Shown here: positions 1-36,348 of the stretch, piece by piece
How the letters are laid out: each line of letters starts with the position of its first letter
How positions within the stretch are numbered: the first letter of the stretch is position 1
Source: Actinomycetes bacterium
Lineage (GTDB): Bacteria; Actinomycetota; Actinomycetes; Streptosporangiales; Streptosporangiaceae
Length of the DNA: 36,348 nucleotides
Assembly: GCA_025964615.1 (NCBI GenBank)
Contig: JAOPYM010000026.1
Coordinates: 1-36,348 of the forward strand
Reading direction: 5' to 3'
Position numbers and translations under genes: made by a program
The notes under the pieces: model-generated
What the model was told of the DNA's origin: nothing
Seen by the model: the letters and a program-made list of their open reading frames with translations, nothing else
Databases searched by the model: none

Positions 1-589
1 CTTTCTGGACGGGTTCACCGAGGCACTCGACACCGTCGAGAAGACCGACGGGCCGAACGCGCTGGTGACGGTCGGCACCGGCAAGTTCTACTCCAACGGG
101 CTCGACCTGGACTGGCTGGGCGCCCACGACGACCAGCTCGAGGAGTACCTCAAGCGGGTCAATGGGATCTTCGCCCGGCTGCTCACGCTGCGGCTGCCGA
201 CCGTTGCCGCGATCAACGGACACGCCTTCGCTGGGGGCGGCATGCTCGCCCTCGCCCACGACTTCGCGGTGATGCGGTCGGACCGCGGCTACTTCTGCCT
301 GCCCGAGGTCGACCTGGGCATGAGCTTCACGCCCGGCATGAACGCGCTCGTCACCTCCCGGCTCCCGAAGGTCACCGCGCACGAGGCGATGATCACGGGC
401 CGCCGGTACGGCGCCGGGGAGGCCGTGAGCGCGGGCATCGTCCGGCAGGCCGCGCCCGAGGCCGAGGTACTGCCCGCCGCGGTCGCCCTCGCAGCCTCAC
501 TGGCCGGTAAGAACGGCAGGACCATGGGGAAGATCCGGGGGGATATGTACGGGGCGGCGATCGCGGCCCTGGACGGCCCTGTCTTCTAA
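1..589 (+). CDS. Enoyl-CoA hydratase/isomerase family protein, 3' part only
   Basis: The frame is open from base 2, so the start lies before the window; 195 residues are visible. It has the crotonase fold signatures. The first oxyanion-hole segment reads FYSNGLDL, and the second is the Gly-rich INGHAFAGGG stretch followed by LALAHD. A single acidic catalytic candidate, the Glu of LPEVDLG, is present. The position that carries the first catalytic Glu of classical hydratases (GGGCEL in rat crotonase) is hydrophobic here. That pattern, and the GKIRGDMY tail, resembles monofunctional delta3-delta2-enoyl-CoA isomerases more than hydratases. It probably acts on acyl-CoA in fatty-acid breakdown. Family assignment is firm; isomerase versus hydratase is an inference. 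Confidence 0.88.
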   Translation, partial: FLDGFTEALDTVEKTDGPNALVTVGTGKFYSNGLDLDWLGAHDDQLEEYLKRVNGIFARLLTLRLPTVAAINGHAFAGGGMLALAHDFAVMRSDRGYFCLPEVDLGMSFTPGMNALVTSRLPKVTAHEAMITGRRYGAGEAVSAGIVRQAAPEAEVLPAAVALAASLAGKNGRTMGKIRGDMYGAAIAALDGPVF

Positions 590-592
590 CCG

Positions 593-652
593 ATGACCTT
601 CCAACAGACGACCTTCGAACGGACGACCTTCCAACAGACGACCTTCCAACAG
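593..652 (+). repeat. Four tandem 15-bp repeats between the crotonase gene and the oxidoreductase gene
   Basis: Four consecutive 15-bp units follow the crotonase stop codon: ATGACCTTCCAACAG, ACGACCTTCGAACGG, then ACGACCTTCCAACAG twice. A partial fifth unit (ACGACG) runs into the GGAAAGG ribosome-binding site of the next gene. The period is a multiple of three, and the first unit begins with ATG. An overlapping reading frame of about 40 codons therefore exists, but it has no ribosome-binding site and I do not call it a gene. Confidence 0.9.
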
Positions 653-671
653 ACGACGGAAAGGATGCCGT

Positions 672-1718
672 ATGCGCATCGGTATGGCTCTCAGCTACTC
701 GGGCGGATTCAAGGAGGCCGTGGAGGAGCTGGCCGACTATGAGAAGGCCGGGCTCGACATCGTCTACGTCGCCGAGGCCTACAGCTTCGACGCGGTCAGC
801 CAGATGGGCTTCATCGCGGCCAGGACGGAGCGGCTGGAGATCGCCTCGGGCATCCTGAACATCTACTCCAGGACGCCCACCCTGCTGGCCATGACCGCGG
901 CGGGCATCGACTACGTCTCCGACGGCCGCTTCACCCTGGGCCTGGGCGCCTCGGGCCCGCAGGTCATCGAGGGCTTCCACGGCGTCCCCTACACCGCACC
1001 CCTCGGCCGTACCCGTGAGGTCATCGAGATCTGCCGCAAGGTGTGGAAGCGCGAGCGGCTCGAGTACGACGGCAAGTACTACACCCTCCCGGTTCCCGCG
1101 GACAAGGGCACCGGGCTCGGCAGGCCGCTGAAGCTGATCAACCACCCGGTCCGCGAGGACATCCCGATCCTGGTCGCCGCCATCGGCCCCAAGAACGTCG
1201 AGCTGACCGCCGAGATCGCCAACGGCTGGGAGCCGATCTTCTACCTGCCGGAGAAGGCCGCCTCGGTCTGGGGCGCGTCGCTGGCGGCGGGCAAGGCCAA
1301 GCGCGACCCGGCCCTGGGCGAGCTGGACGTCGTCGGCCAGGCCGCGCTGGCCATTGGCGACGATGTCGAGGGCTACCTGGAGTTCGGCCGCCCGATGGCC
1401 GCCCTCTACATCGGCGGCATGGGTGCCAAGGGCAAGAACTTCTACAACGACCTCTGCCGCCGGTATGGCTGGGAGAAGGAGGCCGAGGAGATCCAGGACC
1501 TCTACCTGGCGGGCAAGAAGGAGGAGGCCGCCGCCAAGGTGCCCTACGAGCTGCTGCAGAAGATGTCGCTGATCGGCACCGAGGGCCACGTCAGAGAGCG
1601 CCTCGCAGCCATGAAGGAGTCCGGGATCACGACCCTCAACGTGACCCCGATCGCGGGCGACCACAAGGCCAAGCTCGCCCTGATCGAGAAGGTCAAGGAC
1701 CTCGCCGCCGAGGTCTGA
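672..1718 (+). CDS. LLM-class F420-dependent oxidoreductase
   Basis: A complete 348-residue luciferase-like monooxygenase-fold (TIM barrel) protein. It opens with MRIGMALSYSGGF, the first beta strand of F420-dependent LLM enzymes. It also carries the family segments DIVYVAEAY, RTERLEIASGI and DGRFTLGLGASGPQV. Relatives use reduced F420 as hydride donor or acceptor; the substrate cannot be read from sequence. The ATG at 672 follows GGAAAGG at good spacing; an ATG at 665 is out of frame. It lies downstream of an acyl-CoA gene and just after a 15-bp repeat tract, so both could be one lipid-catabolic transcript. A strong hairpin follows six bases after the stop. Confidence 0.9.
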   Translation: MRIGMALSYSGGFKEAVEELADYEKAGLDIVYVAEAYSFDAVSQMGFIAARTERLEIASGILNIYSRTPTLLAMTAAGIDYVSDGRFTLGLGASGPQVIEGFHGVPYTAPLGRTREVIEICRKVWKRERLEYDGKYYTLPVPADKGTGLGRPLKLINHPVREDIPILVAAIGPKNVELTAEIANGWEPIFYLPEKAASVWGASLAAGKAKRDPALGELDVVGQAALAIGDDVEGYLEFGRPMAALYIGGMGAKGKNFYNDLCRRYGWEKEAEEIQDLYLAGKKEEAAAKVPYELLQKMSLIGTEGHVRERLAAMKESGITTLNVTPIAGDHKAKLALIEKVKDLAAEV

Positions 1719-1721
1719 CCT

Positions 1722-1787
1722 CCGTTGACTCGTGGCGTTTACCGCACCGTTTAGAGAAAAGGTGCGGGAAACGCCACGACTCAACGG
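1722..1787. terminator. Long stem-loop after the oxidoreductase gene
   Basis: Arms 1722-1748 and 1761-1787 are 27 bases each, with two mismatches, around a 12-base loop (GTTTAGAGAAAA). The core is GTGGCGTTT/AAACGCCAC. It starts three bases after the oxidoreductase stop, a place where a terminator is expected. There is no T-run on either side, so this is not a canonical Rho-independent terminator. GC-rich actinobacteria often use such hairpins, or it may be a dispersed repeat. The structure is certain; its function is inferred. Confidence 0.6.
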
Positions 1788-1938
1788 TTGAGCGCGGAGG
1801 TGGCGAGGGCGGTGGCGCGCCCGAACGCAAAGGAGGGCTCATATCGCGATCAAGAGGAATCCGAAGAGTCCTCATATCCGTCCCAAGTCCGCGGGGATGG
1901 GCCCGCGGGGCCCCCGTGCGGGTGGCGAGACCGGGCCG

Positions 1939-1944
1939 TACAGT
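1939..1944 (+). promoter_or_regulatory. Candidate -10 box for a leaderless aminopeptidase transcript
   Basis: TACAGT fits the actinobacterial TANNNT -10 pattern and ends seven bases before the ATG at 1952. No Shine-Dalgarno sequence precedes that ATG. Transcription would then start at or one base before the start codon. No convincing -35 box is visible. Confidence 0.45.
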
Positions 1945-1951
1945 CGAAACC

Positions 1952-3031
1952 ATGGGGCACACACACGCCGCCCGCCGCGGCAAGCTGGGCGTACTCGTCG
2001 CGGACCGCGGGTACGACGCCGTACTGGTCACCAGGCTGGTCAACGTCCGCTACCTGACTGGGCTGGCCAGTTCCAACGCCGCGCTGCTCGTCAGAGCCGA
2101 CGGCACGGCGCTGCTGGCCACCGACGCCCGTTACGCGGGCACCGCCGCCAAGATCAGCCCCGACCTGGAGACCCTCGTCGAACGGGCCGTTGCGCTGCGG
2201 CTGACCGGCCTTGCCGCCGAGAGCGGGATCGGCCGGCTCGCGTACGAGGCCCACGACGTCACCGTCGAGCGGCACGCCGAGCTGACCACCGTCTCCGAAG
2301 GGATCGAGCTGATCCCCTTCGGCCACGGCGTCGAGGAGCTGCGCAAGGTCAAGGACGAGGACGAGATCGCCATGCTCGCCCGGGCCTGCGCCATCACCGA
2401 CCAGGCCTTCGACGACGTCCTGTCGTCGATCAAGGTGGGGGTCACCGAGCGGGAGATCGCCATAGCCCTGGAGCGCCGCATGGTCGACCTGGGCGCGGAC
2501 AAGCCGGCCTTCGACTCGATCGTGGCGAGCGGGCCGAACGGGGCGATCCCGCACCACGAGCCGGGCGGTCGGCAGTTCGAGACCGGGGATCTGGTGACCA
2601 TGGATTTCGGCGCGCTGTACGACGGCTACCACGCCGACATGACCCGCACCGTCGCCGTCGGCCACGTCGCGCACTGGCAGAAGGAGGTGTACGACCTGGT
2701 CCAGGCCGCCCAGCAGGCCGGGATCGACGCCGCCGTGCCGGGTGCCGAGACCAAGGACGTGGACGCGGCGGCCCGCGACCTCATCGTGGCCGCAGGGCAC
2801 GGTGACGACTTCCCGCACGGGCTCGGCCACGGCGTCGGCTTGGAGATCCACGAGGCTCCGCTCCTGGGGTACGACAAGACCGGTAGACTGGCCGATCGGG
2901 TTCCGATTACCGCCGAACCCGGCGTTTATCTCGCCGGGCGCGGTGGAGTCCGCATCGAGGACACCCTGGTGGTCCGCACGGCCGGCCCGGAGATCCTCAC
3001 CAAGACCACCAAGGAGCTGCTCGTCGTATAG
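1952..3031 (+). CDS. pepQ: M24 family Xaa-Pro aminopeptidase / dipeptidase
   Basis: A 359-residue creatinase-fold metallopeptidase that removes residues next to proline in peptides, in the cytoplasm. The N-terminal creatinase-like domain spans about residues 1-125 and the pita-bread catalytic domain follows. All five metal ligands are visible: D218 (MDFGA), D229 (HADMTRT), H293 (HGLGHGVG), E322 (AEPGVY) and E336 (RIED). The frame stays open far upstream, but homology begins at the ATG at 1952, which lacks a ribosome-binding site and fits a leaderless start. It sits just upstream of efp, as in other actinobacteria. The pepP versus pepQ name is a convention here; substrate length is unknown. 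Confidence 0.9.
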   Translation: MGHTHAARRGKLGVLVADRGYDAVLVTRLVNVRYLTGLASSNAALLVRADGTALLATDARYAGTAAKISPDLETLVERAVALRLTGLAAESGIGRLAYEAHDVTVERHAELTTVSEGIELIPFGHGVEELRKVKDEDEIAMLARACAITDQAFDDVLSSIKVGVTEREIAIALERRMVDLGADKPAFDSIVASGPNGAIPHHEPGGRQFETGDLVTMDFGALYDGYHADMTRTVAVGHVAHWQKEVYDLVQAAQQAGIDAAVPGAETKDVDAAARDLIVAAGHGDDFPHGLGHGVGLEIHEAPLLGYDKTGRLADRVPITAEPGVYLAGRGGVRIEDTLVVRTAGPEILTKTTKELLVV

Positions 3032-3067
3032 ACGCGTGGCTCCGCCGAACCGGAGAGACGACGAGAC

Positions 3068-3625
3068 GTGGCGACGACGAACGACCTGAAGAACGGAATC
3101 ACGCTGAACATCGAGGGCGGCCTCTGGACCGTTCTGGAGTTCCAGCATGTCAAGCCAGGAAAGGGTCCCGCCTTCGTTCGCACCAAGCTCAAGCACGTGC
3201 TGTCCGGGAAGGTCGTGGACAAGACCTTCAACGCCGGCACCAGGGTGGAGATCGCCAGCGTCGACAAGCGCGAGATGCAATACCTCTACCGCGAGGGCGA
3301 GGACTTCGTCTTCATGGACACCGAGACCTACGAGCAGCCGTACATCCCGGCCGCGACCGTGGGCGACGCCGCAAAGTACCTGCTGCCCGAGCAGACCGCC
3401 ATGATCGCCTTCAACGTGGACAACCCGCTCTACGTCGAACTGCCCGCCGGGGTCGTGCTGCAGATCACCCACACCGACCCGGGCCTGCAGGGTGACCGCT
3501 CCACCGGCGGCAGCAAGCCCGCCACCCTGGAGACCGGCGCGGAGATCCAGGTCCCGCTGTTCATCACCACCGGCGAGAAGATCAAGGTCGACACCCGGTC
3601 CGGCGAGTATCTCGGCCGCGGCTGA
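3068..3625 (+). CDS. efp: Elongation factor P
   Basis: A 185-residue protein, the usual EF-P length. EF-P relieves ribosomes stalled at polyproline. The three OB/KOW domains are recognisable, ending in the family tail [13 protein letters not shown]. The tip loop reads PGKGP (residues 30-34, Lys32). This is the actinobacterial loop type reported to work without lysine modification, and no epmA/epmB-like gene is in the window. The start is GTG at 3068, with a weak GGAGA-like ribosome site before it. The stop overlaps the nusB start by one base (TGATG), so the two are probably translated together. Confidence 0.97.
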
Positions 3626-4041
3626 TGGCCGCACGGACCAAGGCGCGCAGGCGCGCGTTCGAGGTGCTGTTCGAGGCCGAGCAGCGCGGGGTCTCGCCCG
3701 TCGAGCTGCTCAGCGAGCGCGGGCAGCCCAAGGGCGAGGAACTCGCCGAGTACACCCACACCGTCCGGCTTGTCGAAGGCGTGCACAGCCAGCGTGAGCG
3801 CATCGACGAGCTCCTCTCCACCTATGCGGTGGGCTGGACGCTCGACCGGATGCCCGCCGTCGACAGCACGGTGCTCCGGCTCGGCACCTACGAGCTGCTC
3901 TGGGTCGACGACGTGCCGGACGGGGTGGCGGTCAGCGAGGCGGTTCTGCTGGCCACCGACTTCTCCACCGAGGAGTCGCCCAAGTTCGTCAACGGCCTGC
4001 TGTCCAGGCTGCAGGAGCTCAAGCCCTCATTGTCCCTGTGA
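3625..4041 (+). CDS. nusB: Transcription antitermination factor NusB
   Basis: A 138-residue all-helical RNA-binding protein that, with NusE (S10), binds boxA of rRNA operons and supports antitermination. The N-terminal Arg-rich segment ARTKARRRAFEVLFEAEQRG is the typical NusB opening. The C-terminal half carries RLGTYELLW, GVAVSEAVLLATDFS and KFVNGLLSRL. Its ATG shares a base with the efp stop. In several actinobacteria efp-nusB is followed by bldD and pyr genes; here a methyltransferase gene follows instead. Confidence 0.96.
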   Translation: MAARTKARRRAFEVLFEAEQRGVSPVELLSERGQPKGEELAEYTHTVRLVEGVHSQRERIDELLSTYAVGWTLDRMPAVDSTVLRLGTYELLWVDDVPDGVAVSEAVLLATDFSTEESPKFVNGLLSRLQELKPSLSL

Positions 4042-4070
4042 CAGCGCGGGCGGAGTGAGCGCCATAAGCT
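4038..4070 (+). promoter_or_regulatory. Candidate leaderless promoter of the methyltransferase gene
   Basis: A GTGACA -35-like hexamer (4038-4043) overlaps the nusB stop, and a TAAGCT -10-like hexamer sits at 4065-4070. The spacer of 21 bases is longer than normal. The -10 box ends six bases before the GTG at 4077, so the transcript would begin on the start codon itself. No ribosome-binding site precedes that GTG. Confidence 0.4.
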
Positions 4071-4076
4071 AGCGGG

Positions 4077-4841
4077 GTGACGAACGCTAAGGGGGCCATC
4101 GTGGGAGTTCGCCGGTCGACGGCGGTACGGACCGCCGTGGTCTGGGATGTCCTGCGTGGTGCGCTGGACCGGCGGGCGGCGGAGTCGGGGCGCACGGCTC
4201 TCGACGTGGTCGACGCGGGCGGCGGGACCGGCGGTTTCGCCGTCCCGCTCGCCGAGCTCGGGCACCACGTCACCGTCGTCGACGCCAGCCCCGACGCGCT
4301 CGCCGCCCTGGAGCGCCGGGCCGCCGAGAAGGATGTCTCGGTCCGCGCGGTGCAGGGCGACGCCGACGATCTGCTGGGCGCCGTGCGGGCCGGCGGCGCC
4401 GACCTGGTGCTCTGCCACAGCCTTCTCGAGTACGTCGACGAACCGGCGGCCGCGATGACCGCCATGGCGGCGGCCCTGCGCCCCGGCGGCGCGGTCAGCG
4501 TGCTGGCCGGCGGCCGGCTCGCCACCGTCCTGCACCGGGCGGCGGCCGGGCACTTCGACGATGCGCGCCGCGCGCTGAGCGACCCGGACGGGCGCTGGGG
4601 CGACCGGGACCCGGTGCCGCGCCGCTTCACCAGGGAGAGCCTCGCCGGGCTGGCCGAGCGGGCCGGGCTCCGGGTCGGCGAGGTGCACGGGGTACGGATC
4701 TTCGCCGATCTGGTGCCGGGCGGCCTCGTCGACGGGGACCAGGCCGCCGCGGACGCACTCGTCGCCCTGGAGACCGCCGCCGCGACCCACCCCGTCCTGC
4801 GCGACATCGCCACCCAGCTGCACCTGCTGGCGTACGCCTGA
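4077..4841 (+). CDS. Class I SAM-dependent methyltransferase
   Basis: A 254-residue Rossmann-fold methyltransferase. Motif I, VVDAGGGTGGFAVPLAELG, lies near residues 44-62. The acidic ribose-binding residue follows in VVDASPDAL, and LVLCHSLLEYVDEP and LRPGGAVSVL are motifs for the middle strands. The C-terminal third (RRFTRESLAGLAERAGLRVGEVHGVR) resembles SmtA/CmoM/UbiE-like enzymes. The substrate is unknown. It starts with GTG just downstream of nusB. It ends two bases before the dinB start, so the two genes are probably co-transcribed. Confidence 0.88.
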   Translation: MTNAKGAIVGVRRSTAVRTAVVWDVLRGALDRRAAESGRTALDVVDAGGGTGGFAVPLAELGHHVTVVDASPDALAALERRAAEKDVSVRAVQGDADDLLGAVRAGGADLVLCHSLLEYVDEPAAAMTAMAAALRPGGAVSVLAGGRLATVLHRAAAGHFDDARRALSDPDGRWGDRDPVPRRFTRESLAGLAERAGLRVGEVHGVRIFADLVPGGLVDGDQAAADALVALETAAATHPVLRDIATQLHLLAYA

Positions 4842-4843
4842 TC

Positions 4844-6124
4844 ATGTCGCGTAAGCAGCAACTCCACAGGCCGGGAGCGCCCGAAGGACCGCCGGGCGAC
4901 GACACCGGCTGCCCGATCCTGCACGTCGACATGGACGCGTTCTTCGTGAGCGTCGAACTCCTGGACCGGCCCGAACTGCGCGGCAAGCCGGTGATCGTCG
5001 GGCACCCGGGCGCAAGGGGTGTCGTGGCCGCCGCCTCCTACGAGGTACGGGCGTTCGGTGTGTACTCGGCGATGCCGATCAGCCGGGCCCGCAGGCTCTG
5101 CCCACGGGCGGTGATCATCCCGCCCGCCCATGAGAAGTACGCCCGGGTCTCGGCGGCGGTCATGGAGATCTTCCGGTCCGTCACCCCCCTGGTGGAGCCG
5201 CTGGCCATGGACGAGGCGTTCCTGGACGTGTCCGGGGCCATCCGCCGGCTGGGCCGCCCGGCCGAGATCGCCCGGCAGATCCGGGAGCAGGTCGCCGGCC
5301 AGCAGGGGATCACCTGCTCGGTCGGGGTGGCGAGCACCAAGTTCATCGCCAAGCTGGCCTCCACCAGGAGCAAGCCGGACGGGCTCCTGGTGGTACCCGC
5401 CGACGGTGTGGCCGCCTTCCTGCGACCGCTGCCGATGGCGGCCCTCTGGGGAGTCGGGGAGCGCACCGAGCAGCATCTGGCCCGTCTTGGCCTGCGCACC
5501 GTCGGAGATCTCGCGGACACCCCGCTCCCGGCGCTCCAGCGGGAGCTGGGCAATGCGGCCGGCGCCCACCTGTACGAGCTCTCGTGGGGCCGCGACCCCC
5601 GGCCGGTCGTGGCGTCCACTCCCGACAAGAGCGTCGGCGCGGAGGAGACCTTCCCGTACGATATCTCCGACCCCGAGGTCATCCGGCGGGAACTGCTGCG
5701 GCTGGCGGAGAAGGTCGGAGCCAGGCTCCGGGCCGGCGGGAACTCAGGCCGTACGATCAGCGTCAAACTGAGGATGGCGGACTTCAAGACCTTCACCCGG
5801 GCACGTACGCTGCCCGAGCCCACCGACCTCGCTCGTGTGATCTACGCCACAGCGTGTGAGTTGTATGAGGGGTCCGGCCTGGAACGGGTACAACTCCGTC
5901 TGGTCGGGGTCCGGGTGGAGAATCTGGCGCCAGTCGGCCAGACGTCCCGCCAGCTCGCGTTGGACGAGCAGGAGAGCGGCTGGCACGAGGCCGAACGGGC
6001 CATGGACCAGGTGGTCCGCAGGTTCGGGAGGGGGGCGGTGCGACCCGCGGCCCTTGTTGGGGAGTCGGCGCCCCGTGAGCACGATGAACGCGAAGACCGT
6101 CAAGAGGGGGGCGAGAGACGATGA
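4844..6124 (+). CDS. dinB: DNA polymerase IV (Y-family translesion polymerase)
   Basis: A 426-residue Y-family polymerase that copies past damaged template bases. Catalytic carboxylates are D29 (HVDMDAFF), D123 and E124 (MDEAFLDVSG). The YSAMP nucleotide-binding motif and the little-finger domain (SVGAEETFPYD onward) are present. QLALDE at about 370-375 sits where DinB proteins carry the sliding-clamp motif, and is a degenerate QLxLF match. The charged C-terminal tail after about residue 400 (REHDEREDRQEGGERR) is not part of the fold. The start is two bases after the methyltransferase stop. No LexA-like palindrome was seen upstream. Confidence 0.95.
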   Translation: MSRKQQLHRPGAPEGPPGDDTGCPILHVDMDAFFVSVELLDRPELRGKPVIVGHPGARGVVAAASYEVRAFGVYSAMPISRARRLCPRAVIIPPAHEKYARVSAAVMEIFRSVTPLVEPLAMDEAFLDVSGAIRRLGRPAEIARQIREQVAGQQGITCSVGVASTKFIAKLASTRSKPDGLLVVPADGVAAFLRPLPMAALWGVGERTEQHLARLGLRTVGDLADTPLPALQRELGNAAGAHLYELSWGRDPRPVVASTPDKSVGAEETFPYDISDPEVIRRELLRLAEKVGARLRAGGNSGRTISVKLRMADFKTFTRARTLPEPTDLARVIYATACELYEGSGLERVQLRLVGVRVENLAPVGQTSRQLALDEQESGWHEAERAMDQVVRRFGRGAVRPAALVGESAPREHDEREDRQEGGERR

Positions 6125-6170
6125 CGGGGTCCACCCCGAAGTCCCTCGTGGGACGTTTTCTTTCATACGC

Positions 6171-6198
6171 TTGTCCCGCCTCGTATTCTGGGCATATC
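6171..6198 (+). promoter_or_regulatory. Weak promoter candidates before the DUF3040 gene
   Basis: The AT-richer stretch 6155-6205 carries TATTCT at 6184-6189 and a TTGTCC (6171-6176) / CATATC (6193-6198) pair 16 bases apart. Neither match is strong, but the base composition and position, between the dinB stop and a gene with its own AGGGAG ribosome site, suit a promoter. Confidence 0.3.
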
Positions 6199-6265
6199 AG
6201 TGTTAGCCAGGTCCCCGTTCGGCGCCGGAGCATCCGGTTCGGCGGGGCCGTCGTAGGGAGACGCA

Positions 6266-6655
6266 ATGCCGCTCTCTGACCACGAGCAACGGCTGCTCGA
6301 CCAGATCGAGCGGGCGCTGTACGCCGAGGATCCGAAGTTCGCCCATGCGGTCCGCTCGACCGACCCGCAGGTGCACTACAAGCGGCGCATCGTGAAGGCC
6401 GCGCTCGGCTTCGTGCTGGGTGTGTGCGCGCTGATGGCGGGTCTCGTCGTGAACGCCGGCCCGACCACGGTCGCGATCAGCGTCGCTGGGTTCCTGCTGA
6501 TGGTCGTCTGCTGCGTGTGGGCGCTGTCCAGCTGGAAGCGCATGACCGGCGTGGGAGCCGAGCCGGAACCGCCCAAGCCCGCCAAGGCGGGCCGGGGCGG
6601 CTTCATGGAGCGCCTTGAGGAACGCTGGCGCAAGCGATCCGAAGGCGACGAGTAG
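6266..6655 (+). CDS. DUF3040 domain membrane protein
   Basis: A 129-residue protein with the DUF3040 signature at its N-terminus (MPLSDHEQRLLDQIERALYA). Two membrane segments follow, at about residues 45-63 and 68-88, then a Pro/Lys-rich cytoplasmic tail. DUF3040 proteins are small actinobacterial membrane proteins of unknown function, commonly found beside dinB and the dcw cluster. The ATG follows AGGGAG by five bases. The gene converges on the transglutaminase gene with 21 bases between the stops and no clear terminator. Confidence 0.9.
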   Translation: MPLSDHEQRLLDQIERALYAEDPKFAHAVRSTDPQVHYKRRIVKAALGFVLGVCALMAGLVVNAGPTTVAISVAGFLLMVVCCVWALSSWKRMTGVGAEPEPPKPAKAGRGGFMERLEERWRKRSEGDE

Positions 6656-6676
6656 CGCAGGAGCCCGACGGGCGAA

Positions 6677-9055
6677 CTAGCGCTTGGGGAGGCGCAGGTA
6701 CTCGCCGGCCTCCAGGAGGCGCGTGCCCGCGGACCGCAGGGTGATCATGGCCGAGGGAGGCAGGACCCGGGCCCGGAGGCGGGTCTGCCGGTCCACCGAG
6801 GCCGCGAACGCCTCCCGCATGGTCCGCACGTCCGTACGCAGGGTCCCGGCGGGGACCGGCTGCGGCGCATAGCGGGCACGCTCCTCGGCCATGGCTATCC
6901 GGGCCAGCGCCTCGGCGGCGGGCCCGGTCAGCTCGAGCAGCTCCGTCAGCCGGTGCGCGGCCGCGCGCGGGCTGTCGCTCGGGCGCCAGGCGAGACCATG
7001 GTCGACGGCGTCGGCGTGCAGCTCCGCCCAGGCCGCGTGCGCGGACTCACCCTGGTCCACGCGAGGTCCCGCGGCGGACCGCGACGACCTGTGCTCCGCC
7101 TGGGCCCAGCGCCGGCGGCGGCTTGCCAGGCGTACCCCGACCGGCGCGGCCAGCGCCACGAGCAGCAGGCCGATCGCACCGAGCCAGCCGACCGGTGCCC
7201 CCGTCCCCTTGGGGTGGTTTCCGCCCTGCGGTCCGAGGCCGCTCACATCGCCGTGCGCCCGGCCCGGATGCGGGCCCGCGGTGATCGCTCCGGTGGGTCC
7301 GCTGTGGCCGCCGGAACCCGGTGCGCCGGTGCCGCCGTGACCTGTCCCGACGGAGGTGGACTGCAGGGCGTAGTCCGGCACCCAGGCGCTGCCCTGGCCG
7401 CCGCTACCGGCGGGAGTCGGCTCGAACCGGACCCATCCGGCGCCGTCGAAGTACAGCTCGGGCCATGCGTGCGCATCGCTGGACCTGACCTCCCAGGTCC
7501 CGTCCGCGCGCACATGCCCGGAGGTGTAACCGACCGCGACCCGGGCCGGGATCCCGAGGATCCTGGCCATCAGCGCCATCGACGCGGCGAACTGCTCGCA
7601 GTACCCGGTCCTGGTGACGGTGAGGAAGTGGATCAGGTCGTTGAGCTTCTCCGGTGGCGGGGTCGTCGTGCTGTAGCGGAACAGCGGACCGGTGAAGTAG
7701 TTCTCCAGTGCCATCGCCTTGCGGTACGGGTTGGTCGCGCGTCCGGCGACCTGCGAGGCGATCGTGCGCACGGCCTTGGGCAGCAGCTGCGGCACCTCAA
7801 GAAAGGTGCTCTGCACCTCCGGCGGCAGCGGACCGGCGTTCACCAGGTCGTCGCCGGTGGGCAGCGGCCGGGAACTCGTGACGGTGAAGGTGCGCCCGCC
7901 CGCCTGGTCGTTCAGCGAGTAGACCATCAGCGAGGGGGCGTGGACCCGCCAGTCGCCGCTGATGTCCACCTTGGTCGGTGCGTACGGCAGCGGCAGGAAC
8001 CGCACCTTGGCGGTCTGTGCCGAGATGGTGATCGTGGAGTGCACGGTACGGGTCCGGACACCGTAGAGACCGGGCGGCGGAGGGAGTTCGTGGTTCTTCA
8101 GCCGGTCCTGTGGGGTGCTCGTCAGCGTGCTGTACGTCCACCGGTCGCCGTCGAACTTGTCAAGCCCGTACAGCCGCAGGTAGTCGGGCTGCGGGTCGTC
8201 GCTGCGGTAGGTGAGGATCATCCCGTTGTCCTGCCGGATGAGCTGCTGGTGCAGGGTGACCAGCGGGTCCGGTGTCTGCAGCGGGCCGGAGCCGCCCGGC
8301 CCGTCGCCGGGGCCGCCGAGCCCGAAGATCCCCCTCGGATGGATGCCGGGGATGATCGTCGGCAGCAGGATGGCGACGGCCACCGCGGCGATTCCGAGCC
8401 GCCGCCCCGCACCGGCCAGCGCGCCGGTTCCACCGGTGCCGGTGGGGGTCTCCTCGGTCCAGCGTGCGGCGAGAACGTGCCGTCCCCAGGCGGTCACCTG
8501 TTCGCTGGCATCGGCGAGCAGCAGCGCCAGGAAGCCGGCGGCGCCCAGCACGAAGGCGATCCAGCTGACGCTCTCCTCGCGGACGGCGGCGGGCACGCTG
8601 TACATGGCCAGCAGCGGGAGCCCCGCGGGCGCGGCCCTGCGCAGCCGTACCGCCAGCAGATCAACGATCACGGCCACCAGGCCGATGCCCAGGGCGGCCA
8701 GCAGCGACACACCCTGCTCCAGCGGGACCGGCGCGGCGTACTTGTTCGCCGCCGACCACCCGGCCGCCATCAGCGAGCCGATCTTGGACAGCGACGAGGG
8801 GGTGGGGACGATGCCGAGGAATGCCTGCGAGCCGGTGTAGACGGCCGTCAGGTACAGGTGCAGGGCGGCCAGCCCGGCCGCGAGGTTCAGCACCGCGGGC
8901 AGCCGGAACCGGCGGGCCAGCACCCCGGCCGACGACACCGCGATGATCGCTCCGAGGCCTGCCCAGAGCCATCCCGTCCCGCTGAACAGCGGGTAGAGGC
9001 CGATCGAGCTCAGCAGTGTCGCGACCGCCGCGATCACCGTCAGCCGGGCCCTCAT
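6677..9055 (-). CDS. Transglutaminase-like membrane protein (TgpA / DUF3488-DUF4129)
   Basis: A 792-residue protein. Residues 1 to about 215 contain several membrane segments (DUF3488/TgpA N-terminal domain). An extracytoplasmic region with a transglutaminase core follows, then another membrane segment near residue 640 and a DUF4129-like cytoplasmic tail. The papain-like triad candidates are C486 (GYCEQFA), H529 (DAHAWPEL) and E545 (VRFEPTP). Spacing fits TgpA, but the third residue is Glu rather than Asp. The frame extends 35 codons upstream; I chose the ATG at 9055 because it overlaps the DUF58 stop by ATGA and begins with the first membrane helix. It is the third gene of the moxR-DUF58-transglutaminase operon. 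The substrate is unknown. Confidence 0.9.
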   Translation of the reverse strand: MRARLTVIAAVATLLSSIGLYPLFSGTGWLWAGLGAIIAVSSAGVLARRFRLPAVLNLAAGLAALHLYLTAVYTGSQAFLGIVPTPSSLSKIGSLMAAGWSAANKYAAPVPLEQGVSLLAALGIGLVAVIVDLLAVRLRRAAPAGLPLLAMYSVPAAVREESVSWIAFVLGAAGFLALLLADASEQVTAWGRHVLAARWTEETPTGTGGTGALAGAGRRLGIAAVAVAILLPTIIPGIHPRGIFGLGGPGDGPGGSGPLQTPDPLVTLHQQLIRQDNGMILTYRSDDPQPDYLRLYGLDKFDGDRWTYSTLTSTPQDRLKNHELPPPPGLYGVRTRTVHSTITISAQTAKVRFLPLPYAPTKVDISGDWRVHAPSLMVYSLNDQAGGRTFTVTSSRPLPTGDDLVNAGPLPPEVQSTFLEVPQLLPKAVRTIASQVAGRATNPYRKAMALENYFTGPLFRYSTTTPPPEKLNDLIHFLTVTRTGYCEQFAASMALMARILGIPARVAVGYTSGHVRADGTWEVRSSDAHAWPELYFDGAGWVRFEPTPAGSGGQGSAWVPDYALQSTSVGTGHGGTGAPGSGGHSGPTGAITAGPHPGRAHGDVSGLGPQGGNHPKGTGAPVGWLGAIGLLLVALAAPVGVRLASRRRRWAQAEHRSSRSAAGPRVDQGESAHAAWAELHADAVDHGLAWRPSDSPRAAAHRLTELLELTGPAAEALARIAMAEERARYAPQPVPAGTLRTDVRTMREAFAASVDRQTRLRARVLPPSAMITLRSAGTRLLEAGEYLRLPKR

Positions 9056-10314
9056 GTCCCACCCCGTATCCGGCTCAGCCCGGCGGCCTCCCCGGCCTGG
9101 TCCGCGCGGGCCCAGGCGGTCGCCAGGTCCGCGGCCGACCCGATCGTCATGACCCGCCACCCGGACGCCCGAAGCAGCTCGGCGGCGGCCTTGAAGTGCC
9201 CGGTTCCGGTGACGTCGACGAGGACGGCCACACAGGTGGCGGTGCCCCGCCGGGAGACGGCGACGGTCCTCGCCTCGGCCGGATCCAGCTCGGCGAACAC
9301 CGCGATGATCAGCCCGTCGCCGTCCCGGCCGGCCCCGGATAGTGTGGCCAGGCCGGCGGTCAGGGAACGGTTCGCGGACAACTGCACGGTGGCCAGGGCA
9401 TCGAGCAGCACCCCTTCGAAGGCCCCGTCGAAGTGGTTCTGCAGGGAGGCGGCGGTCGGCCCCGAGTCGGTCACGAACCGCAGGCCGAACCCCGCGCGGC
9501 TCAGGTGCACGCCGATCGAGGCCGCCGCGGACACGGCCTGCTCGAACGAGGACCCCGGGCCCTCACCGCGGTGCACGCTCCGCCGGGTGTCGAGGAAGAG
9601 CGTGCCGCGGCTCTGCCACTGCTGCTCCTCCCGCCGTACCATCAGCTCCCCGTGCCGGGCGGTGGACCGCCAGTGCACCCGGCGCAGGTCGTCGCCGTGC
9701 CGGTACTCGCGGGGTGCCACGTCGTCCTCGCCGGCCGAGGAGACGGTTCTGGCCCTGCTGTCCCCACCGCCGGTCCAGGCCCCGGTGAGCCGGCTGTGCG
9801 GGAGCGCCACGATTGTCGGGGTGACCGTCAGGGTGTCGGTCAGGCTGAACGAGCGGGCCAGCTCGACCAGCCCGAACGGGTCGGCGAGCCGCACGGTCAG
9901 CGCTCCCACCCGGTAGCGGCCGCGTACGTCGGAACGGATCCGGTAGCTCAGCTCCCTGGAGCCCTTCGGCTCGATCCGGTCCAGTACGAAACGGGCCCGG
10001 CCGCCGAGGGTGTAGGGCACCCTGTCCTCCACGAGCAGCAGCCCGGTCGGCAGCCGCGACACGTTCTCCAGGCGGAGATCGACCCGGGCCTCATGCCCGA
10101 CCGGCAGCCGGCCCGGCTCCAGGCGCCGGGCGCAGGCCAGCCGGTACCGCGTCCTTGAGACCGTCCCGGACGACAGCAGCGGCAGCGCCAGCACCAGAAT
10201 CCCGGCGCGGAGCAGATCACGCTCGCCCAGGATGAAGGCGCAGACGATGGCGGTCACCCCGGCGGCCATGAAGGACCGCCCACGGGTGGTGAGGGCTCCC
10301 AGCGCCTTCTTCAC
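9052..10314 (-). CDS. DUF58 domain protein (MoxR-associated)
   Basis: A 420-residue protein with two membrane segments in the first 50 residues. A beta-rich middle region follows, then the DUF58 signature REYRHGDDLRRVHWRSTARH and a vWA-like fold. The vWA metal site is degenerate (LFLDTRRS in place of DxSxS). DUF58 proteins regularly pair with MoxR ATPases and transglutaminase-like proteins. They are thought to act as clients or adaptors in folding or maturation of envelope or metal-binding proteins. The start is GTG, five bases after the moxR stop, with no strong ribosome site. Its last four bases overlap the next gene. Confidence 0.92.
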   Translation of the reverse strand: MKKALGALTTRGRSFMAAGVTAIVCAFILGERDLLRAGILVLALPLLSSGTVSRTRYRLACARRLEPGRLPVGHEARVDLRLENVSRLPTGLLLVEDRVPYTLGGRARFVLDRIEPKGSRELSYRIRSDVRGRYRVGALTVRLADPFGLVELARSFSLTDTLTVTPTIVALPHSRLTGAWTGGGDSRARTVSSAGEDDVAPREYRHGDDLRRVHWRSTARHGELMVRREEQQWQSRGTLFLDTRRSVHRGEGPGSSFEQAVSAAASIGVHLSRAGFGLRFVTDSGPTAASLQNHFDGAFEGVLLDALATVQLSANRSLTAGLATLSGAGRDGDGLIIAVFAELDPAEARTVAVSRRGTATCVAVLVDVTGTGHFKAAAELLRASGWRVMTIGSAADLATAWARADQAGEAAGLSRIRGGT

Positions 10315-10319
10315 GGTGG

Positions 10320-11300
10320 TCAGCGGCGCCGGTCGGGGACGGGCAGCCGGTCGACGATTTCGGCGACGACCTGTTCGGGCAGCCGCCGTTCCACCTGGGC
10401 CTCCGCGGTGGGCAGCAGCCGGTGCGCCAGGACCGGTACGGCGAGTTCCTGCAGATCGTCGGGGACCACGTAGTCGCGTTCGTCCAGGGCGGCCTTGGCC
10501 CGGGCGGCCCGTACCAGGTGCAGGGTGGCCCGGGGGGAGGCGCCGAGCCTGAGCGCAGGGTGGTTACGGGTCGCGGTGACCACGTCGATCGCGTACTGGC
10601 GGACGGCCGGGGCGACGTGCACACGGTGGACCAGCTCGATGAGGATCCGGACGTCGGCCGCCGCCGCGACCGGCACGAGCCGGTCGAGCGGCGAGGACTG
10701 GCCGTGCACGTCGAGCATCTCCAGCTCCGCGGCCGGATCGGGGTAGCCCATGGAGATCCGGGCGGTGAACCGGTCCCGCTGCGCCTCCGGCAGCGGGTAA
10801 GTGCCCTCCATCTCGACGGGGTTCTGGGTGGCCACCACCATGAACGGCCGCTCCAGGTGGTACGTGGTGCCGTCCACGGTCACCTGACGCTCCTCCATGC
10901 ACTCGAGAAGGGCGGACTGCGTCTTGGGGGAGGCGCGGTTGATCTCGTCGCCGACCAGGATGTTGGCGAAGACCGGGCCGGGCTTGAACTCGAACTCGCG
11001 CCGATCCTGGTTGTAGGCGCTGACTCCGGTGATGTCGCTGGGGAGCAGATCCGGGGTGAACTGGACGCGGCGTACCGTGCAGTCCACTGACCTGGCCAGT
11101 GCCTTGGCCAGCATGGTCTTGCCGACTCCCGGGACGTCCTCGATCAGGAGGTGCCCCTCGGCCAGCAGGACCGTGAGCGCGAGGCGTACGGCGCGGGGTT
11201 TCCCCTCGATGACCGATTCGATGGCGGTGCTGATCTTGCCGGCGATCTGTGCCAGCCCGTCCAGCCCGCGGCCGACGTCCCCATGCGTGCTGATTGCCAC
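10320..11300 (-). CDS. MoxR family AAA+ ATPase
   Basis: A 326-residue AAA+ ATPase of the MoxR class. Walker A is PGVGKT (Lys61) and Walker B is ILVGDE (Asp118, Glu119). Other conserved segments are QFTPDLLPSDITG, the FATQNP-type sensor (VVATQNPVEMEGTYPLPEAQRDRF) and the C-terminal lid. MoxR proteins are chaperone-like and work with vWA-type partners, here the DUF58 protein. The start is GTG at 11300, after a very strong AGGAGGGG ribosome site at 11303-11310. It is the first gene of a three-gene operon transcribed away from mraZ. Confidence 0.95.
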   Translation of the reverse strand: MAISTHGDVGRGLDGLAQIAGKISTAIESVIEGKPRAVRLALTVLLAEGHLLIEDVPGVGKTMLAKALARSVDCTVRRVQFTPDLLPSDITGVSAYNQDRREFEFKPGPVFANILVGDEINRASPKTQSALLECMEERQVTVDGTTYHLERPFMVVATQNPVEMEGTYPLPEAQRDRFTARISMGYPDPAAELEMLDVHGQSSPLDRLVPVAAAADVRILIELVHRVHVAPAVRQYAIDVVTATRNHPALRLGASPRATLHLVRAARAKAALDERDYVVPDDLQELAVPVLAHRLLPTAEAQVERRLPEQVVAEIVDRLPVPDRRR

Positions 11301-11630
11301 TCACCCCTCCTGCCGGTCCGCATGGGCGAGACCGCACCCATTTTGTCCGCCTTCCGACACTACGTCGTCAGGTAACCCCGCCGCGATGACCGCGTGGCAG
11401 TTGAGTAAATCGTGTTTTGGGTGGATCGGTGAATCGTGCGGGCCATTCCGTCGCCCCACTCCGCACCACCCCGCAGCCTCTCCCGGGGAGGTATGGGCGG
11501 TGCGGGCGGTTTCGATGAGGGGGAAGTGACGAGACCTGCCCGCCTGGTGCAAGACGCACCCCCACTTTGCTCCACCGTTGTGACCTGTGCATTTGCGGAA
11601 TGTGAGGGGAATACACCAGTGTTTTGTCAG
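11301..11630. other. Divergent intergenic region between moxR and mraZ
   Basis: This part of the 409-base gap carries no supported gene. It is AT-richer than its surroundings in places (for example 11398-11440). A possible minus-strand -10 box (TAGTGT, complement of 11357-11362) lies about 57 bases before the moxR start, without a clear -35 box. The inverted MraZ-like box pair at 11560-11575 is listed separately. Confidence 0.5.
11560..11575 (-). promoter_or_regulatory. Inverted pair of MraZ-like boxes
   Basis: Read on the minus strand this is GTGGAG-CAAA-GTGGGG: two boxes at a 10-bp period. It matches 14 of 16 bases of the plus-strand site at 11647-11662 (GTGGAG-TACA-GTGGGG). It lies about 85 bases upstream of that site, in the opposite orientation, facing the moxR operon. 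No clear minus-strand promoter overlaps it. Confidence 0.5.
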
Positions 11631-11658
11631 TTGACGGTGGGGGAGAGTGGAGTACAGT
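11631..11658 (+). promoter_or_regulatory. Promoter of mraZ and the front of the dcw operon
   Basis: TTGACG (11631-11636) and TACAGT (11653-11658) are 16 bases apart, a good match to an actinobacterial housekeeping promoter. Initiation would fall near 11665, about 45 bases before the mraZ start. The GTGGRG boxes fill the spacer, overlap the -10 box and extend past the start site, a layout suited to repression. Confidence 0.65.
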
Positions 11659-11672
11659 GGGGCGTCGTGGAG
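11637..11672 (+). promoter_or_regulatory. MraZ-binding repeats (four GTGGRG boxes)
   Basis: GTGGGG at 11637, GTGGAG at 11647, GTGGGG at 11657 and GTGGAG at 11667 repeat every 10 bp exactly, with a degenerate fifth copy (GTAGCG) at 11677. In E. coli MraZ binds GTGGG-type direct repeats one helical turn apart in front of its own gene. The position, sequence and phase here fit that operator. Binding is inferred. Confidence 0.75.
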
Positions 11673-11709
11673 CACAGTAGCGCTCTGCGCGGCGCGGGAG
11701 GTGGGGCCG

Positions 11710-12141
11710 GTGTTCCTCGGCACCCATTCGCCGCGCCTGGACGAAAAGGGGCGGCTGTTCCTGCCGGCGAAGTATCGCGAGGAGCTGTCGGGGGGATTGG
11801 TGATCACGAAGGGCCAGGAGCGCTGCCTGTACGTCTTCCCCATGGCCGAGTTCCAGCGCATCACCGAGGCGCTGAGCACCGCGCCGGTGACGGCCAGGTC
11901 GGTGCGGGCCTACAGCCGGGTCTTCTTTGCCAGCGCGTCCGACGAACTTCCCGACAAGCAGGGGCGCATCACGATCCCGCCGGCCCTGCGAGCGTACGCG
12001 GGCCTGGAACGCGACTGTGCCGTCATCGGGGCCAACACGCGTCTGGAGATCTGGGACGCGGCGGCCTGGGAGACCTATCTCGAACAAGAAGAGCAGCAGT
12101 TCTCCGACCTTTCGGAGGAGGTGCTACCAGGAGTCCTTTGA
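11710..12141 (+). CDS. mraZ: Transcriptional regulator MraZ
   Basis: A 143-residue protein of two AbrB/SpoVT-like domains. Each holds the DxxGR motif: [13 protein letters not shown] near the start and [13 protein letters not shown] in the second half. MraZ forms a ring-shaped oligomer and controls the mra/dcw promoter, usually as a repressor. The frame stays open to 11647, but family members begin at the equivalent of GTG-TTC-CTC-GGC. The GTG at 11710 has GGGAGGTG at the right spacing. The GTGGRG boxes just upstream imply autoregulation. A 214-base gap separates it from rsmH. Confidence 0.96.
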
Positions 12142-12307
12142 CAGTCTGACTCGCCGGTCGCCCGATCGGCACGGCCGACGTTCGGCCAGGTCTCCACCCG
12201 CTCTCCATGTCGGCTGACGCAGCTTCCCCGGCGCCAGGCGGCACCCGCAAGGGGCTTCCTCTGGGCAGCGGATGGGGACCTGGCCGGGCGAGGTCTCCCG
12301 GGCACCG

Positions 12308-12341
12308 GTGCGACGCCACCGTCCGCGAGCGGTGGCAGCAC
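12308..12341 (+). ncRNA. Hairpin in the rsmH leader, possible mraW RNA motif
   Basis: GTGC (12308-12311) pairs with GCAC (12338-12341) and GCCACC (12315-12320) pairs with GGTGGC (12331-12336), around a 10-base loop. The hairpin ends two bases before the AGGGGGTG ribosome site of rsmH. Actinobacteria have a described conserved RNA structure, the mraW motif, in this exact genomic position. Position and overall form fit, but I cannot run a covariance model. The remainder of the gap 12142-12307 shows nothing I can name. Confidence 0.45.
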
Positions 12342-12355
12342 TAGGGGGTGTGAGG

Positions 12356-13330
12356 ATGCGCGACAACGAGGGTGTGACCGGTCATGGCCACGTCCCGGTC
12401 ATGCTCGGCCGGGTCATGTCCCTGCTGGCCCCTGCCTTCGCGACCTCGCCGTCGCCCGTCTACGTGGACGGCACGCTCGGGATGGGCGGGCACGCCTACG
12501 CGATGCTCGAGGCCCACCCGGACCTGCGCCTCATCGGCCTCGACAGGGACACCACCGCGCTGGATCGCTCTCGCGCCCGCCTCGCGCCCTTCGGTGACCG
12601 GGTCACGCTCGTACACGCGATCTATGACGAACTGCCGAGCGTGCTCGGCGAGCTCGGCGTGGACCGGGTGCACGGGGTGCTGTTCGACCTCGGCGTGTCC
12701 TCCCCCCAGCTCGACGAGGTCGACCGCGGCTTCGCCTACTCCTACGACGCGCCGCTCGACATGCGGATGGACCGGACCCAGGACCTGACCGCGGCCGACG
12801 TGGTGAACGGGTACAGCGTCGGGCAGCTCGCCCGGATCCTCCGGGAGTACGGCGAGGAGCGCTTCGCCGTACGGGTCGCGCAGGCCATCGTTCGCGAGCG
12901 CGCCAAGGAGCCCCTCACCTCCACCAGGGCCCTCGCCGAACTCGTCCGTACCGCGATCCCGGCGGCCACCCGCCGGACCGGCGGCCACCCGGCCAAGCGG
13001 GCCTTCCAGGCGCTGCGCATCGAGGTCAACGGCGAGCTGGCCGCGTGGGAACGGGCACTGCCCGCCGCTCTCGACGCCCTCGCGCTCGGCGGCCGGATCG
13101 TGGTGCTCTCCTACCACTCGCTGGAGGACCGCATCACCAAGCGGGCACTGGCCGAGCGCACCACCGACCGTACGCCACCGGACCTGCCGGTGCCGCTGCC
13201 CGAGCTCCAGCCGGCCTTCCGGTTGCTGAGCCGGGGCGCGGAACTGCCGTCCGATGACGAGATCACGACTAACCCGCGGGCCGCCTCCGTACGGCTGCGC
13301 GCCGCTGAACGGATCCGGGAGGCAGTATGA
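12356..13330 (+). CDS. rsmH: 16S rRNA (cytosine1402-N4)-methyltransferase RsmH
   Basis: A 324-residue RsmH/MraW protein that methylates N4 of C1402 in the 16S rRNA decoding site. It shows the family opening [14 protein letters not shown], the SAM motif [37 protein letters not shown], and the C-terminal [12 protein letters not shown]. The open frame begins at 12272. I chose the ATG at 12356 because AGGGGGTG lies five bases before it and homology starts a few residues later; a GTG at 12374 is a second possibility. It overlaps ftsL by ATGA. Confidence 0.96.
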
Positions 13331-13854
13331 CGACAAGTACCAAGCCGACCACGCGACCGGCGCGGCCCGCCAAGAGCCCGATCGCGCCCCGGCGCGCCCC
13401 GGCGAGCACACAGCCACGCCCCGCCGCCGCTCCGGCCGTACGCACCCGGGTGTCCGCCCCGCCGCGTACGCCGTTCGTGCTGCTGATCATGGCGCTGCTC
13501 GGCGGCGCGCTGGTCAGCCTGCTGCTGCTCAACACAGTGCTGGCCAAGGATGCGTTCACCCTCACCGAGCTGCAGCAGACCAACAAGCTGCTCGCCCAGC
13601 AGCGCGAGGCCCTGCAGGAGCAGATCGCCCGCGAGGAGTCGCCCGGTCTGCTCGCCCAGAAGGCCAGGGCGCTGGGCATGGTGCAGCCGTTCCAGCCCGC
13701 CTTCGTGGACGCCAGGACCGGGCGGGTCGCCGGTGGGTCGCTGCGGCCGGTGCCGCACGCCGCTGCGGCCGCGGCCGGTGCCGCCGGGGTGGTCGCCGTG
13801 CCGGGCGCGATCGTGCCCGGTGACGGGATCCCCGGCTGGGGAGGCGCCCCATGA
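13327..13854 (+). CDS. ftsL: Cell division protein FtsL-like
   Basis: A 175-residue bitopic membrane protein in the ftsL position. It has a basic Pro/Ala-rich cytoplasmic tail of about 48 residues, one membrane helix at about 49-70, and a coiled coil at about 75-103 ([18 protein letters not shown]). The [15 protein letters not shown] segment is typical of FtsL/septum-formation-initiator proteins. An Ala/Gly/Pro-rich tail follows. FtsL joins FtsQ and FtsB to activate FtsW-FtsI. Primary sequence is weakly conserved, so the call rests on topology and context. It overlaps both neighbours by ATGA. Confidence 0.88.
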
Positions 13855-15854
13855 CGTCCCGGCGGGGCCCGGGCGTCCCCCCGCCGGGCCGGCGGGGGAG
13901 TTCGCCCGGCCCGGCCCGGCGTCCTCCCGCCGCCGGCGGGCGCGGCACCTCCGCAGGGCGGACCTCGGGCTCCGGGCAGCCGGTCCCGCCCTATCCGAGG
14001 TCAGGGCAGCCCCGGCCGGTACCTCCCCGCACCCCCGGAGGGAACCCGCGAGCGCCCTCGCGGGCCACGGTCCCTGAACAGGGCGGCCCGCGCCGCCCTC
14101 CGCCCAGGCGCCCCCGCCGCCGGATGGCGATCACCCGCAGGGACCCGGTCAAGCGCCTCAACGTCGGCCTGCTGCTCATCGCGTTCGTTCTGTCCCTGTT
14201 CGCAGGCCGGCTGGTCCAGCTACAGGGCATCCAGTCGGCGGCCTATGCCCACAAGGCGCTCAAGCAGCGCCTCGACATCCTCACCCTCCCGGCCGTGCGC
14301 GGCGCGATCACCGATGCCCAGGGCTTCCCCTTCGCCATGACCGTGGAGGCCCGTGAGGTCTTCGCCGACCCGGCGATCATCGTGCCCGCCCAGCGCCCCC
14401 AGATCGCCCAGATGCTCGCCCCGATGCTCAGCATGGACCAGGCGAAGCTGCTGCAGCTGCTCGCCAAGCCGGGTCAGTTCTCCGTCCTGGCGCACAACGT
14501 CACGCCCGACCGGGCGCGGATGGTGATGGCGCTCGGCTACACCGGGATCAGCACGATCCCCGAATACCGGCGTGTCTATCCCAACGACACGCTCGCCGCG
14601 AACGTCATAGGTTTCGTGAACCACAGCGGAGCCGGCGGCGCGGGCCTGGAGAGCAGCTTGAACAAGCTGCTCGCGGGCCGCAGCGGCAAGCAGACGGTCG
14701 AGATCGGCACGAACGGCCAGCGCATCCCGATGGGCGAGGACCAGACCATCCATCCCGTTCCGGGGCGCGATGTCCGGCTCACGCTCCTGCGCGACCTGCA
14801 GTACAAGGCGCAGACCGCGATCACCACCCAGGTGGCGAAGACCGGCGCGGCGAGCGGCAGCGTCATCGTGATGGACCCGCGCACCGGACAGATCCTCGCG
14901 ATGGCCAGTGCCCCCACGTTCGATCCGAACAGTCCGGGCAACTCTCAGCAGGCCTGGCAGAACCGGGCCGTCCAGGAGACCTTCGAACCGGGCAGCACCA
15001 ACAAGGTGATCACCGCCGCGGCGGTCATGGAGCACGGCGGGGTCACCCCCTCGACCCCGTTCACGGTCCCCTACAGCATCCGCAAGTACGACCAGCCCCT
15101 GCACGACGCAGAGTTCCACAAGACGTACAAGCTCACCTTCGGCGGTGTGCTGGCACTTTCCAGCAACGTTGGCACGATGATCGCGAGCGACAGAATCACC
15201 GGGCAGCAGCTCTACCAGACGATGCGCGACTTCGGGTACGGCCAGCACAGCGGCGCCGGGCTGCCCGGCGAATCGGCCGGGCTGCTCGCCCCGCCCGGCC
15301 AGTGGTCCGGCACGCAGCGGTACACGATCGCCTACGGGCAGGGCGTCAGCGTCACAGCGCTGCAGGAGGCCAGCGTCTACGCGACCATCGCGAACAAGGG
15401 GGTCAGGGTGGCCCCCACGATCGTCGCAGGGACCACCGACGGCCACGGGAACTTCGTGCCGGCCCCCGAGCCGAAGCAGCGGCAGGTGATCAGCGCGCAG
15501 ACCGCGGAGCAGATCACCACCATGCTGGAGGGGGTCGTCAGCCCGGAGGGCACCGCACCCCAGGCGCAGATCCCCCCCTACCGCGTGGCCGGCAAGACCG
15601 GCACCGCTCAGAAGGTCAACCCGAGTTGCCACTGTTACACCGGGAATGACTACACGGCCTCGTTCGCCGGGTTCGCCCCGGCCGACGACCCGCAGCTGGT
15701 CGTCCTGGTCGTGCTGCAGAACCCCGTCAACGGCCACTATGGTGGCGTGGTGGCGGCCCCGGTCTTCCGGGACGTCATGTCCTTCGCACTTGCGGCCAGG
15801 AAGATCCCGCCGACCGGCAGCACCTCGCCGAAGATCGTCATCTACGCCAAGTGA
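13851..15854 (+). CDS. ftsI: Septal peptidoglycan transpeptidase FtsI (PBP3)
   Basis: A 667-residue class B penicillin-binding protein that cross-links septal peptidoglycan outside the membrane. An unusually long cytoplasmic tail of about 100 residues, rich in Arg, Pro and Gly, precedes the membrane helix at about 105-124 and the PBP dimer domain. The transpeptidase motifs are complete: STNK with active Ser382 and Lys385, S437-S438-N439, and K582-T583-G584. No C-terminal PASTA domain is present. The start overlaps ftsL by ATGA. There are 34 bases before murE. Confidence 0.96.
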   Translation: MTSRRGPGVPPPGRRGSSPGPARRPPAAGGRGTSAGRTSGSGQPVPPYPRSGQPRPVPPRTPGGNPRAPSRATVPEQGGPRRPPPRRPRRRMAITRRDPVKRLNVGLLLIAFVLSLFAGRLVQLQGIQSAAYAHKALKQRLDILTLPAVRGAITDAQGFPFAMTVEAREVFADPAIIVPAQRPQIAQMLAPMLSMDQAKLLQLLAKPGQFSVLAHNVTPDRARMVMALGYTGISTIPEYRRVYPNDTLAANVIGFVNHSGAGGAGLESSLNKLLAGRSGKQTVEIGTNGQRIPMGEDQTIHPVPGRDVRLTLLRDLQYKAQTAITTQVAKTGAASGSVIVMDPRTGQILAMASAPTFDPNSPGNSQQAWQNRAVQETFEPGSTNKVITAAAVMEHGGVTPSTPFTVPYSIRKYDQPLHDAEFHKTYKLTFGGVLALSSNVGTMIASDRITGQQLYQTMRDFGYGQHSGAGLPGESAGLLAPPGQWSGTQRYTIAYGQGVSVTALQEASVYATIANKGVRVAPTIVAGTTDGHGNFVPAPEPKQRQVISAQTAEQITTMLEGVVSPEGTAPQAQIPPYRVAGKTGTAQKVNPSCHCYTGNDYTASFAGFAPADDPQLVVLVVLQNPVNGHYGGVVAAPVFRDVMSFALAARKIPPTGSTSPKIVIYAK

Positions 15855-15888
15855 CCCTCTTGGGTCCGTTCCATACGAAAGAGCCACC

Positions 15889-17421
15889 ATGCGTCCGACG
15901 ACCAATCCTGCCCGGGCCCTGTCCGGGCTCGCGCGGGTGCTGGGCCTGCAGCCGCCCGAGGAGGTCATGGACGCCCTGGCCGGGGTGACGGTCGGCGGGG
16001 TGACGCACGACTCGCGAGCCGTACACCCCGGTGACCTGTACGCGGCGCTGCCCGGCAGCGTGACGCACGGCGCGGCCTACGCCGCCGAGGCCCGGGCGCG
16101 GGGCGCCACGGCGGTCCTCACCGACGCGGCCGGCGCGGCCATGATCGAGCCCGGTCTGCCGGTCCTGGTCGTGGACGCGCCGCGCACGGTATTGGGCAGG
16201 GCGGCGTCCTGGGTGTACGGGGAACCCGCCCGGGACCTCACCCTCATCGGGGTGACCGGAACCAGCGGGAAGACCACCACCGTCTACCTCCTGGAGGCAG
16301 GGCTTCGGGCGGGCGGCCTGCAGACCGGTGTGGTGGGCACCGTCGAGACGAGGATCGGCGAGACCCGGCTGCCGAGCGCGCTGACCACCCCGGAGGCCAC
16401 CGACCTGCACGCCATCTTCGCCACGATGCGCGAGCGCGGGGTCGGCGCCGTCGCGATGGAGGTCTCCAGCCACGCCCTGGATCAGGGCCGGGTCGGTGGC
16501 GCCCACTACGACGTGGCGATCTTCACGAACCTGTCCCAGGACCACCTGGACTACCACCCGACGATGCAGGACTACTTCGCGGCCAAGGCCCGCCTGTTCA
16601 CCCCGGAGTACGCCCGCCAGGGCGTGGTCAACCTCGACGACCCCTTCGGGCGGGAGCTGGTGGAGCTGGCCACGATCCCCTTGGTCACCTTCTCGGCGAA
16701 CGGAGATCCGCGGGCCGACTGGCGGGCCGAGGACGTCAGGCTCGGCGCGGACGGCAGTGTGTTCCGGGTCGTGGGACCCGGCGGTATCGAGGCCGACGCG
16801 AGCGTCCGGCTGGCCGGTCCGTTCAACGTCGCCAACGCGCTGGCCGCGATCGTGGCGCTGGTCCAGGCCGGGAGCCCGCTGCCGGTCGCGGTACGGGGCG
16901 TGGGCTCGCTGCCGGGGGTGCCCGGACGGCTCGAACGGGTCGACGAGGGCCAGGACTTCGTGACGCTGGTCGACTACTCGCACAAGCCGGGCGCGGTCGA
17001 GGCGGTCCTCTCGGCCCTGCGACCGGTCACCGAGGGACGCCTGATCATCGTGCTCGGCTGCGGCGGCGACCGGGACCGGGCCAAGCGCCCGTTGATGGGC
17101 GAGGCCGCCGCGCGCCTTTCCGACATGGCAGTATTCACCAACGACAACCCAAGGTCGGAGGACCCGCTGGCAATCCTCGCGGCCATGGTCGAGGGCGTTT
17201 TGAAATTGCCACAGGCCGAACGCGCGCACGTCGTCGTGGAGCCGGATCGGGCCGCCGCGATCGAACTCGCGCTCGGCCGCGCGGGCCGCGGCGACGTGGT
17301 CGTCGTCGCCGGCAAGGGGCACGAGCAGGGCCAGTACGTCGCCGGTGAGGTTCTCCCGTTCGACGACCGTGAGGTCGTACGGGCCGTACTGCGTGGCCGA
17401 GGAGACAGGGAACGACTGTGA
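15889..17421 (+). CDS. murE: UDP-MurNAc-tripeptide synthetase MurE (meso-DAP adding)
   Basis: A 510-residue Mur ligase that adds the third stem residue to UDP-MurNAc-L-Ala-D-Glu with ATP. The P-loop is GTSGKTTT (Lys128), the Mg-binding segment is AMEVSSHAL, and the carbamylated-Lys region and C-terminal domain follow. DNPR at residues 419-422 is the signature of enzymes that add meso-diaminopimelate, so the wall is probably mDAP type. The frame is open from 15646. I chose the ATG at 15889 on homology and the GAAAGAG site before it. It overlaps murF by GTGA. Confidence 0.96.
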   Translation: MRPTTNPARALSGLARVLGLQPPEEVMDALAGVTVGGVTHDSRAVHPGDLYAALPGSVTHGAAYAAEARARGATAVLTDAAGAAMIEPGLPVLVVDAPRTVLGRAASWVYGEPARDLTLIGVTGTSGKTTTVYLLEAGLRAGGLQTGVVGTVETRIGETRLPSALTTPEATDLHAIFATMRERGVGAVAMEVSSHALDQGRVGGAHYDVAIFTNLSQDHLDYHPTMQDYFAAKARLFTPEYARQGVVNLDDPFGRELVELATIPLVTFSANGDPRADWRAEDVRLGADGSVFRVVGPGGIEADASVRLAGPFNVANALAAIVALVQAGSPLPVAVRGVGSLPGVPGRLERVDEGQDFVTLVDYSHKPGAVEAVLSALRPVTEGRLIIVLGCGGDRDRAKRPLMGEAAARLSDMAVFTNDNPRSEDPLAILAAMVEGVLKLPQAERAHVVVEPDRAAAIELALGRAGRGDVVVVAGKGHEQGQYVAGEVLPFDDREVVRAVLRGRGDRERL

Positions 17422-18800
17422 TCTCACTCTCATTGGGAGCGGTCGCCCAGCTCACCGGAGGCACGCTCGCCGGCGCGGATCCGGAGACGGTCGTCACCGG
17501 GCCCGTGCTGATGGACTCCAGGTCCGTCGTACCGGGCACGCTGTTCGTGGCGGTGCCAGGCGAGCGGGTGGACGGCCACGATTTCGCGGCCGAGGCCGTG
17601 CGCTCGGGGGCCGTGGCGGTCCTCGCCCAGCGCCCGGTGGACGCCCCGGCGATCATCGTCGATGACGTCGTACGGGCACTCGGGGCGCTGGCCAGGGGGG
17701 TCGTGGACCGGCTGCCGCAGACCACGGTGATCGGTGTCACCGGCTCCTCGGGCAAGACCTCCACCAAGGATCTCATCGCCCAGGTGCTCGAGCGGCTCGG
17801 GCCGACGATCGCGCCGGTCGGCTCGCTGAACAACGAGATCGGCCACCCGATGACCGTGCTGCGCGCCGACGAGGACACCCGCTTCCTGGTCCTGGAGAAG
17901 AGCGCCCGGGGTCTCGGCCACATCGGTTACCTGACCAGGATCGCGCCGCCGAAGATCGGCGTAGTCCTCAACGTCGGCAGCGCGCACATCGGCGAGTTCG
18001 GCAGCCGCGAGGTGGTCGCCAAGGCCAAGGGCGAACTCGTCGAGGCGCTCCCAGCCACAGGTACCGCGATCCTGAACGCCGACGACCCGATGGTGCGCGC
18101 GATGGCCGCCCGTACCGCCGCGAAGATCATCACCTACGGCCGGGTGCCCGACGCGCTCATCCGGGCCACCGACGAATGGCTGGACGACCAGGGCCGGGCC
18201 ACGTTCACCCTGGTCACACCGGAGGGCACGCTGCCGGTGTCCCTGCGGCTGTACGGCTCGCACGCCGTCAGCAACGCGCTGGCCGCAGCCGCGGTCGCCT
18301 ACGAGACGGGCATGGGCCTGCAGGAGATCGCCGAAGCGCTGTCGGCCGCGGTAACCGTCAGCCGGTGGCGGATGGAGGTCACCGAGCGGGCCGACGGCGT
18401 GACCGTCGTCAACGACGCCTACAACGCCAACCCGGAGTCGATGCGGGCCGCCGTGGACGCCCTCACGCACATGGCCAGGGGCCGCCGGTCGTATGCGGTT
18501 CTGGGGGGAATGGCGGAGCTCGGTTCGTCCGCTGTGGCGGAACACGAGAAGATCGGGCAACATGTCGCGCGCAGCGGAGTCACCGGGCTCATCGCGGTGG
18601 GCGCCATGGCGGCGCCGATACTCGATGGCGCGCGGCAGGTCGGGTCATGGACGGGAGAGTGCGTACAGGTGGATGACGTCGGTGGCGCGGTGGCGGCACT
18701 GGGCGAACGGCTCCGGGCGAAGGACGTCGTGCTGGTGAAGGGCTCCCGCGTCGCCGGGCTGGAACGCGTCGCCCAGGCGCTTTTGGAGGGCGGTCGGTGA
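17418..18800 (+). CDS. murF: UDP-MurNAc-tripeptide:D-Ala-D-Ala ligase MurF
   Basis: A 460-residue Mur ligase that adds D-Ala-D-Ala to complete the pentapeptide. The P-loop is [11 protein letters not shown] (Lys113). The N-terminal MurF domain ([22 protein letters not shown]), [11 protein letters not shown] and the VKGSR near the end are all typical. One oddity: the usual LEMGARGxGH segment reads [10 protein letters not shown], with Glu160 kept but Lys161 in place of Met. A single base change (ATG to AAG) would explain it. The start is GTG, overlapping the murE stop; the end overlaps mraY by GTGA. Confidence 0.96.
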
Positions 18801-19855
18801 AGAGCATCCTCGTCGCCTCCGCCCTTGCCCTGATCATCGGGCTCGTCGGCACCCCCCTGTGGATCCGCCTGGTCGTACGACTCGGTTACGGCCAGATGAT
18901 CCGTGAGGACGGCGTTCAGACCCACCTCAAGAAGCGCGGCACCCCCACGATGGGCGGCACGGTGCTCGTCGTCGCCGCGCTGCTCGGCTACGGCGCCGCG
19001 CACCTGGTCACCGCTACGCCCCCGACCGTGTCGGGCGCCCTGGTGCTGTTCCTGATGACCGGTCTGGGCGTGGTCGGCTTCGTCGACGACTACATCAAGG
19101 TCTTCCGGCAGCGCAGCCTCGGCCTGCGCAGCAGCGCCAAGGCGATCGGCATCGTGATCATCGGTGTCATCTTCGCCGTCGGCTGCCTGCACTTCCCCAA
19201 CAGCCTCCAGGTCACCCCCGCCTCCCCGCACCTGTCGTTCCTGCGTGACTTCGGCCCGTCCATCGGGCCGTACCTCTTCGTGCTCTGGGCGCTGGTCCTC
19301 ATCCAGGCGACCTCCAACGGCGTCAACCTCACCGACGGCCTCGACGGGCTGGCCAGCGGCGCGGCCGGCATGGTGCTCGCCGCATACGTGATCATCGGTA
19401 ACTGGCAGTTCCGGCAGAGCTGCGCGTCCGCCCTCGGGCCGCACTGCTACGACGTGCGGGATCCGCTCGACCTCGCGATCGTCGCGGCCGCCGTGCTCGG
19501 CGCCTGCTTCGGCTTCCTGTGGTGGAACGCCCCGCCCGCCAAGATCTTCATGGGCGACACCGGCTCGCTCGCCCTGGGCGGCGCGCTGGTCGGCCTGGCG
19601 ATCACCACCCGGACCCAGTTCCTGATGGCGATCCTCGCCGGGCTCATCGTGCTCATCACGATGTCAGTGATCATTCAGGTGGGTGGGTTCAAGCTGACCG
19701 GCAAACGGGTGTTCAAGATGGCGCCGCTGCAGCACCACTTCGAGCTGTCCGGCTGGGCCGAGACCACCATCGTGGTGCGATTCTGGCTGACGCAGGGCCT
19801 GTTCGTGGCCATCGGCCTGGGCCTGTTCTACCTGGAATGGACGCCGAAGGGTTGA
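18797..19855 (+). CDS. mraY: Phospho-MurNAc-pentapeptide transferase MraY
   Basis: A 352-residue polytopic enzyme with about ten membrane segments. It joins phospho-MurNAc-pentapeptide to undecaprenyl phosphate to form lipid I. Family motifs are present: [10 protein letters not shown] near the N-terminus, FVDDYIKVF with the Asp pair, [22 protein letters not shown] and the PLQHHFE histidine motif. The start is GTG, overlapping the murF stop. It ends seven bases before the first murD start, in a short duplicated GTTGATCAAG segment. Confidence 0.97.
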
Positions 19856-19871
19856 TCAAGCGTTGATCAAG
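19851..19871 (+). repeat. Duplicated GTTGATCAAG at the mraY-murD junction
   Basis: GTTGATCAAG occurs at 19851-19860 and again at 19862-19871. Each copy contains the palindrome TTGATCAA. The first copy supplies the mraY stop codon and the second supplies a murD TTG start. Confidence 0.85.
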
Positions 19872-21263
19872 GGGTTGAGTACCGATCTCAGCGGCCGCAA
19901 CATCTGCGTGGCCGGGCTCGGGGTGTCCGGGCGGGCGGCGGCGCGGGTGCTCGCCGAACGCGGCGCCGATGTCCTGCTGGTGGACGCCCGCGACGACCCC
20001 GAACAGCGCGAACGGGCGCGGCAGCTGACCGCACGCGGGGTCTCGGTACGGCTCGGGGACGGCGAGACCCTGCCACCTGGCACCGAACTGGTCGTGACCT
20101 CACCGGGCTGGCGGCCGGACGCGCCGCTGCTCGCCGAGGCGGCCCGGCGGGGGATCGAGATCATCGGCGAGGTCGAGCTTGCCTGGCGGCTGCGCGGACC
20201 GGACGCGGCCCCGTGGCTGGCGTTCACCGGCACCAACGGCAAGACGACCGCGGTCCGCATGCTGACCTGCATCCTCACCGCGGCCGGGTACGACACCGTG
20301 GCGGTCGGCAATGTCGGTACCCCGATCGTGGAGGCCGTCCTGGAGGATCACGACGTGCTCGCGGTGGAGCTGTCCAGCTACCAGCTGCACTGGTCCAGTA
20401 CGCTCGCCCCGCAGGCCGCCGCGATCCTCAACATCGCACCGGACCACATCGACTGGCACGGCTCGCTCGAGGCGTACGCGGCGGACAAGGGCCGGATCTT
20501 CGGACCCGGCACCGTGGCCGTCGTCAACGCCGACGATCCGCTGACGGTCGCGCTGGCGGCCGGCGCGGATCGGCGGATCGGCTTCACGCTCGGCTCGCCG
20601 GCCCCCGGGGAACTGGGCGTGGTCGAGGACCTGCTCATCGACCGGGCCTTCACCGCCGACCCGCTCCGCGAGGCCGAGGAGCTCGCCGGGCTCGGCGACG
20701 TCCACCCGTTCGCCCCGCACAACATCGCCAACGCCCTGGCCGCCGCGGCCCTGGCGCGCGCCTTCGGGGTGCCGTCCGAGGCCGTACGGGAGGGTCTGCG
20801 GGCGTTCCGTCCCGATCCGCACCGCATCACGCACGTCGCCACCCTCGGCGAGGTGGTCTACGTCGACGACTCCAAGGCGACCAACCCGCACGCCGCAGGG
20901 GCCTCGCTGGCCGCCTTCAAGACGGTGGTGTGGATCGCGGGCGGGCTGCTCAAGGGCGCCGATATCGACGAGCTGGTAAGGACCTGCGGCCCGAGGCTGC
21001 GCGGCGCCGTGCTCATCGGCACCGACCGGGCCCAGATCGCGGCGGCACTCGCGCGACACGCACCGAATGTCCCGGTGGTCGAGGTGGCCGACACCGACAC
21101 TGGGGCGATGGACCGTGTCGTGATCGAATCCGCCCGCCTGGCCCAGCCCGGCGACACCGTGCTGCTCGCCCCCGCAGGGGCCTCGATGGACATGTTCGCC
21201 AACTACGGTGCCCGCGGCGACGCCTTCGCCGCGGCGGTACGGCGGATGGCCGAGACGAGCTAG
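19863..21263 (+). CDS. murD: UDP-MurNAc-L-alanine:D-glutamate ligase MurD
   Basis: A 466-residue Mur ligase that adds D-glutamate. The dinucleotide-type opening is VAGLGVSGRAAA, the P-loop is FTGTNGKTTA (Lys127), the Mg segment is AVELSSYQL, and DDSKATNPHA and LLAPAGASMDMFANYG are family motifs. No ATG or GTG lies at the expected start. TTG at 19863 or TTG at 19875 are the candidates. The first sits in the second copy of a GTTGATCAAG duplication; the second has AAGGGG directly against it. The start is therefore uncertain by four codons. Confidence 0.95.
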   Translation: MIKGLSTDLSGRNICVAGLGVSGRAAARVLAERGADVLLVDARDDPEQRERARQLTARGVSVRLGDGETLPPGTELVVTSPGWRPDAPLLAEAARRGIEIIGEVELAWRLRGPDAAPWLAFTGTNGKTTAVRMLTCILTAAGYDTVAVGNVGTPIVEAVLEDHDVLAVELSSYQLHWSSTLAPQAAAILNIAPDHIDWHGSLEAYAADKGRIFGPGTVAVVNADDPLTVALAAGADRRIGFTLGSPAPGELGVVEDLLIDRAFTADPLREAEELAGLGDVHPFAPHNIANALAAAALARAFGVPSEAVREGLRAFRPDPHRITHVATLGEVVYVDDSKATNPHAAGASLAAFKTVVWIAGGLLKGADIDELVRTCGPRLRGAVLIGTDRAQIAAALARHAPNVPVVEVADTDTGAMDRVVIESARLAQPGDTVLLAPAGASMDMFANYGARGDAFAAAVRRMAETS

Positions 21264-21272
21264 GGGCCTCCC

Positions 21273-22535
21273 GTGACCACCGTGGACGTTCCCGTCGAAG
21301 AGGCCGGCGAGCGACCGGGCCTCCGTGCCCAGGTGGCCGCCCTGGTGGGGCTGCTCGACCGGCCGCTGACCTCGTACTACCTGGTGCTCGGCTGCTCGAT
21401 GCTGCTGCTCGCGCTGGGCCTGACAATGGTGCTGTCGGCATCCAGCGTCTCCCAGATCACCAAGACCGGCTCCCCGTACACCCTGCTGGAAAAGCAGGCG
21501 CTGTGGGTCGGGATCGGGCTGCCGATGATGTGGGTCGCGGCGACCCTGCCGCCCCGGGCGTTCCGGACGCTGTCCTACCCGCTGCTGCTGCTCTCGGTAC
21601 TCGCCCTGGTCCTGGTACTGGTGCCAGGCCTTGGCGCCAGCGCCGGCGTCGCGACCCGGTGGATCAGCTTCGGCTCGTTCCAGCTGCAGCCGTCCGAGCC
21701 CGCCAAGCTCAGCCTGGTGCTGTGGGGCGCCGACCTGCTGGCCCGCAAGGAGAAACTGCGTCAGCTCACCGAGTGGCGGCAGTTGCTCATCCCGCTCCTG
21801 CCGGGGGCGGGGCTGCTCGTCCTGCTCGTCATGCTCGGCGACGACCTCGGCACCACCCTGGTACTCCTCACGATCTTCCTGGCGCTGTTCTGGGTGGTGG
21901 GCGCGCCCGGCAGGCTGTTCCTCGGTATCGCGGGCCTGATCGGCGTGCTCGTCGCCATCCTCATCGTCGTCGAGCCGTACCGGATGCAGCGTCTCACCGG
22001 CTTCCTCGACCCGTCCGGGGACCCGCTGAAGGCGAACTACCAGGGCACCCAGGGCCTGTACGCGGTGGCCTCGGGCGGCTGGTTCGGCGCCGGTCTGGGG
22101 GAGGGCAAGGCACAGTGGGGCTTTCTGCCTCATGCCGACACCGACTTCGTTTTTGCGATCATCGGTGAGGAACTGGGCTTGATCGGTACTCTCCTCGTGC
22201 TGGGACTGTTCGGGCTGCTCGCCTACGCGGGTCTCCGGATCGCCCGGCGGGTCAAGGACCCGTTCATGCGCCTGGCCGCGGCCGGTACCACCGCCTGGGT
22301 GGTCGTCCAGGCGGTGGTGAACATCGGTGCGGTGATCGGGGTGCTCCCGATCACCGGGATTCCGCTGCCGCTGGTCTCCTACGGGGGCTCGGCGCTGATC
22401 CCGACCTTGATCGCGCTGGGCATGATGCTGTCGTTCGCGAAACGTGAGCCGGGAGCGCGCCAGGCACTGGCCGCCCGTGGTCCCGGACCGGTCAGCCGGG
22501 CCCTAAGCTGGCTGGGCCTGGCAAAGTCACCTTGA
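21273..22535 (+). CDS. ftsW: Septal peptidoglycan glycosyltransferase FtsW
   Basis: A 420-residue SEDS-family polymerase of lipid II with about ten membrane segments. It partners FtsI. The catalytic loop reads PHADTDFVFAIIGEELG, with Asp291 at the position of the essential Asp of E. coli FtsW. The GxG-rich loop (YQGTQGLYAVASGG) and the PLPLVSYGGSALI motif near the end are also present. The start is GTG at 21273, nine bases after the murD stop, with AGGGG before it. An N-terminal cytoplasmic segment of about 30 residues precedes the first helix. Confidence 0.96.
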   Translation: MTTVDVPVEEAGERPGLRAQVAALVGLLDRPLTSYYLVLGCSMLLLALGLTMVLSASSVSQITKTGSPYTLLEKQALWVGIGLPMMWVAATLPPRAFRTLSYPLLLLSVLALVLVLVPGLGASAGVATRWISFGSFQLQPSEPAKLSLVLWGADLLARKEKLRQLTEWRQLLIPLLPGAGLLVLLVMLGDDLGTTLVLLTIFLALFWVVGAPGRLFLGIAGLIGVLVAILIVVEPYRMQRLTGFLDPSGDPLKANYQGTQGLYAVASGGWFGAGLGEGKAQWGFLPHADTDFVFAIIGEELGLIGTLLVLGLFGLLAYAGLRIARRVKDPFMRLAAAGTTAWVVVQAVVNIGAVIGVLPITGIPLPLVSYGGSALIPTLIALGMMLSFAKREPGARQALAARGPGPVSRALSWLGLAKSP

Positions 22536-22564
22536 GAAGAGCTCGTTGAAAGAGGTACCGGCCC

Positions 22565-23665
22565 ATGAGGGTTGTCCTGGCCGGCGGTGGCACCGCCGGA
22601 CACATCGAACCCGCCCTCGCCCTCGCGGACGCGCTGCGCCGGGCCTATCCGGCCACCGAGGTGACCTGCCTGGGCACCGAACGAGGTCTGGAGACCCGCC
22701 TTGTCCCGGCCCGTGGCTACGAGCTCGCGCTGATACCGGCCGTGCCGCTGCCCCGCACGCTGACACCCCAGCTGCTGGCCGTACCAGGGCGGCTGCGAGG
22801 CGCCATCAACGCGGCCGCGGCGGTACTGGACAAGGTGCACGCCGAGGTCCTTGTCGGCTTCGGCGGGTACGTGGCCACGCCGGCCTACCTGGCGGCACGT
22901 AAGCGCAAGGTCCCGATCGTCGTGCATGAGGCGAACCCGCGTCCCGGCCTCGCCAACCGGCTGGGCTCCCGCTTCACCGAGCACGTCTTCGTCTCGCACC
23001 CCGACACCCCGCTGCCGCACGCCAGGTTCGTCGGCATTCCGCTGCGCCAGGAGATCTCCACGCTCGACCGGCTCGCGGTGGGCGACAAGGCGCGGTCCTA
23101 CTTCGGCCTGCTGCCGGACCTGCCGACGCTGCTGGTCTTCGGCGGTTCGCAGGGCGCGCGGTCCCTCAACCGGGCCGCCGTGGCGGCCGCCCCGGCGTTC
23201 CGCGCCGCGGGAGTCCAGGTGCTGCACATCGTCGGCCCGAAGAACACCGAGGAGCCCGACCCCGTCGTCGGCGGCCCACAGTACGTGACCATCCCGTACT
23301 GCGACCGGATGGATCTCGCCTACGCGGCCGCCGACGTCGCGATGTGCCGGGCCGGTGCGATGACCTGCGCCGAGCTGGCCGCAGTCGGGCTGCCCGCCGT
23401 GTACGTGCCGCTGCCCATCGGCAACGGTGAGCAGCGGCTGAACGCCGAGCCCATCGTGGCCGGCGGCGGCGGGCTCCTGGTCGACGACGCCGAGCTCAGC
23501 CCCGGCTGGATCGCCGCCAACCTGGTACCGATCCTGTCCGACGCCAACCGGGTCGCGCTGATGTCCGAGGCCGCGGCCCGGCTCGGCCGGCGCGACGCGG
23601 ACGCCACCCTGGCCCGTCTGGTCTTCGACGTGGTCAACGCGGCCCGTACGCAAGGACATGCATGA
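22565..23665 (+). CDS. murG: Lipid II synthase MurG
   Basis: A 366-residue GT28 glycosyltransferase that transfers GlcNAc from UDP-GlcNAc to lipid I at the inner membrane face. It shows the N-terminal loop [18 protein letters not shown], the second Gly-rich loop [34 protein letters not shown], and the UDP-GlcNAc motif [19 protein letters not shown]. The ATG follows GAAAGAGG. The end overlaps murC by ATGA. Confidence 0.97.
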
Positions 23666-25047
23666 GCCAGGCAACACCCGCCGGTGAACTGGGCAGGGTT
23701 CACTTCATCGCCATCGGCGGAGCGGGCATGTCCGGGATCGCGCGCATCATGCTCAGACGCGGCATCGAGGTCTCCGGCAGCGACGCCCGCGACTCCGAGC
23801 TGCTGACCCAGCTCGGCGAGCTGGGCGCCAAGGTCTTCGTCGGCCACGACGCCGGGCACCTCGCGGACGCCGACACCGTCGTGGTCTCCTCCGCCATCAG
23901 GGAGGGCAACCCGGAGCTGGCCGCAGCCCGCGAGCGCGGGCTCCGGGTCCTGCACCGGTCCGAAGCGCTCGCGGCCCTGATGGCAGGGCGGCGAGCGGTG
24001 GCGGTGGCGGGCACGCACGGCAAGACCACCACGACGTCGATGCTGACCGTCGCCCTGCAGCACGCCGGGGCCGACCCGTCCTACTGCATCGGCGGCCAGC
24101 TGGTCACGACCGGCCTCGGCGCCGACGAGGGCACTGGTGATGTGTTCCTCGCCGAGGCGGACGAGAGCGACGGCTCGTTCCTGCGCTACACCCCGTACCT
24201 CGCGATCGTCACCAACGTGGAGGCCGACCACCTCGACAACTACGGTGGCTTCGAGAAGATCAAGGACAACTTCGCCGCCTTCGTGGACCGGATCGAGCCG
24301 GGCGGGATCCTGGTGGCCGGGATCGACGATCCGGTCGCGAGGGAACTGGCCGCGGCGGCAGCCGCCCGGGGCGTGACGGTGCGCACCTACGGTGAGGCCG
24401 CCGATGCCGATCTGCGGGTGACCGGCTTCACCCCACGCGGGCTCGGCTCCAGCTTCGAGATCGACGGTCTCGGCCGGGTCGAGCTGACGGTGCCGGGCAG
24501 GCACAACGCGCTGAACGCCACGGCGGCGGTCGCCGCGGCGCTCGCCCTCGGCAACGACTTCACGGCGGTACGGGACGGGCTCGCCATGTTCGGCGGCGCG
24601 ATGCGGCGGCTCGAGCTCAAGGGCGAGGTCGCAGGGGTGCAGGTCTTCGACAGCTACGCCCACCACCCGACCGAGCTGACCGCCGATCTGGAGGCCACCC
24701 GCGACTACGCCGGGGAGCGTGGCCGGATCGTGGCGGTCTTCCAGCCGCACCTCTACAGCCGGACCCGGTTCTTCGCGGCCGAGTTCGGGATGGCCCTGGG
24801 CCTCGCGGACGTCGCGGTGGTCCTTGACGTGTACGGCGCCCGGGAGGACCCCGAACCCGGGGTGACCGGGCAGCTGATCGCCGATGCCGTCCCGGCCGGG
24901 ACCACGCAGGTGGTCTACGAACCGGACCTCGGCGCGGTCCCGGCCCGGGTGGCGTCGCTGACCCGGCCCGGTGACATCGTGATAACCCTCGGCGCCGGCG
25001 ATGTGACGAAGCTCGGCCCGCTCATCCTGGAGCGGCTGGGAACCTGA
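23662..25047 (+). CDS. murC: UDP-MurNAc:L-alanine ligase MurC
   Basis: A 461-residue Mur ligase that adds the first stem residue, L-alanine. The N-terminal loop is [13 protein letters not shown], the P-loop is [10 protein letters not shown] (Lys121), the Mg segment is [11 protein letters not shown], and [10 protein letters not shown] and [10 protein letters not shown] are C-terminal motifs. It lies between murG and ftsQ, as in mycobacteria and, to my memory, unlike Streptomyces. The start overlaps the murG stop. A CCGGC-CC-GCCGG inverted repeat follows in the 56 bases before ftsQ, without a T-run. Confidence 0.97.
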
Positions 25048-25103
25048 CCGTCCTCCGGCGTGGGCTCCGGCCCGCCGGGGACGACGGGGGTCATCATCTC
25101 CCT

Positions 25104-25859
25104 ATGCGAGCCGATACGACCCCAGGTCCAGCCGAGACCGGCGAGGCATCGGTGATCCCGGAGGCATCCGGGCGGCGGCACGCGAACCGGTGGAAGGTGC
25201 TGTTCGTCTCCTTCCTGGTGGCAGGGCTCCTCGGCGCGGCGGCCTGGGTGCTGCTCGGGTCGCGCCTGCTCGTCGTCCGGCACGTTGAGGTGGCGGGGAC
25301 GCATCTGCTGCCGAATGACCGGGTCGTCGCGATCGGACGGGTGCATCTGGGACTGCCGATGATCCGCCTCGACACCGGCGCCGTACGGGACCGGGTGGAG
25401 GGTATCCAGGAGGTCGAGTCCGCACGGGTGGAACTGCACTGGCCGGGGACCGTGCGGATCGTGGTGGTCGAACGGACGCCGGTGGTGGTCGTGGCGCGGG
25501 CCGGGCGGTTCGACGAAATGGATCGCTTCGGGGTGACCGTTCTCACGGTCGGCACGGCCCCCCCCGGCCTGCCGACCCTGGTGGTGGCCGATCCAGGGCC
25601 CGCCGATCCTGCGACCGGAGCCGCGCTGGCGGCCTGGCGGAGCCTCCCGAACCGGCTCACCCGGCGGCTGACCGCCATCGAGGCCCCGACCGTCGAGTCG
25701 ATCACGCTGCGGCTGTCCGGCGGGAAGTCAGTCGTGTGGGGCGCGCCGGAGCGGGCCGCGGAGAAGATCCGGCTCATTGACGCGTTGCTGTCCACCCCTG
25801 CGGGCCGCGCCGCCCGCACCATTGATGTGAGTTCTCCCGAAGTGGTCACGACCCAATGA
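25104..25859 (+). CDS. ftsQ: Cell division protein FtsQ
   Basis: A 251-residue bitopic membrane protein. It has a cytoplasmic tail of about 30 residues and a membrane helix at about 32-52. A POTRA domain (VRHVEVAGTHLLP to VERTPVVVV, about 56-125) and the FtsQ/DivIB beta domain follow. FtsQ forms the FtsQ-L-B complex that licenses septal synthesis. The ATG at 25104 has only a weak ribosome site. It is the last gene before the ftsZ control region. Confidence 0.94.
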   Translation: MRADTTPGPAETGEASVIPEASGRRHANRWKVLFVSFLVAGLLGAAAWVLLGSRLLVVRHVEVAGTHLLPNDRVVAIGRVHLGLPMIRLDTGAVRDRVEGIQEVESARVELHWPGTVRIVVVERTPVVVVARAGRFDEMDRFGVTVLTVGTAPPGLPTLVVADPGPADPATGAALAAWRSLPNRLTRRLTAIEAPTVESITLRLSGGKSVVWGAPERAAEKIRLIDALLSTPAGRAARTIDVSSPEVVTTQ

Positions 25860-25975
25860 GCAGGTCCGTGTGTCGTCACCGCGTGCTGGGCACTCCGATA
25901 CGGCAGGCTGGGTCCCGTACAGCCAGGGGAGGGGTGGCCGAATCCGACACGCCGGTTCAGTTCGGGGCGGGTTAG

Positions 25976-26004
25976 TTGACCCTACCGGGGGACGCCCCTA
26001 CTGT
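25976..26004 (+). promoter_or_regulatory. Strong promoter upstream of ftsZ
   Basis: TTGACC (25976-25981) and TACTGT (25999-26004) are exactly 17 bases apart, a near-ideal housekeeping promoter. Initiation near 26011 would give a leader of about 160 bases that contains the CCTCAGGTTGA repeats and the large palindrome. A GACAC core, the short motif bound by WhiA, lies at 25946-25950; one five-base match is weak evidence. Confidence 0.65.
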
Positions 26005-26014
26005 CCGTATCAGC

Positions 26015-26050
26015 CCTCAGGTTGACATAACTGTAAGCCTCAGGTTGAGG
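26015..26050 (+). promoter_or_regulatory. Repeated CCTCAGGTTGA element in the ftsQ-ftsZ gap
   Basis: CCTCAGGTTGA occurs at 26015-26025 and 26038-26048, 23 bp apart. The second copy extends to CCTCA-GGT-TGAGG, an inverted repeat. A TTGACATAACTGTAAG block lies between them. From memory, similar TTGACATAAC/CCTCAA sequences precede ftsZ in many actinobacteria. The function is not established here; a second promoter or an operator are both possible. Confidence 0.5.
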
Positions 26051-26082
26051 GTGAGGGTTTCGGCGGTTTCCGGATCCCGCCT

Positions 26083-26088
26083 TATAAG
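26083..26088 (+). promoter_or_regulatory. Candidate proximal -10 box for ftsZ
   Basis: TATAAG within CCTTATAAGTG is the most AT-rich hexamer in the gap. Initiation near 26095 would leave a leader of about 75 bases that still contains the palindrome at 26108-26133. No good -35 box is visible. Confidence 0.35.
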
Positions 26089-26107
26089 TGCAGATCAGCA
26101 ATACCAG

Positions 26108-26133
26108 CGGTACCGGTGTTCACACTGGTACCG
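26108..26133. promoter_or_regulatory. Palindrome in the ftsZ leader
   Basis: CGGTACCGGTGT and ACACTGGTACCG are inverted around a two-base centre (TC). The 12 pairs include one G-T. As DNA it could be an operator of a dimeric regulator; as RNA it would be a strong hairpin 36 bases before the ftsZ start. There is no T-run after it. Confidence 0.6.
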
Positions 26134-26169
26134 GCCGGTTGGACAGAGCGAGCGGAAAGGCCCCTCGTC

Positions 26170-27555
26170 GTGGCAGCACCGCAGAACTACCTCGCGGTCA
26201 TCAAGGTCGTCGGCATCGGCGGCGGCGGCGTCAATGCCGTCAACCGGATGATCGAAGAGGGTCTCAAGGGCGTCGAGTTCATTGCGATCAACACCGATGC
26301 CCAGGCGCTGCTGATGAGCGACGCCGACGTCAAGCTGGACGTCGGCCGGGAACTCACCCGCGGGCTCGGTGCCGGTGCCAACCCGGATGTGGGCCGCAAG
26401 GCTGCCGAGGACCACCGCGAGGAGATCGAGGAGGTCCTCAAGGGGGCCGACATGGTCTTCGTCACCGCGGGTGAGGGCGGTGGAACCGGTACCGGCGGAG
26501 CGCCCGTGGTCGCGAACATCGCACGCTCACTCGGTGCCCTCACCATCGGTGTGGTGACCCGTCCCTTCAGTTTCGAGGGCAAGCGCCGCGCCATGCAGGC
26601 CGAGGCCGGGATAGAGACCCTGCGCGACGAGGTCGATACCCTCATCGTGATCCCCAACGACCGGCTGCTGTCGATCTCCGACCGGCAGGTCAGCGTGCTC
26701 GACGCCTTCAAGGCGGCCGACCAGGTGCTCCTGTCCGGTGTGCAGGGCATCACCGACCTGATCACCACGCCCGGGCTGATCAACCTCGACTTCGCCGACG
26801 TCAAGTCGGTCATGTCCGGTGCGGGTTCGGCGCTCATGGGCATCGGTTCCGCGCGCGGCGACGACCGCAGCGTGGCTGCGGCCGAGATGGCGATCTCCAG
26901 CCCGCTCCTCGAGGCGAGCATCGACGGCGCGCACGGGGTGCTGCTGTCCATCTCGGGCGGCTCGGACCTGGGCCTGTTCGAAATCAACGAGGCCGCCCAG
27001 CTGGTGTCCAACGCGGCGGCTCCGGATGCCAACATCATCTTTGGTGCGGTCATCGACGACGCGCTTGGCGACGAGGTGCGGGTCACCGTCATCGCTGCGG
27101 GCTTCGATGAGGGACCCGTCAAGCCGGCCCTCGAGCCGGAGCGGCGTGCCGTACCTCCGCCCGCGCGTCCCGTACCTCCGCCACCACGGCCCGCGACCAC
27201 CTCGCCGGTCGGCACCTCGTTCGGCACTCCCGTGGCGCAGTCCCTGGTGTCAGAGTCCGCCGCCCGTCCGGTGCCGGTCGCCCAGGTGATCGAGACCCCG
27301 GTCGTGGAGACCGTCCCGATCGCCGAGCCGGTGGGACGCGAGACCGAACCGGCTGTGGGCCCTAAGGTGCCGCGGCCGGCGAACGAGCCGTCCGCGGCCG
27401 ACAGTGGTCACGAGGACGCGAGCCCCGAGCCCGCGTCCTCGTCCCAGGCGAGCTGGAAGGACGAGCCCGCGCCCTCCTGGAAGGAGCAGGCGCGTCGCCG
27501 CCCGGTCGTGTTCGACGAGGATGACGACCTCGACGTCCCCGATTTCCTGAAGTAG
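26170..27555 (+). CDS. ftsZ: Cell division protein FtsZ
   Basis: A 461-residue tubulin-like GTPase that forms the Z ring. GGGTGTG, the nucleotide-binding signature, is at residues 103-109. [17 protein letters not shown] opens the GTPase domain and [17 protein letters not shown] belongs to the C-terminal domain. A Pro/Glu-rich linker (about residues 320-450) leads to the C-terminal peptide [11 protein letters not shown], the SepF-binding tail. The frame is open to 26116. The GTG at 26170 gives the standard actinobacterial opening (V/M)[12 protein letters not shown] and has GGAAAGG before it. It is probably driven by its own promoters. ylmE follows after three bases. Confidence 0.98.
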
Positions 27556-27558
27556 GCC

Positions 27559-28254
27559 GTGCACCGCAAGGACGAACTCGCCGCCAACCTGGCGGACGTA
27601 CGGGGACGGATCGCGGTCGCCTGCGTGGCCTCGGGCCGGGACCCCGGTGATGTGACGTTGGTCGCCGTCACCAAGAACTTCCCGGCTGCGGATGTACGGC
27701 TGCTCGCCGGGCTCGGTGTGACCGAGGTCGCGGAGAACCGCGACCAGGAGGCGGGCCCTAAGGCGGCCGAGTGCGCCGATCTGCCGTTGACCTGGCACTT
27801 CGTCGGACAGTTGCAGACCAACAAGGCGCGTTCGGTCGCCTCGTACGCGGCCGTCGTCGAGTCAGTGGATCGTTCCCGCCTGGTACGCGCACTGTCCCAG
27901 GCGGCGGTGGCCGCCGGCCGGGAGCTGAGCTGCCTCATCCAGGTGGGCCTCGGCGAGGGTCAGGGCCGCGGTGGCGCGAGCCCGGCAGAGGTGCCCGCGC
28001 TGGCCACGGCCATCGCGGCGGCGCCCGCCCTGGAACTGGGCGGGATCATGGCGGTCGCGCCGCTCGGCGCCGATCCCGGACCGGCCTTCACCCGGCTGGC
28101 CGCCATCGCCGCCACCGTGCGGGCGGAACATCCGGGGGCGGTGATCCTCTCGGCCGGCATGAGCGGCGATCTGGAGCAGGCCATCGCGTGTGGCGCGACA
28201 CACGTGCGTGTCGGTACGGCGTTGCTCGGCGGCCGACTGACAATCGTCAGGTAA
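27559..28254 (+). CDS. ylmE: YggS/YlmE family PLP-binding protein
   Basis: A 231-residue alanine-racemase-fold protein that binds pyridoxal phosphate at Lys39 (VAVTKNFP). Family segments [26 protein letters not shown] and [12 protein letters not shown] are present, with the C-terminal [10 protein letters not shown] phosphate site. The family keeps PLP and amino-acid pools in balance and has no known enzymatic activity. The GTG start is three bases after the ftsZ stop. In Streptomyces a ylmD gene sits between ftsZ and ylmE; it is missing here. Confidence 0.93.
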
Positions 28255-28259
28255 TGTCC

Positions 28260-28285
28260 CCCGGGAGGGGCCCATGGCCCCCGGG
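28260..28285. other. Short stem-loop between ylmE and sepF
   Basis: GGGGCC (28267-28272) and GGCCCC (28276-28281) pair around CAT, and CCC/GGG flanks could add three more pairs. It begins just after the ylmE stop. There is no T-run; it could weakly attenuate or terminate transcription, or do nothing. Confidence 0.3.
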
Positions 28286-28354
28286 TATCAGTCGGCGAGC
28301 GGCTGTCCCCCAGTACTGAGCACCAGCACTGAAGCAGAGGATGTCGGAGGGCAA

Positions 28355-28867
28355 ATGGCCAGCGCGATGCGCAAGATGGCGGTGTACCTCGGCCTCGTGG
28401 AGGACGACCGCTATGACGACGACTACGACGAGTACGACGTCTACGACGAGGACACCGCGGAGCGGCGTCGCGGCGAGGAAGAATCGGGTCAGCCCACCCG
28501 AGCAGAGGAGCCCATGGCCCGGGAGCCGGTGACACCGGTCCCGAGGCCCCGGCGGGCGACGCTCGTTCAGGAGTCCACCTCATCGGACCTTGCGCGCATC
28601 ACCACGCTTCATCCCAGGACGTACAACGAAGCACGTACTATCGGAGAGCACTTCCGTGAAGGTACTCCGGTGATCATGAACCTGACCGAGATGGTCGACA
28701 GCGACGCCAAGCGTCTGGTCGACTTCGCGGCTGGTCTCGTCTTCGGTCTTCATGGGAGCATTGAGCGTGTAACGAACAAGGTGTTCCTGCTGTCACCGGC
28801 CAACGTCGAGGTAACCGCCGAGGACAAGGCCCGGATGGCAGAACGAGGATTCTTCAACCAAAGCTGA
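28355..28867 (+). CDS. sepF: Cell division protein SepF
   Basis: A 170-residue Z-ring membrane anchor. The N-terminal [15 protein letters not shown] is an amphipathic, membrane-binding start. A very acidic Asp/Tyr/Glu linker (about residues 18-50) follows, then the SepF core from about residue 80 ([44 protein letters not shown]). It binds the FtsZ C-terminal tail and replaces FtsA, which actinobacteria lack. The frame opens at 28274, but the ATG at 28355 has GGAGGG four bases upstream and matches the family start. Confidence 0.97.
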
Positions 28868-28888
28868 GACCCACATGCGAGAGTGTCC

Positions 28889-29179
28889 GTGACAATCGTA
28901 GTAGCCGTGCTGACGGTCGTGCTCTATCTCTTTCTCCTGTTCTTGATCGGCAGGTTGGTCCTGGAGTACGTGCAGCGTTTCGCACGGTCATGGCGGCCGA
29001 CGGGGGTGGTGCTGGTGCTGGCCGAGGCCACGTACTCGGTGACCGATCCGCCACTGAGGCTGCTCAAGCGCTTCATCCCGGACGTTCGTCTGGGTAACGT
29101 GGCGTTCGACCTCAGCTTTACGGTGCTCTTCCTTGTGGTATGGGTCTTGATCATCTTCGTTGGGAGCTGGTCCTCATGA
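28889..29179 (+). CDS. ylmG: YggT/YlmG family membrane protein
   Basis: A 96-residue protein with two membrane segments, at the N-terminus (VVAVLTVVLYLFLLFLIGRL) and the C-terminus (FTVLFLVVWVLIIFVG). Between them lies the conserved YVQRFARSWRP...YSVTDPPLRLLKRFIP loop of the YggT family. The role is unclear; in Gram-positive bacteria it is linked to division and in plastids to nucleoid distribution. I prefer the GTG at 28889 because GAGAG lies five bases upstream; the GTG at 28883 would add two residues. Confidence 0.92.
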   Translation: MTIVVAVLTVVLYLFLLFLIGRLVLEYVQRFARSWRPTGVVLVLAEATYSVTDPPLRLLKRFIPDVRLGNVAFDLSFTVLFLVVWVLIIFVGSWSS

Positions 29180-29189
29180 TCATCTTCGT
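29148..29189 (+). repeat. 13-bp direct repeat across the ylmG stop
   Basis: TGATCATCTTCGT occurs at 29148-29160, inside the last membrane helix codons, and again at 29177-29189, starting on the TGA stop codon. Confidence 0.8.
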
Positions 29190-29207
29190 GTACAGGCTCT
29201 GATCGGA

Positions 29208-29213
29208 TACCGT
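29208..29213 (+). promoter_or_regulatory. Candidate -10 box before divIVA
   Basis: TACCGT lies 38 bases before the divIVA start, in a gap of 71 bases that is AT-richer than its surroundings. TACAGA at 29221 is a second option. No strong -35 box is seen. Confidence 0.25.
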
Positions 29214-29250
29214 CCTTTGGTACAGACTCCAAGCGCGCCAAGGAGACAAC

Positions 29251-30147
29251 ATGCCGCTGACACCTGCGGATGTGCGAAACAAGCAGTTCAGTACGACCCG
29301 GCTGAGGCCGGGCTACGACGAAGAGGAGGTCGACGCCTTCCTCGACGAGGTCGAGGCTGAGCTTGACCGGTTGATACAGGAGAACGAGGAGCTGCGGGCC
29401 AAGCTGGCAGAGTGCCTGCGCGGCAAGGTTCCGCAGATGGCCGCTCCCATCGTTGAGCCCAAGCCCGAGCTGGCCCCCATGCCCGAGCCCATGCGGCCCG
29501 AGCCGCAGCCCCAGCCCGAGCCCGTCGTCAGCCTCGGCATGTCGCCGAGCGGCGAGGACAACATGGACACCGCCGCGCGCGTACTGGCGCTGGCGCAGCA
29601 GACCGCCGACCAGGCGATCGCCGACGCACGCCGGGAGGCCGACGAGACACTCGGCCGTGCCCGCCGTGAGGCCGAGGACATCCTCGGGAAGGCCCGCCGC
29701 CAGGCCGACCAGATCGTCAGTGACGCCAGGTCCCGCGCCGAGCAGCTCGACCGCGACGCCCAGGACCGGCACCGCCAGGTGATGGGCTCGCTCGTGCAGC
29801 AGCGCGAGGACCTCGAGCGCGACGTCGACAACCTGCGAGCCTTCGAGCGTGAGTACCGGACCCGGTTGAAGGCCTACCTGGAGGGTCAGCTCCGCGACCT
29901 TGAGGCGGGTACGACCGAGGCCGGCGCCTTCCCCAAGGGCGTCACCACCACCGGTCCCCAACCGGCGGTGCAGGCTCCGATCACACACGTCGACACCCGC
30001 AACGGGCAGCAGGGACCCGTGCCGGCCGTGCCGGGACCGCCTCCGTTCGCGCCCCCGGTCGAGCCTGCCCAGCACTCGCAGCACGCGCAGCACTCCGCGA
30101 CCGGTGCGTTCCACGCGGTGGAGACCCCGCCGCACGAGCGGCGCTAG
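29251..30147 (+). CDS. divIVA: Polar growth protein DivIVA / Wag31
   Basis: A 298-residue coiled-coil protein that marks curved membrane at cell poles and recruits the wall-elongation machinery. The N-terminal DivIVA domain (MPLTPADVRNKQFSTTRLRPGYDEEEVDAFL) holds the membrane-binding residues and the first coiled coil, to about residue 56. A Pro/Glu/Gln linker (about 66-95) separates it from a long second coiled coil at about 105-215. A disordered Pro-rich tail ends the protein. A strong AAGGAG site precedes the ATG. It is the last gene of the ylm block. Confidence 0.97.
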   Translation: MPLTPADVRNKQFSTTRLRPGYDEEEVDAFLDEVEAELDRLIQENEELRAKLAECLRGKVPQMAAPIVEPKPELAPMPEPMRPEPQPQPEPVVSLGMSPSGEDNMDTAARVLALAQQTADQAIADARREADETLGRARREAEDILGKARRQADQIVSDARSRAEQLDRDAQDRHRQVMGSLVQQREDLERDVDNLRAFEREYRTRLKAYLEGQLRDLEAGTTEAGAFPKGVTTTGPQPAVQAPITHVDTRNGQQGPVPAVPGPPPFAPPVEPAQHSQHAQHSATGAFHAVETPPHERR

Positions 30148-30200
30148 TACCGATCGTGCGAGCTGGTGCTGTGGTGCACACGGACGATGGCCGCAGGCGA

Positions 30201-30256
30201 TAGTCTCGGGGCGTCCGTTGTGCCGCAGGCCGCCGGTGGTGGGCCCTGACGGCCCA
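30201..30256 (+). promoter_or_regulatory. Candidate -10 box and hairpin before the membrane protein gene
   Basis: In the 162-base gap after divIVA, TAGTCT (30201-30206) fits TANNNT but lacks a good -35 box. Downstream, TGGGCC (30240-30245) and GGCCCA (30251-30256) pair around five bases, within a larger GCCGCC/GGCGGC bracket. The hairpin may end the divIVA transcript or lie in the leader of the next gene. Confidence 0.3.
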
Positions 30257-30309
30257 TCCCGCCGGTGGCGGCGCCGGGTGCTCGTGCGACCGGTAGAGGG
30301 AGAGACCCT

Positions 30310-31665
30310 GTGATCATCCTGAGTGGCGTGCTCGTCGTCCTCGCCATCGGCCTGCTCATCGCGGGCATTCTGGCCGGGGCGAGCGGAGTCGCGGGTATCG
30401 AGGGGCTTCAGCTGATCTACATCTCGATCGGGGTCAGTATCGTCTCGGCGCTCTGCCTGCTCATCGGGGTGATCATCCGCCGCAAGGAGATCTTCGGGAG
30501 CGCAGGGGCGGTATCGGCGCGGGCCAAGGGGCCGAAGCCCGTCAAGCCGGGCAAGGTCGCACGGCAGGCGAAGGCTGCGGTCGAGCCGCTGGAGGAGGAG
30601 GCATTCTCCATCGCCTCCCAGCCGCTGGAGGTACCCCTTGACTCTCCCGTCTTCGTCGTACGCGGCCGCAAGCGCTACCACCTGGAGAGCTGCAGGCAGC
30701 TCGCCGGGCGGGACAAGGAGGACCTCACCTACGAGGAGGCCCTGGAAGAGGGCTTCAGCCCGTGTACGGCCTGCCTGCCCGACACCGCACTCGCGGCGCG
30801 CGCAGCGATGTCGGCAGGCGAGCCCGCAGCGGCCGATGATCTTTCAGAGGGCCAGTCTCCGGTGATCGCGGGCGGGCTGTCCCGCTCCGCCGCCGCCTCC
30901 CAGCCCGGCGCGTTCGGCACCCGTACTCCCGAATGGGATCTCCCGCCGGTACAGAGCGGCTTCGAGGCGCCCGTGGCCTTCGCCCCCGAGGAGCAAGACC
31001 CGGTCGGCGGCGTACCGGCCCCCGCGGCCCCATGGGAGGTGCCGTCGTGGGGCAGGTCCCCGCTGACGGACCCGATCCCCGAGGCCGCACCGGTGGAGGA
31101 GCCCGCCACGGCGGAACTCTCGGCCGTCCCGGGGAGCTTCGATCAGGAACTGTCCTGGGAGGTTGTGCCACCACGGCACTCCGAGCCAGAACCCGAGCAT
31201 GAACCCGCGATCGTGGATTTCCGCTCAGCCGAAACCGAGACCGAGACCGAGACCGAGACCGGGACCGAGGTGGAGATCGTCCCTGTCGCCGAGGTCGAGG
31301 CGGAGGTCGAGACCGAGGTCGAAGCTGAAGGCGACCCGTTGGGCGCGGAAGCCTGGCCAGAGCCGGTCGAAACGCCTGCACCCGAACCCGAGCCGGCGCA
31401 TGCTGAGACGGCGGAGTTCGAACCCGAGCGGGCAGTGGACGAGACCGTTCCCGCAGCGGCGGCACAGGTGCCCACGGAGACCGGCGCCCCGCGAGTACGC
31501 ATCCTGAGCGGGACCAAGCGCTATCACCGCCCCGACTGTGCCCTCATCGAGGACATCGGCGAGGAGGCGGAAGACCTGGAGACCCTGTCCCGCGACGAGG
31601 CCAAGGAGCGGGGCTGCACCCCGTGCCTGGTCTGCCAGCCCGACAAGGAGCCCAGCCTCGGCTGA
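30310..31665 (+). CDS. Membrane protein with two Ada-like H-x3-C...C-x2-C modules, function unknown
   Basis: A 451-residue protein that I do not recognise as a named family. Two membrane helices (about 2-22 and 34-56) are followed by a basic stretch. Module 1 contains KRYHLESC...PCTAC, with H124, C128, C152 and C155. A disordered acidic Pro/Glu region of about 240 residues follows, including an ET repeat. Module 2 contains KRYHRPDC...PCLVC, with H406, C410, C439 and C442, at the C-terminus. Each module has the H-C-C-C pattern of a zinc site and resembles the Ada metal-binding fold. The GTG at 30310 follows GAGGGAGAGA; the open frame starts 15 codons earlier. It lies just after divIVA and may act near the pole, but that is only context. 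Confidence 0.8.
   Translation: MIILSGVLVVLAIGLLIAGILAGASGVAGIEGLQLIYISIGVSIVSALCLLIGVIIRRKEIFGSAGAVSARAKGPKPVKPGKVARQAKAAVEPLEEEAFSIASQPLEVPLDSPVFVVRGRKRYHLESCRQLAGRDKEDLTYEEALEEGFSPCTACLPDTALAARAAMSAGEPAAADDLSEGQSPVIAGGLSRSAAASQPGAFGTRTPEWDLPPVQSGFEAPVAFAPEEQDPVGGVPAPAAPWEVPSWGRSPLTDPIPEAAPVEEPATAELSAVPGSFDQELSWEVVPPRHSEPEPEHEPAIVDFRSAETETETETETGTEVEIVPVAEVEAEVETEVEAEGDPLGAEAWPEPVETPAPEPEPAHAETAEFEPERAVDETVPAAAAQVPTETGAPRVRILSGTKRYHRPDCALIEDIGEEAEDLETLSRDEAKERGCTPCLVCQPDKEPSLG
31231..31266 (+). repeat. Six 6-bp repeats (GAGACC type) inside the membrane protein gene
   Basis: GAAACC, GAGACC four times and GGGACC lie in frame and encode a Glu-Thr run (last pair Gly-Thr). The tract could change length by slippage without shifting the frame. 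Confidence 0.9.
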
Positions 31666-31685
31666 GGCCACCGGACGAGGGACCG

Positions 31686-32408
31686 TCAGTAGTGGCGGCG
31701 GTCCCGGCGGGCGGCCCGCAGTTCGCGGAGCCGGTCCCTTCGCTCGTCGCGGAGCACCCGGCGCTGCTCCCTGGCCACCTGCCGTTCGGCCCTCGGCAGC
31801 TGCCGCTTGACGTCGATGCCGCCGAACAGGCAGTACCCGGTCAGCCTGATCACCGGGGCGTTCGGGTCGGCCGGCTGGTCTGCGTCCACCGACCGGCCAC
31901 CGAAGATGGCCGAGCCCGAGTCGATGACCCGGACCCCCGGCGGTACCTTGATTTCCACGCCGCCGAAGATGCAGGTCACATTGATCGTGACCTCCCGCTG
32001 GGACAGCACGGCCTCGCGGAAGTCGAGGTCGACGCCGCCGAACAGGGTGAAGACGTTGGTCTCCGGTTCGACCAGCCAGCGGCCCTTGCGCTCCGCGCCG
32101 CCGAAGATGGCGACGATGCCCGACGACTGCAGGAGCGGGGCGGGCAGTGGCGGGGTCTGCGGCTGGGGCGCGGGCGCGCCCGTCGCGGGCAGGTCCTCCA
32201 GGAGCGGGGCCAGCTCGGCGTACGTTCGGGCCGAGTAGACCTGGTCGATGCGTTCGGAGTGCTCTTCGGGGGTCAGCCGGCCCTCGGCGAGCGCCTCGCG
32301 CAACTGGTCCGCGACCCGGTCGCGGTCGGCGTCGGAGGCGCGCAGACGCGACGGCTCGGGCTGTGCGGGAGGCTGTTCTGGAAGGTCCACGGGTACATCA
32401 TCGCGCAC
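31686..32408 (-). CDS. DUF1707 / LiaF-like C-terminal domain protein
   Basis: A 240-residue protein. A DUF1707 domain (RASDADRDRVADQLREALAEGRL onward, about residues 20-75) is followed by a beta-rich domain. That domain has five FGG turns (IFGGAE, LFGGVD, IFGGVE, IFGGRS, LFGGID), as in the LiaF-like cell-wall-active-antibiotic response family. A basic C-terminal tail rich in Arg follows. No membrane helix is seen. The function is unknown, though LiaF homologues sense envelope stress. The frame extends to 32540; I chose the GTG at 32408 and a GTG at 32390 is an alternative. Neither has a good ribosome site. It diverges from the DUF167 gene with 43 bases between. Confidence 0.85.
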   Translation of the reverse strand: MRDDVPVDLPEQPPAQPEPSRLRASDADRDRVADQLREALAEGRLTPEEHSERIDQVYSARTYAELAPLLEDLPATGAPAPQPQTPPLPAPLLQSSGIVAIFGGAERKGRWLVEPETNVFTLFGGVDLDFREAVLSQREVTINVTCIFGGVEIKVPPGVRVIDSGSAIFGGRSVDADQPADPNAPVIRLTGYCLFGGIDVKRQLPRAERQVAREQRRVLRDERRDRLRELRAARRDRRHY

Positions 32409-32451
32409 GAGATGTATCTCAACCAAGCCCCAACCTGAGGAGGGTGAAGAG

Positions 32452-32721
32452 GTGACGAGGATCTCGATCCGGGTGGGTCCTGGCGCTTCACGGACGAAGG
32501 TGGGCGGGGTCCACGGCGACGCGCTGGTGGTCAAGGTCACGGCCCGCGCGGTCGAAGGTCAGGCCACCGAGGCGGCGCTGGCAGCCCTTGCGACCGCCCT
32601 TGGCGTGCGGCGCAGGGAGATTCGCCTGGTCAGCGGCCAGACCGGCCGTGACAAGGTCGTCGAGATCGACGGTGATGTGGCGTACATCACTCTGAGGATT
32701 GACGAACTCAAGGGTTCTTGA
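32452..32721 (+). CDS. DUF167 (YggU family) protein
   Basis: An 89-residue protein with the DUF167 pattern: an N-terminal strand (RISIRVGPGASRTKVGG), ALVVKVTARAVEGQATEAAL, and SGQTGRDKVVEIDG near the end. The family is small, widespread and of unknown function. The frame is open from 32248, but the GTG at 32452 has GAGGAGGG seven bases upstream and matches the family start. Confidence 0.9.
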   Translation: MTRISIRVGPGASRTKVGGVHGDALVVKVTARAVEGQATEAALAALATALGVRRREIRLVSGQTGRDKVVEIDGDVAYITLRIDELKGS

Positions 32722-32790
32722 CCTCTCGTCACTGGGCATATGCGGCGTGTGACGATCCCGGGTTGTTTGCCGTCCGACGAACGGAGACTT

Positions 32791-33321
32791 ATGCTGCCCG
32801 CACTGCCTGTCGAGAAGATCAGCGCGAGGGGGCCCGACATGGCCGAGGGGAGGGACGCACCGTCCCCCGGAGAGACCCGTAGTTCTACGGGTACGACCAG
32901 GCGGCGGTCGGCGTCCGTACCAGAGCTGGCGGCGGAGCTGTTGCCCGTCCGTGAAGGTGAGAACCGCTGGACCGCAGCGGAGCTCCAGGAGGTCCGCACC
33001 AGGCTCGAGGATGAGATCACCGAGCTCACCGAGGAGATCTCGGTGGCGGAGCTCCAGATAGCCGAGGGGGACGGCACCGATGGTGCCGGGGATGACCAGG
33101 CCGATCTGGGTGCCAAGACGTACGAGCGCGAGCATGAGATGTCTCTCGCCTACAATTCTCGTGACCTGCTCGAACAGAACGAGCGGGCAATCGAGCGGAT
33201 CGAGGCCGGGACGTACGGAGTCTGTGAGTCCTGTGGCAAGCCGATCGGCAAGGCGCGCCTGCAGGCCTTTCCACGTGCGACCCTGTGTGTGACATGCAAA
33301 CAACGCGAGGAGCGTCGCTGA
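32791..33321 (+). CDS. TraR/DksA-type zinc finger protein
   Basis: A 176-residue protein. A variable N-terminus (about 60 residues) leads to a charged helical hairpin ([20 protein letters not shown] onward). A four-cysteine zinc finger closes it: C145, C148, C166, C169 (CESCGKPIG...CVTC). DksA proteins insert a coiled coil into the secondary channel of RNA polymerase; actinobacterial members of this type are less studied and may not do so. The ATG at 32791 has CGGAG four bases upstream. ATG 32839, with GAGGGGG upstream, is a good alternative and ATG 32740 is less likely on codon bias. It overlaps lspA. Confidence 0.88.
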
Positions 33322-33950
33322 GCGACGCCAAAGAACCCAACGACGGCGCAGCCGGTCCCGTACGGGACCGGCCGCGCCGTGTCGCCGTACTGGTGGTGAT
33401 CGCCGCCGCCGTGCTGGCCCTGGACGTGATCTCCAAGGTCGTGATGGTAGCCCAGCTCTCGGACCGGCCGCCGATCAGGCTGTTCGGCGGGCTGCTGACG
33501 CTGCTCGTCACCCGCAACAGCGGGGCGGCCTTCTCCATCGGCACCGGGATGACCTTCGTCTTCACCCTGATCGCGGCCGCCGTCGTCGTGGCGATCCTGA
33601 GGACGGCCAGGAACCTTCGCAGCCTGCCCTGGGCCATCGTGCTCGGGCTGCTGCTCGGCGGTGCCATGGGCAACCTGGTCGACCGCCTGTTCCGCTCGCC
33701 GGGACGCTTCGCCGGCCATGTGGTCGACTGGATCGAGCTGCCGCACTGGCCGGTGTTCAACCTGGCCGACTCGGCGATCGTCTGCGGCGGCGCCATCGCC
33801 GTGCTGCTCGCGGCCAAGGGGCTCCAGATCGACGGCACCCGCGCTGCGGACGCCGGTACGGGCCAGAAGGAGACGGCCGACGCCGGAATCGATGCGCCCA
33901 CCCCGGCCGAAGAGCCGGACGCGCCGCCGAAGCCGGAGGGCAAGGCCTGA
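33294..33950 (+). CDS. lspA: Signal peptidase II (lipoprotein)
   Basis: A 218-residue membrane aspartyl protease that cuts signal peptides from prolipoproteins after lipid attachment. Four membrane segments are visible. The motifs [18 protein letters not shown] and FNLADSAIV carry the catalytic Asp pair, D130 and D159. The C-terminal tail after about residue 177 is acidic and Pro-rich. The start is unclear. ATG 33294 overlaps the zinc finger gene by 28 bases and lacks a ribosome site. CTG 33318 overlaps its stop codon and has GAGGAG five bases upstream. GTG 33285 is a third option. Confidence 0.93.
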
Positions 33951-34879
33951 TGGCGGATGTACGGAGCCTTCCCGTGCCCGACGGCCTGGAGGGCGAACGG
34001 ATCGACGCCGCCCTGGCCAGGCTGTTCGGGCTGTCCAGGTCGCGGGCCGCCGACGTGATCGCCGCGGGGGACGTCTTCCTGGACGGCAGCCCGGTCTCCA
34101 AGTCGGACCGGGTGCACGGCGGTGCCTGGCTCGAGGTGACCCTGCCGCCGCCGCCCACCGCGCCGGTGGCGGTGCCCGAGCCGGTGCCCGGCATGACGAT
34201 CCTGTACGAGGACGAAGACATCGTCGTGGTCAACAAGCCCATCGGGGTCGCCGCCCATCCGACGACCGGCTGGACGGGCCCGACCGTGATCGGCGGGCTG
34301 CTCGGCACCGGCCACACCGTCGCGACCAGCGGTGCGGCCGAGCGGCAGGGCATCGTGCACCGCCTGGACGCCAACACCACCGGGTGCATGGTGGTGGCCA
34401 AGAGCGAGGTCGCGTACTCGAGGCTCAAGCGGGCCTTCAAGGAACGTGAGATCGAAAAGCGCTACCACGCGCTGGTGCAGGGCCATCCGGACCCGTTCCG
34501 TGGCACCGTCGACGCGCCGATCGACCGGCATCCGTCCGGGAACGGCAAGTTCGCAGTGGTGGCGGGTGGTAAGCCGTCGGTCACGCACTACGACACTATC
34601 GAGGCGTTCCGGGCGGCGAGCCTGCTCGACATCAACCTGGAGACCGGCCGTACCCACCAGATCCGGGTGCACATGTCGGCGCTCAGGCATCCGTGCGTGG
34701 GGGACCTGCTGTACGGCGCGGACCCAACCCTGTCGGCCCGGCTCGGTCTGACCAGGCAGTGGCTGCACGCCCGGCGCCTGGCCTTCGAGCACCCGACCCA
34801 TGGCGAGCGGGTGGAGTTCGAGAGCGCCTACCCGGCGGACCTGGAGCGGGCGCTGGAGATCGTACGCGCCGAATCCTGA
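33950..34879 (+). CDS. RluA family 23S rRNA-type pseudouridine synthase
   Basis: A 309-residue enzyme that converts uridine to pseudouridine in RNA. An S4 RNA-binding domain occupies about residues 12-75 ([26 protein letters not shown]). The catalytic domain follows, with HRLDANTTG (Asp140), the KRYHALVQG segment and [24 protein letters not shown]. Members with an S4 domain are RluD-like; the exact target uridines are not readable. The ATG shares a base with the lspA stop (TGATG). The lspA-rluA order is common in Gram-positive bacteria. Confidence 0.95.
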
Positions 34880-34900
34880 TCTCGGGGCCGGCCGGGATGG

Positions 34901-35005
34901 TCATCGGAGTGCGTTCTCTTCGGCCGCCTCCAGGCCGGCCTCGATCACGGTCCGCATGATCCGCGCCAGCCTGGCCGGGTACGTGCTGCCGGATGCGGGG
35001 CGCAA
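34901..35005 (-). pseudogene. 34-codon minus-strand reading frame, probable gene remnant
   Basis: Read from TTG 35005 it ends MRTVIEAGLEAAEENALR with a TGA at 34901-34903. From codon 7 on, about 24 of 28 third positions are G or C, as in real genes here. It has no ribosome site, and an in-frame stop lies just upstream. It looks like the C-terminal end of a lost gene. I do not recognise the family. Confidence 0.35.
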
Positions 35006-35063
35006 CGATACCCTCGGCTGTCATGACCTAATGGGATATGGCGCCTTACCGAGTCGGATACGT

Positions 35064-35069
35064 TACCGT
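35064..35069 (+). promoter_or_regulatory. Candidate -10 box for a leaderless azlC transcript
   Basis: TACCGT ends six bases before the ATG at 35076, with no ribosome site between. An overlapping TACGTT lies at 35059-35064. The arrangement copies that seen before the methyltransferase gene. No good -35 box is visible. Confidence 0.45.
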
Positions 35070-35075
35070 CCTCGC

Positions 35076-35738
35076 ATGGTGACGGAGGTGCGGCGTCGGG
35101 CGGTACGCGACGGGCTCGGCGTGGGGCTCGCGGTGGGCGTATTCGGAGCGGTGTTCGGCGCGGCGGCAGCCACCGCCGGGCTCTCCGTGCCACAGGCCTG
35201 TGTGCTCAGCCTGCTGGCCTTCACGGGCGCCTCCCAGTTCGCCCTGATCGGCGTGCTCTCCAGCGGAGGCAGTCTGCTCGCCGGCGTTCTCGGCGCGGTG
35301 CTGCTCGGCGGGCGTAACGCACTCTACGGGCTGCGCCTGGCCGGACTGCTGAACGTCCGCGGGCTCCGCCGCGTGGGTACGGCGCACTTCGTCATCGACG
35401 AGACCACCGCCGTGGCCACCGCACAAGCCGACCCACGGGCGGCCCGCGCCGGTTTCGCAGCCACGGCAGTCAGCGTGTACCTGGTCTGGAACCTCACCAC
35501 CCTGCTCGGTGCGCTCGGTGCGTCCCGGATCGGTGATCCCCGGACGTACGGTCTCGACGCGGTCGGCCCGGCCGTCTTCCTGGCGCTGCTCTGGCCCCGC
35601 CTGCGCGAGGGGGCCACCGAACGCCGGGTCGCGCTCGGCGCCGCCGCCATCGCCGCGGCGGCCACCCCGTTCCTGCCCCCCGGTGTGCCGGTGATGCTCG
35701 CCGCGGTCGCCGCGCTGGCCGGGGTGGTGCACGCATGA
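35076..35738 (+). CDS. azlC: AzlC family amino-acid exporter, large subunit
   Basis: A 220-residue membrane protein of the AzlC family. Family segments include GLSVPQACVLSLLAFTGASQFA in the second helix, GGRNALYGLRLAGLL, and HFVIDETTAVA. About five to seven membrane helices are seen. With AzlD it forms an exporter of branched-chain amino acids or analogues. The ATG at 35076 lacks a ribosome site and fits a leaderless start; the open frame continues upstream only in non-homologous sequence. It overlaps azlD by ATGA. Confidence 0.92.
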   Translation: MVTEVRRRAVRDGLGVGLAVGVFGAVFGAAAATAGLSVPQACVLSLLAFTGASQFALIGVLSSGGSLLAGVLGAVLLGGRNALYGLRLAGLLNVRGLRRVGTAHFVIDETTAVATAQADPRAARAGFAATAVSVYLVWNLTTLLGALGASRIGDPRTYGLDAVGPAVFLALLWPRLREGATERRVALGAAAIAAAATPFLPPGVPVMLAAVAALAGVVHA

Positions 35739-36049
35739 ACATCTGGATCGCGGTGATCGCGACGAGCCTCGGCTGCTACGCGCTCAAGCTGGCCGGCCTG
35801 GTCATCCCGCAGCGGGTCCTGGAGGCACCGAGGGTACGGCGCTTCACGCTGCTCGTCCCGGTGGCCCTGCTGACCGCGCTGATCGCCGTGCAGACCTTCG
35901 CGCACGGCCGGGCGCTGGAGGCCGACGGCCCCCGCCTGGCGGGCCTCGGCGTGGCGGTGGTGGCCCTGCTGCTGCGCGCCCCGTTCCTGGTGGTCGTTGT
36001 CTCCGCCGCGGCCACCGCCGCCGTCCTCCGGGCTATCGGGTGGGGATGA
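35735..36049 (+). CDS. azlD: AzlD family amino-acid exporter, small subunit
   Basis: A 104-residue protein with three to four membrane segments and the AzlD pattern: MNIWIAVIATSLGCYALKLAG at the start, VLEAPRVRRFTLLVPVALLTALI in the middle, then [22 protein letters not shown]. It is the partner of AzlC. The ATG overlaps the azlC stop by four bases. Its 3' end overlaps a cupin remnant on the other strand. Confidence 0.92.
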   Translation: MNIWIAVIATSLGCYALKLAGLVIPQRVLEAPRVRRFTLLVPVALLTALIAVQTFAHGRALEADGPRLAGLGVAVVALLLRAPFLVVVVSAAATAAVLRAIGWG

Positions 36050-36116
36050 TCACGTAGGTCTTGCGGAGAGTCTCGTGGATCTCCCAGGTGCCCTTCCAGC
36101 CGTCCGGCAGCACGCA
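36033..36116 (-). pseudogene. C-terminal remnant of a cupin-domain gene
   Basis: On the minus strand the reading VLPDGWKGTWEIHETLRKTY ends a few residues later at a TAG (complement of 36033-36035). This matches the last strands of small EutQ/DUF861-type cupins. An in-frame TGA lies just upstream, and no cupin sequence precedes it. Only about 27 codons survive, so the rest has been deleted. Confidence 0.6.
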
Positions 36117-36306
36117 AGATCATGATGCCCGGCCTCACCATACGTGGGGTACCGGGGACGTCCTGTGCGCAGTGCCAGGCCCTCGTGATCTGGGTGGAGT
36201 ATGGAGTGTCGGACACCTCTCGGCGCACCCCTTCAACGTCGCCCGAAGAGGGTCCGGTACGGACTAATGTTGGTGGGTCTGAAGGGGCCTCCGGGGAAGG
36301 GATCAC
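36117..36306. other. Intergenic region before dnaE
   Basis: I see no supported gene here. TAATGT at 36265-36270 is a fair -10 candidate for dnaE, 37 bases before its start, without a clear -35 box. The stretch has open frames on both strands with unconvincing codon bias. Confidence 0.4.
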
Positions 36307-36348
36307 GTGGCTGACTCGTTCGTCCACCTGCATGTTCATACCGAGTAT
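36307..36348 (+). CDS. dnaE: DNA polymerase III alpha subunit, first 14 codons
   Basis: The last 42 bases read (V/M)ADSFVHLHVHTEY, the conserved opening of bacterial DnaE, whose PHP domain begins with HLHVHTEYS. A GGGGAAGGGA ribosome site precedes the GTG at 36307 by good spacing. DnaE is the replicative polymerase subunit. The rest lies beyond the window. Confidence 0.9.
   Translation, partial: MADSFVHLHVHTEY

Follow-up and report, generated by a model that had tools for sequence, protein, structure and literature searches.

The gene behind divIVA

The window, by which we mean the whole 36,348-nt stretch of DNA that was analysed, carries the tail of a division cluster in the order ftsZ - yggS - sepF - yggT - divIVA, with the gene described here directly after it; all are on the plus strand, and the next gene, which is DUF1707/LiaF-like, is on the other strand (Table 1). 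In genomes G015 and G036 ileS lies just downstream of the gene, while in the window it is missing from that place (31665-32446) and the genome's ileS is found on another contig (G000:C528:9521-11995). The interval between divIVA and the gene gave no consensus promoter or terminator match, a search that is uninformative in a GC-rich genome. The GTG start is kept in relatives, where the protein begins with [MV]-I-x-x-S-[GA]. From a short N terminus the 451-residue product runs through two membrane helices and a basic juxtamembrane stretch into a first module, a linker and a second module, and it contains 8 Cys and 5 His in all, of which 6 Cys and 2 His are the module ligands.

Table 1. Features of the divIVA-linked locus, in coordinates of the window
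Feature	Position	Strand	Evidence
ftsZ, yggS, sepF, yggT: division-cluster tail upstream of divIVA	26116..29179	+	order conserved
divIVA, next gene upstream, 162 bp away	29251..30147	+	PF05103, E 3.4e-20
RBS-like stretch GAGGGAGAG (AGGGAGAG), 5 nt before the GTG start	30296..30304	+	from sequence
Complete gene for the 451-aa protein (hairpin, two modules and the linker between them)	30310..31665	+	homologues with the same architecture
Membrane hairpin (helices at residues 2-24 and 32-61), the core that the divIVA-linked family conserves	30313..30492	+	AF2 helices; hairpin profile
Basic juxtamembrane stretch RRKEIFG...KGPKPVKPGKVARQAK, residues 57-92	30478..30585	+	net +7 in 58-92; RRxELFG/P conserved
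Module 1, residues 111-169	30640..30816	+	AF2 pLDDT 90.5; N-Ada Z 5.5; ligands invariant
Module 1 ligands H124, C128, C152, C155	30679, 30691, 30763, 30772	+	
Linker, disordered and in this protein acidic; relatives differ in its length and charge	30817..31479	+	model and composition
Module 2, residues 393-446, extreme C terminus	31486..31647	+	AF2 pLDDT ~80-94; N-Ada Z 6.5
Module 2 ligands H406, C410, C439, C442	31525, 31537, 31624, 31633	+	

Pfam and NCBIfam profile searches returned no model that spans the whole protein and no match to the NCBIfam models for SepX/GlpR and SCO2097, and a literature search found no study of it. The protein encoded downstream of divIVA is an uncharacterised but widely conserved membrane protein.

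That the gene sits beside divIVA had been noted from the letters of the window alone, together with the expectation of a conserved link between the two, and such a link was found. In a search of 60 related genomes, 33 gave matches, mostly directly behind divIVA. A scan of the genome collection with a profile of module 1 yielded 163 relatives, and the best 80 of these, which were kept, are by their titles Streptosporangiales (Actinomadura, Nonomuraea, Spirillospora, Actinoallomurus, Actinocorallia, Streptosporangium, Spongiactinospora and MAGs). Reading frames were recovered for 78, comprising 70 with both modules, 7 cut by the end of the locus or contig, and one with a single module; in every one of the 76 with upstream DNA, DivIVA is encoded immediately upstream on the same strand. 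Adjacency to divIVA also holds in nearly all examined family-mates that have both genes on one contig. Of 150 genomes from the order, 96 have a match to the module profile, and 85 of these have two or more. Adjacency to divIVA is not in itself proof of a shared function. In some family members, several short tandem copies (~37-48 residues) of the DivIVA N-terminal motif were seen in frames (G005:C3, G017:C3, G020:C1:883165-883941, G022:C1:166470-167141 and G029:C1:3054280-3055002).

According to passages of a review, actinobacterial divIVA is nearly always next to the gene for the small membrane protein SCO2078 (upstream, yggT-like), for which a role in polar growth is speculated; the downstream gene is not mentioned in those passages (PMC4255298). 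CwsA/CrgA and SepX/GlpR, too, are membrane partners of DivIVA/Wag31 or of the divisome in actinobacteria (PMC4255298; PMC10522489); the only similarity seen was sub-threshold, from one hairpin homologue to SepX and SCO2097.

Two copies of an Ada-like module

The motifs H124-x3-C128-x23-C152-x2-C155 (module 1) and H406-x3-C410-x28-C439-x2-C442 (module 2) fall exactly where the sequence-only reading had placed them, at residues 124-155 and 406-442. One such motif occurs in 0.04% of 200,000 composition-preserving shuffles of the protein, and two motifs in none. The two modules had also been taken for internal copies, and an identity of 38% (BLASTP E 1e-9) agrees with this, so that by sequence comparison we regard them as true copies of each other. 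An extra Cys adjoining module 2, Cys436, is not conserved.

All 49 modules from the first loci collected have the H, C, C and C ligands; a V and an A are likewise invariant, with a G and an R nearly so. Since these modules had been gathered by a pattern that demands the ligands, the profile was rebuilt with the ligand columns masked and the six frames of the loci were searched again, which brought to light no ligand-less module in the family. Loss of the H/C set in close homologues, which had been raised as a point against the original proposal, was therefore not seen. Farther away, a class-level hairpin protein directly behind divIVA (L269) has a module with all four ligands gone (VLVVNGEPYFYVAEGG...LPLAEAIELGFEPYDAA, iE 4e-4 with the masked profile); the metal ligands are thus universal in the modules seen within the order and losable at greater distance. 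This ligand-less module occupies residues 115-169 of a minus-strand frame, keeps the fold signature, and was seen only with the ligand-masked profile.

In a module tree, module 1 forms a single group across several families and the order's own module 2 another group. The module 2 sequences of f13, f14 and f37 branch close to module 1 instead, a placement made with 59 columns only that could perhaps reflect a second duplication. A two-helix hairpin with a single C-terminal H-x3-C...C-x2-C module also occurs in actinobacterial proteins that were not seen near divIVA (L062, L063 and L064).

Module 1 was modelled alone with 32 aligned modules (confidence in Table 1). Foldseek against the PDB placed N-Ada first (1u8b, probability 1.00, TM 0.67 by query), with nothing else of weight beyond another N-Ada chain. 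With a second aligner, module 1 matched 1u8b at Z 5.5 (rmsd 2.4 over 54 residues), and module 2, taken from the full-length model and matched on its own, at Z 6.5 (rmsd 2.0 over 51 residues), both modest values as expected at ~50 residues. We assign the Ada fold because N-Ada stands alone, because the two modules match it independently, and because the sequence profile agrees, aligning RYH...C...C..C onto IFC38...C42...C69..C72 of Ada. Taken together, profile alignment and predicted fold put the four residues where the Ada zinc ligands lie. The Ada-like metal site of the sequence-only reading has therefore held up well: in the models the Ada metal fold is reproduced for both modules, N-Ada chains alone are matched with any confidence, and H-C-C-C stands at the positions of Cys38/42/69/72.

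With the E. coli Ada N-domain (PF02805; PDB 1u8b, 1zgw, 1wpk, 1adn) the modules share the fold (51-54 residues at 2.0-2.4 A), all four ligand positions and a conserved EA..GF.PC..C.PD signature. On the other hand, their first ligand is His in 49 of 49 modules where Ada has the methyl-accepting Cys38, they are duplicated and membrane tethered, they have no basic DNA surface, and the protein has no HTH or methyltransferase. Mean net charge per 50 residues is -1.2 and -1.4 for the two modules as opposed to +6 for the same stretch of Ada, and the basic residues of Ada have no counterpart at the equivalents of Arg67, Lys70 and Arg71. A role in Ada-type DNA repair was rejected because His replaces Cys38 in every module and the basic DNA-facing surface is gone. 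To judge from the same residues and from their charge, the modules are probably not DNA-binding sites. Each is, by its ligand set, probably a structural Zn2+ site.

Against PF02805 (Ada_Zn_binding) the protein scores 19.8 bits for a cut-off of 23, and the modules score 16.9 and 13.6, also below it; no PF02805 or canonical Ada match was found in this genome. The best Pfam match of the protein is PF19746, DUF6233 (E 1e-5), at 26.0 bits just under the cut-off of 27.6, and 25 of 32 individual modules match it at E <= 1 (best E 6e-6). DUF6233 has the same H-x3-C...C-x2-C ligand set (the pattern is present in L116, L117 and L119) and the same PDTxL tail, but those members over the cut-off that were examined have a single module and no such hairpin, whereas the protein here has two modules and a hairpin. 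Most proteins over the DUF6233 cut-off come from f20 genomes, and a literature search found no paper naming DUF6233. By profile comparison DUF6233 is the nearest named relative of the modules, which we would place in an Ada_Zn_binding/DUF6233-like group, below both curated cut-offs. The initial view that no family fits is thus right for the protein as a whole, which no model covers, but not for its modules, which match PF19746 and PF02805 just under their cut-offs, nor for its hairpin, which represents an actinobacterial divIVA-linked family.

The membrane hairpin and the linker

Both membrane helices anticipated from the sequence are present in the model (residues 2-24 and 32-61). The N terminus ahead of helix 1 is uncharged, the loop has a single acidic residue, and the stretch of 35 residues that follows helix 2 has a net charge of +7; by the positive-inside rule the modules should therefore face the cytoplasm, the same side as DivIVA, SepF and FtsZ.

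A hairpin profile made from the first 64 residues, mostly of the protein's own order, was run over the six frames of class-level divIVA loci and gave matches at E 1e-26 to 2e-3; below E 0.1, it matched ORFs directly behind divIVA alone. The forms found there have two modules in f13, f14 and f37, one in f39, a ligand-less one in f24 and none in f6, f12, f16 and f19, and some are only 51-70 aa long. No such hairpin frame was found within 900 bases in families such as f20, f21, f15, f11 and f28. From this distribution the hairpin is the older core, standing behind divIVA across many actinobacterial families and often without modules. In f16, homologues without modules (L253, L254, L255, L256, L258 and L259) have long K/A/P-rich, histone-H1-like tails after the hairpin and lie directly after divIVA. 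Structural matches to the hairpin (FrmR and others) were set aside as generic helix pairs.

The f6 forms L112 and L235, matched by the hairpin profile at E 1e-8, lie directly behind divIVA just as the gene does here, but have no zinc modules and end in a short acidic tail. For L235 there were NCBIfam matches to SepX (NF050099, 17.2 against a threshold of 150) and SCO2097 (NF058603, 21.4 against 110); membership of these families was rejected, the matches being sub-threshold only. We take this f6 form to resemble M. tuberculosis Rv2144c, the gene behind wag31. The wag31 gene itself is Rv2145c (PMC3605390).

Within the protein's own family, one clade has the hairpin and linker without a module and shares the motif RTDGLGK[AS]SVP, and another has only module 2. 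The motif was seen in the linkers of module-less proteins (L098-L105, L227 and L230-L233), and a related GLGKTAVP accompanies module 1 in L037; it is possibly a binding or phosphorylation motif. Module loss is the simpler reading of this clade, because L037 has both a GLGK-type motif and a module. The modules are not universally needed, with several clades lacking them and some retaining module 2 only.

The stretch between the modules had been described as some 240 disordered acidic residues. Its disorder (pLDDT mostly <50) and its acidity (a net charge of -45 over 220 residues) were confirmed, but the inter-module spacing is ~250 rather than 240. In the 70 closest relatives with both modules, H-to-H spacing ranges from 196 to 696 residues, and linker charge among relatives varies from -45 to +26 per 100 residues; no conserved linear motif was found in the linkers beyond the AARAAVS tail of the module 1 helix. 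Part of the acidity in the window comes from a GAGACC hexamer repeat (6.8 copies, 31229-31269) encoding (Glu-Thr)n, which is likely a length-variable site.

A candidate adaptor at the cell pole or septum

The explanation that we consider best, at somewhat less than an even chance, is that the protein works as a cytoplasmic adaptor, tethered to the membrane, for the polar and septal machinery of DivIVA. Its anatomy and gene linkage come directly from sequence and models; from these we infer the metal, the place and the partners. The hairpin would sit in the membrane at DivIVA sites, be it the hyphal tip, a branch point or the septum, and each module would hold one structural Zn2+ through His-Cys3. 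The two modules would serve as protein-binding heads, and the flexible linker would let one anchor reach two partners. The protein is a strong candidate for a cell-pole or cell-division adaptor in mycelial actinobacteria. A more specific version, which we hold with greater doubt at perhaps one chance in three, is that an Ada-type metal domain, stripped of its methyl-acceptor Cys and DNA surface, was duplicated and mounted on the ancient divIVA-linked hairpin to give a two-headed tether of tip or septum.

The main competitor to an adaptor, unlikely as we judge it, is that function resides in the hairpin, which might for example modulate DivIVA or YggT in the membrane, with the zinc modules as lineage-specific regulatory additions or near-passengers. 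It is favoured by those homologues from other families in the class that follow divIVA and consist of the hairpin alone, or of hairpin and linker, by the loss of whole modules in some members of the own family, and by the ligand-less module of L269. At the same time, in-order modules are strongly conserved, with invariant ligands, across linkers that conserve nothing, which argues that the modules are under selection where they are present.

Distinctly less probable is a membrane-to-chromosome tether, in which modules or linker would bind DNA and so keep the chromosome close to the DivIVA pole. N-Ada, whose fold the modules have, does bind DNA, and the histone-H1-like tails or linkers of homologues in other families would suit such a function, but the modules of the window protein are net negative and without equivalents of the three basic Ada residues, and its linker is strongly acidic. 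We give slightly less weight still to a thiol, metal or alkylation sensor for the tuning of polar growth, akin to the Ada Cys switch: considering the Ada-type His-Cys3 site, the cytoplasmic thiols and the extra Cys436 beside module 2 such a role is conceivable, but Cys38 of Ada is His in every module, Cys436 varies, the protein has no output domain, and the genome has no canonical Ada. An envelope-facing metal-dependent factor, one of the options of the sequence-only reading, is very improbable, and its topology was rejected on the charge distribution: the stretch immediately following helix 2 is basic, whereas the loop and the residues ahead of helix 1 include no basic one. Its support is the membrane anchoring and the listing of Rv2144c, annotated as TM and of unknown function, among exported proteins in a table from an infection screen (PMC5405230). 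A fusion in the outer loop could account for that result, and Rv2144c is only tentatively tied to the family.

DivIVA organises tip growth in actinobacteria, and its ties to the membrane and to partners are still being worked out. The gene described here is locked to divIVA over much of the order, with an older hairpin core that extends further through the class, and its modules, as modelled, show that the metal fold of Ada has been reused in a setting other than DNA repair. If the protein is indeed a tether, the machinery for polar growth in mycelial actinobacteria would have a component that had gone unrecognised.
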